A stretch of DNA of 64,000 nucleotides, taken from positions 1 to 64,000 of the forward strand of contig JAERTJ010000037.1 of assembly GCA_016844945.1 (NCBI GenBank). Reading direction: 5' to 3'. Positions 1-64,000 of the stretch are shown in pieces. The notes under the pieces were generated by a model. That model saw only the letters and a program-made list of their open reading frames with translations. It did not search any database and was not told where the DNA came from. A program made the position numbers and the translations under genes. How positions within the stretch are numbered: position 1 is the stretch's first letter; every line of letters starts with the position of its first letter. The DNA is from Fidelibacterota bacterium. GTDB lineage: Bacteria > Fidelibacterota > UBA8477 > JABMPR01.

Positions 1-497
1 GACTTCTTGGTCTTACGCAATCTGCAATCTACCTCACGGTTGGAGCTTTTGCAGGAAACTACTTTGATTTGTCAATCATTACACCGGCTATTGGGTTGCT
101 TTATTTTGTCTACTTTATACTGGGATATCTATTATATGCTGGTATTTATATTGGTGTAGGTGCTCTTTTTGATTCAGAACAGGAAGCACAACAAGCCATT
201 CAAATCATCACTTTCGTGGCAATTATCCCCATCATACTCTGGACTCTAGTCATTGAAAATCCAAACTCTGACCTGGTGAATATTTTGTGTTACCTACCAC
301 CTGTGACACCCTTTTTTATGATGGTTAAAATATCAGTGGGTGAAACGACGCTCCTGCAGGTATTGTCTACTATTCTGGTGTTAATGGTGAGTGTATTTGG
401 GACTATTCGTTTGTCTGCAAAAGTTTTCCGAACCGGTATTTTATTATACGGAAAACGGATCACTTTACCCGAGATATTTAGATGGATTAAGGCATAG
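1..497 (+). CDS. ABC-2 type transporter permease, C-terminal part (5' end outside window)
   Basis: The reading frame is already open at position 3, so the gene begins before the window. About 164 C-terminal residues are visible. They form hydrophobic stretches (around YFVYFILGYLLYAGIYIGVG, then IITFVAIIPIILWTLVIE, then a last helix near LVLMVSVFGTIRLSA) separated by short polar loops. The pattern, with an SDLVNIL...LPPVTPFFMM segment before the last helix and a short basic tail, resembles NatB/COG1668 ABC-2 permeases, which work with an ATPase to export sodium, drugs or lipids. The substrate cannot be told. The ATPase partner would be expected upstream. The family call is inference from the membrane pattern and short motifs. 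Confidence 0.7.
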   Translation, partial: LLGLTQSAIYLTVGAFAGNYFDLSIITPAIGLLYFVYFILGYLLYAGIYIGVGALFDSEQEAQQAIQIITFVAIIPIILWTLVIENPNSDLVNILCYLPPVTPFFMMVKISVGETTLLQVLSTILVLMVSVFGTIRLSAKVFRTGILLYGKRITLPEIFRWIKA

Positions 498-589
498 TTA
501 AAATGGTGAACTGTTGTTCTTGACATACCTTGCGGTGCATTTATCTTCTGCAGGTTTATAAATAAGAATTGAACGCCAAGGGAGATATA

Positions 590-919
590 ATGGCCGAAAA
601 TGTAAAAGAATTTACCGATAGCAACTTCGCAGAAGAAGTTATCAACTCCGAATTACCTGTTCTCGTTGATTTTTGGGCTGTATGGTGTATGCCCTGTAAA
701 ATGGTGGCACCAGTTGTTGCTGAAATCGCTAACGAATATGATGGTAAACTCAAGGTCGGCAAACTTGATGTGGATGGAAATCCAGAAGTTGCACAAAAAT
801 ATGGCATTCGGAGCATACCCAGTCTTTTAATATTTAAGAATGGTGAAGTTGCACAGATGCTGGTGGGGGCTGTTCCAAAACCGCAAATCACTGCAAAGGT
901 CGACGCAGTTATTGGCTAA
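590..919 (+). CDS. trxA: Thioredoxin
   Basis: A 109-residue single-domain thioredoxin, the usual length. It is a cytoplasmic disulfide reductase that keeps target proteins reduced, itself recharged by thioredoxin reductase. The active site is [12 protein letters not shown] with Cys33 and Cys36, followed by the cis-proline region RSIPSLLIF and the final Gly-rich strand. The motif is CMPC rather than the classical CGPC, which in thioredoxin-fold proteins shifts redox potential. ATG at 590 is preferred over an in-frame TTG at 569 because AAGGGAGA lies 5-8 bases upstream and the protein then begins like other thioredoxins. It stands alone with a strong terminator behind it. Confidence 0.95.
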
Positions 920-938
920 TCTCCTTATCGATATTTTC

Positions 939-976
939 AAAAAAGAGGTCATTCATTGGATTGACCTCTTTTTTTT
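939..976 (+). terminator. Rho-independent terminator after thioredoxin gene
   Basis: Inverted repeat AAAAGAGGTCA / TGACCTCTTTT with a loop of about 10 bases, followed by eight or more T. It closes the thioredoxin unit and insulates the riboswitch-controlled gene downstream. Confidence 0.9.
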
Positions 977-1043
977 ATCCCATCAAAAAAAGTTTCCAGA
1001 TTTATTCTCCGCTCGGTGAAGTAAGTCTTATATTGAATCGTTA

Positions 1044-1128
1044 TTCGGGGTGCCCGGTGACTCCCGCGGAGTCCGGGCTGAGATCAAACCCTTTGAACCT
1101 GATCTGGATCATGCCAGCGTAGGGAGAA
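1044..1128 (+). promoter_or_regulatory. TPP riboswitch (THI element)
   Basis: All conserved blocks of the thiamine pyrophosphate aptamer are readable in order: CGGGGTGCC, a variable P3 hairpin (CCCGGTGACTCCCGCGGAGTCCGGG), CTGAGA, ACCCTTTGAACCTGATCTGG, and ATCATGCCAGCGTAGGGA. The final AGGGAG (1121-1126) is both the 3' end of the aptamer and the ribosome binding site of the gene starting at 1132, five bases away. There is no separate terminator hairpin between aptamer and start codon. Control is therefore most likely at translation: TPP binding closes the stem and hides the Shine-Dalgarno sequence. A possible -10 box TATATT lies at 1029-1034, with no good -35. Confidence 0.96.
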
Positions 1129-1131
1129 AAT

Positions 1132-3444
1132 ATGTACCACATTTTTGTTCTTTTTGTTTCCATCCTTTTTCTATCCAATTCCGTCCTATCACAATCAACA
1201 TCGATCCAGGCTGTTGTTGTAGATGCTGAAAGCAATCTTCCCCTCGAAGGATGCGAAATCCTTTGTGGTTCACAGGGCACGATCACAGATGCGATGGGTC
1301 AATTCTCATTCGATAATGTTTCACATTCTGAAATTCAAATCCAACACATTGGTTTTGAATCTTTGACCCTCCCTTTGAATGAGATAACACCTGTTATACA
1401 TCTTGTCCCCATCACAATGATGGGTGAATCAGTAAAAATCTATGGTGCACTGACGACACAATCTCTCATTGACTCTGAATCTGGGATTTCGGTGATCAGC
1501 CAACGAGATATCCGTAATTCCAGTCAACCCCATTTTCAGGCGTTGATCAATTCTGTCCCTAATCTCAATTGGGCAGGGGGTAGTTCTAGACCTCGTTATT
1601 TTCAAATTCGAGGAATTGGTGAGCGATCACAATACGCAGGTGACGGACCACCTAACTTCTCTGTAGGCTTAAGCGTTGATGATCTGGATTTGAGTGGTAT
1701 TGGAATGGCTGGGATGACATTTGATGTGGATCGTGTTGAACTCTTCAGGGGACCTCAGTCCTCAATTTACGGACCCAATGCGCTAGCAGGATTTATCGTA
1801 ATGAGATCTGTAGAACCCGGGGAACATTCAACCAATTTTGTGACTGTGTCTGCTGGTTCTGGAAACACGCTGAATCTGGGTGTTGCTCTTGATCTGGTGA
1901 ATCATCCCGCTCTAAAGGCTCGTATGGCGTTTTACCGGGGCTATAACAACGGGTTTCGTAAAAATGAATACCTGAATAAGGACAACACAAATGAACGCCA
2001 GGAAACAATGAGTCGTCTCAATCTCATCTGGCAACCCGCATCAGCATTCAGGATTAAAACAACACTCCTTAATGTCTTCCTCGACAATGGCTATGATGGA
2101 TGGAGTCCTGATAACAGCCCCTACACCACATACACAGATAAACCTGGAAAAGACAGCCAGAAATTATTTGGTGGGGTAGTGAATCTAAGGTATGACTTTG
2201 GAGTAAGAACTTCGCTAAATGCGATATTGAGCCGATCAGAAGCTGATATTGAACACAGCTATGACAGCGATTGGGGAAATGATGACTTTTGGTCTCAAGA
2301 ACCCTATAGCGTTGAGGGCTGGAGTTATGATTACTTTGATCTGATCAATCGCGATCGAGAAACAATGACTCAGGAACTTAGGTTGAGGCATCTTTCATCT
2401 GGTGAGCGAATTAGAATCATCCTTGGTGCCTACCATAAAAGTCTCACTGAGCAAGACGATGCTCAGGGATACTTGTTTGGAGGGGATGAATCGTCCCTTC
2501 TGAGTGAATTCCTCCTCAATAATCAATCGTTTTATGGGCAATTTGATTTCATGCCAAATCAAAAATTCAAGATTTCTACAAACTTTCGTGTTGGGGTACG
2601 AAACACTGACTATAACGATGACAAAATGACCTCATTCGCCATAAAAGATCAACTCAACGGTGGGAAGCTGGCATTGCTTTATAAGTTTAACCAAAGAACC
2701 ATGGCCTTTGTAAATGCAGCCAGGGGATTCAAAGCAGGAGGAATCAACCAACATCCACGGATAATAGAAGCTCATCGACCATTTAAACCAGAATACGTAA
2801 ATAATTTTGAATTGGGTTACCGTGGCTTTTCCAGGATCTCAATGGTTTCCCTGGTAGGATTCTATACTCAACGGATGGATCAACAAGTATCTCTCTCCAG
2901 TCAGCAAGACCCCTCAGATCCTAATAGCTTTACTTATTATATAGGGAATGCTTCCTCGGGTTATGTCACTGGTTTAGAATCCGAATTCAGAATGCAACTC
3001 GGAGAAAAAATTAATCTTTCAGGTACATTAGGCCTGCTCAAATCCCAAACAGATGAGTATTCATTTGAGGTCTCTGCGAGTGAGTTCATTACTTTGGGTG
3101 ATCGTGAGTTTGCTCATGCACCAAAATACTCTTATCGGTTCGGCGCTGATTACATTCTCAATAAAGCAGTCTCCCTGAGCATTGATTATGCCCGGAAGGA
3201 TGCGTTCTATTTTTCAGAAAGTCATGATCAGATGTCCAAGCCCTACCAGACCCTGAACTCCGTTTTGACTTATCGCTGGAATGAGTCCATCATGTTGACT
3301 GTATGGGCAGACAATGTTCTGAACACTCAATATGCAACCCGAGGGTTTTATTTTGGTCTTGAACCACCGAATTATGAGGATAAGCTGTATATGAGCTATG
3401 CAGATCCACGCCAGGTTGGCGCTACACTCAGGTATACATTTTGA
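1132..3444 (+). CDS. TonB-dependent outer membrane receptor, probable thiamine(-precursor) uptake
   Basis: A 770-residue receptor. A signal peptide (about residues 1-20) is followed by a carboxypeptidase-D-regulatory-like beta domain (about 25-100, AVVVDAESNLPLEGCEI), a plug domain (about 115-235, with FQIRGIGERSQY and DRVELFRGPQSSIYGPNALAG), and a barrel ending in the terminal aromatic residue expected of outer membrane proteins (RYTF). Such receptors import scarce ligands using TonB-ExbBD energy. The substrate follows from regulation: a TPP riboswitch directly precedes the start codon, and riboswitch-controlled TonB-dependent receptors in Bacteroidota-type genomes are predicted thiamine transporters. 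Family and regulation are firm; the exact ligand (thiamine, TPP or pyrimidine precursor) is inferred. Confidence 0.92.
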   Translation: MYHIFVLFVSILFLSNSVLSQSTSIQAVVVDAESNLPLEGCEILCGSQGTITDAMGQFSFDNVSHSEIQIQHIGFESLTLPLNEITPVIHLVPITMMGESVKIYGALTTQSLIDSESGISVISQRDIRNSSQPHFQALINSVPNLNWAGGSSRPRYFQIRGIGERSQYAGDGPPNFSVGLSVDDLDLSGIGMAGMTFDVDRVELFRGPQSSIYGPNALAGFIVMRSVEPGEHSTNFVTVSAGSGNTLNLGVALDLVNHPALKARMAFYRGYNNGFRKNEYLNKDNTNERQETMSRLNLIWQPASAFRIKTTLLNVFLDNGYDGWSPDNSPYTTYTDKPGKDSQKLFGGVVNLRYDFGVRTSLNAILSRSEADIEHSYDSDWGNDDFWSQEPYSVEGWSYDYFDLINRDRETMTQELRLRHLSSGERIRIILGAYHKSLTEQDDAQGYLFGGDESSLLSEFLLNNQSFYGQFDFMPNQKFKISTNFRVGVRNTDYNDDKMTSFAIKDQLNGGKLALLYKFNQRTMAFVNAARGFKAGGINQHPRIIEAHRPFKPEYVNNFELGYRGFSRISMVSLVGFYTQRMDQQVSLSSQQDPSDPNSFTYYIGNASSGYVTGLESEFRMQLGEKINLSGTLGLLKSQTDEYSFEVSASEFITLGDREFAHAPKYSYRFGADYILNKAVSLSIDYARKDAFYFSESHDQMSKPYQTLNSVLTYRWNESIMLTVWADNVLNTQYATRGFYFGLEPPNYEDKLYMSYADPRQVGATLRYTF

Positions 3445-3475
3445 GTATTTAGATCAACCTGAATACTTTATTTAG
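3444..3475 (+). terminator. Weak hairpin after the TonB-dependent receptor gene
   Basis: AGTATT (3444-3449) and AATACT (3462-3467) form a six-pair AT-rich stem with a 12-base loop, followed by TTATTT. It could be a weak terminator or attenuator between the receptor gene and the next gene. Confidence 0.3.
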
Positions 3476-3556
3476 AATCCAGCAATATGGCTCAAATAAA
3501 TATGACACTATTTGGTGTTGCATATCCTATGTTATCACGAACAAAGTGGAGCGAGT

Positions 3557-4651
3557 ATGCAAAATATTGATATAATTGTTGGTGTCCGACCGGATTTTAT
3601 TCAAGCCGCAGCTTTGAATCTTGCGATTCAAGATAGTGATAATCCTACTGAATTTCGGTTTGTCCATACCGGCCAGCATTATGACGCTGAACTGAGTCAT
3701 ACACTGTTAGAGCAACTTAACTTTACAACGATCTCAATCTTTCTGGAGATTGACAGGATCGAAGGTGTTGGAAAACTTGCTTCAATAATGACCGCTTATG
3801 AGAATCAGATTCTCCTGGATCGCCCAGATCTTGTGGTTGTGATTGGAAACTCAGACTCAGCCCTGGGGTGTGCATTGGTTGCCGCTAGAAACAGAATTAG
3901 AATTGCCCATATAGATGGCGGGGTCAGGTGTCATGACCTATCCCTTGCAGAAGAACAAAATGATGTAATGATCGACCGACTATCAAGCATCCTTTTCACT
4001 TCAAATGAAGAGTCTGTAATCAACCTCATCCGTGAGGGCTTTGATAATTCCCAGATACTTGAAGTTGGAAACCTGCGTGCTGATGCTGTGTTTCAAAATT
4101 TAGGTTATGCTGAAGATAGCACTATTTTGAGCCGTTATGGTCTTGAACAAGGATCCTATATTGTGGTTACCCTGCACCATGATCATATCTTGAGCAACAG
4201 AGACTTTCTCACGGCATTTTTTATGATGCTTGAACAACTCTCTGAAGGACTCCGCATTTATGTCGTCCTTCATCCAAAATCCCTTCTGCTCCTTGAGGAA
4301 ACACCTGAAATATTATTGGATACTACAGAAAATCTCCAGATTATTTCATCCCAGGACTATCATGACATGTTAAAGCTTACCAAAAATGCAGCACTGGTAG
4401 TAACTGATTCTCAAGGCCTTCAGGAAGAGACCACTATATTAGGTGTCCAATGTCTCACCCTGGGTCACACCTCAAATCGTCCAATCACCCTATCCCGAGG
4501 AACCAACACACTGATAGGTTATGATGTGGATGTGTTGCGAGATAAAATTGTCTCCATAATAGACGGCGACAGAGTTGATGGTTTTCCAATCGACAATTGG
4601 GAAGGAAAAGCCGGACAGAGAATCGCAAAAATTCTTTCAGAACTCTCCTAA
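3557..4651 (+). CDS. Divergent UDP-N-acetylglucosamine 2-epimerase (WecB-like) protein
   Basis: A 364-residue protein with the two-Rossmann GT-B layout of non-hydrolysing UDP-GlcNAc 2-epimerases. Recognisable landmarks are VGVRPDFIQ (family GTRPE.IK), HTGQHYD, PDLVVVIGNSDSALG, IAHIDGGVR (family HVEAGLR), LAEEQND (family PEEANR), VVTLHHDH (family VTGHRRE) and VTDSQGLQEET (family TDSGGIQEEA). Several positions that are catalytic or substrate-contacting in the family are changed: the acidic residue of HGD is Asn98, the Glu of VEAGLR is Asp120, and GHR is LHH. It may use another substrate or have lost epimerase activity. ATG 3557 is chosen because GGAGCG precedes it. Neighbours do not form a polysaccharide cluster. 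It may be co-transcribed with the thiamine-regulated receptor. Confidence 0.75.
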   Translation: MQNIDIIVGVRPDFIQAAALNLAIQDSDNPTEFRFVHTGQHYDAELSHTLLEQLNFTTISIFLEIDRIEGVGKLASIMTAYENQILLDRPDLVVVIGNSDSALGCALVAARNRIRIAHIDGGVRCHDLSLAEEQNDVMIDRLSSILFTSNEESVINLIREGFDNSQILEVGNLRADAVFQNLGYAEDSTILSRYGLEQGSYIVVTLHHDHILSNRDFLTAFFMMLEQLSEGLRIYVVLHPKSLLLLEETPEILLDTTENLQIISSQDYHDMLKLTKNAALVVTDSQGLQEETTILGVQCLTLGHTSNRPITLSRGTNTLIGYDVDVLRDKIVSIIDGDRVDGFPIDNWEGKAGQRIAKILSELS

Positions 4652-4729
4652 TCAGTCGATAATATCACGAGCCGAATGCTGATAATCGCATGCTTTAATG
4701 ATGAAATGATCTGAAAACTGGTATTATTT

Positions 4730-7549
4730 ATGAATCATGATCCCAAAAAGAAAACCCGCGTTCTCATCGTTGAAGACGAAAGGCTCGCCGCAGAGGATTT
4801 GTCCATCCGCCTCGAGCAACACAATTGTGAGATAGTTGGAATTGCGGGTACAGGTCCTGATGCCATAAGAATATCTGAAGAAAAAAATCCTGAGATCATA
4901 CTCATGGATATCCAATTGCGTGGAGATATGGATGGAATTGAGACAGCCAGACGGATCCACGAACAGCAACCCATTCCAGTCATTTTCGCGACAGCATATG
5001 GGGATGATGCACATATTTCCATGGCTCTGGAAAAGGCTGATCCTTATGGATTTCTTCACAAACCGGTAGATGATCAAGCTGCTTACACCATGATTACCAT
5101 CGCTCTTTCCAGATTTGCAAATGACCAGGCAATATTGCGAGTGAATGACCTGTTACAAATCAAAGGAGCCATCCTCGGTAAATTGAGATCATCGGATTCA
5201 CTTGATGATATATTGTATCGATTTAATGAGGCTATGGGTAAGGTCAAAATATTTGATACATACTGGGTAGCGCTCTGGTTTACCGGTGATCAACTTTCAA
5301 CAGGTAAGTCTGAATCACTGAGTGATGAAGTCTTCTCAACCTATTGTGCTGAAATAACAAAAACCCAGCTTGGGTTTGATAACCCAATCATGCCAGATAG
5401 CATCATGAACTCGATTATGGGTGGTGATAATTTTTATACGCCCATGGTAGTTGAAGATCAAGTCGTTGGTTTGTTTGGCTACAGTTGGGCTTTTGAAGGA
5501 GATGACTATACTCAAGAAGAGTTGGTTATCTCAGATATCTCTCAATTCTTTTCACAACGCATTAATAATCTCTTGCTCAAACAGGAGCGGGTGCGCACTC
5601 AAGGGAGAATTGCTGAATCGGAGGCTCAAATCACTGCTATTGTGGAACAATCCAGCACAGGTATTTATCTGGTAGATAGTAGTTCTAAGTTTGTTTATGT
5701 TAATGATCGATTCTGCGAAATACTCGACCGTCCGAGGAGTGAAATAATCAATCATGAATTTATGGATTTTCTCGGGGATTCCCGTGAGCTGGTTATAAGA
5801 TATTATAAAGCACGTCAAGCCGGTGAAAATCCACCCAGCGAATATGAAATCAACATTATCCAACCTGACGGCAGTGTACGGGATGTCATTCTCTCAGCAA
5901 ATTCTTTTGTAGACAGCTCCGGTGCTGTCAAAAGTACAGGCCACATACTGGATGTGACGGATCAAAAATTAGCGACCATTGAGTTGAAAAAATTGAGTCA
6001 GGCTGTTGCTCAAAGTCCAGTTATGACGATAATTACCGATATTGAAGGTAATATCGAGTACGTAAATACACGCTTTACTGAAATTATGGGGTATACAGCC
6101 GAAGAAGTCTTAGGGCAGAATCCCAGAATGTATAGTTCTGGTAAACATGATAAAGCCTTCTATAAAGAACTGTGGGACACAATTAATACAGGGGCTACGT
6201 GGTCAGGTGAGATCATCAATTCAAAGCGTAATGGTGAATTGTGTTGGGAGCGATTAACCATTTCGCCCATGCGAGATACAAATAATAAAATCACTCACTT
6301 TATTTCAATGAAAGAGGATATTTCCCAACAGAAAAGGGAACAGGAAAAATCTGAACGTGACCAAAAATTACGTGATGTGTTATTCGCTATCACATCAGCA
6401 GCTATAAATGCAGAAGATGTAACCATCCTGTATGAAAATATTTACCACTATATCAGCGATATTATAAGTAGCTCTAACTTCTTCCTGGCACTACTTAATT
6501 CTGACGATAACACCTTATACTTCCCATTTGACAGGGACTATTACGGAACCGGTATGCCTGATAGCATTCCCTGTGACCCTGAAACCTCCCTCACCGCTCG
6601 TACCATTACTACAGGTAAAACCATTCACGTAGGGCAAGAAGAAATCCGAAAATTGATTGGTGTTGGACAAGTCATATTAGAAGGAGATGTACCAAGTGTT
6701 TGGCTGGGAATCCCCCTCAAAGTCAAGGACGATGTCATTGGCGCACTGGTTCTCCAGGAATACAACGGTCTTTCCCATTACGAGAATGAAGATGTTCGTC
6801 TCCTCGATCTGGCTGCTGGTCAGGTCGCCTTGACTATCGACCGAGCCCGCAAGGACAATTCGTTGCGTACATTGGCTACTGAGTTGGCCAATGCAAATAG
6901 CATGAAGGAACTACTTCTGGATGTAATCACGCATGATCTTCGGAATCCAGCTGGCGTGATAAGCTCTGTTTCAGAGATGTTGATGGCTGAAGATGATGAA
7001 AATGATATTTATGACCTGCTCATAAATAGCAGCGAAAGTCTAATGAAGGTTATCGAAAACGCCACAGTTCTTTCAAAATTGAGCCTTGGCGAGAAAATAT
7101 CCAAAACCGAAGCAGACCTGGTTCAAATGCTTACTGAGATAGGCAGTGAGTTCACTTCTCAACTCGCTACAGCTGGCATGCGACTCCATCTTGATTTTCC
7201 AGAGTCTCTAATTCACACATTCAATCCCATACTATCAGAAATTCCAAAGAACTACATTAGCAATGCTATAAAGTATGCTGCAAATGGTGGAGAGATCTGG
7301 ATGAAATTAGGATATGAAGACGACCAGCTTGTATTCAGAGTGGATGATAAGGGATCCACGATATCACCTGAGAATAGAGATGCTGTTTTCCAACGATCCG
7401 TTCAACTCTCGAAAGGTGAAAAGAAGGGGAGGGGATTGGGTCTAGCAATTGTTAAAAGGATTGCAGAAGCACATGAAGCAGAGGTTGGAATCGAAGAATC
7501 ACCCATGGGCGGAAATAGTTTCTATCTTAAATTTAGCTCTGTATCCTGA
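4730..7549 (+). CDS. Multi-domain sensor histidine kinase with N-terminal receiver, two PAS and GAF domains
   Basis: A 939-residue cytoplasmic kinase with no membrane segment. Order: receiver domain (about 8-125; VLIVEDE, phospho-acceptor Asp60 in ILMDIQL, Lys in HKP), a poorly marked GAF-like region (about 135-285), PAS 1 (about 300-415), PAS 2 (about 420-540, with YTAEEVLGQNPRM and a PAC tail), GAF (about 550-715), HisKA (phospho-acceptor His735 in THDLRNP), and HATPase (N-box near PKNYISNAIKYA, G boxes near VDDKGS and KGRGLGLAIVK). The receiver at the N-terminus means an upstream kinase could control it. No response regulator or DNA-binding gene is adjacent, so its partner is elsewhere. 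The signal is unknown. Confidence 0.9.
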   Translation: MNHDPKKKTRVLIVEDERLAAEDLSIRLEQHNCEIVGIAGTGPDAIRISEEKNPEIILMDIQLRGDMDGIETARRIHEQQPIPVIFATAYGDDAHISMALEKADPYGFLHKPVDDQAAYTMITIALSRFANDQAILRVNDLLQIKGAILGKLRSSDSLDDILYRFNEAMGKVKIFDTYWVALWFTGDQLSTGKSESLSDEVFSTYCAEITKTQLGFDNPIMPDSIMNSIMGGDNFYTPMVVEDQVVGLFGYSWAFEGDDYTQEELVISDISQFFSQRINNLLLKQERVRTQGRIAESEAQITAIVEQSSTGIYLVDSSSKFVYVNDRFCEILDRPRSEIINHEFMDFLGDSRELVIRYYKARQAGENPPSEYEINIIQPDGSVRDVILSANSFVDSSGAVKSTGHILDVTDQKLATIELKKLSQAVAQSPVMTIITDIEGNIEYVNTRFTEIMGYTAEEVLGQNPRMYSSGKHDKAFYKELWDTINTGATWSGEIINSKRNGELCWERLTISPMRDTNNKITHFISMKEDISQQKREQEKSERDQKLRDVLFAITSAAINAEDVTILYENIYHYISDIISSSNFFLALLNSDDNTLYFPFDRDYYGTGMPDSIPCDPETSLTARTITTGKTIHVGQEEIRKLIGVGQVILEGDVPSVWLGIPLKVKDDVIGALVLQEYNGLSHYENEDVRLLDLAAGQVALTIDRARKDNSLRTLATELANANSMKELLLDVITHDLRNPAGVISSVSEMLMAEDDENDIYDLLINSSESLMKVIENATVLSKLSLGEKISKTEADLVQMLTEIGSEFTSQLATAGMRLHLDFPESLIHTFNPILSEIPKNYISNAIKYAANGGEIWMKLGYEDDQLVFRVDDKGSTISPENRDAVFQRSVQLSKGEKKGRGLGLAIVKRIAEAHEAEVGIEESPMGGNSFYLKFSSVS

Positions 7550-7663
7550 CAAATTCTTACAATCAGCTAAAAATCAATAATTTAATACTGCTAGCCTGGG
7601 CCGGTTTTCACGTCATATTTCCTTTGTGTTTGATGCCGGATATTCAAGCTTATATTGCGCCCT

Positions 7664-9463
7664 ATGATTAGAACTGACGTCCGAAACTTTTGCATTATTG
7701 CACACATCGATCATGGGAAATCAACCCTGGCAGATCGACTTTTAGAAGAAACCCACACACTATCCAATTTGCAGATGATGGATCAGGTTCTGGATGATAT
7801 GGACCTCGAGCGGGAACGTGGAATTACCATCAAATCCCACCCCATTCAGGTTAAGTATGGTGCAAATGATGGCATCGATTACACATTAAACCTCATCGAT
7901 ACCCCAGGACATGTGGACTTCAGCTATGAAGTTTCTCGAAGTCTTGAAGCCTGTGAGGGCGCTTTACTCCTGGTTGATGCTGCACAGGGGGTTGAAGCCC
8001 AAACCGTGAGTAACGCCATGCTCGCCATTGATAGTGGGCTTGAAATCATTCCAATTATCAATAAAATTGATTTACAGGCAGCTCAAATAGATAACGTGAA
8101 ATCACAAATCGTAGACCTGCTTGGATGCGATGAGGATGAGATTATCCAGGCCTCTGCAAAAGCCGACATTGGTATTAAAGAAATCCTGGAAGCCATTATA
8201 GACCGCATCCCTGCGCCAGAAGGCAATGATGATGTACCACTGCGTGCCCTGGTGTTTGATAGTACCTACGACGCCTATCGTGGAGCTATCGCTTATGTTC
8301 GAGTCCTGGAAGGTCAGCTCAAATCTCGAGAAATTATGAGATTTATGGCCAGTAAAGATGAGCATGAAGTTGCTGAGCTGGGCTATTTCAAATTGAAAAA
8401 GGTAAAAGGGGACACCCTGCGAGCCGGAGATGTTGGATACATCATCGCAAATATAAAAAATATCAGTGAAATCCGTGTGGGTGACACTGTGACCACAGCC
8501 AAACATGGTGCTGAAGAAGCACTTTCTGGTTATCGTGAAGTCAAGCCCATGGTTTATTCTGGTGTCTACCCGATTATTTCTGACGATTATGCCAATCTCA
8601 GACAAGCTCTTGAAAAGCTGAATCTTAACGATGCAGCCCTGACATGGGAACCTGAAACCTCAAGTGCACTGGGCTTTGGTTTTCGCGTCGGATATCTCGG
8701 CTTGCTTCATATGGAAATTGTCCAGGAACGTCTTGAGCGGGAATTCGCCATTGATCTGATAACCACTCAACCCAACGTTGAATTTCAGGTACACCAGAAA
8801 GATGGTTCCATGAGCCTGGTGGATAAACCAAGCGATTTACCCGAACCAGGTGATATTGACCATATCGAAGAACCCTATGTAGATGCTGAAGTGTTAACAC
8901 CTCCCGAATACATCGGGAATTTGATGAAGCTCATTATTGATAAACGCGGTGTGTACAAATCAACTCATTATCTGGATGAATCAAAAGTTCAGATTTATTT
9001 CGAGATCCCGCTGGCAGAAATCATATTTGATTTTTATGACCAGCTCAAAAGCACTTCAAGAGGGTATGCTTCCTTCGATTATGAACCCATAGACTTTAGA
9101 AAAGGGGCTCTGGACAAGTTAGATATTCTTATATCTGGAGAACGTGTAGATGCACTCTCACAGATTGTGCACAAAGACAAAGCCTATGACCATGCACGGA
9201 AGCTCTGCGCAAAGCTTAAAGAGTTGATCCCGCGCCAACAATTTGAAATCGCAATCCAGGGCTCTATTGGCCAAAAGATCATCGCTCGTGAAACGGTGAG
9301 AGCGCTGAGAAAAAATGTGACTGCAAAATGTTATGGTGGTGACATCACACGTAAGCGTAAGCTGCTGGAGAAGCAAAAAGCAGGTAAGAAGCGTATGAAA
9401 CAGGTTGGAAGTGTGGAAGTCCCTCAGGAAGCATTTCTGGCAGTACTCAAACTCAATGACTAA
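7664..9463 (+). CDS. lepA: Elongation factor 4 (LepA), ribosome back-translocase GTPase
   Basis: 599 residues, the normal LepA length. The N-terminal GTPase shows [17 protein letters not shown] (P-loop), RGITIKSH (switch I), DTPGHVDF (G3) and NKIDLQAA (G4). Domain II, EF-G-like domain III, domain V, and the LepA-specific C-terminal domain (SGERVDALS...[31 protein letters not shown]) follow. It binds stalled or mis-translocated 70S ribosomes. ATG 7664 was chosen over a TTG nine bases upstream; no strong ribosome binding site decides between them. The N-terminus [19 protein letters not shown] is typical of the family. Confidence 0.98.
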
Positions 9464-9498
9464 CCCAGTGCATTAATCAACATTTAATCAGGTGTTGC

Positions 9499-10218
9499 AT
9501 GCCTAAAAAAGTTTCTCCGCTCAGGCAATACTTACACAGCTCCCAAACCATCCACTATAGTCTAATCCTGACTCTGCCTGCATTGGCAATCTATGAATTG
9601 GGTGTATTGATTCTTTTTCGAGACTCATTTTTCGAACTCCGCAACACCGGTGAAGTCCTTCTCAGAAGTCTGTTTGAATCTATCGGTTTACGGAATCCCC
9701 TGGCTGTTTCACTTATCCTGCTTGCGATATTCCTCATCGTAATGGTACGCGGCTATAAAATTGAAAAAAAACAGGGAATCAAAGCCGACTATATTATTTA
9801 CATGTTACTGGAAAGCATGTTTTGGGGTTTTCTTCTGTTTATGGCACTTCAAATGTTCACGCGGCTACCCCTACAGGTTTATAGTTTCGAGGACAAAATA
9901 TCAAACATTAATCTGGCCATAGGAGCAGGTATTTTTGAAGAACTCATTTTCAGGCTGGTTATTATCGGCGCAATGATGGTCATTTTTACTCGTGGTCTGA
10001 ATCTCGTCCATCACTGGTCCATTATTCTGGCAATACTTCTCTCAGCAATTGTATTTGCCGCATTCCATCTTCTTATGGAGCCTTATTCATTTCCAGTGTT
10101 TATGCAACGTGTGGTGGGAGGTATTCTATTGGGGAGTCTATTCTATCAACGAGGGTATGGGGTTAGCGCATACACACATATAATATATAATATTCTCATT
10201 CTGGCTGAATCCTGGTGA
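9499..10218 (+). CDS. CPBP (CAAX-type) intramembrane metalloprotease family protein
   Basis: 239 residues with about six hydrophobic helices. The CPBP signature is present: EELIFR (Glu-Glu-x-x-x-Arg) around residues 148-153 and a downstream FAAFHLL with the metal-binding His. Related membrane proteases process prenylated or peptide substrates in eukaryotes and bacteriocin or immunity systems in bacteria. The physiological substrate here is unknown. It follows lepA by 35 bases on the same strand and may be co-transcribed. Confidence 0.85.
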   Translation: MPKKVSPLRQYLHSSQTIHYSLILTLPALAIYELGVLILFRDSFFELRNTGEVLLRSLFESIGLRNPLAVSLILLAIFLIVMVRGYKIEKKQGIKADYIIYMLLESMFWGFLLFMALQMFTRLPLQVYSFEDKISNINLAIGAGIFEELIFRLVIIGAMMVIFTRGLNLVHHWSIILAILLSAIVFAAFHLLMEPYSFPVFMQRVVGGILLGSLFYQRGYGVSAYTHIIYNILILAESW

Positions 10219-10313
10219 GTCTACCTGCTTGATAAATTGGAACGATTTGCAATTGAGGATCGTTTACTGTCAATTAGGGAAAATAAATCAAAACCATTTT
10301 TGCATATATTTCA

Positions 10314-13300
10314 ATGACACAACGAAGAATATCTCATCCGCTTTCAATGGTTTTTTTCGTGTGTCTTATGATGTTTACTCAGCCATCTCATGCTACTGAG
10401 ATGCTCAGGGATTCACTAGATACCGATGATTCGTTGAAAATTATTGTTGGTAGCGATACCCTGGCATTGAAAAAGATATATGTGTTGGATTTCCCCCTGT
10501 ATATCGCTGAGAATGACAGCAGTGCGAAAGAGAAATCAACTCAAGAAAAACCACGTGGGGAGGCTACTGAAAAAGGTCTAGCTGCAACAGGTAGTATCAG
10601 TCGCGGAATTCAAGTGTCAAGCAATGCATCCGTCTCTCTCCAATCAAGTATGTATCTCAAGATCAGTGGGGCTCTCAGCGAAAATTATAGAGTATCTGGT
10701 GTTCTAACTGACAAAACATCTCCGCTGCAACCCATTGGCAATACAAGACGTCTAAATGACTTTGATCGCGTCTATATCGGTATTGATGGACCGCAGCTGA
10801 ATGCTGCCATCGGTGATATTGACCTGAAACTGAGCAATGGGAAGTATGGTAAGCTGGATAGATCGATTGAAGGGATCACAGTAGCTGCTCAACACTCACA
10901 TTATGGTGCCAATGCGGCTCTTGGATTCAGCTATGGCAATTATCATTTACTTCAAATGCAGGGGAAGGATGGCAAGCAGGGTCCTTATCGTCTTACTGGG
11001 AAAAATGGTGAGAAGTTCATCATTGTACTTGCTGGTTCCGAGCAGGTAAAGGTAGATGATCGTACCCTGGAACGTGGTGAGGATGCAGACTATATCATCG
11101 ATTATAATGCCGCCGAAATACATTTTACTCAGAATAAAATATTATCCAGCAATTCACGCATATCCATTGAGTTTGAATACGTCCCGGATATTTATCTCGC
11201 ATCATATTCATTTGGGAAGCAACTCATGAGTGCAGGTGTATCCTATGGTGACCAGGCAGGCTCCCCATTTTTTGTTTCGGTTGCGTTCAGGGATTTGCGT
11301 GATGACAGGAACAATCCGCTTGGGAACATAAATAGTAGTGACCTTGAAGCAATCTTCAGCCCCTTACCAACTTCAACGGATACTGTTCATCAGAATTCGA
11401 TAATTGTGGATTCGATTAATGGTTCATATTCGATGGATCCACAGGGTTTTCTGGTATATACAGGGGTCGCACTGGGAGAATATTCCGCTCAATTCAATTA
11501 TGTTGGCCTTGAGAGGGGTCAGTATAGAAGAGAATTGGATCGTGATGGAAACTTCTATGTTTTTGATCTGGTGAATGGTGAATATCTACCGACGAATCAA
11601 TATTTTGCACCTCGTGCCTTGTCGATCCTCTCATTATCAAGTGGCTTTAATTCAAAATACATCGATGCAGCATTAGATTTGGGTGTCTCACAGGAAGTTA
11701 ATAATACCTATTCATCTGAACCTGAATCTGTGAATAAAATCGCCTGGGATGGAAGTGTGGGAACAAAAGCCCAAAGCTTCGAAATAAAGGTGGGTGATAA
11801 ATATTATGAATCGGGATTTGTGAGTCATGATGTGCTGGAATCCGTTGAATATTATCGAAAATGGCAAATCTCTCCACGGATTGCGGAAGAAGAAGATTTG
11901 AAATATGGTGTCATCCGTATTGGTGAACTCAATAAAAGTTATATCAAAACCTCAGGCGCACAATTTACCAGATCTGATGAGGTGATCGGTGAACAATTTC
12001 AAGTAGAAACAAAAACGAACACGGATAAGGCACTTTCTCTTGGGTATAATTCGGTTATCACCCAGATGGATACTTCTCTGAGTCAGACACATAACTTTCA
12101 ATCAAAATTAAATACTGGCAGGTTGTCAACTGACTTGAGAGTTGATGTGGAGGTGGGGAATACCTCAGATTATTACCCGGTCAATGATCACGTAAATGCT
12201 GGTATTGGGCTCAACTATAAGGTGAATCAAACAGACCTCATTGAAGTCAATTATGATCAAAGACAGGATTATCGCCAAACAAACCAGGATCATTCAGTTC
12301 TATCCACATCAAACCTGCACCAATGGAGTGATAGGCGACAGGATTGGTCAGGAGAGTATCAGTTTAAGGACCTTTTGAACACATCAGGTAAGCTCTCAGG
12401 TAAGTATCGTGAGCATCAAGCTGATACGAACGCTGCTACAACCTACTATTTAGGAAATCTCCAATTCACTGGAAAGATGCTGAATGATCGCGTAAGATTT
12501 CAGGAGAATTACACCATCGATGAAGAACATATCCCACGGTATGATTACCATTATCTGGAGGTTGATACGGGATATGGTGACTTTAGTTACGACCCATACA
12601 TAAGTGATTATATCCCTGTGACCGGGGGACGATTTATCAGGCAGCGTATCTTCTCTGATGTTGAGGAACAGGTAAGAAAACGCGAAAACAAGACCCGTAT
12701 CGAATACTCATCTAGGGATTATGGGAAAAAGAATATCCAGGGTGTTAAAGGTCGTTTGGCTTATGATTCAAGACTGAAATTGCAAGTTGAGAGCGATGCG
12801 GTTATTCAAAACCAATCCTCCATATCCTTCAAAATGGATTATCTCACGGGTCGAGAATTCATGCTGAAAAAAATAGTCTACTCTGGAAAAAGTACCGACA
12901 ACCAGTCCACGCTATACAATTATGGTAATGAGGATAACTCCTTTCTTTCCCATGGATTCGACAGCGAATTTTCCTGGAATAATCAGAATCTTTCAAAGAT
13001 AGGCATGCTTTTCGAGAAACGAGTTAGAGATGTTGAATACAATCCTCTGGCAACTGAGAGCTGGGTATCTTTGCGCCCCAGTTTAGTCCATACACTGACA
13101 CTATCCCCGTTTCAGAAAATTATCATGCAGCTCAAATATTCCTCAGTGGAAGATCGTCACCTTGACCTGCAATATGCTGAGCAACTCGTTGAACTGGATC
13201 ATAAGCTAAGGATCAAGAAGCGTGGCCGAGTAGATCAACGGCTAACACTTTCAAATATTGATGCAGATGCTGCGGGAATACCCTACTCAGTTTTCAATGG

Positions 13301-13451
13301 ACGTCAGCCCGGACAGAATTGGAAATACACGATCAATAGTCGCTATACCTTCTCAAGCATGTTCCAAATTTCAGTCAACTACAGCTTACAGGAACGTGGC
13401 GAAAACCGGAGTGAACAATATCTCAGAGTTGAGGGACGCACACACTTTTGA
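10314..13451 (+). CDS. Large outer-membrane beta-barrel protein of unknown function
   Basis: A 1045-residue protein with a signal peptide (about 1-27, ending PSHA) and a charged linker (about 65-90). Alternating polar/aromatic strands run nearly to the end, with a C-terminal Phe (EGRTHF), all typical of outer membrane barrels. Residues about 225-300 hold a compact beta domain (GPYRLTGKNGEKFIIVLAGS, VDDRTLERGEDADYIIDY, FEYVPD) that I recall from large uncharacterised surface proteins of FCB-group genomes. Its stop overlaps the start of an Omp85-like gene by four bases (TTGA), so the two are translationally coupled and probably work together. I do not recognise a named family and assign no function. 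Confidence 0.7.
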   Translation: MTQRRISHPLSMVFFVCLMMFTQPSHATEMLRDSLDTDDSLKIIVGSDTLALKKIYVLDFPLYIAENDSSAKEKSTQEKPRGEATEKGLAATGSISRGIQVSSNASVSLQSSMYLKISGALSENYRVSGVLTDKTSPLQPIGNTRRLNDFDRVYIGIDGPQLNAAIGDIDLKLSNGKYGKLDRSIEGITVAAQHSHYGANAALGFSYGNYHLLQMQGKDGKQGPYRLTGKNGEKFIIVLAGSEQVKVDDRTLERGEDADYIIDYNAAEIHFTQNKILSSNSRISIEFEYVPDIYLASYSFGKQLMSAGVSYGDQAGSPFFVSVAFRDLRDDRNNPLGNINSSDLEAIFSPLPTSTDTVHQNSIIVDSINGSYSMDPQGFLVYTGVALGEYSAQFNYVGLERGQYRRELDRDGNFYVFDLVNGEYLPTNQYFAPRALSILSLSSGFNSKYIDAALDLGVSQEVNNTYSSEPESVNKIAWDGSVGTKAQSFEIKVGDKYYESGFVSHDVLESVEYYRKWQISPRIAEEEDLKYGVIRIGELNKSYIKTSGAQFTRSDEVIGEQFQVETKTNTDKALSLGYNSVITQMDTSLSQTHNFQSKLNTGRLSTDLRVDVEVGNTSDYYPVNDHVNAGIGLNYKVNQTDLIEVNYDQRQDYRQTNQDHSVLSTSNLHQWSDRRQDWSGEYQFKDLLNTSGKLSGKYREHQADTNAATTYYLGNLQFTGKMLNDRVRFQENYTIDEEHIPRYDYHYLEVDTGYGDFSYDPYISDYIPVTGGRFIRQRIFSDVEEQVRKRENKTRIEYSSRDYGKKNIQGVKGRLAYDSRLKLQVESDAVIQNQSSISFKMDYLTGREFMLKKIVYSGKSTDNQSTLYNYGNEDNSFLSHGFDSEFSWNNQNLSKIGMLFEKRVRDVEYNPLATESWVSLRPSLVHTLTLSPFQKIIMQLKYSSVEDRHLDLQYAEQLVELDHKLRIKKRGRVDQRLTLSNIDADAAGIPYSVFNGRQPGQNWKYTINSRYTFSSMFQISVNYSLQERGENRSEQYLRVEGRTHF

Positions 13452-14848
13452 GAAAACTCAACATTATATTAGCAATTACTATTCTGTGGCTCAATTCCAT
13501 CTTTGCTGATTCGCTGACGGTTATATTGGACTCACCCTCACAAGTAGATTCCATACGTGTTGATTCCCAGGGTCTGGACACATTTTTAGTTGAGACTTTA
13601 GAGGACTTAAGGGGGCAGGGGTACTGGAATGCCAGTTTGGATTTGATGGTAGCCGCTTCAGACTCAACTATTCTCCATGCCATTTTAGAACGTGGTGAGG
13701 TTATTTCTATCTCAAACATCCATTTCAAAAATGTTTCAGAAAAGGATGAGATTTACCTCCATCATGAATTCACCATGGGATCATCAGAAATATCTGTTGA
13801 GCAAATTCCCACCGCACTTCAAAGGGTGAATAGTCTTGGATATCGTTTTTCAGATAGGGAAGCCATTAGTCGGGATGAATCCGGAATGTTTCATTTGAAC
13901 TATAATGTCACAAAGAAACCGGAACTCAACGCAGAACTATTGGCGAGTTTTAGCCAGAATAAAACCTCAGATTCACTAAAGTGGCATGGGCATATCAATA
14001 TTCATGTCCCTAACATAGATGGACGAGGCAAATCACTCTCTCTGTTCTGGAAACGTCTGAATCAGAATTCCGAATCTTTTAAATTCGGATACCAACACCC
14101 CTGGATGCTTAATATGCCACTGAAAGGCATTCTTCAATTCGGTCGGGAGGTGATTGAGGGGAATTACCAGGTTTTAGAAACCTCTCTCGGGTTGGACTGG
14201 AGTATGGGATGGGAGAAATCCCTCATTTTCAGTTTTGTAAAAAGTCAGACACTCATCACCCACGAAGGTGCCTTAAATCACCCGGGATGGCTTGCAAACA
14301 ACAAGCGATTATTGGGTTTAGGCTACAGACAGACCAATCTCAATTATCAATTGCATCGTGGTTTATCATTAAAAACCTCTCTCTTTCAGGAATTGAATTT
14401 TGAACCTGCTGCGGTCCGAAAATTTGTCTTCCGCTGGGAAAGTGAATTACCCCTACCAGGCGCATTCTTCTTTTCCCAACGCTCTGCTGGTACCATTCAA
14501 AACATTGTCAGTTCTGAATCGGACCCTTCAATCCAGCTTCCTATTGGAGGTGTCGCCAGTGTTAGGGGATATGAAGAGAACGTCATAAGAAGCGCTAGCA
14601 CCACAAGTATTCAGAACAATTTAATCCTGGAAATGGGATTACAATCTCAACTGCTCATGTTTACTGATTTTGGACTATACTTTGACGATTCAAGCATCAA
14701 AACACTCCAGGGATACGGAGTAGGTGTAAAACTTAGAAGTGGACGCGGTCCCATTCAACTCATCGTCGCTTCACATGCTGGACTAGATATGAAAAATAGT
14801 TATTTACACATCGAATACTCCGGAGGTGTACCGTGGATCGATCGTTAA
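13448..14848 (+). CDS. Omp85-superfamily outer membrane protein (BamA/TamA-like, short POTRA region)
   Basis: 466 residues. A signal peptide (about 1-21) is followed by one to two POTRA-like modules (about 25-155; ERGEVISISNIHFKN, QIPTALQRVNSLGYRF) and a 16-strand-type barrel. The motif PIGGVASVRGYEE around residue 365 is the conserved (V/I)RG(F/Y) of barrel loop L6 in Omp85 proteins. These insert or translocate proteins at the outer membrane. The start is TTG 13448, overlapping the stop of the preceding barrel gene, with GAGGGA eleven bases upstream and an excellent signal peptide beginning there. Its 3' end overlaps the RNase R gene by 16 bases. It is shorter than BamA (five POTRA), so it is probably a dedicated translocator, possibly for the upstream barrel. 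Confidence 0.82.
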   Translation: MRKLNIILAITILWLNSIFADSLTVILDSPSQVDSIRVDSQGLDTFLVETLEDLRGQGYWNASLDLMVAASDSTILHAILERGEVISISNIHFKNVSEKDEIYLHHEFTMGSSEISVEQIPTALQRVNSLGYRFSDREAISRDESGMFHLNYNVTKKPELNAELLASFSQNKTSDSLKWHGHINIHVPNIDGRGKSLSLFWKRLNQNSESFKFGYQHPWMLNMPLKGILQFGREVIEGNYQVLETSLGLDWSMGWEKSLIFSFVKSQTLITHEGALNHPGWLANNKRLLGLGYRQTNLNYQLHRGLSLKTSLFQELNFEPAAVRKFVFRWESELPLPGAFFFSQRSAGTIQNIVSSESDPSIQLPIGGVASVRGYEENVIRSASTTSIQNNLILEMGLQSQLLMFTDFGLYFDDSSIKTLQGYGVGVKLRSGRGPIQLIVASHAGLDMKNSYLHIEYSGGVPWIDR

Positions 14849-16932
14849 TCGAAAAAAAAGTCCTGGATACGTTTAAACGGAATCATGGGCGCTGGTATAA
14901 ACCCAGGGTCCTTCTGAAAGCCGCAAGAATCCGTGAAAAAGACTATCGTACTCTGAAGGTCATCCTGCTGGAATTGTATCGTAAGGGGCTTATCGATCAA
15001 AAAGGGCGACGCCAATATGCCTATAAACCCAAACAACAACAAAAGACGGGTGTCCTTTCGGTGACAAGTAGGGGCTTTGGTTTTGTTGAGCTAAAAGATG
15101 GCAGCGAAGTATTCGTACGTGCTCAGCATATGCAGCATGCCTTACACAGGGATTTGGTACGGGTTCAAATTCTCAAAAAACAAAAGGGAGACAAACCTGA
15201 GGCTCAAATTATTGAAGTTATACGCCGTAACCAGACCGAATTTGTAGGCGTCTTTCAGCAGGATCGCTTTGGGAAATGGGTCATTCCTGAGGACAAACGT
15301 ATTCGTGTCCGGTTCACGGTGGCACAGGGGTCGGCCGGAAAAGCCAGAGACGGGCACATTGTATCAGTTGAATTAATACAATGGGACAGTGAACAACCCG
15401 AGCCCCTGGTAAAGATCAAAGAAGTCCTTGGCTACCCTGGTGATCCAGGTCTTGATATCGCACTTATTATCCGCGAGCATGAATTACCTACAAATTGGAC
15501 CCCACGTGCCATTGAACAGGCTAAATCCTACTCCGAGGAAAGCGTTCAATCGGAGATTGAAAATCGTGAGGATCTACGAGATTTAACCACTATCACCATT
15601 GATCCTAAAACTGCTCAGGATTTTGATGATGCAATTTCAATCCAGGCTCACAAAGCAGGGTGGACGCTTGGGGTCCACATTGCCGATGTTTCTCACTATG
15701 TCACCCCAGGCAGTCCCATTGATCGAGGAGCCAGAGTTAGAGGGGCCAGTGTTTATCTGATTGGATCAGCAATTCATATGCTACCAGAAGAATTGGCTTC
15801 AGATTTGTGCTCATTAAAACCACATATCGATCGCTTGAGTCTGACATGCATGATGGACATTGGTCATGATGGTCAGGTTAATGACTACCGGATACTCAAC
15901 TCTGTCATTCATTCAGACCAACGTTTTACCTATGAGGAAGTGGAAGAAATTATTCAGGGTAAAAATCATCCTCTGGAGCAACACATACATGAGATGGAAA
16001 AACTGCGACAAATACTGTTTCGGGTGAGAAAGGCAAGGGGAAGTATAGACCTCGATATCCCAGAACCTATCATCAGCCTGGATGAGACGGGTTTCCCCCA
16101 TGATATTAAACCTTCCAAGCGACTCACTGCCCACCGTCTCGTGGAAGAATTTATGTTGACTGCAAATCGAGTGACCGCAGAGTTTCTAACTGCAAAATTC
16201 AGGAAGGCAAAATTACCAGGTATTTACAGAATTCATGAAACGCCTTCTGCAGATGATATCGCTAAGCTTCAAGGGATATTAATGCAGCTTAAGATTCCTC
16301 AGAGAATTTCTGTTCCCGTACAACCTATGGACTATCAAGCGCTGGTCGAGGTGGTAAGGGAAAGCCCGTTCAGGCATTTTATTGAGAAGGTCGCCTTGCG
16401 TTCCATGACCAAAGCGAAATACTCTGTAGACAATAAAGGTCACTTTGGGCTGGCATTTCATGCCTATACACATTTCACTTCACCGATTCGTCGTTATCCC
16501 GACCTTACCGTACACCGACTTTTAAAAATGTATTCCGGATTCCAGGATCAGCAGGTTCCCTCATTGAAAGCGCTAGACAAGCTAGCTGAACATTGCTCTC
16601 AGCGCGAACGGGTCGCCATAGAAGCAGAACGCGATCACATGAAAATGAAACAACTTCAGTATCTCAGTAAGCGAATTGGTCAAGACTTTGATGGTGTTAT
16701 TTCAGGCGTCCTTCATTTTGGATTCTTTGTTGAATTGGCAGAAAGCTTTGTAGATGGACTTGTACACGCAGGAAGTCTCACTGATGACTATTATGATTAC
16801 CAGGAAGCCAATTATTCTTTAACAGGTCGGAGAACCAGGAAAAGCTATCGTCTAGGTGATCCTGTTCGAGTGAAGGTGACATCGGTATCCATTTCTGAGG
16901 GACTGGCAGATTTTGAGCTTGTGCTTAATTAA
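14833..16932 (+). CDS. rnr: Ribonuclease R (3'-5' exoribonuclease)
   Basis: 699 residues: an N-terminal helical/HTH region (about 1-65), cold-shock domains (about 70-225), the RNB catalytic domain (about 245-570) and an S1 domain (about 610-695). The catalytic signature TIDPKTAQDFDDAIS is intact, and LVEEFMLTANR and YTHFTSPIRRYPDL are typical RNB motifs. It degrades structured RNA and takes part in rRNA quality control. The GTG start at 14833 lies inside the end of the Omp85 gene, so translation is coupled. The basic C-terminal tail of the E. coli enzyme is absent, which is common outside proteobacteria. Confidence 0.96.
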   Translation: MDRSLIEKKVLDTFKRNHGRWYKPRVLLKAARIREKDYRTLKVILLELYRKGLIDQKGRRQYAYKPKQQQKTGVLSVTSRGFGFVELKDGSEVFVRAQHMQHALHRDLVRVQILKKQKGDKPEAQIIEVIRRNQTEFVGVFQQDRFGKWVIPEDKRIRVRFTVAQGSAGKARDGHIVSVELIQWDSEQPEPLVKIKEVLGYPGDPGLDIALIIREHELPTNWTPRAIEQAKSYSEESVQSEIENREDLRDLTTITIDPKTAQDFDDAISIQAHKAGWTLGVHIADVSHYVTPGSPIDRGARVRGASVYLIGSAIHMLPEELASDLCSLKPHIDRLSLTCMMDIGHDGQVNDYRILNSVIHSDQRFTYEEVEEIIQGKNHPLEQHIHEMEKLRQILFRVRKARGSIDLDIPEPIISLDETGFPHDIKPSKRLTAHRLVEEFMLTANRVTAEFLTAKFRKAKLPGIYRIHETPSADDIAKLQGILMQLKIPQRISVPVQPMDYQALVEVVRESPFRHFIEKVALRSMTKAKYSVDNKGHFGLAFHAYTHFTSPIRRYPDLTVHRLLKMYSGFQDQQVPSLKALDKLAEHCSQRERVAIEAERDHMKMKQLQYLSKRIGQDFDGVISGVLHFGFFVELAESFVDGLVHAGSLTDDYYDYQEANYSLTGRRTRKSYRLGDPVRVKVTSVSISEGLADFELVLN

Positions 16933-17005
16933 AGTGTGTCTCTTGTGGGTGAATAGAATAGATTTGAGGTCAAAATATTATAGGATTAGAGCTGGAGAGA
17001 GTAGG

Positions 17006-18034
17006 ATGCAGATAAAAAGATTCAATCAGATCATCGCGTTATGTTTAATTGTGCTGTTTGGAGTCAGTTCATGTGAACGACCAAAAGAGAAAGCCATTGG
17101 CTATGACTATGTCATTACTGTGGTATGTGATGATCGAAATTGGGAGGTTTGTGAGCCTGTGCTGGCTAAAAAGCTAGGCAAAGTGTATCAGACGCCACCA
17201 ACGGAAAATCTTTATTCGTTTCAACGCATTGACCCTGATGATCTAAATGCCAACATTCTCAATAAAAACCTGTTGATCATAACACGGCTTGAAGAAAACA
17301 GCAAGGTCACACCTCACGTTAAATCCATGCTGCCTGATACAACCATTCAGAATATGCGTAACAATCCCAGGGGCTATTACCAACAGGCTGATGCCTATGC
17401 TGCAGGTCAAGCCCTTATTGTAGTCGCTGGCAAAACCCTGTCGGATCTGCGGGGGCGTTTAGAAGTGAACCAGCAGCAAATCTTTGATTTTGTTGAAAAG
17501 GTCATGTATGAACGCAATACGAATTTCATCTATAGAGCAGGTGAGCAATTTGAACTGGCTCAAAAATATTTCGATCAACACGGATTCTATATTAGAATGA
17601 TGCATGATTTTGTAGAAATTGAAAATAATGCCAAGACAAATCTTGTATGGTTGGGAAGAGATTTTCCATATCGTTGGTTAGCCACAAGCTGGGAAACACC
17701 GACGGATGAAGATCTGGAAATACAGGTTGAGAACATTTTAAAGTCTACATTTGGGACAAAGATAAGGGATGTAACCCTCAATCTTGATTACCTCACTGTT
17801 GAGCCCTTCTGGTTCAAATCATATTCAGCTTATAAATTCTACGGGCTTTGGGAATCTAAATCTGAGATTAAGGGTGGTCCCTTTATTGCCTATGGTTTCT
17901 ATGAACCGGTAAAGGATAGAGTTTACGTGATTTCTGGTGTTGTACATGCACCTAACAAGGCCAAGATGCCTTATATCAGGCAGTTGGAGACCATTCTGAG
18001 AACCTTTGACACCGAGGTATACCAACCTGATTAA
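17006..18034 (+). CDS. DUF4837-family lipoprotein
   Basis: 342 residues with a lipoprotein signal (MQIKRFNQIIALCLIVLFG, then VSSC with the lipidated Cys near residue 22). The mature part resembles the DUF4837 family of Bacteroidota and relatives: an early IxVVCDDxxWE segment, many aromatic residues, a repeated half-like organisation, and the GPFIAYGFYEPVKDRVYVISG region near the C-terminus. Function is unknown; location should be the periplasmic face of a membrane. ATG 17006 is chosen because GGAGAGAGTAGG precedes it and it places the signal peptide at the N-terminus; longer starts are not supported. Confidence 0.8.
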   Translation: MQIKRFNQIIALCLIVLFGVSSCERPKEKAIGYDYVITVVCDDRNWEVCEPVLAKKLGKVYQTPPTENLYSFQRIDPDDLNANILNKNLLIITRLEENSKVTPHVKSMLPDTTIQNMRNNPRGYYQQADAYAAGQALIVVAGKTLSDLRGRLEVNQQQIFDFVEKVMYERNTNFIYRAGEQFELAQKYFDQHGFYIRMMHDFVEIENNAKTNLVWLGRDFPYRWLATSWETPTDEDLEIQVENILKSTFGTKIRDVTLNLDYLTVEPFWFKSYSAYKFYGLWESKSEIKGGPFIAYGFYEPVKDRVYVISGVVHAPNKAKMPYIRQLETILRTFDTEVYQPD

Positions 18035-18087
18035 TTGCAGCCTTAGTGTCATTTAATAAAATCAAATTACAGGATTAATTCTATAAC

Positions 18088-18984
18088 ATGAAACGTTTGA
18101 TGATTACGGGTATTAATGGAATGCTTAGTCAAAACCTGGTAAAAGAATTTAACCATGACCATGAGATCTTTGGTCTGGATTTAAACCCGGGAATCTATCC
18201 TGATGAAGCAGGAATTCATGTGTCTATAATGGATTTGAACAATGCCGAAGCGGTTAAAGAAATATTGAAGTCAATTGCGCCAGATGCATTAATTCATACA
18301 GCTGCTTATACCAATGTTGACCGAGCTGAGGATGAACGCGATATTGCCTTTGCTGTCAATGCAAATGTTCCCAAAATGTTATCCGAACTCTGTGCCGAAT
18401 TGGGCATCCCCATGGTGCACATCTCAACGGATTATGTTTTCAGTGGTGAATCTGGACCCTATGCTGAGACTGATTTATGTGATGCCCGTGGTAGTTATGC
18501 TGAATCGAAACTTGCAGGTGAACAGGCTGTGCTGGCCTCTAAAGCAAATGCTACGGTCATTCGACCCAATGTGATGTATGGCCACGGAGAACAACTCAAG
18601 AGTAGTTTTGTCGATTGGCTAGTAGGTGAATTAAAGCAGGCTAAACCCGTCAGGATTGTGGATGATCAGTACAATAATCCAACCTATGCCCGTAGATTGG
18701 CGGAGGTTATACGTATTGTTTTAGACAAAAAGGCATGGGGGCTCTGGCACTTTGGATCAAAAGAGATCGTTTCGCGTTATACTTTTGCATTAAAAATTGC
18801 AGATACTTTTGGGTTGTCCTCAAGCTTAATTAATGCAATTTCGACGGTGGAGCTAAATCAAAAAGCACCGAGACCCATGCGGAGTGGTTTGATTTGTGAA
18901 AAAATGAAAAATGAGCTGGATTATAATATCCTGAGTATCGGTGAAGAATTGGCTCTGTTAAAGGAAGAGATGGATGTCGCGTAA
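18088..18984 (+). CDS. rfbD: dTDP-4-dehydrorhamnose reductase-like (RmlD/RfbD) protein
   Basis: 298 residues of an extended short-chain dehydrogenase. GINGMLSQNL is the nucleotide-binding loop, HTAAYTNVDRAEDE and STDYVFSG are the family blocks, and YAESKLAGE carries the YxxxK catalytic pair. The enzyme performs the last step of dTDP-L-rhamnose synthesis for surface polysaccharides. GINGMLSQ differs slightly from the usual GxxGxLG, and no rmlABC genes are next to it, so another dTDP- or UDP-sugar substrate is possible. It overlaps the following glycosyltransferase gene by 11 bases, consistent with a shared glycan pathway. Confidence 0.85.
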   Translation: MKRLMITGINGMLSQNLVKEFNHDHEIFGLDLNPGIYPDEAGIHVSIMDLNNAEAVKEILKSIAPDALIHTAAYTNVDRAEDERDIAFAVNANVPKMLSELCAELGIPMVHISTDYVFSGESGPYAETDLCDARGSYAESKLAGEQAVLASKANATVIRPNVMYGHGEQLKSSFVDWLVGELKQAKPVRIVDDQYNNPTYARRLAEVIRIVLDKKAWGLWHFGSKEIVSRYTFALKIADTFGLSSSLINAISTVELNQKAPRPMRSGLICEKMKNELDYNILSIGEELALLKEEMDVA

Positions 18985-19693
18985 TTTAACAATCATACCA
19001 ACATATAATGAAAAAGAGAACATTTTACTGGTCATAGACAAGGTTCTATCGCTTAAGGTCAAGACGGATATACTGATCGTTGATGACGGCTCACCAGATG
19101 GTACCGCCGACCTGATTAAGGAACGCCAGAAAGATACACCTGAGTTGAATCTCATGGAGCGTGCTGGTAAAATGGGTCTTGGAACTGCATATATCGCAGG
19201 TTTCAAATATGCCATTGAGAATGAGTATGATACTGTTGTGCAGATGGATGGTGATTTTTCACACGATCCTGAAGTGATTGAAACCTTCCTGAAAGAAATT
19301 GAAACCAATGATTTGATCATTGGCTCCAGATATTTAAATGGTATCAGTGTCGTCAATTGGCCATTACAGCGCCTCATGTTGAGTTACTTTGCCAGTAAGT
19401 ATATCCAGTTCATCACACGTATGCCTGTAAATGATGGAACGGGTGGATTCAAATGCTGGCGTGTTTCTTTCCTGAAGCAGATTAGGCTGGATGAAGTTCG
19501 CAGTAATGGATACTCCTTTCAGGTTGAGATGAATTTTCGAGCCTGGAGAAAAGCGCCTGAAAGAGTCAAAGAAGTACCGATCCTGTTTATAGACCGTACT
19601 GTTGGCCAGAGCAAAATGTCCAAAGCGATAATTCGTGAGGCTATCTGGCGGGTCTGGTGGCTACGTATGATGGCACTTTTGGGAAAGATTTGA
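18974..19693 (+). CDS. Polyprenol monophosphomannose synthase-like glycosyltransferase (GT2, DPM1 type)
   Basis: 239 residues of a GT-A family 2 enzyme. IIPTYNEKENI, IVDDGSPDGTAD, GLGTAYIAGF and the metal-binding DGDFSHDP are at the usual spacing, followed by GSRYLNG and NGYSFQVEMNF. The C-terminal VGQSKMSKAIIREA matches dolichol/polyprenol phosphate mannose synthases. It would make polyprenyl-phosphate-linked mannose or a similar sugar at the inner membrane for protein or lipid glycosylation. ATG 18974 has AAGGAAGAG upstream and overlaps the end of the RmlD-like gene. No C-terminal GtrA-like membrane domain is present. Confidence 0.92.
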   Translation: MSRNLTIIPTYNEKENILLVIDKVLSLKVKTDILIVDDGSPDGTADLIKERQKDTPELNLMERAGKMGLGTAYIAGFKYAIENEYDTVVQMDGDFSHDPEVIETFLKEIETNDLIIGSRYLNGISVVNWPLQRLMLSYFASKYIQFITRMPVNDGTGGFKCWRVSFLKQIRLDEVRSNGYSFQVEMNFRAWRKAPERVKEVPILFIDRTVGQSKMSKAIIREAIWRVWWLRMMALLGKI

Positions 19694-19720
19694 TCTAACT
19701 CATCTTAACAATCTGATATT

Positions 19721-21727
19721 ATGAAGCTCTCCATTGTTATTGTTAATTACAATGTAAAAGCCTTCTTGCAGCAAGCGCTGGAGAGTATTCAAAAAGCTAC
19801 CCATCAATTAAACACTGAAATATTTGTAGTTGATAATCACTCTGTAGATGGCAGTATCGAGATGTTGGAGAATCAGTTTCCTGATATTCGCCTCATTAAA
19901 AACACAAACAATCTTGGATTCGCAAAAGCCAATAATCAGGCGATAAAGGAATCAACTGGTGATTATGTATGGTTGTTGAATCCCGACACGCTTATACAGG
20001 AAGATACGCCTGAGAAACTTATCCAGGTCATGGAGTCCGATCCCAAAATAGGTCTTTTGGGGTGTAAGATATTGAATGATGACGGTACCCTTCAGCTTGC
20101 CTGCAGGAGAAGCTTTCCTACAACCTGGGTAGCTTTCACCAAGTTATCAGGTCTGGCAAACATATTCCCCAAATCTAAACTATTCGGTCGCTATAACCTT
20201 ACTCACCTTGATCCTGATGACGCTTATGAGGTTGAAGCTATCAGTGGCTCTTGTATGTTTATTCGCCGGGAGGCGCTTGAGGAAGTCGGTCATCTCGATG
20301 AAACCTTCTTTATGTATGGTGAAGATCTGGATTGGTGTTTTCGATTTGGTGAAGCAGGGTGGAAGGTCTTTTATTCGCCTGAAACTAGTATCGTCCATTA
20401 CAAAGGTGAGTCCTCAAAGGTAGCTGCCTGGGATACCATGACCCATTTCTATCGAGCCATGGATATTTTTGCCCGGAAACATTTCTCTTCAACGGGTCGT
20501 TTCCCCCTTCATTGGCTGCTCCGAGGTGGAATTTTCGTTCGATATACTGTGTCCATCCTGAGTAAACTTGGAAAGAATGCATTTGCATTCTTCCTGGACT
20601 TCACTGGAATTCTTGCACTAACATTGGCTGCTATTTTTGTCAAGTTTCAAACCTTTGATGTACTGAATCAGTATATTTATGTACTTCCCGTTTATGTGGG
20701 AAGCTGGCTGGCAGTGATCACAAGTCTTGGATTATACAGAACATACCGTTATTCAGTCAGTCGTTCAATTCTCGCTGCTACATTAGGATTTCTGATCAAC
20801 GTCACGCTCACATATTTCTTCAAGGATTATGCATTTTCACGAATCGTCATGCTCATTAGCTATTTTGGCGCTCTGTTCTGGATACCTGGGTGGCGTATTA
20901 TTGCATCCTCCAGGCGTACAGAGAACTATCAGCTCGGGACGCAGCGAACCCTGATAATTGGTGACCTGGAAAGTGCAGGAGAAATCTATTCAAAACTTTT
21001 GACAAATATTGGTCTCGGTTATACGCCAATCGGCATTGTGGAAATTGATGAGAGCCATGAGAAGGATGAGCGAATCATTGGTAAACTCAACGATTTAATG
21101 GCCCTTGTTCAATATCATCGAGTAGATGATGTCATTTTTACGTCTGACAATATTGAATTGAAGAAGGTTTTTGACTATCTGCCTATATTGAGTCAGAAGG
21201 GGGTCAAAATCAAATTGGTTCCTGGAAATTTATCCTTTATTGTGGGAAAATCAGCTGTTGAGAATCTTCAGCCTGTGCAGTTCGTAGATATGGATTTTAA
21301 ATATTACCATGCGGGATCCAGAATAGCTAAACGAATCGAAGATATGATTATTGCTCCACTTATTTATATTTTCATGCGTCCGATTCAAAAAATATTCATC
21401 CGGTCAAAATCCATGGAACCCAGAGTTATTAGCATAGAATCTCGTGAGTATACACAATATATATCTCCAAATAAACGAGACAATTTTTGGAGTAATTTAA
21501 GCTTGCTTCCTCTGGTGATTCGGGGAAAGTTGAGCCTGGTTGGATCTCCTCTTGATCTGGATGACAAGGGGTGGGAGGTAAAAGGTGGTATCTTTACTCT
21601 CGAATCAGTCCGAGGTGGTTCTGAACTTAGTGAACAGGAAAGGTATGCCTTACTGAATTACTATCTTCACAATCATTCTGTTCTATTCGATCTTGAAATT
21701 ATCATTAAGTCCTTGTTAGGAAAATAA
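19721..21727 (+). CDS. Fusion of a GT2 glycosyltransferase with a degenerate polyprenyl glycosylphosphotransferase-like half
   Basis: 668 residues. Residues about 1-260 are a rhamnosyltransferase-type GT2 domain (IVNYNVKAFL, VDNHSVDGS, NLGFAKANN, LLNPDT, GEDLDWCFR). From about 285 there are four or five membrane helices, then a Rossmann domain (about 405-520; RTLIIGDLESAGEIYSKL), the layout of WcaJ/WbaP-type initiating transferases. The final part keeps only ghosts of the catalytic domain: LSLVGSPLD for LSLVGPRPE, VRGG for PGITG, and an end like NHSVLFDLEIIIKSLLG. The basic/acidic catalytic motifs are missing. I infer an active transferase tethered to a non-catalytic membrane scaffold. It follows the DPM1-like gene by 27 bases. 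Confidence 0.8.
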   Translation: MKLSIVIVNYNVKAFLQQALESIQKATHQLNTEIFVVDNHSVDGSIEMLENQFPDIRLIKNTNNLGFAKANNQAIKESTGDYVWLLNPDTLIQEDTPEKLIQVMESDPKIGLLGCKILNDDGTLQLACRRSFPTTWVAFTKLSGLANIFPKSKLFGRYNLTHLDPDDAYEVEAISGSCMFIRREALEEVGHLDETFFMYGEDLDWCFRFGEAGWKVFYSPETSIVHYKGESSKVAAWDTMTHFYRAMDIFARKHFSSTGRFPLHWLLRGGIFVRYTVSILSKLGKNAFAFFLDFTGILALTLAAIFVKFQTFDVLNQYIYVLPVYVGSWLAVITSLGLYRTYRYSVSRSILAATLGFLINVTLTYFFKDYAFSRIVMLISYFGALFWIPGWRIIASSRRTENYQLGTQRTLIIGDLESAGEIYSKLLTNIGLGYTPIGIVEIDESHEKDERIIGKLNDLMALVQYHRVDDVIFTSDNIELKKVFDYLPILSQKGVKIKLVPGNLSFIVGKSAVENLQPVQFVDMDFKYYHAGSRIAKRIEDMIIAPLIYIFMRPIQKIFIRSKSMEPRVISIESREYTQYISPNKRDNFWSNLSLLPLVIRGKLSLVGSPLDLDDKGWEVKGGIFTLESVRGGSELSEQERYALLNYYLHNHSVLFDLEIIIKSLLGK

Positions 21728-21728
21728 T

Positions 21729-22688
21729 ATGAGTAAAACAGTATTAGAATTCGAAAAACCAATTCATGATCTCGAACAAAAGATTATCGAAATGGAAATC
21801 ATGTCCAGCGATTCCAACGTGGATATGAAAAATGAAATAAAGAAACTCCGGAAAAAGCTGGTTGATCAGTCGAAAAAAATCAATAAGAGTCTGACAAGGT
21901 GGCAACGGGTTGAATTGGCAAGACATGCTGATAGACCTCATTCACTGGATCTCATCGAACTTATGTGTGACTCCTGGGTTGAGTTGCACGGAGATAGACT
22001 TTTTGGAGATGACAAAGCCATCGTGAGTGGTATCGCCAGAATTGATGACCAGAGAATGGTCATTATTGGTCAACAGAAGGGTAGAACGACAAAGGATAAC
22101 CTGTATCGAAATTTTGGAATGCCCTATCCTGAAGGTTACCGTAAAGCATTACGCCACATGAAGTTGGCAGAAAAATATGGACTACCTGTTGTGACCCTGG
22201 TTGATACAATCGGTGCTTATCCGGGACTTGAAGCAGAAGAACGTGGACAAGCCGAAGCCATCGCCAGAAATCTATTTGAAATGAGTCATCTCACAGTGCC
22301 AATCATCGTCATTGTTATTGGCGAAGGTGCATCAGGTGGAGCCTTAGGTATTGGTGTAGGGGACAGGCTCATCATGTTGGAAAACACCTGGTATTCTGTT
22401 ATCTCCCCAGAGGGTTGCGCCTCCATTCTTTACCGGGATGCAACCCAGAAGAAAAAAGCTGCAGAGGCAATGCGTGTGACCGCACAAGACCTCCGGGAGA
22501 TGGGTTTAGCTGACCGGATTATTAATGAGCCATTGGGTGGTGCCCATCGGGACTATAAAGGCACTGCACAAATTGTGAAAGATGTCATCCTCGAAGAACT
22601 CGCTGAAATCACCCAGGTTTCAGTCGAGAAGATGCTAGCCAAACGGATCGAGAAAATTGAAAAGATGGGTGCCTGGGAAGTTAAATGA
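21729..22688 (+). CDS. accA: Acetyl-CoA carboxylase carboxyltransferase subunit alpha
   Basis: 319 residues, the family length. The N-terminal helical part (FEKPIHDLEQKI) is followed by the crotonase-like core with RPHSLDLIE, LHGDRLFGDDKAIVSG, GMPYPEGYRKALR, TLVDTIGAYPGLEAEERGQ and IGEGASGGALGIGVGD, all hallmarks of AccA. With AccD it moves the carboxyl group from biotin to acetyl-CoA to make malonyl-CoA for fatty acid synthesis. The start lies one base after the stop of the fusion glycosyltransferase gene, and the stop overlaps the next gene (ATGA). Confidence 0.97.
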   Translation: MSKTVLEFEKPIHDLEQKIIEMEIMSSDSNVDMKNEIKKLRKKLVDQSKKINKSLTRWQRVELARHADRPHSLDLIELMCDSWVELHGDRLFGDDKAIVSGIARIDDQRMVIIGQQKGRTTKDNLYRNFGMPYPEGYRKALRHMKLAEKYGLPVVTLVDTIGAYPGLEAEERGQAEAIARNLFEMSHLTVPIIVIVIGEGASGGALGIGVGDRLIMLENTWYSVISPEGCASILYRDATQKKKAAEAMRVTAQDLREMGLADRIINEPLGGAHRDYKGTAQIVKDVILEELAEITQVSVEKMLAKRIEKIEKMGAWEVK

Positions 22689-23107
22689 TCAGGTATGATT
22701 ATCATTTCAAAGTACGCTACAAAGATATAGATCAAATGGGGGTGATGTATTATTCCCGTTATTATGAGTACTTTGAAGCAGCTCGAACTGATATGATGAG
22801 ATCGCTAGGCCTAACCTACAAAGAATTAGAGCAACAGGGTATCATGATGCCCGTTGTGCATAGCGAATCTGATTATTTTTCTGGACCAGGATTTGATGAT
22901 CACCTTACCTGTATTACTGAGGTTGCAGAGTTCCCCAAAGGTCGAATGGAAATTCTATACACCCTGATAAACGAATCTGACCCTACAAAAATTCTTAACC
23001 GTGGAAAAACTATACACGCATTTTTAAAATTGAATGGCAAGCCCACTCGCATGCCGCAAAGCTTGAAATCAGTTCTGGAATCACATTGGAGACAAGATAA
23101 TGAGTAA
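22685..23107 (+). CDS. Acyl-CoA thioesterase, YbgC/4-hydroxybenzoyl-CoA thioesterase family
   Basis: 140 residues of a hot-dog fold. VRYKDIDQMGVMYYSRYYEYFEAARTDMMR matches the YbgC signature, with the Asp of the YxDxDxxGxxY motif that acts in thioester hydrolysis. Members cleave short- or medium-chain acyl-CoA or acyl-ACP. It starts inside the accA stop (ATGA overlap), so the two are coupled, fitting a lipid metabolism role. It overlaps the next gene by 8 bases. The usual tol-pal neighbours of ybgC are not here. Confidence 0.9.
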   Translation: MIRYDYHFKVRYKDIDQMGVMYYSRYYEYFEAARTDMMRSLGLTYKELEQQGIMMPVVHSESDYFSGPGFDDHLTCITEVAEFPKGRMEILYTLINESDPTKILNRGKTIHAFLKLNGKPTRMPQSLKSVLESHWRQDNE

Positions 23108-23813
23108 TGAAATTATTTTCCTTTTCCAGACCTTGATTGGATTAGCGTTGGTACTGATCGCCTTTCGTCTTGGGAAGACCTGGCTCTACGGTCTGATTGC
23201 TGTCAACTATGTTCTGGCGAATGTGTTTGTGACCAAGACGATCGTCCTATTTGGTTTTGAGGCGACGGGTGGCAATGTGCTATATGGCGCTATCTTTCTG
23301 AGCACAGACATTCTATCCGAGTACTATGGCAAGGCTGCAGCACGAAAGGGCGTCTTTATTGGACTGGGTGCAACATTATTTTATCTGATCATGTCACAAT
23401 TTATGATCGCTTACACGGCAAGCCCCAATGACTGGGGTGCCTCAGCAGGCATGGATGCAATATTTGGATTTGCCCCGGGGATTGTACTCGCCAGTCTGAT
23501 AGCATACCTGATCTCGCAGCTGCATGATGTATGGGCCTTTGAGTTATGGAAAAAGAAGTTCTCTGGCAAAATGCTGTGGTTAAGAAACAATTTATCCACT
23601 GCTTCGAGTCAGCTTATCGATTCAATGACATTTGCCATTCTCGCTTTTGCTGTATTTCCCAGATTGTTTTTGGATCCGGACAACGTCTTGCCAATGACTG
23701 TGGTATGGCAGATAGTCCTGACAACCTATGTCCTTAAACTCATCGTCGCTTTTATTGATACACCGTTTATCTATTTCAGCCAGAAATTTGGTCCAAAACA
23801 CGAATTGAAATAA
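23100..23813 (+). CDS. Queuosine precursor transporter (YhhQ/DUF165 family)
   Basis: 237 residues, six predicted membrane helices. Characteristic blocks are ANVFVTKTIVLFGFEATGGNVLYGAIFLSTDILSEYYGKAAARKGV, with the conserved TDxxSExYG-type segment, and STASSQLIDSMTFAILAF near the fifth helix. Proteins of this family take up queuosine precursors (preQ0/preQ1, queuine) for tRNA modification. The gene overlaps the thioesterase gene by 8 bases. The location just upstream of tRNA genes is probably coincidental. Confidence 0.92.
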   Translation: MSNEIIFLFQTLIGLALVLIAFRLGKTWLYGLIAVNYVLANVFVTKTIVLFGFEATGGNVLYGAIFLSTDILSEYYGKAAARKGVFIGLGATLFYLIMSQFMIAYTASPNDWGASAGMDAIFGFAPGIVLASLIAYLISQLHDVWAFELWKKKFSGKMLWLRNNLSTASSQLIDSMTFAILAFAVFPRLFLDPDNVLPMTVVWQIVLTTYVLKLIVAFIDTPFIYFSQKFGPKHELK

Positions 23814-23830
23814 CTCCTTTGACTTTTCAT

Positions 23831-23858
23831 TTGTCATAGGTTTAACTGCAATTATATT
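23831..23858 (+). promoter_or_regulatory. Promoter of the tRNA-Ser unit
   Basis: -35 TTGTCA (23831-23836) and -10 TATATT (23853-23858) with a 16-base spacer. The start should fall about 10 bases before the mature tRNA 5' end at 23877. The same -10 sequence is found in front of the tRNA-Gln operon. Confidence 0.65.
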
Positions 23859-23876
23859 TGCTCGCTTTTTAATAAC

Positions 23877-23963
23877 GGAGACGTGGCCGAGTGGCTTAAG
23901 GCGGCGGCTTGCTAAGCCGTTGTACGTTTTGGCGTACCGAAGGTTCGAATCCTTCCGTCTCCG
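23877..23963 (+). tRNA. tRNA-Ser (anticodon GCU)
   Basis: A class II tRNA of 87 bases. Acceptor GGAGACG/CGTCTCC, D-arm GGCCGAGTGGCTTAAGGC, anticodon stem CGGC/GCCG with loop TTGCTAA (anticodon GCT), long variable arm TTGTACGTTTTGGCGTACC, T-arm with GGTTCGAAT. Discriminator G, as in serine tRNAs. It is followed by CA, so full CCA is not encoded. The last 16 bases plus CA are repeated 124 bases downstream. Confidence 0.96.
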
Positions 23964-24018
23964 CAGAGTATTTTGAACTCTATTGATTCGAACATGTACA
24001 AGTGTATGGTTCGACCAT

Positions 24019-24089
24019 AGGTTCGAAACGGAGTCCGTAGGACGCAGTACGAGGAGGATGTAATCCGACTCAATCCTTCCGTCTCCGCA
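24019..24089 (+). repeat. Broken copy of the tRNA-Ser 3' end carrying a 44-base palindrome-bounded insert
   Basis: AGGTTCGAA (24019-24027) repeats tRNA positions 23941-23949, and AATCCTTCCGTCTCCGCA (24072-24089) repeats 23948-23965 exactly, 124 bases apart. In the tRNA these pieces are continuous and share AA; here 44 bases (24028-24071) sit between them, with AA on both sides as if a two-base target were duplicated. The insert holds GAGTC (24031-24035) and GACTC (24067-24071) as inverted ends, and two small internal hairpins with GTA loops (GTCC-GTA-GGAC and GGAT-GTA-ATCC). It looks like a REP-type palindrome inserted in the T-loop of a duplicated tRNA end. Bases 23964-24018 between tRNA and copy show no gene. 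Confidence 0.75.
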
Positions 24090-24099
24090 TGATCCAATT

Positions 24100-24115
24100 A
24101 CATCAATGTTGATGT
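24100..24115 (+). repeat. Perfect 16-base palindrome before tRNA-Ser(UGA)
   Basis: ACATCAA-TG-TTGATGT is perfectly self-complementary and lies between the broken tRNA end and the next tRNA. It could fold in the precursor transcript or bind a dimeric protein; nothing else identifies it. Confidence 0.6.
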
Positions 24116-24126
24116 GATGCTACACT

Positions 24127-24209
24127 GGAGGTGTAGGCTAATTGGTAAGTCAGCGGTCTTGAAAACCGCCGTCCGTGAGGACTTGGGAGTTCGAGTCTCT
24201 CCACCTCCG
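24127..24209 (+). tRNA. tRNA-Ser (anticodon UGA)
   Basis: A class II tRNA of 83 bases. Acceptor GGAGGTG/CACCTCC, D-arm with AATTGGTAAG, anticodon stem GCGGT/ACCGC with loop CTTGAAA (anticodon TGA), variable arm CGTCCGTGAGGACTTG, T-loop GTTCGAGTC. Discriminator G followed by CA, the same non-CCA end as the first tRNA-Ser. No independent promoter is obvious, so it is probably co-transcribed with tRNA-Ser(GCU) and the GIY-YIG gene. Confidence 0.94.
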
Positions 24210-24225
24210 CACAACCCTGTTAAAC

Positions 24226-24582
24226 ATGAAATACTTTACATACATTCTTCAGAGTGAGAAGGATTTCCGTTATTACATCGGACACACTTCTGACCTTGAA
24301 CGTAGACTACGTGAGCACAATTCTGGTAAAACAAAATCCCTTCGATATCGAAGACCCCTTCAGCTGATCTATTTTGAAGAATATGACTCAAGAGAACAGG
24401 CTGCAATTCGTGAAAAAGAAATAAAGGTATACAAGGGCAGGAATGCGTTCAGGAAGCTGATTGCTGGGAGTTCGTCACGCTATAGATCTTTTTTGAAACA
24501 CCTGAATGAATTCGGGTTTTTTTACATCGCTAGACTACAATGGCCAGATAACGGGAATGAGTACCACACCCAGAATACCTAG
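24226..24582 (+). CDS. Small GIY-YIG domain nuclease downstream of tRNA-Ser
   Basis: 118 residues. The GIY-YIG core occupies about 1-80: YFTYILQSEKDFRYYIGHTSDLERRLREHNSG (YxYxL...YYIG motif with the Arg of helix 1), RRPLQLIYFEEYDSREQAAIREKEIK with the catalytic Glu in IREKEIK. These stand-alone UvrC-like/YhbQ-like nucleases are DNA endonucleases of unknown role and are often found right behind tRNA genes. The start is only 16 bases after the tRNA, with no ribosome binding site. The last ~30 residues run through a terminator hairpin and overlap the end of the convergent transporter gene by 48 bases, so the tail may be accidental read-through. Confidence 0.82.
   Translation: MKYFTYILQSEKDFRYYIGHTSDLERRLREHNSGKTKSLRYRRPLQLIYFEEYDSREQAAIREKEIKVYKGRNAFRKLIAGSSSRYRSFLKHLNEFGFFYIARLQWPDNGNEYHTQNT
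24501..24523 (+). terminator. Rho-independent terminator inside the end of the GIY-YIG frame
   Basis: CCTGAA-TGAA-TTCGGG stem (six pairs, one G-U) followed by seven T. It would end the tRNA-Ser/GIY-YIG transcript before the formal stop codon of the nuclease frame. Confidence 0.65.
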
Positions 24583-26313
24583 GATGATATGTAGCGGAAT
24601 TCCCGCTTTCATAAAATCCATATACCTGTATCCACCCGGGGAAAAGACCATGGTATTGGTTTGATATCCATTGGGTGTCATAAATGACAGTGATGCAGCA
24701 AACATGATTGTCATGATGAAGGGCATGGGGTCCAGACCCAGAATACCTGCAGATTTTATCGCCAGGGGCGTCATAATGATAGCTGTAGCCGTATGCGATA
24801 GAAAAGAGGTCATTAGCATCGTCACAAAGAAAAGAATGCCTATTAGGCCAATATCGCCAAAACTCCCACTGGCTGCTGTAATAAGTCCACCAATCTGATC
24901 TGCCAGATCAATAGTTTCCATTGCATCTCCCAGAGGGATAAGAGCGGCTATCAAAAATATTACGGTCCAGTTGATAGATTTATAAGCTTCCTGGGCGGGC
25001 ACGATGCCTGTTGCCATAACAACGATGGCACCCAGCAAAGCTGCTTCCATGATGGACATGATATCCAGAGCCGCGATACCTACGACCACAGGTATAATTG
25101 CTACGGCTAACCACCAGTATTTGATTTTGTGGAGAGTTGTATCCAGTTCTTCAAGGACGATAAAATTTGGATCGGTATTGAGGGCTGCCATTCTTGTCCG
25201 AGATCCAAATATTAGGAGGGTATCAAAATGCTTGAGTTTGATATGGGCTACTTTAAGATTCATGATTTCACGGTATCTCCGAATGGCCAATACAAATAAT
25301 CCATAGCGGCGTCTGAAATCAGTTTCCATTAAGGAGGATTCAGCCAAACTGGAATTAGGAGAAATCATGGCCTCCATGAGAATGTTTTCATTATCAGCCA
25401 ACTCACTATCGTTCATTTTTACATCAGTCAAGAGCAGAACTTTCTGCTCGGATTTGAATAGCTGTAGTTTTTCTACAGAACACTGAACGATGAGGATATC
25501 ATCTTCATGCAATATAATATTTCGAATGTTGGTTGTGATGTGATCATCATCTCGAATAATTTCCAGAACTGTTAGCTCGTATTTTTCACCCAGATTAAGA
25601 TCCATAAACTTTTTACCATTGAGTGGGGAAGCGGCAGGAATCTTCACTTCCGTCAGATAGGTGCCCATATGATATTTTTTGGTTAAACCTGAAACAGGGA
25701 CACGGGATGGCAGAATCCATTTCTGTGCTATCAGTATATAACCCAATGTTGCTGCGACCAGGATGATACCCAATTTACTGAGTTCAAAAACACCAATCCT
25801 AAAGCCTGCTTCATAGGCAATATCGTTCACAATCAAATTAGTTGATGTACCAATCACCGTACATGTACCACCGACGATAGCAGCAAATGAGAGTGGGATC
25901 ATAATCTTGGAAGCACTCATTTTGAGTCGGTGAGAGAGATCTGTTGCAACTGGTATAAGGATGGCAACAGTTGCAGTGTTATTGATGAAAGCAGAAAAAA
26001 TACTTACAGCAATCAGAAAAAGTGTTGTGACAGCCCAGTTTCTACCGCGACCATTGTTTTCAAGCCAAACTGTGAATACTCTAATAAAGCCAGTCTTGGT
26101 AAATGCATGACTTAAAATGAACATGGCACCAATGGTAATGACCGCTTTATTGGAAAAACCATTGATTGCCTGATGCTTATCAATTAGACCCGTGAGCAAC
26201 AAAGCTGCCAGGACCATGAGAGAGGTAACTTCAATAGGGAACCATTCTTTCACAAAAGCGATGATTGATATAACTAGAATGGTAAAGAATATGATCGATT
26301 GTGTATCCTGCAT
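24535..26313 (-). CDS. SLC13/DASS-type permease with two central TrkA-C (RCK_C) domains
   Basis: 592 residues. N-terminal membrane helices (about 1-200, with FINNTATVAILIPVA and GTCTVIGTSTNLIVND, the signature of divalent anion:Na+ symporters), two cytoplasmic TrkA-C domains (about 210-390; LTEVKIPAASPLNGKKFMDL, FRRRYGLFVLAIRRY), then a second membrane block repeating the motif (FLSHTATAIIMTPLAI, SLSFMTPNGYQTNTMVFSPG). This is the architecture of bacterial SLC13 permeases such as YfbS-like proteins, moving sulfate, dicarboxylates or similar anions. The substrate is not evident. Transcribed opposite to its neighbours. The first residues MQDTQSIIFFTILVISII fit a membrane start. Confidence 0.92.
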   Translation of the reverse strand: MQDTQSIIFFTILVISIIAFVKEWFPIEVTSLMVLAALLLTGLIDKHQAINGFSNKAVITIGAMFILSHAFTKTGFIRVFTVWLENNGRGRNWAVTTLFLIAVSIFSAFINNTATVAILIPVATDLSHRLKMSASKIMIPLSFAAIVGGTCTVIGTSTNLIVNDIAYEAGFRIGVFELSKLGIILVAATLGYILIAQKWILPSRVPVSGLTKKYHMGTYLTEVKIPAASPLNGKKFMDLNLGEKYELTVLEIIRDDDHITTNIRNIILHEDDILIVQCSVEKLQLFKSEQKVLLLTDVKMNDSELADNENILMEAMISPNSSLAESSLMETDFRRRYGLFVLAIRRYREIMNLKVAHIKLKHFDTLLIFGSRTRMAALNTDPNFIVLEELDTTLHKIKYWWLAVAIIPVVVGIAALDIMSIMEAALLGAIVVMATGIVPAQEAYKSINWTVIFLIAALIPLGDAMETIDLADQIGGLITAASGSFGDIGLIGILFFVTMLMTSFLSHTATAIIMTPLAIKSAGILGLDPMPFIMTIMFAASLSFMTPNGYQTNTMVFSPGGYRYMDFMKAGIPLHIILGILGVVLIPVIWPL

Positions 26314-26485
26314 GGAGCTATTTAAGAATTGAATGGTTAGTATGCAACGCTAGCTTTGCAAATCATTAAGAATGATATGAGAAAAATCGCCTCTTGAGCC
26401 ATCAATTGGGAGTAGACGTAATTATTTACTAAAATACCACTCTTGATCATTGATTCTCTGTCATAACTGTATATTTTACGTCATT

Positions 26486-28477
26486 ATGGCAGAATTTAAA
26501 CTCATTACAGATTACTCTCCCAGCGGAGACCAGCCTGAAGCAATTGATGAACTTGTTTCAGGAGTTAAGTCCGGATCACCCTTTCAAACCTTGCTTGGTG
26601 TGACGGGTAGTGGAAAAACATATACCATCGCCAACGTGATTCAGGCTGTGCAAAAACCGACCCTTATCGTCTCTCACAATAAGACCCTGGCTGCCCAACT
26701 TTATGGAGAATTTAAATCCTTCTTCCCGGAGAATGGTGTCGAATATTTTATCTCTTATTACGACTACTACCAACCTGAGGCCTATTTACCAGTAACTGAC
26801 ACATTCATCGAGAAGGATATGTCGATGAATGAGGAAATTGACAAGCTGAGACTCAAGGCAACGAGTGCTCTCTTATCCCGCAAGGATGTAATCGTTGTGG
26901 CTTCAGTTTCATGCATTTACGGATTAGGGGATCCTCAAGAATACAAAAAGTCCCTGGTGATTGTTAATAAGGGGGAGTCCTATAACCAACGTGACATCAT
27001 GCGCAAGTTGGTTGATATTTACTATGAACGCAATGACGTCAATTTTATACGTGGCAAATTCAGAGTTCGTGGTGATGTTCTTGAAATTTTCCCAGCCTAC
27101 AATGAAAACGCCATTCGGATTGAATTCTGGGGCAACCAGGTAACCGATATCATGACCATCGATCCATTGACTGGTGAGGTGGTCTCAGAGGATGATGTCT
27201 GTGTGGTTTATCCTGCTCGTCACTTTGTCACTTCCGATCAGCACATCCATAAGGCTCTGGATAGTATCGATGAGGAGCTAAAGGAACAAGTCGCAGAATT
27301 CCGGGTGAATAACAAACTTCTTGAGGCACAGAGGATTGAGCAACGCACAAAATTTGATATGGAAATGCTTCGAGAAGTAGGACATTGCTCAGGTATCGAG
27401 AATTACAGTCGGCATCTGACAGGGCGTGAACCTGGGGACCGGCCCTTTACACTCCTGGATTTCTTTCCGGATGACTTTTTGATGATTATTGATGAATCTC
27501 ATGTGACACTGCCTCAGTTCAGGGGTATGTATAATGGAGATTACTCTAGAAAACGTAACCTGGTTGACTATGGATTTCGTTTACCTTCTGCACTGGATAA
27601 CCGACCATTAAAGCTACCTGAGTTTGAAGATTCAATGAACCAGGTGATTTTTACGACGGCTACTCCTGCAGACTATGAATTAGAAAAATCTGATGGTGTC
27701 ATCATTGAGCAGGTCATCCGCCCCACAGGTTTATTGGATCCCGAAATCGAACTAAGAACAAGCAAAGGTCAAATTGATGATCTTATGGAAGAGATCAATC
27801 AACGGGTAGAGAACAAGGAAAGGGTTTTGGTCGTCACTTTAACCAAGCGCATGTCAGAAGACCTTACGGATTATTTGACCAACTATCATTTACGTGTCCG
27901 CTATCTCCATTCTGAAATTGACAGTATCAAGCGGATTTCAATTCTCCGTGACCTGAGACTAGGGGAGTTTGATGTCCTGGTAGGAATTAATCTGCTGCGA
28001 GAAGGTCTGGATCTTCCTGAAGTATCCCTGGTGGCAATCATAGATGCGGATAAAGAAGGATTTCTCAGAAGCAAAACATCTCTGATGCAGATCGCAGGTC
28101 GGGCAGCCAGGCATTCAAGCGGGAAAGTTATCCTCTACGCTGATAAAGTGACTGACAGCATGCAATACTTGCTGGATACAACCCAGCAACGCCGGGAAAA
28201 ACAAATTGCCTACAATACGAAGCATGGCATCACACCAACCACAATATACAAAACCGAAGAAGAGATAAAGGGCATCACCGGGGTCGCCGACGCCATGGAG
28301 AGCAAGCAGGAAGCCATTCGTGAAAGCTTGAAGAAGTATGATGTGGAATATGTTACAGGTGAACTACTGGATACGATGCGACAAGATATGCTTAGGGCGG
28401 CAGAAGGACTTGATTTTGAAAAGGCTGCAATGATCAGAGATGAAATAAAAAAAGTTGAAAACGAAATGAAACGATGA
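26486..28477 (+). CDS. uvrB: Excinuclease ABC subunit B
   Basis: 663 residues, the standard UvrB length. Helicase motif I is GVTGSGKTYT. The damage-probing beta-hairpin region YYDYYQPEAYLPVTDTFIEKD is intact, as are the DESHVTLPQ, FTTATP and QIAGRAARHSSGKV helicase motifs and the C-terminal UVR coiled-coil (LRAAEGLDFEKAAMIRDEIKK) that binds UvrC. It loads onto damaged DNA with UvrA and positions UvrC for incision. ATG 26486 (MAEFKLITDYSPSGDQPEAI) is the family N-terminus; a start 36 bases upstream adds a non-conserved hydrophobic stretch. Confidence 0.98.
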   Translation: MAEFKLITDYSPSGDQPEAIDELVSGVKSGSPFQTLLGVTGSGKTYTIANVIQAVQKPTLIVSHNKTLAAQLYGEFKSFFPENGVEYFISYYDYYQPEAYLPVTDTFIEKDMSMNEEIDKLRLKATSALLSRKDVIVVASVSCIYGLGDPQEYKKSLVIVNKGESYNQRDIMRKLVDIYYERNDVNFIRGKFRVRGDVLEIFPAYNENAIRIEFWGNQVTDIMTIDPLTGEVVSEDDVCVVYPARHFVTSDQHIHKALDSIDEELKEQVAEFRVNNKLLEAQRIEQRTKFDMEMLREVGHCSGIENYSRHLTGREPGDRPFTLLDFFPDDFLMIIDESHVTLPQFRGMYNGDYSRKRNLVDYGFRLPSALDNRPLKLPEFEDSMNQVIFTTATPADYELEKSDGVIIEQVIRPTGLLDPEIELRTSKGQIDDLMEEINQRVENKERVLVVTLTKRMSEDLTDYLTNYHLRVRYLHSEIDSIKRISILRDLRLGEFDVLVGINLLREGLDLPEVSLVAIIDADKEGFLRSKTSLMQIAGRAARHSSGKVILYADKVTDSMQYLLDTTQQRREKQIAYNTKHGITPTTIYKTEEEIKGITGVADAMESKQEAIRESLKKYDVEYVTGELLDTMRQDMLRAAEGLDFEKAAMIRDEIKKVENEMKR

Positions 28478-28486
28478 GATGATGTG

Positions 28487-29719
28487 ATGGATAATTCAAT
28501 CTATTTCGAGACAAATCGTACAGATACTTTACAGCAGAAATTTGGCATTCTAGGTAAGTCAACAGGTGTACAGTCAATGCTTGAAACCATTGAGCAAGTG
28601 GCACCTACGGATATTTCTGTGCTCATTGCAGGCGAAAGTGGCTCAGGTAAGGAGTTGGTCGCCTCAGCTCTTCACAAGCATAGCAGACGTTCACATAAAC
28701 CATTTGTCATTGTCAATTGTGGAGCCATTCCTGCAGGAATCATTGAGAGCGAATTATTTGGTCACAAGAAGGGAGCGTTTACCGGGGCTCAGAGTGATCG
28801 AAAGGGATATTTCCAATCTGCTGATGGTGGAACTATATTTTTAGACGAAATTGGTGAAACACCCCTGGAAACTCAGGTGAAATTGTTACGAGTTCTGGAG
28901 CAAGGAGAGTTTTTACCAGTCGGCTCCTCAACCTCAATGAAGGTGGATGTCAGGATTGTGGCTGCCTCTAACCGCAACCTGGAAAAAGAAGTTGAAGCAG
29001 GATCTTTTCGGAAGGACCTCTTTTATAGACTCAAAGCCATTACTATCACAGTTCCTTCACTGAGAGACAGGCGTGAAGATATTGCAGCATTGGCAAACAA
29101 ATTCGCAAATGATTGTGCCGTTCGAAATCAGATTTTGTTTAAAGGGTTTTCTGAAGGAGCCTTTCAAGTCATGCGGCAACATAGCTGGCCGGGTAATATT
29201 CGTGAGTTAAAGAATTTTATCGAGAGTATGGTCATCCTTGAAAAGGGAGGTGTAATTAAGACAGATGTGATTTACCGCTATTTAAATGCTGAATCAACAC
29301 CCACCGAAATGAACCCTTTGCTGCCAGTCAAACTGGATCGTAATGTAGATCAGGCTGAACGCGAATTGATTCTCCAGCAGCTGTTTATGCTCAGGCGTGA
29401 AATTGCTGAAATGAAGGAACTAATAGCCCAGGGGGTGGTACCACGTCCACAGGAAGGTAGCTCCTCTGAAGAATACCATCCTGCACTGGAGGTTTTACCT
29501 GATGATCACAATCAGGAAATCGATAGTGAGAGTTCACCAGCTATCCTGAACCCAACATTATTGGGGGCATTGACTGCTGCTCAAGTTGAAAAGGAATTGA
29601 TTACCCGGAGTCTGGAGCGCTTTAACTTCAATAAGCGAAAAACAGCACAGGCTCTGGAGATGGCAGAAAGAACACTTTACAGAAAGATTAAAGAGTATGA
29701 TATTGTTAAAGAAAGTTAG
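28487..29719 (+). CDS. Sigma-54-dependent transcriptional activator lacking a receiver domain
   Basis: About 410 residues: a short N-terminal tail (about 25 residues), an AAA+ domain (about 25-265) with Walker A GESGSGKE, the sigma-54 contact loop GAFTGAQSDRKGYF, Walker B GGTIFLDEIGE and the arginine finger region, a charged linker, and a Fis-type helix-turn-helix (about 360-410; [27 protein letters not shown]). With no sensor domain it may be constitutively active or controlled by a partner protein. The linker contains a short helix MLRREIAEMKELI. It starts nine bases after uvrB and overlaps the LptE-like gene by 23 bases. ATG 28487 is chosen; GTG 28484 is equally possible. Confidence 0.94.
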   Translation: MDNSIYFETNRTDTLQQKFGILGKSTGVQSMLETIEQVAPTDISVLIAGESGSGKELVASALHKHSRRSHKPFVIVNCGAIPAGIIESELFGHKKGAFTGAQSDRKGYFQSADGGTIFLDEIGETPLETQVKLLRVLEQGEFLPVGSSTSMKVDVRIVAASNRNLEKEVEAGSFRKDLFYRLKAITITVPSLRDRREDIAALANKFANDCAVRNQILFKGFSEGAFQVMRQHSWPGNIRELKNFIESMVILEKGGVIKTDVIYRYLNAESTPTEMNPLLPVKLDRNVDQAERELILQQLFMLRREIAEMKELIAQGVVPRPQEGSSSEEYHPALEVLPDDHNQEIDSESSPAILNPTLLGALTAAQVEKELITRSLERFNFNKRKTAQALEMAERTLYRKIKEYDIVKES

Positions 29720-30218
29720 CCTGCTCATCCTGATTGCAGGAATCTTATCCACCTGTGGTATCTACTCATTCAAAGGGAGTATCCCCGATCATCTCCACGA
29801 TGTGGAATTGATCACCTTCAGGAATTTGACGACTGAATTTGCTGTTGAGACAGATCTCGAAGCGGCTCTTACTGAAAGAATGCTAAATGAACAACTCTTA
29901 TCATTGTCTGCCAAAGAATCACCTGATTCACATATTGAAGGCAAAATTAATAGCATTACTGACAAGCCTAATAGCTTTGATGAGAACGAAAATGTTTTAG
30001 AATATCGACTCGAATTTCGGGGCGAGGTGATCTGGTATGATCACATCAGGGAAAAAGAGCTATTTAAAAAGAATTACTCTGTATTTGGTACATATTTCAG
30101 CGAAGATGAAAATGCCAAACGCAGTGACGAAGAAAAATTGACGCGCGAAGATGCGTATGAAGAAACGATTGAAAAACTGGTTGATTTTATCATAGAATCA
30201 ATGACGGAAGAATGGTAG
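29697..30218 (+). CDS. lptE: LptE-family LPS-assembly lipoprotein
   Basis: 173 residues. Signal ([20 protein letters not shown]) with a lipidated Cys near residue 20, followed by [23 protein letters not shown]. The CGIYSF.G opening and the IxxFxN pattern are typical of Bacteroidota-type LptE. The later [20 protein letters not shown] and a C-terminal helix also fit. LptE plugs the LptD barrel that inserts LPS into the outer membrane. LptD is not in the window. Its start lies within the 3' end of the sigma-54 activator gene, so the two are translated together. Confidence 0.85.
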
Positions 30219-30226
30219 GGATACAA

Positions 30227-31534
30227 ATGTCCGGGAAAGATACAAAAGAATATTTTATTCAAAACGCAAAAGACTTTGTGGGAGAGACTGTTACCCTTAA
30301 GGGATGGGCCTATAGCGTCCGTAAAGGGGGTAAGATCTGGTTTTTACTCCTAAGAGATGGTACTGGTATCATGCAGTGTGTAATCACCAAATTTGACGCA
30401 GATGAAGCCTCATTTGACTTAAAAGGTCAAATCACTCAAGAGTCTTCTGTAATGGTTACAGGTCTAGTGAAAGAGGAACCTCGTTCACCGGGTGGATATG
30501 AGATGTTAGTTGAGTCCATGGCGTTAGTTGCACTGGCCGACGAATATCCGATTTCAAAAAAGGAACACGGTACAGACTACCTCATGGATAACCGTCACCT
30601 CTGGTTGAGATCTAAGCGTCAACATGCCATCATACGTATCAGGCATACAATCATTAAAGCGATCAGGGATTATTTTGATGATCGCGATTTCACTCTGGTG
30701 GATACACCTATATTCCAGAAAGCTGCCACTGAAGGAACTGCAACACTCTTTAAAACCAAATATTTTGGTGACGAAGCGTTCCTAACTCAGAGTGGTCAGC
30801 TCTATGGTGAGGCTGGTGCAGCTGCATTTGGCAAAATCTATTGCTTTGGTCCTACATTTCGTGCCGAAAAGTCAAAAACACGCAGGCATCTCACGGAATT
30901 CTGGATGGTTGAGCCAGAGATGGCTTACTATGATCTTGACATGAACATGGATGTTGCTGAGGACTTTGTGTCCTATATCGTCTCCCAAGTACTTGAACAT
31001 CGTAGACCTGAGCTTGAGACCCTTGAAAGAGATATCAGTAAGCTGGAAGCTATTCAAAAGCCTTTTCCCCGTATCTCATATACAGATGCAGTGAAAATTC
31101 TTCAGGAAAACGGTGTGGATTTTAAATGGGGCGATGATTTTGGCGGCGGGGATGAGACAATTATCTCCAGTCAATTTGAAAGCCCCGTCATGGTTCACAG
31201 GTATCCATCAGCCATTAAGGCGTTTTACATGAAACGTGATCCAGAGAACGATAAACAAGCGATGGCTCTGGATATGCTGGCACCTGAAGGGTATGGTGAA
31301 ATCATTGGGGGATCCCAACGTGAGGATGATATCGAAGCATTAATTGAACGCATCAAGGAAGATGGCGCTACAGAAGAAGATTATAACTGGTATCTCGACT
31401 TGAGACGTTACGGTTCTTTTCCTCATTCAGGCTTTGGTCTTGGTGTTGAGCGAGTTGTATCCTGGTTATGCGGACTCCAACACATCAGAGAAACTATTCC
31501 ATTCCCGCGGACGATTACTCGCTTGAATCCATGA
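30227..31534 (+). CDS. asnS: Asparaginyl-tRNA synthetase
   Basis: 435 residues, class IIb synthetase. OB-fold anticodon-binding domain (about 15-110; [26 protein letters not shown]), then the catalytic core with [50 protein letters not shown] (motif 2), and [21 protein letters not shown] (motif 3). [13 protein letters not shown] rather than HxxEFxxxDxE supports Asn over Asp specificity. ATG 30227 follows TAGGGA by eight bases. The stop overlaps the start of the next gene (ATGA). Confidence 0.97.
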
Positions 31535-32010
31535 TCCTATCCAAGCATACGATAAGAATTGCAATCATCGGTGGCAGAAAAGCCAGTGATGAGGCACTAC
31601 AATTCGCCTATGATGTAGGTAAGCTACTTGGTGAGCAGGACATACTTGTCTATACCGGTGGCGGTCCTGGAATCATGGAATCCTGCAGCCGTGGTGTCCA
31701 TGATGGAGGGGGTATTGCCGTCGGTGTTCTAAAGGGCTCCACCTCTGAAGAAGCCAATCAATATGTCCAAATTCCCATTATGACAGGTATGGGTGATTTA
31801 CGGAATGGGATTCTGGTCAGATCGGTTCATGGTGCCATTGCCATCGAAGGCAATTATGGAACCTTATCTGAAATAGCTTATACCCTTGGATATGAAAAGC
31901 CTGCCGTCGGCTTCCAAACGTGGGATATACCAGGATTGAAAGCTGTAGATTCACCGGAGCAGGCTGTGGAAACCATATTGAATCTCATTGGGACGCAAAT
32001 TAATGTCTGA
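31531..32010 (+). CDS. SLOG/LOG-like nucleotide-binding protein (TIGR00725 type)
   Basis: 159 residues of a Rossmann-like fold. [43 protein letters not shown] and [25 protein letters not shown] match the TIGR00725 branch of the lysine-decarboxylase-like (SLOG) superfamily. GGGPGIMES and GxxGTLxE are the nucleotide-phosphate loops. Relatives hydrolyse nucleotide monophosphates or sense nucleotide ligands. Overlaps with asnS before it and nadE behind it suggest a link to NAD or nucleotide metabolism, which is inference. ATG 31531 sits in the ATGA overlap; a longer start is not supported. Confidence 0.85.
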
Positions 32011-33643
32011 CCTGAATATTGTCATCGCCCAGATCAACCCTACGGTTGGTGCATTACGCGCCAATACGGATGGCGCACTAGCCATTATGAAGGAAATGGA
32101 AGCAGCAGGAAAAGATTTATTGGTGTTTCCTGAGATGTATATCCCTGGATATCCTGCCCAGGATCTCATTCTTGAAAAACATTTTGTCATTGATAACCTG
32201 AAAATGGTCAATGAATTAGCGCAAGCAAGTGGTGAGATGTTGACCCTGGTTGGAGCCATTCATTATGACGGTGAAGATACATATAATGGTGTAGCAGTCC
32301 TACAGCATGGAAAATTGTTGCAATGGGTGCACAAATCGCTATTACCGACTTATGATGTCTTTGATGAGTGGCGCTACTTCAAACCAGGTAGAGATAATAG
32401 TCCAGTACCTGTGGTATTCAGAAATGGATTAGAACTCCGACTTGGTATTCATGTTTGTGAAGATCTATGGGATGAAAATATCGATTACAAGATCTGTGAT
32501 ATTCTGGGTGAGAAGGGTGTTGATTTGTTTGTAAATCTCTCAGCATCACCCTTTGTAACAAACAAATACGTTGAGCGTAGTCGCCTTATAATCAACAAGG
32601 TACAGCGTTTCAATAAACCGTATATATATGTCAATCTGGTGGGTGGACAAGACCAATTGGTTTTCGATGGAATGTCCATGGTTTCAGATCAACATGGTAA
32701 GTGGGTTCATATCTGTCCCCAGTTTGAAGAGAGTATCTGTCAGATCACTCTACCGCTTGAGGGGGATATATCATCTCCAAAGACTTTGCCCATGCCATCA
32801 AAAGAAGCCCAGGTTTTTAGTGGACTTGTTCTGGGGGTACGTGACTATTTCAGGAAAACCCGTCATCGTAAGGCTGTCCTGGGGCTTTCTGGTGGTATTG
32901 ATTCTGCTGTCACTGCAGCCATCGCTGTTGATGCATTGGGTCCTGAAAATGTGCTGGGAATCGCCATGCCATCCAAATATTCCTCAGATCATAGTGTTAG
33001 TGATGCTAAGCTACTTGCGGAAAATCTGGGGATGGAATATCTAAACGTTCCCATCGGCAACATATTTAACGGATTTCAGCAGACATATACTGATGTAGTG
33101 GATGAACCACTAAGTGGTTTACCCGAGGAAAATCTACAAGCTCGTATTCGTGGTAATATCCTCATGAGCTTTTCAAATCGGGATGGGAGTTTATTACTGA
33201 CGACTGGCAACAAGACTGAGATTGCGCTGGGATACTGCACGCTCTATGGTGATATGTCAGGCGGACTGGCAGTTATCAGCGATATCGGTAAAAGTATGGT
33301 TTACGCGATTGCCCGGTATTTTAATGAATGTCGAGAGAGTAATGTCATTCCTGAAAATACAATTACGAAAGAACCCAGCGCTGAATTGAGGGAAAACCAG
33401 GTTGATCCCTTTGACTACGAGGTAGTGGGTCCACTTGTGAATGCCATCATTGAAGAACATTCAGATATGGAGACCCTGATTAAAAACGGATGGGATCCTG
33501 ATCTTGTAAAAGAGTTGCTACACAAAGTCAGAATAAACGAATATAAACGACAGCAGATGCCACCTGGAATTCGTGTTTCCTCTAAAGCATTTGGAATTGG
33601 TCGTCGTATGCCAATTGTGAACCACTATCGTCAGGATAATTAA
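32003..33643 (+). CDS. nadE: Glutamine-dependent NAD+ synthetase
   Basis: 546 residues. The N-terminal nitrilase-type glutaminase (about 1-255) has the Glu-Lys-Cys triad in FPEMYIPGY, HKSLLPTYDVFDE and HVCEDLWD. The C-terminal ATP-pyrophosphatase (about 270-546) has LGLSGGIDSAVTAAIA, TGNKTEIALGYCTLYGDMSGG and KEPSAELRENQVD. It converts deamido-NAD to NAD using glutamine-derived ammonia, the last step of both de novo and salvage pathways. ATG 32003 overlaps the SLOG gene by eight bases and begins [16 protein letters not shown], the family N-terminus. Confidence 0.97.
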   Translation: MSDLNIVIAQINPTVGALRANTDGALAIMKEMEAAGKDLLVFPEMYIPGYPAQDLILEKHFVIDNLKMVNELAQASGEMLTLVGAIHYDGEDTYNGVAVLQHGKLLQWVHKSLLPTYDVFDEWRYFKPGRDNSPVPVVFRNGLELRLGIHVCEDLWDENIDYKICDILGEKGVDLFVNLSASPFVTNKYVERSRLIINKVQRFNKPYIYVNLVGGQDQLVFDGMSMVSDQHGKWVHICPQFEESICQITLPLEGDISSPKTLPMPSKEAQVFSGLVLGVRDYFRKTRHRKAVLGLSGGIDSAVTAAIAVDALGPENVLGIAMPSKYSSDHSVSDAKLLAENLGMEYLNVPIGNIFNGFQQTYTDVVDEPLSGLPEENLQARIRGNILMSFSNRDGSLLLTTGNKTEIALGYCTLYGDMSGGLAVISDIGKSMVYAIARYFNECRESNVIPENTITKEPSAELRENQVDPFDYEVVGPLVNAIIEEHSDMETLIKNGWDPDLVKELLHKVRINEYKRQQMPPGIRVSSKAFGIGRRMPIVNHYRQDN

Positions 33644-33798
33644 TTCTGCTCATATTCTGGCACATCTCTGCCATATAGACCCTTTTATCTTCAGATATAC
33701 GCCATTATGACCCATAATTCTGGTTGGCATAGCTATTGTCAATGTAGAGGCGATGAGATTTGCCACAAATAATATGAAACACATAGATGAGGTGAAAA

Positions 33799-35724
33799 AT
33801 GGGTAAAGTTATCGGTATCGATTTAGGTACCACAAACTCTTGCGTATCAGTGATCGAGGGAAAAGATTCCGTTGTTATCACGAATGCAGAAGGTGGAAGA
33901 ACCACTCCTTCAGTGGTGGCTTTTGCAAAAGAGGGGAATCGTCTTGTTGGTCAGCCAGCAAAACGTCAAGCAATTACAAATCCTACAAATACGATTTATT
34001 CAGTAAAACGATTTATGGGTCGCAAGTTCAATGAAGTTGGACGCGAGATAGAAGAAGTACCATACCAGATTATCAGTGGTCCTGGTGGACGAAGTCAGGT
34101 TCAGGTTGGAGATGATTCTTATTCACCACCAGAAATTTCAGCCATGGTTCTGCAAAAGATGAAGCAGACTGCTGAAGAATACCTGGGTGAAAAAGTTGAT
34201 GATGCTGTGGTCACAGTTCCCGCCTATTTCAATGACTCCCAACGTCAGGCAACCAAGGATGCAGGTAAAATTGCCGGTTTGAATGTTCTGAGGATCATCA
34301 ACGAGCCGACTGCTGCAGCACTAGCCTATGGTCTTGATAAGAAAAATGATGAAACAATCGCCGTCTTCGATCTTGGTGGTGGAACATTTGATGTTTCAGT
34401 ACTTGAACTGGGTGATGGTGTCTTCGAGGTGAAATCTACCAACGGTGATACCCACCTTGGTGGTGATGATTGGGATCAGGCCATTATTGAATGGTTGGTA
34501 GAAGAGTTCAAGAAAACTGAAGGAATTGACCTTTCTAAAGATGCCATGGGCATGCAGCGACTGAAAGAAGCTGCAGAAAAAGCCAAGGTTGAACTCTCTA
34601 GCACAAGCTCAACTGAAATCAACCTCCCATATATCACTGCCGATCAAACAGGTCCCAAACACCTGGTACTCACATTATCCCGTGCAAAATTTGAGGACCT
34701 CACTGACGATCTCTTCAAGCGTTTACGTCAGCCATGTGTCAGCGCCATTAAAGATGCTGGTCTGGTTGCCTCAGATATTGATGAAGTCATTCTGGTGGGT
34801 GGATCTACTCGTATTCCAAGAGTACAGGAGATTGTTAAAGAAATATTTGGAAAAGAACCTAATAAGGGTGTGAACCCAGATGAAGTTGTTGCCATGGGTG
34901 CTTCTATCCAGGGTGGCGTTTTATCCGGTTCAGTTTCAGATGTTCTTCTGCTTGATGTGACACCGCTTTCCATGGGTATTGAAACCCTCGGTGGTGTCTG
35001 CACCAAACTTATCGAACGCAACACGACCATTCCAACCAAGAAGAGCGAAACATTTTCCACAGCTGCTGATAATCAAACACAGGTTGAAATTCATGTTCTC
35101 CAGGGCGAGCGTCAAATGGCTGCAGACAATAAGTCATTGGGTCGTTTTATTCTGGATGGGATTCCACCAGCACCACGTGGCATGCCACAAGTAGAAGTGA
35201 CTTTCGATATTGATGCAAATGGAATTATGCATGTATCTGCCAAAGACAAGGCATCTGGTAAAGAACAGTCTATTCGAATTGAAGCATCCAGTGGTTTGTC
35301 TGATGCTGAAAAAGAAGAAATGATTAAAGATGCTGAACAACATGCTGATGAAGATACCAAGGCACGTGAACTCATAGACATTCGTAATCAAGCTGATGCA
35401 CTCGTATATCAAACTGAGAAAAATCTCAAAGAATATGGAGAAAAAGTACCGGGTGAGATGCGAGCAATGCTAGAGGAAAAAGTTGAAGCACTTAAATCAG
35501 TCCAGACAGGCTCTGATAAAGCTGCTATTGAGGCCGCAATTGCTTCACTGACTGAAATCTGGAATCAGGCATCTGGATCCATGTATGAAGCTGCTAAGGA
35601 CGAAGGTGAACAACCCTCAGCTGAAACAGGTGATGCAGGTCCAAAGGCTTCTAAATCCACTGATGAAGAAGAAGTTGAAGAAGCTGATTTTGAAGTGGTA
35701 GACGACGCAGATACCAAAAAGTAA
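33799..35724 (+). CDS. dnaK: Chaperone DnaK (Hsp70)
   Basis: 641 residues, complete: ATPase domain ([48 protein letters not shown]), substrate-binding domain ([18 protein letters not shown]) and a helical lid ending in an acidic tail with [10 protein letters not shown]. It folds and protects cytoplasmic proteins with DnaJ and GrpE. Neither co-chaperone gene is adjacent, so dnaK stands alone here. GAGGTGAAAA lies just before the start. No CIRCE (TTAGCACTC-N9-GAGTGCTAA) inverted repeat is visible in the 155-base upstream region, so HrcA control is not supported. Confidence 0.99.
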
Positions 35725-35768
35725 AACATAGATTGGGGAGTGCAAACTCCACAGTCGTTTATATAATA

Positions 35769-35811
35769 AGGCAATGATCAGGTAGTTCACACTATCCTGG
35801 TCATTGCTTTT
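35769..35811 (+). terminator. Rho-independent terminator after dnaK
   Basis: GCAATGATCAGG...CCTGGTCATTGC forms a long stem with one G-U and a loop near TAGTTCACACTA, followed by TTTTC. The rest of the 240-base gap up to 35966 (the next gene) shows only a ribosome binding site (AAGGAG near 35948). Confidence 0.85.
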
Positions 35812-35965
35812 CATATTATTAACATTGTTCCAATTCCAAGCATGGAATGATGGGGGAAATATTGTTGTGAGCATAAACAAATCAATGAACTCTCAAGGCG
35901 CTAAGGGGTAGATATATCCGTATATGGCTGTAAATTCAAAGCCATGTTAAGGAGCAGATAGAGGT

Positions 35966-38900
35966 ATGAAGAAGAGAGTAGCACAATGGATAGGAGGGGG
36001 ATTACTAAGTGCCATTAGTATCTTGATCTATCTATGTTTATTCCAAACTCATCTGTTTTCAAATCTTATTTTCAGCTATGTGAACAATTCATCGCTCATT
36101 CCCAATCGGATTCATGTATCGGGAGAGCTAACGGGTAGCTTTCTTGGCAATTCGATTGGGATCAACCATTTTATAATGTCAAATGATCATACCCGGGATA
36201 CGCTTATTCAGGCCAACCAATTACGACTTGTCGAATGGGACTGGGAATGGGATTCCAGAGAGATGATCCTCCACGAATTGTTTGTGGATAGCTATTCACT
36301 AGATCTTGAACTTATCAATGATCTTGATAGTAATAATTTAAGCTCCAACGGTTCCATTTCTGGAATTGTAAATCAATTTCATGGCAATGATGGTAAGATC
36401 ATTACGCTCGTCAATAATGTGACAGAAACGATCAAACTACCAGAATTCAGCTCAACCATTTGGATGATTGATGGATTTTCACATTTTAAGATTCATCATG
36501 GTGAAGTAATCGTCCCAGCCTACAATAAAGATACGTTGAAGATTTCCGGATTCGCTGAGATAGATACATCAGGACAGTTGGATATCAATGATTTGACGAT
36601 CATATCAAATGCACAAGAGCTTCAATTTGATGCAGCTGTCTCCGCTGGTAGTATCTCCAGTTCCATCCAAGCGAAAGATATTGCCCCTCAAAGCTTGAAG
36701 TCATTGGAATTACCTGCATCCCTCCATGCTGCAACTTTGGATCTGGATTTGGAGATTACCCTGGAAGGTAAAGACGTTTCCGTTTCTGGAGATGGGTTGA
36801 TCAAACTCAATGAGAGAGTCATGCCCTTTGACCTACACTCATTTAGCAAAACAGAAGGTGGTCTTGACCTTGATATTTCAATCGGTGCAGAACTGCAAGA
36901 TGTGAATGTTTCACTTCATCAGAATGATAGGGGTGAATTGAATGGCCAGGCAGAACTATTTAAAACAGATTTTTCGATACTACCAGAGTATGAACGTATT
37001 CCGTTTACTGATCCTATTGGTGAAATAACATTTTCTGGTAGTGATGGGAACTATCAAGTCACCCCAAAACTGGTATCCTTTATGTACAATGGATTAAGAT
37101 TTGATACACTGGAAGCTGATCTTGAAGTATCAAACACCAATCAGATTCTAATACATCAGGGGTTTATATCGCAGGCAGCCAATAAACTATCAATTTCCGG
37201 TGAGATCACCGGAGATTCCCTGGATATCCTTGGTGATCTGGCATTTAAGGATTTTAACTTTTTACACAACTTTGGCGTGGGTGACATTATAACGGGAGAT
37301 ATCTCAAGTGAATTTAACCTTTCCGGATCACTCAAATCTCCTCGAATTGCAGGAGACATTCATCCTACTGCGCTTTCATATAAAAAGAAATTGACACTCT
37401 CTGGAAATGGAAAAATCGATCTCACTGTATCGGATGGCGAGGTTTCTGGGGATTTTGCACTTTTCGGGGAAGAAGGTATTCTCTTTGGAGATAGTCTGAA
37501 ATCATACACCATTCAGGCAAATGTATCGCCAGATCATTACATCATTGAAGATGTACACCTCCAGGGAGATGACAATCTGGTCTCATTGAGCGGCTACTAC
37601 CAGACTGATGGCATCCAACTGAATAAACTAAATATTCTTAAATCCTCCAATCAACTCAAAATAGCAGATACAATACGTGTTGAGCACACAAATGATGGAC
37701 GGTTTTTACTCCCGATAAGTGTGCTTACGTTTAACAATGGTGGCGTTTCGCTGGAAGGTGAATTCTCAAACGAATCAGGGTTAAATATTAATTCAGAGTT
37801 TGAATTGGTGGATGTTGGAGAAATTCTCAATTTCTTTCGAGTGAATGCAAAGTTCAGTGGGCTAGCCACAGGTAATGCCCATTTGACCGGTTCGCTCTCC
37901 GATCCTATTATTGATGCAACTTTCTTTCTAGATGACGGAATGACTCTCGGATACCCAAGTGATTCAGCCAATATAGATATTCGACTAACCAGTGCCGCCA
38001 CCATTGCCAATTCAATTAATGCCTTTTCAGATGGGGGCAGTCTTGTTCTTCTGGGGCAATTGCCCTGGGGATACAAGGTCTCAAAGGAAAGTGTACGCAC
38101 AACGCCTCAAAATTTTTCAATTCAAACTGAGAACTATAAGCTGAAAGATTTGAAGTTTCCAAAAATAGCAGGATTTCCAATTTCAGGTCGGTCAACGGGT
38201 ACGCTGTCAATTCGTGGTACACCTGAGAAAACCAAGCTGGATGCCCAGCTCTCATTAAGCGATGCATCCTTTGATACACTCAAATTTTCAAACGCATATA
38301 CTGAATTCAATTATGAAGGAAATTTACTCACCTTTGACACGCTTTCCATGGTGAGCAATTGGGGCTATGGTACGGGTCAGGGGTTTATGCCCATTTCAAT
38401 GGATTTTATTGCACAGGACCGTATGGCTGTTTCTCATAGAGACATGGGGCTTGAGTTTGAATTCAACCTCAATGAATTGCCTTTCCTATCCTCATATATT
38501 TCAGCTATTGATGTCATTCAGGGTGACTTTATGGGCACCTTCGGACTATCTGGTCCCTTGTCAGCTCCCATTCGCAATGGAAAAATCAGAGGTCACAATG
38601 GTCTACTCCAAATTTCAGTTTTGGGTAACCCGATCACCGATATTCATTCAGAGGTGACACTCGTGGACAACACATTGACCTTTGATCATTTCTCAGGCAA
38701 AATGTTGTTTTCAAAAAGCTCTAACCTGAATATTCAAGGTCTCATTGGTAATCTTGCATCAAATGTCGGGGATCTTTTTGGTGTAAACGCGACTCAGGAG
38801 TTTGCAGGGGATATTTCAGCGAGTGGCACCATGGATATGACTTCCTTTTTTCATCCCAGGTTTGACTTAGATGTTAAAGCAAACGAGGTCTATTATCGAA

Positions 38901-39793
38901 GTACTGACGGGTTGATCGAGGCTATCGCCAATGCAGATCTGAAATTCCAGGGGCAGGATACACTGGATGCTTCTGCAATTATTCCAGTACTTCGTGCGAC
39001 GTACTATGCCAATTTTGAATCAGAGGAAACCTACGAAGAAACCGTCAGCAAGACGGATAGCAGTCTTTTTACATATAGCCTGAATACTCAATTTGCCAGT
39101 GACCTTCTGATTTCAAATGATCAGTTGGAAGCTGAATTCGAAGGTGAATTATGGCTCCTGGATTATGGTGATGGTGTCATGCGCTTCTCTGGAACCCTCA
39201 CTGTACAAGAGGGAGGTACCTTTTATTATCTTGGCAATGAACTCAATCTGAGATCTGGTGAGATCATATTTAATACTGTGGATTTTAACCCTCAGATTAA
39301 TATGGAAGCAGAAATCAAAATAGACAATGAACCGGTGACCCTTATTCTTAGCGGTGATTTGATTGAACCTGAACTTGTTATCAATGTTGAGAATGCTCAA
39401 ATCACACAAAGTGATGTCCTCACATACCTGACACTCAATCAGAAAATGGTTGAAGTAAGTTTTGATTCTGAATCTGCTCTCAACCCGGTGCTTACCTATT
39501 CGGAGATGCTGGTAGAAAAGCAAATCTCAAAGTTTGGTCGAGAAGTCTTTGGATTGGATGTTGTTGGTATCGATTTAACAGCTGACTCTACCGCTGGCGC
39601 CCGAGTACAACTAGGACAACGCGTCATGAAAAATTTGATGGTCACTTATGAAGGTGATGTTCAGAATATTGATGGTCAAAATGACTATGACTTTGGCCTG
39701 GAATACCAGATCAATAGTAATGTATCTGTGACAAGCAAGATGAACCAGCGCGGAGAGATTGAACTCAACGGGAGGCTGAAATTCACCTACTAA
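35966..39793 (+). CDS. tamB: TamB/AsmA-like translocation and assembly protein (DUF490)
   Basis: 1275 residues. A single N-terminal membrane anchor (about 8-28) is followed by a very long run of beta repeats in the periplasm (many -GxLxLxGxxxxP-type strands such as SGSLKSPRIAGDI, SGSLSDPIIDAT, RGTPEKTKLDAQLSLSDAS). The C-terminal DUF490 domain (about 1010-1275) includes SGTLTVQEGGTFYYLGNELNLRSGEIIF, LSGDLIEPELVI, SDVLTYLTL and a short last strand. Such proteins bridge the two membranes and carry lipids or assist Omp85-family insertion. The next gene encodes an Omp85 protein, the classic TamA partner order reversed, supporting the call. Its last codons contain the ribosome binding site and ATT start of that gene. 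Confidence 0.9.
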   Translation: MKKRVAQWIGGGLLSAISILIYLCLFQTHLFSNLIFSYVNNSSLIPNRIHVSGELTGSFLGNSIGINHFIMSNDHTRDTLIQANQLRLVEWDWEWDSREMILHELFVDSYSLDLELINDLDSNNLSSNGSISGIVNQFHGNDGKIITLVNNVTETIKLPEFSSTIWMIDGFSHFKIHHGEVIVPAYNKDTLKISGFAEIDTSGQLDINDLTIISNAQELQFDAAVSAGSISSSIQAKDIAPQSLKSLELPASLHAATLDLDLEITLEGKDVSVSGDGLIKLNERVMPFDLHSFSKTEGGLDLDISIGAELQDVNVSLHQNDRGELNGQAELFKTDFSILPEYERIPFTDPIGEITFSGSDGNYQVTPKLVSFMYNGLRFDTLEADLEVSNTNQILIHQGFISQAANKLSISGEITGDSLDILGDLAFKDFNFLHNFGVGDIITGDISSEFNLSGSLKSPRIAGDIHPTALSYKKKLTLSGNGKIDLTVSDGEVSGDFALFGEEGILFGDSLKSYTIQANVSPDHYIIEDVHLQGDDNLVSLSGYYQTDGIQLNKLNILKSSNQLKIADTIRVEHTNDGRFLLPISVLTFNNGGVSLEGEFSNESGLNINSEFELVDVGEILNFFRVNAKFSGLATGNAHLTGSLSDPIIDATFFLDDGMTLGYPSDSANIDIRLTSAATIANSINAFSDGGSLVLLGQLPWGYKVSKESVRTTPQNFSIQTENYKLKDLKFPKIAGFPISGRSTGTLSIRGTPEKTKLDAQLSLSDASFDTLKFSNAYTEFNYEGNLLTFDTLSMVSNWGYGTGQGFMPISMDFIAQDRMAVSHRDMGLEFEFNLNELPFLSSYISAIDVIQGDFMGTFGLSGPLSAPIRNGKIRGHNGLLQISVLGNPITDIHSEVTLVDNTLTFDHFSGKMLFSKSSNLNIQGLIGNLASNVGDLFGVNATQEFAGDISASGTMDMTSFFHPRFDLDVKANEVYYRSTDGLIEAIANADLKFQGQDTLDASAIIPVLRATYYANFESEETYEETVSKTDSSLFTYSLNTQFASDLLISNDQLEAEFEGELWLLDYGDGVMRFSGTLTVQEGGTFYYLGNELNLRSGEIIFNTVDFNPQINMEAEIKIDNEPVTLILSGDLIEPELVINVENAQITQSDVLTYLTLNQKMVEVSFDSESALNPVLTYSEMLVEKQISKFGREVFGLDVVGIDLTADSTAGARVQLGQRVMKNLMVTYEGDVQNIDGQNDYDFGLEYQINSNVSVTSKMNQRGEIELNGRLKFTY

Positions 39794-41616
39794 GATCTGT
39801 CTTCCTCAGGGGTTTTATCTTACTTAGCCTGTTTTCACTCTCAGGTATAGCTCAAGAAATTGATGAAGCTCCTGAAATTGTTGAAATTCACATCCAGGGG
39901 AATGAGCATCTTTCTAGTAATGAACTCCTTGACCAAATACATCTCAAAGAGAAAAGACTTCTCAGTAAAGGAAGTTTCTATAACAGGCATTATCTCGCCA
40001 GAGAGATAGACCGACTTCACGACTATTACACACTAAATGGCTTTCTAGATGCAAGCATCACTGACTCACTCAGTTTTGGTGATCCCAATGTGGTGAGCAT
40101 TTATTTTAAGGTTGTTGAAGGGAAACGGTACGTTCTGAAAGATGTGACCCTTTCAGGGAATACGCTTTATTCCACTTCAGAGTACCTGGATCTTATAGAA
40201 TTCCAACCCGGGTCACATTTCAACACATTTAAGATTCGCGAAAAACTCATAAGCATGCTCAGGGTGTATCGTGATAACGGATATCCCCTGATCAACATTC
40301 TGGACAGTGTGGTCGTGGCAGACTCTGTGAGCCTGTTTATAAAAGTGAAGGAAGGACCAAAGCTGAATATCGGTGCTGTCAATGTTGAAGCACTGGAACA
40401 AATACCAGCTAAAATAATCAGACGTGAAATCATCGTGCAGTCTGGTGATCTGTTCAATTTAACCAATATTGAAGAATCGAAACGTAGACTCTATGAAACC
40501 AGCCTTTTTAATAGTGTAAACATCAGGATGGGTACTGTTGATCTCGATTCTTCAACCATTGACATTGATGTAGAAGTTCTACCGGCCAAGTTCAGGGCCT
40601 TTGATATGAACCTGGGGGTAAAACAAGGGTATCCTGAAGCCACTGTTAATGCTGATCCAGTATTGAGTATTGGTGTTTCAGGAAGTTGGTATCACAATAA
40701 CCTCTTCGATAAAAGCCGACGCATCAGAGTAGAAACCAAGTTGAGTTCCATTTACCCTGCTATCTTTATTCCCCAGCAGTTCAAACTAGATTTTTTCTAT
40801 GTAGAGCCCTGGTTGGCAAAATATAGAATTCCCCTTACTATCAATCCCTTTTACTGGTACGTAGAAAATACGACAACAGAATTTACCAATACCGCCTATG
40901 GTTTACGCGGAATCATGACTTACCGTTGGTTTCGAAAAATCAAGACGCAGGGTCTTGCCGAATGGAGCCGGTCAAATGCTGATGCAGATAGTGTGGACAC
41001 ACCAGAACTCTACCAGGAAGCTCGCAAAATTGGTATAAAATTCACCTGGGATGAGCGGGATAACTTCTTTTATCCGAAAAAAGGTTTCAAACTTGTCATC
41101 GAACCTGGAGTTGTTGGATATTTGCTGGGAGGTGAAAACGACTATACGCAGCTACAAACTTCGTTTAGCACCTATTGGAATATTTTCTCAGAACTAGTAT
41201 TTGCCCACAATATCAATGTTGCCATGGCATTTCAGAGAGATGAAGACATTGAAATTCCTTATGCAAAAAGGTATTTCCTTGGAGGGAATACGAGTATTCG
41301 AGGGTTTGAGCAGCAGATGCTGGGCCCTAAGAATAGTGAAGGCTTGCCCCTGGGAGGAAATTTCAGGTTTTACACAAATTTCGAGCTACGATTTCCAATC
41401 TATAAGATTCTTGGTGGTGAGCTGTTTGTGGATGTGGGGAACCTCTGGCCAGAGATGAAAGATGCAAAAATATCTGATATGCAAACTGCTCTGGGTGTAG
41501 GTTTGACCATTGATACTCCAATTGGTCCAGCCAGGATAGACTACGGTATTCCTATGGGTACTGAGAACGCGAATAAAACAGGTCAGACCCACATTGCTAT
41601 AGCATACGCCTTTTAG
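39781..41616 (+). CDS. Omp85-family outer membrane assembly protein (BamA/TamA type) with probable ATT start codon
   Basis: 611 residues if translation starts at ATT 39781. Signal peptide about 1-24 (MHLLRSVFLRGFILLSLFSL, Ala-Gln cleavage region), three POTRA-like domains (about 28-265; EIVEIHIQGNEHLSSNELL, RYVLKDVTLSGNTLY, KLNIGAVNVE), then a barrel (about 280-611) with the L6 motif GGNTSIRGFEQQM and a terminal Phe (YAF). There is no ATG, GTG or TTG between the upstream in-frame stop (39760) and GTG 40090, yet the frame encodes a signal peptide and a full first POTRA there. GGGAGG (39770-39775) lies exactly five bases before the ATT. The gene overlaps tamB by 13 bases. Three POTRA domains suggest a TamA-like partner. 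Confidence 0.88.
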   Translation: MHLLRSVFLRGFILLSLFSLSGIAQEIDEAPEIVEIHIQGNEHLSSNELLDQIHLKEKRLLSKGSFYNRHYLAREIDRLHDYYTLNGFLDASITDSLSFGDPNVVSIYFKVVEGKRYVLKDVTLSGNTLYSTSEYLDLIEFQPGSHFNTFKIREKLISMLRVYRDNGYPLINILDSVVVADSVSLFIKVKEGPKLNIGAVNVEALEQIPAKIIRREIIVQSGDLFNLTNIEESKRRLYETSLFNSVNIRMGTVDLDSSTIDIDVEVLPAKFRAFDMNLGVKQGYPEATVNADPVLSIGVSGSWYHNNLFDKSRRIRVETKLSSIYPAIFIPQQFKLDFFYVEPWLAKYRIPLTINPFYWYVENTTTEFTNTAYGLRGIMTYRWFRKIKTQGLAEWSRSNADADSVDTPELYQEARKIGIKFTWDERDNFFYPKKGFKLVIEPGVVGYLLGGENDYTQLQTSFSTYWNIFSELVFAHNINVAMAFQRDEDIEIPYAKRYFLGGNTSIRGFEQQMLGPKNSEGLPLGGNFRFYTNFELRFPIYKILGGELFVDVGNLWPEMKDAKISDMQTALGVGLTIDTPIGPARIDYGIPMGTENANKTGQTHIAIAYAF

Positions 41617-41743
41617 AAAAATTATAATGCAGGGAACATGATTTCTGCATAGGTGTAAAAGAGCCGTGTTCAAAACATAATGGACAAATAAATAGTTTGA
41701 AGTAATCGTTTCAACAGGGAAAGAATCAAGAGGAAACAACAGA

Positions 41744-42454
41744 ATGAAAAAGTTAGCTGTACTAGGTATTATCATGGCAGGCGTGCTATTGACTTCATGC
41801 GGTAAAACTTATGATGAATACCTTTCACAGGGTAATGAATTGCAGAGCGCAAAAGAGTATGAAGCTTCTCTCGAATCATTTGATAAAGCAATTCAGAAAG
41901 CAGAAACAGCCAGTCAACGTATTGCGGCTAATATCCTTGCCGGTAACCTGGCATCAAACCAATTAAGAGACCTTCCCAAGGCTGATTTGTATTATCAGGC
42001 AACCCTGAGTGATATTGGTGATTATTCTGCTGGAGATTTACGTGATTTAGCCAAACAGGCATTAGCTGCCCAGGCAAATCTTGCTGCAGTAAAAATGTAC
42101 ACGATCTGGTTTGAAAAATTCTCCGATAATCCTGAATTAGTCACAGTTAAATATGAATTTGCTGAGGTTTATCATAAGAACATCTTGAATCTGAAGAAAG
42201 CCATTGAAACTTACGACGATATTGTAGAGTCTCACCCTGATTCAGAACAAGCTCCCAAAGCACTCTTTTCTATTGGTTACATTTATGCCAATGAACTCGG
42301 TGACAATGAAGCAGCAACAAAATATTATTCAAAATTTATTGAAGCCTATCCCGACCATGAAATGGCTCCCTCAGTTGAATTCGAATTGAAATATCTGGGT
42401 AAATCGTTAGAAGAGATTCCAGAATTGCAACACCTCTTAAGCAAGACTTCATAA
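41744..42454 (+). CDS. TPR-repeat lipoprotein (BamD/YbgF-like)
   Basis: 236 residues. Lipoprotein signal MKKLAVLGIIMAGVLLTSC with Cys at about 19, then tetratricopeptide helices: YDEYLSQGNELQSAKEYEASLESFDKAI, LVTVKYEFAEVYHKNILNLKKAIETYDDIVESHPDSEQAPKALFSIGYIYANELGDNEAATKYYSKFIEAYPDHEMAPSVEFEL. The last two repeats with A/F-x-xYPxxxxAPxA look like BamD and YbgF (CpoB). It should sit on the periplasmic face of a membrane. Position after the TamB/Omp85 pair and 18 bases before moxR makes a role in envelope assembly plausible, but unproven. AAGAGGAAAC precedes the start. Confidence 0.8.
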   Translation: MKKLAVLGIIMAGVLLTSCGKTYDEYLSQGNELQSAKEYEASLESFDKAIQKAETASQRIAANILAGNLASNQLRDLPKADLYYQATLSDIGDYSAGDLRDLAKQALAAQANLAAVKMYTIWFEKFSDNPELVTVKYEFAEVYHKNILNLKKAIETYDDIVESHPDSEQAPKALFSIGYIYANELGDNEAATKYYSKFIEAYPDHEMAPSVEFELKYLGKSLEEIPELQHLLSKTS

Positions 42455-42471
42455 ACACAGGATTTACGATT

Positions 42472-43464
42472 ATGACATTTGACCTTAGCCAACTTAATGA
42501 AAAAATTAAGGACAGAAGCCTGTTCCTGAAAACACTTGAGGCAGAAGCTGCCAAAATTGTGGTTGGACAAAAAGGAATGATCCGGAGAGTACTCATCGGA
42601 TTATTGTCAAATGGTCACATTCTTCTGGAAGGTGTACCGGGACTGGCTAAAACACTAACCATTAAAACCCTGGCAGAACTGATTGATACAACCTTTAATA
42701 GAATCCAATTCACTCCGGACCTCTTGCCGGCTGACCTATTGGGTACTCTGATTTACAATCAGAAAAATGGTGAATTCAATGTTAAAAAGGGTCCCTTGTT
42801 TGGGAACATCATTCTGGCTGATGAAATCAATCGTTCTCCTGCAAAGGTCCAGGCAGCTCTACTAGAGTCCATGCAGGAGAAACAAATAACAATTGGCGAT
42901 AACACCTACAAATTGGAAGAACCCTTCCTGGTTCTTGCAACCCAGAATCCCATTGAGCAGGAGGGGACCTATCCACTTCCTGAAGCTCAGGTTGACCGAT
43001 TCATGCTCAAGCTCAAAGTCGACTATCCCACGGATGAAGAAGAGTTTGAAATCATCAAACGCATGGCACACCCTGAACCAAAATTTGATATCAAACCCGT
43101 TATCAAAAAGAAGGATATTCTGGAAGCTCGCAAAGTTGTGGATGAAATATATATCGACGACAAAATCTTCAAGTATATCGTTTCACTTGTTATGGCTACC
43201 CGTGATCCACTGAAGGCTGGCTTGCCCGATCTGGATGCTTTGATAGAATATGGAGCTTCACCCCGTGCTTCCATCAATCTGGCGCTGGCAGCCAAGGCAA
43301 ACGCCTTTATCAATCAACGTGGGTATGTGACCCCAGATGATATCCGGGCGATTGGTATGGATGTCCTGAGGCATCGTGTGCTGGTATCCTACGAGGCTGA
43401 AGCTGAAGAGGTGAGCAGTGAAGACATTGTTCAGCGTATCTTCGAAGTTACGGAAGTTCCCTGA
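42472..43464 (+). CDS. MoxR-family AAA+ ATPase
   Basis: 330 residues. AAA+ core with Walker A EGVPGLAKT, Walker B NIILADEINRSPAKVQAALLESMQE, sensor I LATQNPIEQEGTYPLPEAQVDRFMLK, and the C-terminal AAA lid with YGASPRASINLALAAKANA. MoxR ATPases act as chaperones that activate von Willebrand factor-A proteins. The next gene is a DUF58 protein, the usual partner, 66 bases downstream. Confidence 0.95.
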   Translation: MTFDLSQLNEKIKDRSLFLKTLEAEAAKIVVGQKGMIRRVLIGLLSNGHILLEGVPGLAKTLTIKTLAELIDTTFNRIQFTPDLLPADLLGTLIYNQKNGEFNVKKGPLFGNIILADEINRSPAKVQAALLESMQEKQITIGDNTYKLEEPFLVLATQNPIEQEGTYPLPEAQVDRFMLKLKVDYPTDEEEFEIIKRMAHPEPKFDIKPVIKKKDILEARKVVDEIYIDDKIFKYIVSLVMATRDPLKAGLPDLDALIEYGASPRASINLALAAKANAFINQRGYVTPDDIRAIGMDVLRHRVLVSYEAEAEEVSSEDIVQRIFEVTEVP

Positions 43465-43529
43465 TCCTTCTCAAGAGTCTGATCCATGTTTTTGTTAGAT
43501 GAAAATTATTTCGCAGGGAATAATACGTT

Positions 43530-44408
43530 TTGCTAAATCGTGATTTATTAAAAAAAGTCAAGAAAATTGAGCTGAGTACCCGACACCTTGTTAATGAGGT
43601 GTTTGGTGGTGAGTATCACTCCGTCTTCAAAGGTCGAGGGATGGAGTTTGCCGAGGTTAGAGAATATACCCCTGGTGATGAAATTCGGACCATCGACTGG
43701 AATGTCTCTGCACGAACCGGTGTTCCCCATGTAAAATTGTTTGAAGAAGAGCGGGAATTGACCGTTATGATCCTGGTTGATGCCTCAGCCTCAGGGGCTT
43801 TTGGTACGCGGGTACAGATGAAGCGTGCTCTTGCAGCAGAATTATCCGCTGTCCTGGCATTTTCAGCCGTTAAGAATAATGATAAGGTAGGACTAATCAT
43901 CTTCACTGATCGTGTTGAAAAATACGTTCCACCGAGGAAGGGTCGTTCCCATGTCCTCAGGGTGATTCGGGAAGTTCTGGATCATGAACCACAACACCAG
44001 GGCACAAGCATCAATACGGCTCTTGAATTCATGAACCGAGTGATCCGCAAGCGTGCTGTCACTTTTATGATTTCTGATTTTCTGGATAGTGACTATGAAC
44101 GAAGCATTAAGCAAGCGAGTCGCAAACACGACATGCTTTCATTTCATCTTCAAGATCCCTGGGAAATTAGTCTTCCCAACCTGGGGCTAGTCCAGCTTCA
44201 CGATGGCGAGACAGGGGAGACATCCCTGATAAACACAGGTAAACGATCAGTCCGGAGCGCCTTTGAGGAAAGATCCAGTCAGCGATTTGCTGAACTTCAG
44301 GCTTTCTTTAAATCAAATGGTCTGGATTACTTGCCTATTCGCACGGATGTTCCATATGTGGATTCGCTGATTGGTTTTTTTAGAAAACGGGCAATGAGAC
44401 GAAGATGA
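43530..44408 (+). CDS. DUF58 domain protein (VWA-like partner of MoxR)
   Basis: 292 residues. LNRDLLKKVKKIELSTRHLVNEVFGGEYHSVFKGRGMEFAEVREYTPGDEIRTIDWNVSARTG is the DUF58 signature, followed by a VWA-like fold with LVDASASGAFG (degenerate MIDAS) and TFMISDFLD. No membrane segment. These proteins act with MoxR ATPases in assembly or activation of envelope proteins. The start is TTG 43530 with GCAGGGA ten bases upstream; alternative starts would remove conserved residues. The stop overlaps the next gene by four bases. Confidence 0.92.
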   Translation: MLNRDLLKKVKKIELSTRHLVNEVFGGEYHSVFKGRGMEFAEVREYTPGDEIRTIDWNVSARTGVPHVKLFEEERELTVMILVDASASGAFGTRVQMKRALAAELSAVLAFSAVKNNDKVGLIIFTDRVEKYVPPRKGRSHVLRVIREVLDHEPQHQGTSINTALEFMNRVIRKRAVTFMISDFLDSDYERSIKQASRKHDMLSFHLQDPWEISLPNLGLVQLHDGETGETSLINTGKRSVRSAFEERSSQRFAELQAFFKSNGLDYLPIRTDVPYVDSLIGFFRKRAMRRR

Positions 44409-45322
44409 AAATTCTAAATTCGGTGCTTACCCTCCTCATATTAAACTTCTCTGTTTTTGCGATGGATGCTCAATTTCAGGCAGATAGTCTCAATGGCTCA
44501 CTGGGCGATGTTATCCGTTTTGGCTGGACAATTGATCACGATGATGCCACCTCCATATCTATCAAGGATATTGATATGGAAGGCACTGGGATCGAAATCT
44601 TAAACATGGAAGTTGCACCTGATGAAAAGGGCTCTATCCTGCGCTTTGAGACAGCAGTCTATGATTCAGTTGGGCTTTTTACCTTCCCCTCGTCAGTTGT
44701 ATACACGCAGAGTGGTGGTAATATTGATAGTCTTTTTCTCCGCGGTCCTGTATTGGAGATTACATCCATTCTGACTGCCAGTGACACAACTTTTAGAGAC
44801 ATCAAAGACTTACATCGTATTCGGACACCCCTTAATCTGTTTTATTTTCTGGTTATTCTAGCAGTTCTTCTGCTAAGCTATCTTGCTTATTATCTGTTTA
44901 AGCGATACAAAAAGTCAGATTCAGTTATCATTACGCCCTCTAAAATTATTGTACCACCTGAAGATGCTCATGTAATCGCACTCAGAGCTTTTGAGAAACT
45001 CAAACGTTCCAAATATCTTAGATTTGAGCAATTCAAGGATTTTCATTCCGACCTGACCCACATTTTAAAAGAATATTACGAAAATCGATTTTTAATTGAT
45101 GCCCTTGAGTTGACGACATCTGAATTGTATGAAAAGATGCAGGCGATGAGTGAGTTTGAAGATGAGTTGACACGTGAGACCAAAGAACTGCTGGAGAAAG
45201 CAGATTTTATAAAATTTGCAAAAGGCACAACCAATGAACTCGAATCAGGAGAATCATTGAATGCTGCCATTGCAATTGTGAACAGAACAAAGATCCAAAA
45301 CAATCAGGGAGATAACACGTGA
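44405..45322 (+). CDS. BatD-like membrane protein of the MoxR operon
   Basis: 305 residues. Signal peptide (about 1-20), a periplasmic beta domain (about 22-135; GSLGDVIRFGWTIDHDDATSI, similar to BatD/oxygen-tolerance domains), a single membrane helix (about 143-165), and a cytoplasmic helical tail (about 175-290; FEKLKRSKYLRFEQFKDFHSDLTHILKEYYENRFLIDALELTTSELYEKM) like that seen in DUF4381/BatD-type proteins. The assignment rests on topology and operon position, not on a sharp motif. It overlaps DUF58 before it and the ABC ATPase behind it, so all are coupled. The VWA genes batA/batB usually found here are missing. Confidence 0.65.
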   Translation: MKILNSVLTLLILNFSVFAMDAQFQADSLNGSLGDVIRFGWTIDHDDATSISIKDIDMEGTGIEILNMEVAPDEKGSILRFETAVYDSVGLFTFPSSVVYTQSGGNIDSLFLRGPVLEITSILTASDTTFRDIKDLHRIRTPLNLFYFLVILAVLLLSYLAYYLFKRYKKSDSVIITPSKIIVPPEDAHVIALRAFEKLKRSKYLRFEQFKDFHSDLTHILKEYYENRFLIDALELTTSELYEKMQAMSEFEDELTRETKELLEKADFIKFAKGTTNELESGESLNAAIAIVNRTKIQNNQGDNT

Positions 45323-46248
45323 TTGATGTACAAAATGTTACCAAGTCTTATGGAGCATTTGATGCCGTAAAAGACGTTTCCTTTACTGTGGAGCAAGGTG
45401 AAATTCTTGGTTTTCTGGGGCCCAATGGTGCCGGAAAAACCACAACAATGAAGATGATCACTTGCTACATGCCGCCCACTCATGGCACCATCACGGTCGA
45501 TGGGCTGGATGTCGTCAACGATTCCATGGGTGTGAGAACAAAAATTGGTTATTTACCAGAGTCTACACCCCTTTATGAAGAGATGGGTGTGAGAGATTAT
45601 CTCAACTTCATTGCAGACGTTCGGAAGGTTTCTGGCTCAGAGCGGACACGTGCCATGGATCGTGTGATCCAGGTTTGCGGGCTATCAAGTGTGATCCACA
45701 AGGATATCCATGAATTATCAAAGGGGTATCGCCAGCGTGTCGGATTTGCTCAGGCAATTATCCATGATCCGGAAATTCTCGTTCTAGATGAACCAACAAC
45801 TGGCCTTGATCCCAATCAGATCATTGAAATCAGAAATCTGATCCGTGAACTGGGGGAAAGTAAGACAGTCATCTTTTCCACGCATATCATGCAGGAAGTC
45901 CAGGCAACCAGTGATCGCGTACTCATCATAGATCAGGGGAAGATTGCCGCTCAGGGAACTTCTGAAGAGCTGAAAGCCAGTATCGCTGGTCAGATGCATC
46001 TTGACCTGGTCCTCAGGAATGCTGATAAATCAAAATTTATTGAAACCCTTGAAGGTATAGAGGTCATTCATCTAGAAGATATCAATCTTCAAAAGAATGG
46101 TGATCTAGAAGCAGCCTTGAAAGTTGATGCTGGAAGCGATATCCGTGAACAGCTATTCGACCTGGCGGTTAAGAATAAATGGAAAATACTCGAATCTTCA
46201 CCATCTTCATTCACCCTTGAAGATGTATTTAGAAAATTGACCAATTAA
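45319..46248 (+). CDS. ABC transporter ATPase, GldA type
   Basis: 309 residues. Walker A LGPNGAGKTTTMKM, Q-loop region YLPESTPLYEEM, signature LSKGYRQRVGFAQAI, Walker B EILVLDEPTTGLDPNQ and H-loop STHIMQEV, then a C-terminal extension of about 90 residues as in GldA/NatA/CcmA-type ATPases. It pairs with the permease and auxiliary genes downstream. The GldA/GldF/GldG system supports gliding motility in Bacteroidota, but most homologues outside that group have no known link to motility. GTG start overlaps the previous stop (GTGA). Confidence 0.93.
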   Translation: MIDVQNVTKSYGAFDAVKDVSFTVEQGEILGFLGPNGAGKTTTMKMITCYMPPTHGTITVDGLDVVNDSMGVRTKIGYLPESTPLYEEMGVRDYLNFIADVRKVSGSERTRAMDRVIQVCGLSSVIHKDIHELSKGYRQRVGFAQAIIHDPEILVLDEPTTGLDPNQIIEIRNLIRELGESKTVIFSTHIMQEVQATSDRVLIIDQGKIAAQGTSEELKASIAGQMHLDLVLRNADKSKFIETLEGIEVIHLEDINLQKNGDLEAALKVDAGSDIREQLFDLAVKNKWKILESSPSSFTLEDVFRKLTN

Positions 46249-46259
46249 GGAATCATTTC

Positions 46260-46979
46260 ATGTCTGAAATTCTAGCAATCTATAGAAAAGAGATGAAGAC
46301 TTATTTCAACTCACCCATTGCCTTCATCGTCATATCATCATTTCTGGTAATCACAAACTGGTTATTCTTTGATTATGGTGATTACCCATTTTTTGCCATT
46401 AACATTGCAGATATCCGTGGGATTTTTGATTATGGTGCCATCGTACTCCTCTTTATTGCTCCCGCGGTGTCCATGCGATTGATATCTGAAGAAAAACATC
46501 AAGATACACTGGAGCTCCTGGTGACCATGCCCATTACGGATATGCATATCATTTTGGGGAAATACCTGTCCACTCTGGTTGTATTTGCAATCATTCTGGC
46601 AGGTACCTTGATCGCACCAATATCTATCTCTTTTGTCGGTGATCTTGACTCAGGAATTGTTATCAGCAGTTATATCGGCTTCTTCTTCCTGGGCGCTACT
46701 TACCTAGCAATCGGGTTGGCAGCCAGTAGTTTTACTCGTAACCAGATCATCGCCTATATCGTCGGTATTGTAATGATTGCAGTATTCTTTCTTATGAACG
46801 GTATGGCGAACGGTTCAGGGTTTCTGGCAACCCTGTTTGAGAACCTGAGTATCAGATTTCATTATCAGAATTTTTTCAGAGGTGTCCTTGATACCAGGGA
46901 TCTGCTTTATTTCATATCTCTGATATTTGTATCTCTGTTTGTGAGCAGCACGGCCCTTGCTAGCCGTAAGTACAAGTAG
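46260..46979 (+). CDS. ABC-2 permease, GldF type
   Basis: 239 residues, six membrane helices. MSEILAIYRKEMKTYFNSPIAFIVI is the typical GldF N-terminus (KELxxYFxSPxAYI), followed by AIVLLFIAPAVSMRLISEEKHQDTLELLVTMPITDMHIILGKYLSTL. It forms the membrane channel for the upstream ATPase. Eleven bases separate them. Confidence 0.92.
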   Translation: MSEILAIYRKEMKTYFNSPIAFIVISSFLVITNWLFFDYGDYPFFAINIADIRGIFDYGAIVLLFIAPAVSMRLISEEKHQDTLELLVTMPITDMHIILGKYLSTLVVFAIILAGTLIAPISISFVGDLDSGIVISSYIGFFFLGATYLAIGLAASSFTRNQIIAYIVGIVMIAVFFLMNGMANGSGFLATLFENLSIRFHYQNFFRGVLDTRDLLYFISLIFVSLFVSSTALASRKYK

Positions 46980-46993
46980 GGGAGATTAATATT

Positions 46994-48574
46994 ATGCAAA
47001 ACAAAAATACATGGTCATTTACACTCATTGTCATCGGACTGGTGTTCGTCATCAATCTATTTGCACAACAGCTTTTTATTCGATTTGATCTGACAGAGAA
47101 TGAACGTTATTCCATCAGTGATGTCACCCGCGATATTCTAGAGGATATTGATGAACCTATCACTGTAAAGGTATATTTTTCAGAGAATTTTCCCCGTCAG
47201 TTGATTTCTGTAAAACAATACGTTCTGGATATGCTCAATGAGTACCGAGCCTATGCTGGATCATCCCTTGAATATGAATTTATTCCAATCTCAGGTGAAG
47301 ATCAGGAACTCGAGCAGGAAGCCATGTCATATGGAATCCAACCGGTTCAAGCCAATATTACTGAGAGTGATGAAATCAAAGTCCAGAGAATCTATCTGGG
47401 TATCGTCTTCCTGTATGGCGATCAGAAAGAGATCATCCCATTTGCCCAGCAGATTGAGCAACTGGAATATGATATGACGGGAGCTATTAAAAAGCTTAGC
47501 CTTGGCGCTCTGCCAAAGATAGGCTGGTTGACAGGTCATGGAGAACAATCCCTTGGAGAAGAGGGTGTTGCCAGAGCTATGGGTGAAATTCAGAAGAACT
47601 ACGAGCTGGTTGAAGTGAATCTGACTTCAGAAGAACAGATACCCCAAGACATCAATACAGTGATTTTAGCAGGTGCTACTGGAACCTTCACTGATAACGA
47701 TCTTTACAAGCTGGATCAATATCTCCTCAGAGGGGGGCGTCTGGCAGCTTTTCTGAATACGAAGATTATTGATATGCAGAACCAGTACATGCCTGTTCAG
47801 GAGAATAGCAGCAACATTTTCCCATTTCTGGAGCATTTTGGTGTTAAGTATGGCAATCAACTACTCATGGATAAAACATCCTATCAGGTACAAGCTATGC
47901 AGAACCTGGGATTCCTGCAGATACCTGTCGCTGTGGATTATCCGTATGCACCCCGTATCAGCGCTCTGAATGAGGATAATCCCATTGTAAATCGTTTGAA
48001 GGAATTGGGTTTCTTCTTTGTGAATGAAGTATCACCAGCAGGTGACACCACCAAAGTATCATTCACATCTCTCATGCAGACATCAGACATGACAGGGTTC
48101 GCCATGCCGGATCAACGTACGCGTTCCATCAACATCTCTGCTGGCCAACAGATTCCTGACTATATGTATAGAGAAGGCTCTAAAACCATCTCGGCTATTA
48201 TTGAAGGTGAGCATTCATCCTGGTTCGGTAGTGCCCGTCCTGATAGCATCTCCTTCCCTGAAATGCATCTTGGCGAGTCTATGACATCAACTGTGATGGC
48301 TACAGTAGGGAATGCAACGTTTACCACTCAGCAGTTTATGGTACCTGCAAGTCTAACTTTCCTATTGAATACGGTTGACTGGCTCCATGATCGGAATGGT
48401 TTGATTTCCATACGATCCAAGAACGTTCAGCCTTCCCAGCTGGATGAAATGGGTAGTGGTACACGTCAATCCTTGAAGTGGATCAATATTTTGTTAGCAC
48501 CATTACTGATTGTGCTTTTTGGTCTCATTCGCTGGTATATAAGAAACAAATCAAAGAATCTGGCAGGAGCTTGA
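46994..48574 (+). CDS. GldG-family ABC transporter auxiliary protein
   Basis: 526 residues. One N-terminal helix (about 10-28), a large extracytoplasmic ABC_transp_aux domain (about 35-490; RYSISDVTRDILEDIDEPITVKVYFSENFP, RRIYLGIVFLYGDQKEIIPF region, LGALPKIGWLTGHGE, LRGGRLAAFLN), and a C-terminal helix (about 498-515). Domain content equals GldG of Bacteroidota, which associates with GldF and GldA. The ordering ATPase-GldF-GldG-DUF4340 is common in diverse phyla. Confidence 0.9.
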   Translation: MQNKNTWSFTLIVIGLVFVINLFAQQLFIRFDLTENERYSISDVTRDILEDIDEPITVKVYFSENFPRQLISVKQYVLDMLNEYRAYAGSSLEYEFIPISGEDQELEQEAMSYGIQPVQANITESDEIKVQRIYLGIVFLYGDQKEIIPFAQQIEQLEYDMTGAIKKLSLGALPKIGWLTGHGEQSLGEEGVARAMGEIQKNYELVEVNLTSEEQIPQDINTVILAGATGTFTDNDLYKLDQYLLRGGRLAAFLNTKIIDMQNQYMPVQENSSNIFPFLEHFGVKYGNQLLMDKTSYQVQAMQNLGFLQIPVAVDYPYAPRISALNEDNPIVNRLKELGFFFVNEVSPAGDTTKVSFTSLMQTSDMTGFAMPDQRTRSINISAGQQIPDYMYREGSKTISAIIEGEHSSWFGSARPDSISFPEMHLGESMTSTVMATVGNATFTTQQFMVPASLTFLLNTVDWLHDRNGLISIRSKNVQPSQLDEMGSGTRQSLKWINILLAPLLIVLFGLIRWYIRNKSKNLAGA

Positions 48575-48576
48575 TC

Positions 48577-49479
48577 ATGAAAAACAATCAAACCCTATAT
48601 GCTGCAGGCATACTTGTCGTTTTAGCATTGATTTATTTTTTAACCCAGACGGGTAACGTCGATACCAAAAATATAGATTCTGACCTGTTTGCAGTTGAAA
48701 AGTATGAAGTTTCCAGTGTGGCTGTCAATTCCGCAGAAAATCCATTGGAGTTTGTCCGGAACGAATCTGTGTGGCGTGTGGAGGATTATCCTGTTGATAC
48801 CACACGGTATTATAGGATTCTCGACCAGGTCACATCGTTGAAGGTTGATAGACTCATCACAAAGAATGCCGAGAAGCATGAAAAGTATGAAGTGATTGAT
48901 AGCAGTCCAATGGTCATTCTGAAATCAGAATCTGGCAAATCATTGTTGGAACTCATCATTGGTAAGCAGGGAGCCAACTATCAGGAAACCTTTGTAAGAG
49001 CGGCTGGTCAGGATGAGGTCTACGCGGTTAAATCAAGTCTTGGCCAATTCAAATCCATGACAGCCAGCAACTTTTGGGACCGAACCATGACCGATCTTGA
49101 CGTTAATATGATCAATCGGGTTCGTATGGAAGGTGAGTATTCCTATATGCTGGAAAGACAGGGACCTGTTTGGACATTCAATGGTGAGCAGGTTGATCTT
49201 GAAAAGGTCGTAAATATGCTAAAACCTCTTGAAAATCTGAAGGGTAGCAATTTTGCTGATGAAATATCAGTTGATAAGGTATTCTACCAGTCCATCCATC
49301 TTGGTTTCGAGAACGGAGAAACCCTTGACATGGATTTCCATTTGAAAGCGGAGGCTAGTCCACTTTTACTTGTCAAAATAAGTGGGATGGAGAAGATTTT
49401 CGAATATTCAAAATCTGGTCTGAACCGATATAAAAAATCATTTGAAGATTTAAAGGCTGATCCGCTGCCTGAGACTTAA
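48577..49479 (+). CDS. DUF4340 domain protein
   Basis: 300 residues. N-terminal membrane helix (about 7-24), then a beta-rich extracytoplasmic region with the DUF4340 hallmarks: a VSSVAVNSAENPLEFVRNESVWRVEDYPVDTTRYYRILDQVTSLK opening, SLLELIIGKQG and TNFWDRTMTDLD-like segment (SNFWDRTMTDLD). Function unknown; it is the regular last gene after GldG-type genes and may be part of the transporter complex. ATG 48577 lies two bases after the previous stop. A long in-frame start inside gldG is not needed. Confidence 0.85.
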   Translation: MKNNQTLYAAGILVVLALIYFLTQTGNVDTKNIDSDLFAVEKYEVSSVAVNSAENPLEFVRNESVWRVEDYPVDTTRYYRILDQVTSLKVDRLITKNAEKHEKYEVIDSSPMVILKSESGKSLLELIIGKQGANYQETFVRAAGQDEVYAVKSSLGQFKSMTASNFWDRTMTDLDVNMINRVRMEGEYSYMLERQGPVWTFNGEQVDLEKVVNMLKPLENLKGSNFADEISVDKVFYQSIHLGFENGETLDMDFHLKAEASPLLLVKISGMEKIFEYSKSGLNRYKKSFEDLKADPLPET

Positions 49480-49504
49480 TCGAGATGATAGATTGACATA
49501 AAAT

Positions 49505-49533
49505 AAAAAGGGTGGTAGTACTGCCCTTTTTTT
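49505..49533 (+). terminator. Bidirectional terminator between convergent genes
   Basis: AAAAAGGG...CCCTTTTTTT hairpin (GGGTGGTAGTACTGCCC with U-G pairs) with A-run on one side and T-run on the other, serving the DUF4340 operon on the plus strand and the barrel gene on the minus strand. Confidence 0.8.
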
Positions 49534-50884
49534 ATAACATGAAGACCATATCAAGACTGATACGAGTGCCCATTCTTATTTCACTCATGCGTACTTCCAT
49601 CTTAGGATGAGTTTCAATATCCATAGCGAGAGGAATGAGATAGTTTCCCAGTAGATTTACCTGAAACTCAGGTTTTAAATGAAGTTGCAGAAGCAACCCA
49701 AGATCAATGCCTAAAAACTGCTGTACCTTGATGCTTTGCGCTTTGAGGTTGTTTAGTGGGTCAAATAGTTGAAAAACATAGTGCCTGGAAAAAATATTAC
49801 CCTGCCCCAGATATAGTGAATTGGTAAAAACTAAATTGTGTTTATTCGACAATAACGAATTCCATATTAGTTGCAGTTCAGAGATTTCGGCATCTCCTTC
49901 TATTAGATGGAAATATCGTGCACCTGATAGTTGGGTAAATAAATCTCCAAAGCGGGAAGCTTTTAATGATCCACTTATTTTTCCCTGGATGAACCTCTTT
50001 GATAACGATAACCCCAAACGACCACTAAAATATGTCGCCCCATATGATATATCTTCATGGTCAAGTGCGTAAATGCTACCAATATTCTCTTTAGACTGTT
50101 CGATACTCGAATTTACTGTATCTTTTGCTACCTTGATGAATAGATGGAATTTTCTGTCTTGTTCGTTCTGGTATTCATAATTGAAACTCAGGTTTTCAAT
50201 ATGAGGTAGTAATTCAGACCGCAGGGCTTGTGAATTTGGGAAAGCAATTCCTGATTTTAGTGATTTCCCGTATCTAAGGTTCAGGTCACCATATTTTGAG
50301 ACATAGGCTAAATCAAGATACAGAAGAGATCGATTAAGATATAGATCTCCCTCAAACACATACTCATGATTTCCAAAGTTTGCAGCATAAACATCCTGAT
50401 TCATTTGGATCCCGGCAAGAAAGTTGAGGGATTTAAGGGGCTGATCAATTTGCATATTTATAGATTCAAGGAAGCCTTGGTTGTTAAATCTTACTCGGGA
50501 ATCAAGGGTGGTGTTTCTGAATGTATAATCAAGTCCAAGAGCAAGCGACTCACTGTTCTCCCGATTCAGATTAAAATAAGTTTCGAGTGAATCTTTGATT
50601 TGGAATTTTTGATTCACACTACTTACCGTAATGTCCATAGATAGGCGTTGATTAAGGCGATAATTGTAACTTATGGAAGATGCACCCAAACGCGTATTGG
50701 AGGAACTTCCATTCGATAGGGAATACTCCAACGGTATACCAAAGCTATGGTAAAAATCGGCTAAGGATTTTTGATGAACTGTAGGTACGTGTTCAAAGTT
50801 GTTCTGTGTGAGTCCCAATAGGGGAAATGTGATCATGATGAAGTTGAGAACTAATTTATGGTACTTCGAACTAATGCTGCACAT
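49532..50884 (-). CDS. Putative outer-membrane beta-barrel protein of unknown function
   Basis: 450 residues. A signal peptide (about 10-27, LVLNFIMITFPLLGLTQNN) is followed by regularly alternating strands with aromatic belts (SISYNYRLNQRLSMDITVSS, LNFLAGIQMNQDVYAANFGNHEYVFEGDLYLNRSLLYLDLAYVSKYGDLNLRYGKS), typical of outer membrane barrels. It ends in a hydrophobic strand without a terminal Phe (VFML). I do not recognise a family. No clear ribosome binding site supports the first ATG; an internal ATG at about residue 17 would shorten the signal peptide. It is separate from the lipoprotein gene upstream on the same strand, which has its own terminator. Confidence 0.55.
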   Translation of the reverse strand: MCSISSKYHKLVLNFIMITFPLLGLTQNNFEHVPTVHQKSLADFYHSFGIPLEYSLSNGSSSNTRLGASSISYNYRLNQRLSMDITVSSVNQKFQIKDSLETYFNLNRENSESLALGLDYTFRNTTLDSRVRFNNQGFLESINMQIDQPLKSLNFLAGIQMNQDVYAANFGNHEYVFEGDLYLNRSLLYLDLAYVSKYGDLNLRYGKSLKSGIAFPNSQALRSELLPHIENLSFNYEYQNEQDRKFHLFIKVAKDTVNSSIEQSKENIGSIYALDHEDISYGATYFSGRLGLSLSKRFIQGKISGSLKASRFGDLFTQLSGARYFHLIEGDAEISELQLIWNSLLSNKHNLVFTNSLYLGQGNIFSRHYVFQLFDPLNNLKAQSIKVQQFLGIDLGLLLQLHLKPEFQVNLLGNYLIPLAMDIETHPKMEVRMSEIRMGTRISLDMVFML

Positions 50885-50941
50885 GAGATATATTAAGTCA
50901 AATGAATTTCATAGCTTGGGATTATTTAGGGTGTAAATAAA

Positions 50942-50967
50942 AAAGGCAGCCAGATCGACTGCCCTTT
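50942..50967 (-). terminator. Terminator after the acidic lipoprotein gene
   Basis: On the minus strand GGCAG...CTGCC with a loop near TCGATCTGG, followed by TTTTTTATTT. It ends the unit read from the acidic lipoprotein gene. Confidence 0.75.
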
Positions 50968-50985
50968 ATATTATGTATACTAGAC

Positions 50986-52680
50986 CTAGTCGTTCCAGTT
51001 ATCCTCATTCATACCAAGAAATTCAACCAGTCCTGCTGCATCCAAATCAGGTAAAATACCATTTATTGTTGGGTTCGTCCACTCTGTAACCCAGGTGCTA
51101 TAGTCAGTTGTGTTCCAGTTAATTGTGGGATACACGTAAGCTGCAGTTCGTTGCTCATAACTGATTTCAAAATACCCCTCAATCACCAGGCTTTCACCGG
51201 TGGTGACATTCCCTGACCAATAGAAATCGATTAGAGGAAACTGTACCAGTTCTGAAGAGTATTGCTCTATATAATCCATAAATTCTGCATAATATTCCCA
51301 TATGACTTGCGGTAAATCACTTTGGCTAGCGGTGCTCAAGTCATACTGAATAAAGCCAAGGTTCACCATGGCAAATATTGTCGGTTCAACTCCCTCCATG
51401 TAGTAGTGTAGTGTAATGGAAATATTGGTATTGCTCAAGCCATCTATCATGACCGTATCTTGCGTAAGATTTAGATACTCAGACACTGAATAGTAGTCAT
51501 ATGAGTAGTCTATTTCTGTTCCTACGGTATAAGGAGGTAGAATATCTTTAAAGTCATTTATTGGGTTTAAGAAAAACTGTGAAATGTCGATTCGGGTACT
51601 ATCCTCATAATACATATCCTCATCCCAATAGTCATAATGGAACATTGTAGGACCTTCGAGTGCAGATTTCACAGTTGTGAGATCATCTCGCGCCATATTA
51701 AAGTCAAAATCATCTTCAACCTGAATGAAGTCATTGTCCTGATCATCACTTTCTCCTTCAAGAAATGCGAGTGCTGCCAGCGCTTTATCAAAGGCTGTAA
51801 GTGCAGATTCAAGTGCGATATCCAGATCCTCTGCACCATGATCATCATAAAGTGTCACAAAATCAGAATCCTGAGATAACTCAGTCACAATTCCTGCAGA
51901 ATCAAATGAAACAAACTCAAAATTATACGCTACAACAGTTTTTAAAAGGCTCTTCAATCCATACAATCCTGTTTCAATAGCGTAAATCTCAGTTAAATCT
52001 AATTCAATGTCAGATGCTTCGGGTTCACCCTGCATAGCCGGGCTGATGATAAAGACAAAATCAAGACTATCTTCAATGCTCTCAAGAGCTTCAATACTCT
52101 CATCAATAACAGGGAGAAACAAGCTACCTACCAATGCTTGAAATTCACTGAATTGTGGAACATCATCGACACTCATTTTACTGAGTGCAAAGGGGGTAGC
52201 AACCAGTGGAGCAATAGGTACTCGTATCCCGGAAACATCTGTGGGTAGACCGTATCCGCGTTTGCCCAGGGGTGATTCATATTTCTCTATCAAAAAGGGT
52301 TCGTTCACACTGAAGTAGGATTCCCATCGAAGCAACATATCCTGGAGCGCCTGATCTTGAGAAATCATCAGAAATCCTGTGAAGGCAAATCCAAAACTTG
52401 CTTCAGTATTTCGATGATCAAGCATGTGTGCTCTAGCATATAAGGCGTAGGGCTCGCTGAAATCCATCATATCTAATAGCTGTTCCAGGGAATCTGGATC
52501 CTCTTCATACATGCTAGACATCAAATCCTCTAGTGAGTTATGGGCGCTATCGAGAGCAGCTGTGGCCGCTAATGAGTCTTCGGGAGTCACTAGATCTGGA
52601 TCCTCAGTCTCCTCACAACTCATCGTAAAAAGTACCAATAAGCCAAGAATCATTGTCAATCTAAACATTCTTGATTTCAT
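50986..52680 (-). CDS. Acidic lipoprotein of unknown function
   Basis: 564 residues. Lipoprotein signal MKSRMFRLTMILGLLVLFTMSC with the lipidated Cys near 22, then a strongly acidic mature protein (CEETEDPDLVTPEDS, many Asp/Glu) rich in helical heptads in the first half and in Tyr-rich strands in the second (SGNVTTGESLVIEGYFEISYEQ). No named domain is recognised. The start at 52680 is chosen because AAAGGGGTG lies just before it and the signal peptide then begins at residue 1; a start 54 bases upstream adds a polar stretch. It is unlike its neighbours, which are metabolic enzymes, and it has its own terminator. Confidence 0.65.
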   Translation of the reverse strand: MKSRMFRLTMILGLLVLFTMSCEETEDPDLVTPEDSLAATAALDSAHNSLEDLMSSMYEEDPDSLEQLLDMMDFSEPYALYARAHMLDHRNTEASFGFAFTGFLMISQDQALQDMLLRWESYFSVNEPFLIEKYESPLGKRGYGLPTDVSGIRVPIAPLVATPFALSKMSVDDVPQFSEFQALVGSLFLPVIDESIEALESIEDSLDFVFIISPAMQGEPEASDIELDLTEIYAIETGLYGLKSLLKTVVAYNFEFVSFDSAGIVTELSQDSDFVTLYDDHGAEDLDIALESALTAFDKALAALAFLEGESDDQDNDFIQVEDDFDFNMARDDLTTVKSALEGPTMFHYDYWDEDMYYEDSTRIDISQFFLNPINDFKDILPPYTVGTEIDYSYDYYSVSEYLNLTQDTVMIDGLSNTNISITLHYYMEGVEPTIFAMVNLGFIQYDLSTASQSDLPQVIWEYYAEFMDYIEQYSSELVQFPLIDFYWSGNVTTGESLVIEGYFEISYEQRTAAYVYPTINWNTTDYSTWVTEWTNPTINGILPDLDAAGLVEFLGMNEDNWND

Positions 52681-52784
52681 TTTTTCACCCCTTTCGGGTT
52701 TATTTTTTTTAACGCTAATATGATAATGTATCAAATATGAACGACATTGAGCTTGGACACACCTTTTTTTTCATGTGATTTCAA

Positions 52785-53561
52785 TCAATCTGACCTGTGA
52801 ACTACGGTTGCCGCAGCCTGCTGGGTTGGGAAAATAATCATATCTGCTATTTGTACATGCTCAGGTCGAGATGCTGCAAAAAGGACAGCTTCTGCAATAT
52901 CCTGGGCAACAAGTGCTTCTAGACCTTTGTATACTGCTGCTGCTTTTTGAGCATCACCCCTAAACCGTACCATGCTGAATTCAGTATCCACGAGTCCCGG
53001 TGAAATGGCGGTAATCCGTAAAGGGGTGTCCACAACATCCATCCTCAAACTCTTGGTAAGGGCATCAACGGCGTGTTTGCTGGCACAATACACACTTCCA
53101 CCCGGGTAAGCCTCATGACCTGCAATAGAGGAGATATTGATTACATGTCCGCTATTCCTGGAAATCATTTTTGGGACAACATGGCGAATTAAGTGCAAGA
53201 CACCTTTCACATTGGTATCCACCATGATATCAACATCTGTAGTAGGGGTTTGGTGGGCTTTTTCCACACCCAGTACCAATCCGGCATTATTCACAAGGAT
53301 ATCAATATTTTTAAAGGATTCAGGGAGACTATTGATCATCTGTTGGACTTTATTATTGTTTCTGACATCCAGGGCGAGTGGAAGAACATTAACTGAAAAT
53401 TCTGTTTTTAGAAGACCTGCTAGTTTCTCTAGTCGATCTAATCGTCGTGCTGTAAGAATAATATTAGCACCTGCCTGAGCAAATGAGTGGGCGCAAGCTT
53501 CGCCAATACCAGCGCTAGCTCCTGTTATGAGAACGGTCATCTGTTTGAGATTTGATGTCAC
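52785..53561 (-). CDS. Short-chain dehydrogenase/reductase (YdfG-like)
   Basis: 258 residues. TGASAGIGEA is the NADP-binding loop, NNAG is present (LVNNAGLVLG), the catalytic Ser-Tyr-Lys set is INISSIAG with YCASK, and SPGLVDTEF follows. The closest named relatives oxidise 3-hydroxy acids or reduce small carbonyls (YdfG, serine/malonic semialdehyde type). Substrate unknown. GTG 53561 overlaps the stop of the symporter gene; ATG 53540 is an alternative start with the same domain intact. Confidence 0.92.
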   Translation of the reverse strand: MTSNLKQMTVLITGASAGIGEACAHSFAQAGANIILTARRLDRLEKLAGLLKTEFSVNVLPLALDVRNNNKVQQMINSLPESFKNIDILVNNAGLVLGVEKAHQTPTTDVDIMVDTNVKGVLHLIRHVVPKMISRNSGHVINISSIAGHEAYPGGSVYCASKHAVDALTKSLRMDVVDTPLRITAISPGLVDTEFSMVRFRGDAQKAAAVYKGLEALVAQDIAEAVLFAASRPEHVQIADMIIFPTQQAAATVVHRSD

Positions 53562-55009
53562 TGAGTCTGTTCCTTCTTCGAATGGTTAAATATAATAAGA
53601 ATCAATATACTACAAATAAGTCCTGGATAGAATGGTTCCAGTCCAAAATGATAATTGTAATTATCTGCTTTTCCAAAAGCAAGCCAGAGGATCGATGATG
53701 CTGGCACGAGTGTTAGATTCAAGCGAACAGCCCGCGCTGGCATAGGTTTACCAAAAATACTTCTCAGGGTTGGCAGGAGCAGGGCAGGGATGGCTATAGT
53801 ACCAAATGTGTACCATAGATCGATAATAGATGGAATCCAGATTGCCAGGACAACACCGACCAAAAGCACCAGGATCATCCCCGTTTTTATGAGACGGTTC
53901 GTGGGGAAGCGTTTAAACAATGGAAATGTGCCTAGGATGTCCTTTCCAAGCGTGATTCCAGATATAAGTGTATTACTGTCCAATGTGGACATAACCGTAG
54001 AAAGAATACCGATATAAAAGATTCCCTGAAGACCTATGGGCAGAATTGCGTTTCCAAGGTTAAGGAATGCCTGTGATGGTATCGAATCAGAGGGGAGATA
54101 GGAAAATGCATATAATCCTGTCAGGGTGGTCATGAAGTCAAATATGAACCAGAATAGTACGGCGAACATAATTCCGCGCCTGGCAACTTCAGGTGTTGCA
54201 GTCGCATATACGCGTTGATGAAACCCGGGATCAACCAATGTCCATGACCCTATAAAAAACCATACAATGATGTAACCCAGGCTCTGACCACCCGTAAATG
54301 ATTTATGCGAGGAGGGGAGAGCGTGCCACAGTTCTATTGGATTCATAAAACTATTTGAAAGCACAACCAAAAGGATCGCAAAGCCTAAAAACATCATATA
54401 AAACTGTATTATATCAGTTTTAACTACAGAAGTAAACCCACCTTGAAGGATATAAATGAGTGAGAATAATGTCCCTGTAATGATTGAAGCAATCAGAGGG
54501 ATGCCCAGAAAATAATTCAGGATTATTCCCAGAGTCAGTACATATGGAGCAGGACTAGCCAGCAACAAAACCCATAGTGAAGCCAATCTACCAACGGTTT
54601 TGCCATAATCTGTGACCAGAATTTCGGGAAGCGAATTCACCCGCAATGAACGTGCACGTTTTGCCACTAAGAGGGAAAATGCGATCCCGAACAAATAGTA
54701 GGGTAGCCCAAAGATAACCCAGTTGGATATGCCATAGCTGGTACTGTACTCACTGACCCCAAGGATACCCCCATACCAGGTGGACACCAGGGTCATCACA
54801 AAAGCGGGGAGTGAAAGCTTACGACCCATGACCATGTAGTCAGTTACAGAATCACTCCTTGTGTTTCGAATGCCAACCATAAGAACTAGGAGAAAGTAGC
54901 CGAGAATCAGGGTAATATCTAATAAATGTAGATTGATAAGTATATCTTCTATATTACTGATACACTGCGATATATACTGATCCTGACATAAGACTGAACT
55001 GCGGGTCAT
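53558..55009 (-). CDS. Sodium:solute symporter family protein, candidate thiamine/pyrimidine transporter
   Basis: 483 residues, about 13 membrane helices starting near LLDITLILGYFLLVLMVGI. Hallmarks of the SSS family: YMVMGRKLSLPAFVMTLVSTWYGG, GGFTSVVKTDIIQFYMMF, DPGFHQRVYATATPE, STVMSTLDSNTLISG. The gene starts inside the end of the thiamine pyrophosphokinase gene, so they are coupled. That context suggests thiamine or an HMP-like precursor as substrate, comparable to predicted ThiV transporters, which are SSS members. This is inference; proline, glucose or other ligands are equally allowed by sequence. The start is uncertain: the first ~30 residues before the first helix are unusual and no ribosome binding site is obvious. 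Confidence 0.82.
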   Translation of the reverse strand: MTRSSVLCQDQYISQCISNIEDILINLHLLDITLILGYFLLVLMVGIRNTRSDSVTDYMVMGRKLSLPAFVMTLVSTWYGGILGVSEYSTSYGISNWVIFGLPYYLFGIAFSLLVAKRARSLRVNSLPEILVTDYGKTVGRLASLWVLLLASPAPYVLTLGIILNYFLGIPLIASIITGTLFSLIYILQGGFTSVVKTDIIQFYMMFLGFAILLVVLSNSFMNPIELWHALPSSHKSFTGGQSLGYIIVWFFIGSWTLVDPGFHQRVYATATPEVARRGIMFAVLFWFIFDFMTTLTGLYAFSYLPSDSIPSQAFLNLGNAILPIGLQGIFYIGILSTVMSTLDSNTLISGITLGKDILGTFPLFKRFPTNRLIKTGMILVLLVGVVLAIWIPSIIDLWYTFGTIAIPALLLPTLRSIFGKPMPARAVRLNLTLVPASSILWLAFGKADNYNYHFGLEPFYPGLICSILILIIFNHSKKEQTQ

Positions 55010-55592
55010 CAATAATGGCTAAATTGCTCTGACTCGAGCTGTTGTGATGGCTATCCAGATGTTCAATGTCCCACTTTAAACCCCTGGTTGCCAACCCGCT
55101 GTATTGAGTGACTGGCAGGACGCTCAAAGTGTTGCCCTGCTTGACTTCATGGTCGATATTAGTGTTTGGAGTTAACCGGATTATTTTTTCCAAAACTATT
55201 TTGTCAGAAATGATCTTTTCGCTTAGAATTGTAATATTTACAGAATTATCAACTAATGCACAAACATGCAGGTTGCTAAGCAAATGATCCGTCCGACCCC
55301 CAGTTGCACCGAGCAATATCAATGAATTTGGCGTATAGGATTCAAGCAAATACTCCAGCGTTTTTTCAAGGTCTGTAAAATTCTGGTCAGGTGTGTGTAC
55401 AACACGAATAGTATTATTTTCAGGCAGTTCAACAGAATCCAGATCACCAATAATTAAATCTGGAGATAAAGAATATTTCTTTAGTGTATTGAAGCCACCA
55501 TCAACTGCAACAACAAGATCAGTTTTATCTATTTGAGACTGTAGGAGTTGTTTGTCGGGTGGTTCACCCGCTAATACAAGTAATATGTTCAT
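54954..55592 (-). CDS. thiN: Thiamine pyrophosphokinase
   Basis: 212 residues. The catalytic domain has VVAVDGGFNTLKKYSLSPDLIIGDLDSV (the DGG and GDxDS motifs binding ATP/Mg), DQNFTDLEKTLEYL (TDxxK), and LLGATGGRTDHLLSN (GGRxDH). A beta-sandwich thiamine-binding C-terminal domain follows (ISVLPVTQYSGLATRGLKWDIE type). It transfers pyrophosphate from ATP to thiamine to make TPP, the ligand of the riboswitch at 1044. It lies eight bases downstream of the nucleoside kinase and overlaps the symporter gene by over 50 bases. Confidence 0.95.
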   Translation of the reverse strand: MNILLVLAGEPPDKQLLQSQIDKTDLVVAVDGGFNTLKKYSLSPDLIIGDLDSVELPENNTIRVVHTPDQNFTDLEKTLEYLLESYTPNSLILLGATGGRTDHLLSNLHVCALVDNSVNITILSEKIISDKIVLEKIIRLTPNTNIDHEVKQGNTLSVLPVTQYSGLATRGLKWDIEHLDSHHNSSSQSNLAIIDDPQFSLMSGSVYIAVYQ

Positions 55593-55599
55593 CGAATCA

Positions 55600-57021
55600 T
55601 TAATAGGTAAAATAGCTCTTTCCGATAAACTCCCTCAAAATAGACGTACCAGGTACGTGTCGGTCTGGGATAGTATGGAAAAGTGACATTAGCGTAATGA
55701 GACGATCCCGAATTGTGTTTTTTGAAGCGGCTTTTAACAAAGGAAGGGCATATCGCTTAAGAGTGGATAGTTCGTAGATCAGGGCAGAATTGAACATGAT
55801 GTCAGCGTGCTCTTGAAAAGGAAAAATATTGCTTAATTCACCATGTCGAACAGAATTCCAGCGCTTTATAGTATCGTCAGCACTATACCCCCGGTAACGA
55901 TGATCTCTTACAATGCGACGAATCAATCTACCATCAGAGGTGGAGACAGGATGTGTATTATCAATGTTAAGCTGCGTTAATGCACTTATATACACACGAT
56001 AATAACTGTTTTCTGGCATCCCCTCATGGATGAGCGGGTTTAACCCATGGATACCCTCAAATATTAATACTTCTCCTGATTCCAGACGCATTTTGTCGTC
56101 CAAAATCTCCTGTTTTCCCTCAACAAAGTCATATCGGCGCTTATTTACAGATTGGCCATAGATTAGTTGCTGTATTTCATGCTTAAGAGATGGAAGGTCA
56201 ATACAGTCTACACTCTCAAAATCCAGACTACCATCTGCCTGAGGGGTGATTTTGTCACGATCTAAAAAGAAATCATCCATAGAGAGATACTTGGATCGGA
56301 TTCCATTTACAGCAAGATGGATAGCAAGTCGCTTGGTGAATGTGGTTTTTCCTGAGGAGGAGGGACCGGCGACAAAAATAATACGTATCTGATTGCGACT
56401 GGATATATCATCAGCAACAGCTGCTAACCTTTTCTCGTGCAACCCCTCAGCGACCCAGATCAATTGTTTGAATCCCATCTCCATTATTTGCTTATTCAAA
56501 TCGTGAATCGATGAAACGTTTAAGATGCGACCCCATTTTTCATGCTCTTTCATCATTTGAAATAGCTTAGGGGAGTCTGTAAAGGGTAGCATTTCATTAT
56601 GCTGATCACCAATTCTCAACAAAAATCCTCGATCGTAAGCCACCAATTTAAAATCGGGTAAACTGGTTAAATCCAATGTGGTAAACTCATATGAGGCTGA
56701 GATGTGTTCGCCAAGCATCAACACAGGTGGTCGTACGGTATGAATACGGGGGGTGAGTAGATGATACCAGTCCTCAGGTTTTGCTGGACGAATTTTTATA
56801 TGCATATAGGTTTCACGAAGCGATTCCATCTGCTGAGAAATCCTGGTAAGTTCTTCAGGAGCTATGACCTTCTGTTCTTTCAGAACGCAATAATATCCAT
56901 CCCCAAAGGAATGATCGATGATGAGTGTACGTTTTGAGCCATAAATTGACTTGATCGCCGTCGACATAAGGAAAATGACAGCACGGGTTTTATGCCGATA
57001 AGCCTCGATCTTGTCGCTCAT
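55600..57021 (-). CDS. Nucleoside (uridine-like) kinase with threonyl-tRNA-synthetase-like N-terminal domain
   Basis: 473 residues. The N-terminal ~180 residues resemble the second additional domain of ThrRS/AlaRS (IDHSFGDGYYCVL, ITRISQQMESL), and a P-loop uridine kinase domain follows (about 215-420: AGPSSSGKTTFTKRLAIHL, SMDDFFLDRD, PSLKHEIQQLI, EGIHGLNPLI, RLIRRIVRDHRYRG). The N-terminal TGS domain of longer homologues is lacking, so it is shorter than the ~550-residue members. Substrate is unproven. The ATG overlaps the stop of the parvulin gene (ATGA). Confidence 0.9.
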   Translation of the reverse strand: MSDKIEAYRHKTRAVIFLMSTAIKSIYGSKRTLIIDHSFGDGYYCVLKEQKVIAPEELTRISQQMESLRETYMHIKIRPAKPEDWYHLLTPRIHTVRPPVLMLGEHISASYEFTTLDLTSLPDFKLVAYDRGFLLRIGDQHNEMLPFTDSPKLFQMMKEHEKWGRILNVSSIHDLNKQIMEMGFKQLIWVAEGLHEKRLAAVADDISSRNQIRIIFVAGPSSSGKTTFTKRLAIHLAVNGIRSKYLSMDDFFLDRDKITPQADGSLDFESVDCIDLPSLKHEIQQLIYGQSVNKRRYDFVEGKQEILDDKMRLESGEVLIFEGIHGLNPLIHEGMPENSYYRVYISALTQLNIDNTHPVSTSDGRLIRRIVRDHRYRGYSADDTIKRWNSVRHGELSNIFPFQEHADIMFNSALIYELSTLKRYALPLLKAASKNTIRDRLITLMSLFHTIPDRHVPGTSILREFIGKSYFTY

Positions 57022-57293
57022 CGCTCACCAGTTTTTTTGATAATATGGTATCCAAACTGTGTTGAAACTGGCTTTGAGGGCCGGTTACGTGTCATTTTTC
57101 GAACCGCCTCCTCAAAGGGTCGAACCATCTGTCCAGTCCCAAACCATCCCAGGTCACCCCCTTTGGATTTACTGGGGCAGGTAGAGTATTCCTTAGCGAG
57201 TTGCTCGAAGCGCGCACCCTTTTTCAGGCGTTTAAACAGTTCTTCTGCTAATGATTTATTTTTGACCAGTATATGGCTGGCTCTCCACTCCAT
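57018..57293 (-). CDS. ppiC: Parvulin-type peptidyl-prolyl isomerase (PpiC-like)
   Basis: 91 residues, a single rotamase domain without signal peptide. ASHILVKNKSLAEELFKRLKKGARFEQLAKEYSTCPSKSKGGDLGWFGTGQMVRPFEEAV and QFGYHIIKKTGE are the parvulin motifs. It would accelerate proline isomerisation in the cytoplasm. GGGAGAT precedes the ATG. It heads the minus-strand unit parvulin, nucleoside kinase, thiamine pyrophosphokinase, symporter, SDR. Confidence 0.95.
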   Translation of the reverse strand: MEWRASHILVKNKSLAEELFKRLKKGARFEQLAKEYSTCPSKSKGGDLGWFGTGQMVRPFEEAVRKMTRNRPSKPVSTQFGYHIIKKTGER

Positions 57294-57445
57294 AGTATCT
57301 CCCGTGCACGATTATTTTTGAGCGGAAAGATAGGTATATCGAGGCATGAATCAAGGAAACGGTAATATTTGTTTTCCATTTACATCTGTGGTTCAAATCA
57401 TTATCCTTTCATCCGAATAAGAATAGCAATTAGGTATAGGCTTGC

Positions 57446-57468
57446 AGTCCATCAACAGCTAATGGACT
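57446..57468 (+). repeat. Inverted repeat upstream of the AhpD-like selenoprotein candidate
   Basis: AGTCCAT (57446-57452) and ATGGACT (57462-57468) are perfect 7-base arms with a nine-base spacer, about 55 bases before the start codon. It could be an operator or a hairpin in the leader. The 180-base divergent gap (57322-57503) holds no gene. Confidence 0.45.
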
Positions 57469-57521
57469 ATTTGATTGAAACGCTTTGACTTTAATCAATC
57501 AGTATGGATAACGGAGATCCC

Positions 57522-58067
57522 ATGGCATTCATTAAATATATTAATCCGGAGGACATCCCATCTGCGGATAGCGTCAACGATACAGATCATATTCTCAGGA
57601 TTCATGGCGTGCATAGTAGAATTATGAAACATCATTATACGCTATACAAAGAATTGATGTACAGCAAAGGACCACTGACCAGAATTCAGCGAGAAATGAT
57701 AGCCGTATTAGTCTCTGCAATTAATAAGTGTCACTACTGAATTAAGCACCACGGGGTGGGTCTCCGAAGGTTATTAAAGGCAAAGGGTATGTCTGTTCAG
57801 GAACAGGATGATTTAATAACAGCACTGGAAAATGAATCCATACCATCTGAAATTGATCAACAGGATCATTCGTTACTTCAGTATGCTGAGAATTTAACCC
57901 GAAATCCTGCAAGCATTGTGGCAGGTGATGTTGAAGCCCTTCGAAGTGCGGGTCTTGATGATCGAGGTATACACGATGCCTGTTGCATCATTGCCTACTT
58001 CGCTTTTGTAAATCGAGTTGCAGATGGGCTGGGCGTAGAATTAGAAGCGGACTTCCCGGTTGATTAA
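57522..58067 (+). CDS. AhpD-like/carboxymuconolactone decarboxylase-family peroxidase-related enzyme, read through in-frame TGA as selenocysteine
   Basis: One frame of 182 codons interrupted only by TGA at 57738-57740. The protein, taken as 181 residues with Sec73, matches peroxidase-related AhpD-like enzymes end to end: TRIQREMIAVLVSAINKCHY before the TGA and IKHHGVGLRRLLKAKG after it, then LLQYAENLTRNPASI, DVEALRSAGLDDRGIHDACCIIAYFAFVNRVADGLGVEL. The family motif is CxxCxxHH, so TGA stands exactly at the second redox cysteine, giving C70-H-Y-U73. A hairpin with SECIS properties follows. AhpD-like proteins reduce peroxides or disulfides via this pair. ATG 57522 is preferred over 57504 because GGAG lies five bases before it. 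A point-mutated pseudogene is the main alternative; no selA-D is in the window. Confidence 0.85.
57748..57771 (+). promoter_or_regulatory. Bacterial SECIS-like hairpin after the in-frame TGA
   Basis: CGGGG (57752-57756) pairs with CTCCG (57762-57766) around loop TGGGT; below a small internal loop ACC (57748-57750) pairs with GGT (57769-57771). The loop begins 16 bases after the TGA and has G in its second position, within the rules for bacterial SECIS elements, and GGTCT in the loop/stem recalls the fdhF element. Confidence 0.65.
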
Positions 58068-58069
58068 AA

Positions 58070-59110
58070 TCATTCCTCAAGCAAATAAATGTCAGTTAGC
58101 GCCTCAGCCAGGTACTGAACCCCTGGATCTCTACGGTTTGTGAGTATGATGACTGAAAATTCTGAGTCTGGAAATCGCTGATACACCGTTCGAAAACCAC
58201 AAGTGCTCCCCGTATGACTGATCCGCTTATTACCCTTGTAATCCTCAATTCTCCAACCACAGCCATAGGTTTCCAGCCAGGGTGTGAATGCTGAGTCCAT
58301 GTATGCTTCTGACACCAGGCCGGTTCCATACAAAGCCTGATCCCATTTATACATATCAGATACTGAGGAATAGATGCCTCCATCACCGAGAACAGAAGAC
58401 GTCATGCTTTGATCACTATATTCAATTCGATCCATTACAATATTGTATCCATAAGCACGATTCATCACTTCATTCTGATCACTGACAAAGGCCACTGAAC
58501 CAGTCATATTTAAAGGGTCAAAAATATTCTGTTTCAAATATTCTGGGAAAGACGTTCCCCATAACCTTTCCACTGTAAGTGCCAATAGGGCATAGCCACC
58601 ATTGCTATAGCTGTAATCTGACCCGGGACTAAAATAGGTACTGTCCACTTCCATCAGCATCTCCAAAACATCCAGATCCCTAACTGGTATTGTTGCTGAA
58701 TCTGGAATGAGTGCTTCATAATCAATCAGTCCAGAGGTATGGTGAAGTAATTGACCATAGTTGATATCACTCACATATGCAGGCAGTTCGGGGAATATGG
58801 AATCCAGTGGGGTCTCAAAAGTCAACCTACCCGAATCCATGAGTTGTAGAATAGACATGGCTGTGAATTGCTTTGTCACAGATGCCAACCGGAAGTTCGT
58901 TTGTGCTGTAACCGGGATTTTGTGTTCCAGTTCAGCCAATCCATAATAACGTTCTAGCAGGATTGACCCTTTATGGATGATCATCACTGCCGCCCCGGGG
59001 TTTTCACCTGCGTAAGCCTGGAATAGCTCATCAACGCGATCCCTTTTTAATGATGTACACCCCAACGAAACGAATGCCACAATGAAAATCAATGGTCGGC
59101 TCATATGCAT
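58070..59110 (-). CDS. Serine hydrolase, class C beta-lactamase/penicillin-binding-protein-like lipoprotein
   Basis: 346 residues. Lipoprotein signal (MSRPLIFIVAFVSLGC). The catalytic SxxK is ASVTKQFTA, the Tyr motif is YSYSNGGY, and the third motif is HTG (ISHTGSTCGF) in place of KTG, as in many esterase- or peptidase-type members of the Beta-lactamase (Pfam PF00144-like) family. It probably cleaves D-amino peptides or esters in the periplasm. Its stop is two bases from the stop of the convergent AhpD-like gene. GGGAC precedes the first ATG. Confidence 0.9.
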   Translation of the reverse strand: MHMSRPLIFIVAFVSLGCTSLKRDRVDELFQAYAGENPGAAVMIIHKGSILLERYYGLAELEHKIPVTAQTNFRLASVTKQFTAMSILQLMDSGRLTFETPLDSIFPELPAYVSDINYGQLLHHTSGLIDYEALIPDSATIPVRDLDVLEMLMEVDSTYFSPGSDYSYSNGGYALLALTVERLWGTSFPEYLKQNIFDPLNMTGSVAFVSDQNEVMNRAYGYNIVMDRIEYSDQSMTSSVLGDGGIYSSVSDMYKWDQALYGTGLVSEAYMDSAFTPWLETYGCGWRIEDYKGNKRISHTGSTCGFRTVYQRFPDSEFSVIILTNRRDPGVQYLAEALTDIYLLEE

Positions 59111-59302
59111 AATTTTGTCCCTACTTACGAATTATATAATGAATAATAGTAGACATTATCTATTCAATCTACAAGTAGACTTTTTTATTCAGGAGTAACA
59201 AGAGAGAGTTAAATGTATTTCCATACCCATAAATCCTACTATTTTTAAACATCGCATTTTAATGTAGCAGGGGAATGACGTTTTCAGGTCAATTAATCAT
59301 CC

Positions 59303-61477
59303 ATGGAAATAAACTTTTCAAAATACTTCCATCTCAAACGCTTCAAGCTAGCACTCGCTTTGGTCCTGGTATTATTGACCTTTGCCATCATGCAGATCAC
59401 ATTGATTGAGGATATTGAATCCAGGCTTCTTGATTATCGATTTAGAACCTGGACTGGAGATCTTCAACCTGATTCAAGTATTGTGATCATCAGTATTGAT
59501 AATGGAAGTTTAGATTATTTTGCACAAAATGATGTATCCTGGCCCTGGCCAAGATCGTTCTACGCACATCTGGTTGAGTATATGGATCATGAGGGTGCTG
59601 GACTGGTTATTTTTGATATGCTTTTCACCCATTCCGATGCAGATAGATCCGAAACGGACGCTGAACAAACAGACGGTCTATTTGCCTCTGCTATAGGGAA
59701 TAGCAATAATGTGGTTCTCGGGACCATGCTTGAAAATATGCATTCCGAGCCTGATCTTTCTGGGGAAACATTCCTCTTGAGGGGAGATTCTGCATTCTCT
59801 AACACTCTGAATGACAGCGTGATACAACTTCCCATTCAAGTCCTGATGAATGCCAATCCTCTTCTGGGTCACACGAATATAAAACCTGATCATGATGGAA
59901 TATTCAGACATACAAGACCGTTCTTGAACATTCCGGATTATTCAATTCCCAGTCTGGCAATGGCGGCCTTTCTCTATCTGACAACAGACGGAACTGATGC
60001 AGTCCAGGCTGATAGCATGACATTCCCACTCAATTCACAAACAGATCAATTAATATGCTGGTATGGCGGTGCTGGACCAGAGGGTGTATTCCCATACATG
60101 TCATTTCAATCAGTGATTCAATCTGCGAGCGCAATCAAATACGGGGGAAAACCCAGTATACCATCCGGAACATTCAAGAACAAAATTGTGATAGTTGGCG
60201 CAGATGCTGCCGGACTACGGGACCTCAAACCGACACCCATTCTTCAGAACGGTTTGCATCCTGGCATGGAAATTTGGGCAACGGTATTGAGTAATTATCT
60301 TCAGTCCGATTATCTCTATGACATCCCTGCTATCATCTTAATTGTAATCCTTTCAGGTATGTCATTCCTCATCCTACTTGGTTTCGATCGTTTGGAACCT
60401 AGATATGGGTTTCTGATCTTGATCAGTCAGATGAGTATATATGTATTTGCAGCTTATTTACTCTGGTCAAACCATCCAAAATATATGTTACCACTCAGTC
60501 CTGCCATTTTGATAAGTCTGCTGTCCTATCTATTGGTGTTTTCTAATGAGATGCGGGAGAAGTTGTTTTTAAAACGTGTGTTTGGACCCTACATCGCACC
60601 CGAGCTAATGGAACTCATGTATCAGACGAGAGAATCCCCTGCATTAGGTGGTCAGCAGGTGAATGGTTCAGCTTTCTTTAGTGACCTCCAGGGATTTACC
60701 AAGTTTTCAGAGAAATTGTCTCCCACAAAACTGGTGAGTTTGTTAAATGAGTATCTTACTGATATGACCGATAGTCTTATGGATTTACGAGGGACTTTGG
60801 ACAAATACGAAGGAGATGCCATCATTGCATTCTTTGGTGCCCCTGTAACAGATGCAGAACATGCCCATCAGGCGGTCAAAGCTGCCATCGCCATGCAGCA
60901 AGGTTTATCGACCCTCAGAAAGAAGTGGGATAGTGAGGGGGACAATTGGCCTCCAGAAATAAAGAATCTTCAAATGCGAATTGGTATCAACAGTGGTGAA
61001 ATGCTCGTCGGTAATGTTGGCAGCAAAGGCCGCATGAATTTTACAATGATGGGGGATACGGTAAACGTCGCAGCCCGACTTGAGTCTTCTGCCAAACAGT
61101 ACGGTGTATTAACACATATCAGTGAAGCCACAGCCCGCCAAATGCCACCTGAGATTATTCTTCGCCGATTGGGTGCTACCCGGCTGGTGGGGAAGGCAAA
61201 TGTATCTGTAAGCTATGAAGTCTTTGGATATGCTCATGACCTCACTTCAGAAGACCACAGGCTTCTGGAAATCTGGCCCAATGCACTTGAAGCTGTGGAG
61301 CAACGCAATTGGGATCTTGCCATCAAACTTTTCAAGCAAACCCTCAGTCTCGAACGCCGATACACTGGACGCCCAACTAACCCAAGTGAGGTATACTTGA
61401 AAATTCGAATTCCTGGTTGGCAGTCGATTGATCCTGATGAAAATTGGTCCCCAGTCTGGGTTTTCGAATCGAAATAA
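59303..61477 (+). CDS. CHASE2-domain adenylate/guanylate cyclase
   Basis: 724 residues. N-terminal helix (about 15-33), an extracytoplasmic CHASE2 sensor (about 35-335; LEDIESRLLDYRFRTW opening, VVIISIDNGSLDYFAQNDVSWPWPRSFYAHL-type signature), three further helices (about 345-415), then a class III nucleotide cyclase domain (about 440-635). Catalytic features: metal Asp in FFSDLQGFTKFSEKLSP and in DKYEGDAIIAFFGAP, RIGINSGEMLVGNVGS, and GDTVNVAARLES. Lys before the second Asp favours ATP as substrate. It converts an unknown periplasmic signal into cAMP or cGMP. Standing alone, with no clear promoter in the 190-base divergent gap upstream. Confidence 0.93.
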   Translation: MEINFSKYFHLKRFKLALALVLVLLTFAIMQITLIEDIESRLLDYRFRTWTGDLQPDSSIVIISIDNGSLDYFAQNDVSWPWPRSFYAHLVEYMDHEGAGLVIFDMLFTHSDADRSETDAEQTDGLFASAIGNSNNVVLGTMLENMHSEPDLSGETFLLRGDSAFSNTLNDSVIQLPIQVLMNANPLLGHTNIKPDHDGIFRHTRPFLNIPDYSIPSLAMAAFLYLTTDGTDAVQADSMTFPLNSQTDQLICWYGGAGPEGVFPYMSFQSVIQSASAIKYGGKPSIPSGTFKNKIVIVGADAAGLRDLKPTPILQNGLHPGMEIWATVLSNYLQSDYLYDIPAIILIVILSGMSFLILLGFDRLEPRYGFLILISQMSIYVFAAYLLWSNHPKYMLPLSPAILISLLSYLLVFSNEMREKLFLKRVFGPYIAPELMELMYQTRESPALGGQQVNGSAFFSDLQGFTKFSEKLSPTKLVSLLNEYLTDMTDSLMDLRGTLDKYEGDAIIAFFGAPVTDAEHAHQAVKAAIAMQQGLSTLRKKWDSEGDNWPPEIKNLQMRIGINSGEMLVGNVGSKGRMNFTMMGDTVNVAARLESSAKQYGVLTHISEATARQMPPEIILRRLGATRLVGKANVSVSYEVFGYAHDLTSEDHRLLEIWPNALEAVEQRNWDLAIKLFKQTLSLERRYTGRPTNPSEVYLKIRIPGWQSIDPDENWSPVWVFESK

Positions 61478-61544
61478 GACTATCCTTCGGGAGAGAATTT
61501 TGTAAATATTCGTTTATAGCATTGATAAGACAAGGGGGGGCCAG

Positions 61545-61640
61545 GTGCTTCATTCAAAGTATATTCTAACACCCGCTTTAATCATTATTGCTTTAATTGC
61601 ATGTGAGGAAACGGAACCAGGTGATTATCCATTAGAATAA
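61545..61640 (+). CDS. Small lipoprotein-like reading frame (31 residues)
   Basis: GTG at 61545 is preceded by AAGGGGGGG. The predicted peptide has a basic start, a hydrophobic run (ILTPALIIIALI) and a lipobox-like LIAC followed by EETEPGDYPLE. The same CEETE(D/P) opening follows the lipobox of the larger acidic lipoprotein at 50986-52680, so this may be a minimal lipoprotein or the 5' remnant of a longer gene. Too short for firm calling. Confidence 0.4.
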   Translation: MLHSKYILTPALIIIALIACEETEPGDYPLE

Positions 61641-61677
61641 CCAAGCTAAACATTTCCTGAATCATTGATGTTTTGAG

Positions 61678-61711
61678 AAAAAAAATATAGCCCCTGAAAT
61701 AATCAGGGGCT
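61678..61711 (-). terminator. Terminator of the tRNA Gln-Glu-Arg operon
   Basis: On the minus strand AGCCCCTGA / TCAGGGGCT with a short loop, followed by a T-rich run, immediately after the tRNA-Arg 3' end. Confidence 0.9.
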
Positions 61712-61716
61712 ATTCG

Positions 61717-61790
61717 TACACCGGCCAGGAGTCGAACCCGGAACCTTCTGGTCCGTAGCCAAACGCTCTATCCAATTGAGCTACCGGTGC
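61717..61790 (-). tRNA. tRNA-Arg (anticodon ACG)
   Basis: 74 bases on the minus strand. Acceptor GCACCGG/CCGGTGT (terminal G-U), D-arm GCTCAATTGGATAGAGC, anticodon stem TTTGG/CCAGA with loop CTACGGA (anticodon ACG), T-arm GGGTTCGACTC. Discriminator A; CCA is not encoded. The first bases of this tRNA recur upstream at 61870-61882. Confidence 0.95.
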
Positions 61791-61800
61791 AGTTTTCAAA

Positions 61801-61882
61801 GGCAATTCTCAAAGCATTAGGTCCGGTAGCGAAATTGCCTGTCCCGTCGAAGCCATGAGCGTAGACGGAAGCTACCGGTGCA
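61801..61882 (-). repeat. Nested palindromic repeat with a copy of the tRNA-Arg 5' end
   Basis: Read on the minus strand, TGCACCGGTAGCT (61882-61870), the exact start of tRNA-Arg (91 bases away), is followed by CCGTC...GACGG and then by GCTACCGG, the inverted copy of the tRNA piece. On the plus strand the pairs are CCGGTAGC (61823-61830) with GCTACCGG (61871-61878), CCGTC with GACGG inside it, and GGCAATT (61801-61807) with AATTGCC (61833-61839). It lies in the spacer of a tRNA operon and resembles, in plan, the insert beside tRNA-Ser at 24019-24089. Confidence 0.7.
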
Positions 61883-61915
61883 TGTCAAAATAAAGACCTA
61901 AATCTTTATCGTTTG

Positions 61916-61988
61916 TAGCGCGTAGGGGAGTCGAACCCCTGTTACCGGCGTGAGAGGCCAGCGTCCTAGACCACTAGACGAACGCGCC
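61916..61988 (-). tRNA. tRNA-Glu (anticodon CUC)
   Basis: 73 bases on the minus strand. Acceptor GGCGCGT/ACGCGCT (terminal G-U), D-arm with AGTGGTCTAGGAC, anticodon stem CTGGC/GCCGG with loop CTCTCAC (anticodon CTC), T-loop GGTTCGACTCC. Discriminator A; no encoded CCA. Confidence 0.94.
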
Positions 61989-62050
61989 AAATTATAAATA
62001 AATATCGAACTTGCACTTAGAATCGATATCATATCCATATTGTCAAAGCG

Positions 62051-62121
62051 TTGCCGGGGGAGGATTCGAACCCCCAATGAAGGAACCAGAGACCTTAGTG
62101 TTACCATTACACCACCCGGCA
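62051..62121 (-). tRNA. tRNA-Gln (anticodon CUG)
   Basis: 71 bases on the minus strand. Acceptor TGCCGGG/CCCGGCA, D-arm GTGTAATGGTAACAC, anticodon stem AAGGT/TCCTT (inner T-T mismatch) with loop CTCTGGT (anticodon CTG), T-loop GGTTCGAATCC. First gene of the three-tRNA unit. Confidence 0.93.
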
Positions 62122-62140
62122 AAAAGCTTAAAGCGCGGCG

Positions 62141-62169
62141 AATATAAACAGTGGTCTATGTCATGGCAA
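62141..62169 (-). promoter_or_regulatory. Promoter of the tRNA Gln-Glu-Arg operon
   Basis: Minus strand -35 TTGCCA and -10 TATATT with a 17-base spacer, followed by GC-rich CGCCGCGC around the start, the pattern of stringently controlled stable-RNA promoters. The tRNA begins about 20 bases after the -10. Confidence 0.75.
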
Positions 62170-62260
62170 TATTATATTCAATTCAAGTTACGTATGACAA
62201 CTTGGGATCTATTTTCAAGGATAATTCAAAAACCTCATAAATTATTGGAGATATATAATC

Positions 62261-62578
62261 ATGGTATCTGCTTGCATGATTATGACGACTACGGATTCTG
62301 AAGCACATGCGACTCAACTTGCGAAGATTGCATTAGAATTAAAACTCGCAGCTTGTGTCCAGATTATTCCAGGTGTGAGAAGTCTATACCTGTGGAAAGA
62401 TAAAATTCAGGATACGCGTGAATTTCTAATCTATTTTAAAACTGATAGCAGGCGTGCTGATGAGTTGATGTCTAAAATAAAAGGCGAACATAAGTACGAG
62501 ACACCAGAGATCATCAGCGTATCTATTGACTCGATTGATCAGGAATACCATAAATGGCTCACAGCCTCATTATCCTGA
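62261..62578 (+). CDS. cutA: Divalent cation tolerance protein CutA
   Basis: 105 residues, the standard CutA1 length. The ferredoxin-like fold carries TTTDSEAHATQLAKIALELKLAACVQIIPGVRSLYLWKDKIQDTREFLIYFKT and HKYETPEIISVSIDS, with the conserved AACVQ, WKDK and YEVPEI-like motifs. CutA forms stable trimers and was linked to copper tolerance in E. coli; its true role is unsettled. Alone between the tRNA operon and leuS. Confidence 0.96.
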   Translation: MVSACMIMTTTDSEAHATQLAKIALELKLAACVQIIPGVRSLYLWKDKIQDTREFLIYFKTDSRRADELMSKIKGEHKYETPEIISVSIDSIDQEYHKWLTASLS

Positions 62579-62631
62579 CATTTCTCAATAGTGCGTGTTA
62601 ATATATATTATGTCGAGTGATGATTATGTGT

Positions 62632-62651
62632 AAAAAGGACATCTCTGCCCT
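62632..62651 (-). terminator. Terminator after leuS
   Basis: On the minus strand AGGGCA-GAGA-TGTCCT (six pairs, one G-U) followed by TTTT, about 25 bases after the leuS stop. Confidence 0.55.
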
Positions 62652-62675
62652 CCTTACGTATAGTTTTATATATAT

Positions 62676-64000
62676 TTACCTTACAACGATATTTACAATC
62701 CTGTTTGGCACTACAATCTCTTTTACAATTGTTTTACCTTCCGTATGTTGCTGTATGGATCCTTGTTCATGAGCAAGCTTGAGAATTGAATCTTTATCAG
62801 CATCCAACTCAACTTCAATCTGTGCCCTCACCTTTCCATTGACCTGTACAGCCAATTTAATGAGGTCTTTCACAAGCAATTGCTCATCATACTCTGGCCA
62901 GGCTTTATAGGCGAGCTCCTCAGTATGACCCAAGAGCTGCCACATTTCTTCAGCAATATGCGGAGAAAAAGGATTTAATAGCTTAAGGAAACACTCTAGT
63001 GCAGATCTGGGCACTATGTCTAAACAACGTAAATGATTAGAAAATACCATCAATTGAGAAATTCCAGTATTAAACGCTAAGCCTTCGAGATCATTACCAA
63101 CCTTTTTAATGCTGGCATGCATCATGGTCAGAGTTTCGGTGTCCGGTTGTGCATCACTGAGTTCGATCAATGCTCCATTATCGTCTACAAAGTGTCTCCA
63201 TAAGCGATTCAAGAAACGATAAACACCTTCTATCCCACTGGTATTCCACGGCTTAGAGCGCTCTAATGGTCCCATAAACATTTCATATAAACGCATGGTA
63301 TCGGCACCGTATTGAGCGACAACCTCATCGGGATTAATCACATTTCCCCTAGATTTGGACATCTTTTCCCCATCCATTCCCAATATCATACCCTGATTTA
63401 CTAATTTTTGAAATGGCTCCCGGGTGGATACATATCCCAAATCGAAGAGTACCTTGTGCCAGAACCTCGCATATAACAGGTGCAATACAGCATGTTCAGC
63501 ACCACCGATATACAGATCAACGGGCATCCAATACTTTTCTTTTTCAAGATCCCAAGCCTGGTCATTATTATGGGGATCGATAAACCGTAAATAATACCAA
63601 CAAGACCCAGCCCACTGTGGCATTGTGTTGGTTTCACGCTTATATACCTTACCGGACGACGGGTCAACAACGTTTAACCACTCCTCCGCATTTGCCAGTG
63701 GACTCTCGCCCGTTCCAGATGGTTTGATCCGTTCAAGGACTGGAAGCGTCAATGGTAAGTCACTGTCTGACAGTGGGATAACATCATTCCCATCACGTAG
63801 AATTGGAAAGGGTTCACCCCAATATCGCTGACGTGAAAAAAGCCAGTCTCTTAACTTGTAATTGACAGCAATCTTCCCCTTACCTGTTTTCTCCAGCCAT
63901 TCACCTGTTTTTCTGATCGCAACTGAAGGTTTGAGGTCATTGATAGAAAAAGATCCATCTGAGGTAGCAGAATTGACCATAAAGCCATCTTCAATTTGTG
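62676..64000 (-). CDS. leuS: Leucyl-tRNA synthetase, C-terminal part (N-terminus outside window)
   Basis: About 440 C-terminal residues; the frame is open to the window edge. Visible are the end of the editing/catalytic region (DWLFSRQRYWGEPFP), YIGGAEHAVLHLLYARFWHKVL, the class I KMSKS loop GEKMSKSRGNVINPDEV, the anticodon-binding helical domain and the C-terminal domain with QVNGKVRAQIEV and VPNRIVNIVV. It charges tRNA-Leu. The first part of catalytic and editing domains lies beyond position 64000. Confidence 0.97.
   Translation of the reverse strand, partial: QIEDGFMVNSATSDGSFSINDLKPSVAIRKTGEWLEKTGKGKIAVNYKLRDWLFSRQRYWGEPFPILRDGNDVIPLSDSDLPLTLPVLERIKPSGTGESPLANAEEWLNVVDPSSGKVYKRETNTMPQWAGSCWYYLRFIDPHNNDQAWDLEKEKYWMPVDLYIGGAEHAVLHLLYARFWHKVLFDLGYVSTREPFQKLVNQGMILGMDGEKMSKSRGNVINPDEVVAQYGADTMRLYEMFMGPLERSKPWNTSGIEGVYRFLNRLWRHFVDDNGALIELSDAQPDTETLTMMHASIKKVGNDLEGLAFNTGISQLMVFSNHLRCLDIVPRSALECFLKLLNPFSPHIAEEMWQLLGHTEELAYKAWPEYDEQLLVKDLIKLAVQVNGKVRAQIEVELDADKDSILKLAHEQGSIQQHTEGKTIVKEIVVPNRIVNIVVR

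Follow-up and report, generated by a model that had tools for sequence, protein, structure and literature searches.

A predicted selenocysteine-containing AhpD-like protein of the TIGR01926 family encoded in a Fidelibacterota genome

The interrupted gene and its surroundings

The stretch of DNA analyzed here, referred to below as the window, comprises 64,000 nucleotides of one contig from a Fidelibacterota bacterium. It contains a frame that starts with the ATG at 57522, is interrupted by a single TGA at codon 73, and is otherwise open up to the stop codon ending at 58067 (Table 1). The TGA lies in the context C-H-Y-TGA-I-K-H-H, and the start of the protein, MA(F/Y)I, is common to the window gene and its relatives. 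An earlier note on this DNA had placed the TGA at the codon of the second cysteine of an AhpD-type CxxC site, had assigned both halves to one frame, and had expected conventional annotation to split the gene. All three statements hold: the TGA aligns with cysteine in homologues and is the only interruption of the 181 codons, and an ordinary list of ORFs cuts the gene into parts of 78 and 103 residues.

Table 1. Positions of the gene and of its features in the window.
Feature	Position	Strand	Remarks
AhpD-like (TIGR01926 peroxidase-related) gene, predicted selenoprotein, full	57522..58067	+	181 codons including Sec, plus stop; read-through translation
GGAG, likely ribosome-binding site	57513..57516	+	5 nt upstream of the ATG; read from sequence
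Glu58 codon, AhpD relay glutamate	57693..57695	+	spacing equal to that of PA0269 Glu36
Cys70 codon, first residue of the CxxU pair	57729..57731	+	Cys in all 51 homologous loci read
TGA, predicted selenocysteine 73	57738..57740	+	of 50 phylum loci read, 39 have TGA and 11 have TGT or TGC; TGA also in L011
His77 codon, AhpD relay histidine	57750..57752	+	bases overlap the SECIS stem
Bacterial SECIS hairpin (predicted)	57748..57771	+	lower stem 57748-57750/57769-57771; upper stem 57752-57756 (CGGGG)/57762-57766 (CTCCG); loop 57757-57761 (TGGGT)

The six neighboring genes examined encode an SSF transporter, a thiamin pyrophosphokinase, a uridine kinase-like protein, a PPIase, a protein of beta-lactamase fold, and a CHASE2 cyclase; together, they point to no pathway. 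Of the nine other loci from the same genus, five (L028, L030, L031, L033, and L035) also have the beta-lactamase-fold neighbor downstream, as judged from flanks of no more than 1.5 kb. At window positions 1036 to 1142, far from the thiamin pyrophosphokinase gene at 54954 to 55592, lies a TPP riboswitch (71.3 bits).

Downstream of the TGA, a hairpin can be drawn whose 5-bp upper stem closes a 5-nt loop with G at loop positions 2 and 3. The spacing between the TGA and the loop is 16 nt, and the fold energy is −7.7 to −8.3 kcal/mol for segments of 24 to 32 nt. The bacterial SECIS model, as given in the available part of a 2026 review, consists of a stem of 4 to 16 bp, a loop of 3 to 9 nt with G in the first two loop positions, a spacing of 16 to 37 nt, and an energy of −7.5 or lower (PMC13188914). 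The window hairpin satisfies all of these constraints (−8.3 kcal/mol), in agreement with the earlier description of a loop 16 bases from the TGA with G as its second base. In one respect, this model is loose, being satisfied by 85 of 800 TGA triplets sampled from both strands of the window. The energy of the hairpin is also ordinary when judged against synonymous recoding, with 88 of 500 draws as low; among the 12 sequences recoded in this way, the values for the other eleven were 5 to 246 of 500. The stem in the window is partly fixed by Gly codons. Since about every tenth TGA triplet fits the model and the energy is unremarkable, the hairpin alone proves little. An Rfam search over positions 57600 to 57900 returned two weak matches to unrelated families, both below their gathering scores.

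Family and active site

With C substituted for U, residues 24 to 173 of the read-through protein match the NCBIfam family TIGR01926 ("peroxidase-related enzyme") with 104.3 bits, above the cut-off of 81.8, and the Pfam CMD family is matched with 43.6 bits (cut-off 23). Scores for AhpD proper (TIGR00777, 19.7 bits; cut-off 191.95) and for NF041238, AhpD_rel_CFYUT (69.7 bits; cut-off 175), are far below the respective thresholds. Sestrins contain an AhpD-like domain, and the Pfam sestrin family PA26 is barely at its cut-off here (29.4 bits; protein residues 19 to 78, window positions 57576 to 57755).

The protein also matches six solved chains by sequence; for 2oyo, 3c1l, 2pfx, 6k40, and 2prr, the alignments cover 136 to 150 residues with E values of 1.5e-13 to 1.1e-21. 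Four of these homologues (2oyo, 3c1l, 2pfx, and 6k40) carry CxxC, without selenocysteine, where the window protein has CxxU, and in the four printed alignments, the second cysteine lies beneath the window TGA. The spacing of E58, C70, Y72, U73, and H77 equals that of Glu36, Cys48, Tyr50, Cys51, and His55 in PA0269, whose relay is likened, in the text available to us, to Glu118, Cys130, His132, Cys133, and His137 of Mycobacterium tuberculosis AhpD (PMC3141380). Since the residue spacing matches that of PA0269, selenocysteine in the window protein would stand in place of Cys133. The active-site core, consisting of Glu, Cys-x-[HY]-Cys/Sec, and His at equal spacing, is thus common to the window protein and AhpD proper (M. 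tuberculosis AhpD and TIGR00777); the two differ in that Sec replaces the second cysteine and Tyr replaces His132.

The TGA codon and the hairpin in relatives

Among 245 genomes of the phylum, 65 gave a total of 75 matches, and 52 of the 65 contain a match with TGA. Sixty-two of the matches have TGA, 11 are full-length without a stop, and 2 are fragments without a stop. We read 50 of the 75 loci: the 30 best matches and another 20, among which are all 11 full-length stop-free matches. Each of the 39 TGA loci read has the motif C-x-Y-TGA, with the TGA as its final codon; the other 11 loci have TGT or TGC at this position. Within the genus, the gene was found in 10 of 19 genomes, each time with the TGA; the remaining nine gave no match. 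The sole additional internal stop among the loci read is a TAG in one same-genus locus (L027, G228:C4), which also has the selenocysteine TGA; either this copy is decaying or the assembly is wrong here.

The codon is also found outside the phylum, in locus L011 of Candidatus Zixiibacteriota. We took the Zixibacteriota set as another phylum, as its 132 genomes share no listed member with the 245. Matches were found in 34 of these genomes, 27 of them with TGA, and 28 of the 35 matches have TGA. Nine of the loci were read, L011 and eight more, of which seven have TGA at the same codon and two have Cys. Apparent extra stops in four second-phylum matches (G321, G274, G343, and G304) were the genes' own terminal stops and were discarded.

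The protein sequence past the TGA is conserved in the manner of a coding region: changes per codon position 1, 2, and 3 are 0.32, 0.23, and 0.59 (11 sequences). The downstream half evolves faster than the first half (mean dN of 0.34 versus 0.19; many dS values are saturated). In a tree of 51 rows, Sec and Cys rows fall on opposite sides of one branch; its support is only 59/72 and the branches are long, and the tree does not establish a single origin of the Sec form.

A second group of AhpD-like paralogues (L067 to L073) is 32 to 36% identical to the window protein and has C-x-Y-TGA followed by (A/S)-H instead of HH. Ten genomes have two TGA matches each; both copies from G065 and the second copy from G145 were read. 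The other PF02627 match in the window's own genome (L002) has no CxxC in its open frame.

Counting the TGA as positions 1 to 3, pairs 16-28, 17-27, 18-26, and 19-25 form in all 32 loci of the main groups, a count that leaves out L011 and L067 to L073. With synonymous codons drawn for the same peptides, this four-pair stem is expected in 4.1 of the 32. The fixed-stem test was devised after the alignment had been seen, and the sequences compared are related rather than independent. When all 40 Sec loci read in the phylum and in L011 are counted, the stem is found in 36, as compared to none of the 11 Cys homologues. It is missing in L011 and in three of the seven loci of the second paralogue group (L067, L070, and L073); L011 and L070 fit the published model with another hairpin. 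Mean fold energies are −7.5 kcal/mol for the 40 Sec loci and −2.4 kcal/mol for the 11 Cys loci. The full model, including the energy limit, is satisfied by 26 of 46 Sec loci, the window gene among them, and missed by 20, so that in this respect it is strict; none of 13 Cys loci satisfies it. In the second phylum, six TGA loci fit the full model and two Cys loci do not, with the same fixed stem in only two of the six. Four of these loci (L076 to L079) have hairpins of other sequence after the TGA, e.g., a 7-bp stem with the loop GTT, that satisfy the same model.

Two-sided changes were seen at two pairs in three sequences: two of them have CG instead of GC at 16-28, and the third has AU instead of GC at 17-27. 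In the related loci L037 and L039, the first Gly that follows HH is replaced by Arg and the next Arg by Val, and together these changes keep pair 16-28 as C-G; here, the protein follows the RNA structure. Of 31 distinct rows, 14 lack the outer pair 15-29, and 2 of these 14 belong to the 16-locus clade of the window gene. The number of shuffles, out of 500, that reached the observed value was 0 for the percentage paired, 15 for the covariation score, 18 for two-sided pairs, and 159 for pair types. Sliding the 3′ arm by +3 in the 32 loci gave a covariation of 0.237 versus 0.230 in the true register and 10 versus 3 two-sided cells, with 65% versus 91% paired; within the 16-locus clade, the true register comes out first by every measure. 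As both the TGA and the specific stem are conserved, the hairpin stands above chance.

Readings of the TGA, function, and known selenoproteins

The window's own genome is a draft of 4.73 Mb in 234 contigs, with 90.7% completeness and 6% contamination. It contains a tRNA-Sec with anticodon TCA (72.8 bits), selB (342 bits), and selA (513 bits), the latter two at most 5 kb apart on contig C86, as well as a Sec-type selD (368 bits) that has an in-frame TGA of its own in the context AAG-U-AGK. The selenophosphate synthetase thus looks like a selenoprotein too (TGA at 1528 to 1530 of L021, G000:C86). Since selA is present in 18 of the 19 genomes of the genus, this one included, it is unlikely to come from a stray contig of the bin. 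Across the phylum, selA was found in 177 of 245 genomes, in 48 of the 52 TGA genomes, and in 6 of the 11 Cys genomes. Its enrichment in TGA genomes (Fisher p of 0.0002 versus the rest and 0.006 versus Cys genomes) is uncorrected for the relatedness of the genomes. The four TGA genomes in which selA was not found (G066, G094, G184, and G225) are drafts.

The gene could be an AhpD-like pseudogene that a nonsense mutation has inactivated, or a pair of short genes, as the split in the ORF list and the extra stop in L027 would allow. The same TGA codon in 39 of 39 phylum TGA loci read, the conserved protein downstream of it, and the lack of further internal stops in TGA loci other than L027 make this very improbable, and we rejected it given the conservation of the TGA across genus, order, and phylum. 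A one-base sequencing or assembly error, conceivable in a draft of so many contigs, is less probable still: TGA is found in 62 of 75 matches in the phylum and in 28 of 35 in another, and the same codon recurs in genomes of other species. Translation of the TGA as another residue, through a changed code or read-through, would likewise yield the full frame. However, the residue aligns with a catalytic cysteine, the genome has the Sec machinery, and Sec loci, unlike Cys loci, share a conserved SECIS. Moreover, among six single-TGA read-through frames of 90 codons or more that overlap little with other ORFs of the window, this gene alone resembles one protein in two halves, the other five having been judged by eye from their translations, without a search. 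With one convincing frame of this kind in the window, general reassignment of TGA was rejected, and a residue other than selenocysteine appears highly unlikely.

Decoding of the TGA as selenocysteine is therefore strongly supported by the comparison of genomes, and the gene is almost certainly intact and predicted to encode a CxxU AhpD-like (TIGR01926) selenoprotein. This was the reading of the earlier note, and the points it had singled out for checking, i.e., selA, selB, selC (tRNA-Sec), and selD in the genome, cysteine opposite the TGA in homologues (11 phylum loci and four solved structures), and a SECIS kept in Sec relatives and absent from Cys loci, all came out in its favor; the scattered further stops in relatives that would have spoken for decay were not found in the loci read, L027 with its one extra stop aside.

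SelB and Sec-tRNA-Sec, acting on the hairpin just past the UGA, would insert selenocysteine at position 73, judging from the anatomy of the locus. We infer a redox role of the protein from its family. Cys70 and Sec73 would form a CxxU redox pair aided by Glu58, Tyr72, and His77. By analogy with M. tuberculosis AhpD, the Sec73 selenolate would most likely attack a hydroperoxide or the disulfide of a partner protein; Cys70 may then resolve the intermediate as a selenenylsulfide, to be reduced by a thiol donor. The protein might instead act mainly as an adaptor or thiol-disulfide reductase that hands electrons to a separate peroxidase, in the way that AhpD serves AhpC, rather than reduce peroxide directly. 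According to the available text of PMC3141380, M. tuberculosis AhpD is an adaptor for AhpC that has peroxidase activity as well, and Tyr in place of His132, as in the window protein, was suggested to weaken peroxidase activity. A peroxidase is absent among the six neighboring genes examined, which argues against an adaptor, and we regard this role as possible but rather doubtful.

Within the clade of the window gene, all 16 phylum loci read, from four families, are Sec forms, and no Cys form was encountered; a close copy of the gene (L080, 59% identical) occurs in the second phylum. We tentatively suggest that selenocysteine may be old and kept in this AhpD-like subfamily, in which case selenium would be a fixed requirement in these lineages rather than an occasional swap. 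The G-x-G-L after Sec may, on the same tentative footing, owe its presence in part to the SECIS that its codons form, as none of the 11 Cys homologues read has it.

Selenoproteins of this kind are already in print. In the available text of the respective papers, a survey of the Sargasso Sea (2005) reports 27 AhpD-like sequences with CXXU (PMC1088965), the Global Ocean Sampling analysis (2008) reports 299 "AhpD-like 1" sequences, fourth by number in its table, and 70 "AhpD-like 2" sequences (PMC2398784), and the 2026 review lists an "AhpD-like protein, TIGR01926, CxxU" (PMC13188914). A literature search for selenoprotein and TIGR01926 returned that review alone, and one for selenocysteine and Marinimicrobia returned, by title, nothing on this AhpD-like protein. 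An assay of the CxxU form was not seen in the literature available to us, which was not searched systematically. The published AhpD-like selenoproteins (COG2128/TIGR01926), likened here by the descriptions available, have the same NCBIfam family and CxxU motif as the window gene, which is one more member of this described kind. The hint of novelty in the earlier remark that a CxxU member in this lineage would be of interest is thereby weakened. As far as the available accounts go, the species of origin of the Sargasso sequences are not known, while the window gene belongs to a genome equipped for Sec insertion, and its relatives extend over the genus, the order, and the phylum. Read properly, these loci make up a collection of predicted AhpD-like selenoproteins that are anchored in genomes, can be set against matched Cys homologues, and share a conserved SECIS. 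Such a collection offers a clean basis for studying why selenocysteine is retained by a lineage in a thiol enzyme. AhpD_rel_CFYUT (NF041238), outside of which the window protein falls by score, is likewise a CxxU AhpD-related selenoprotein and is listed in the available part of the same review as the Sargasso "hypothetical protein 1" (PMC13188914).
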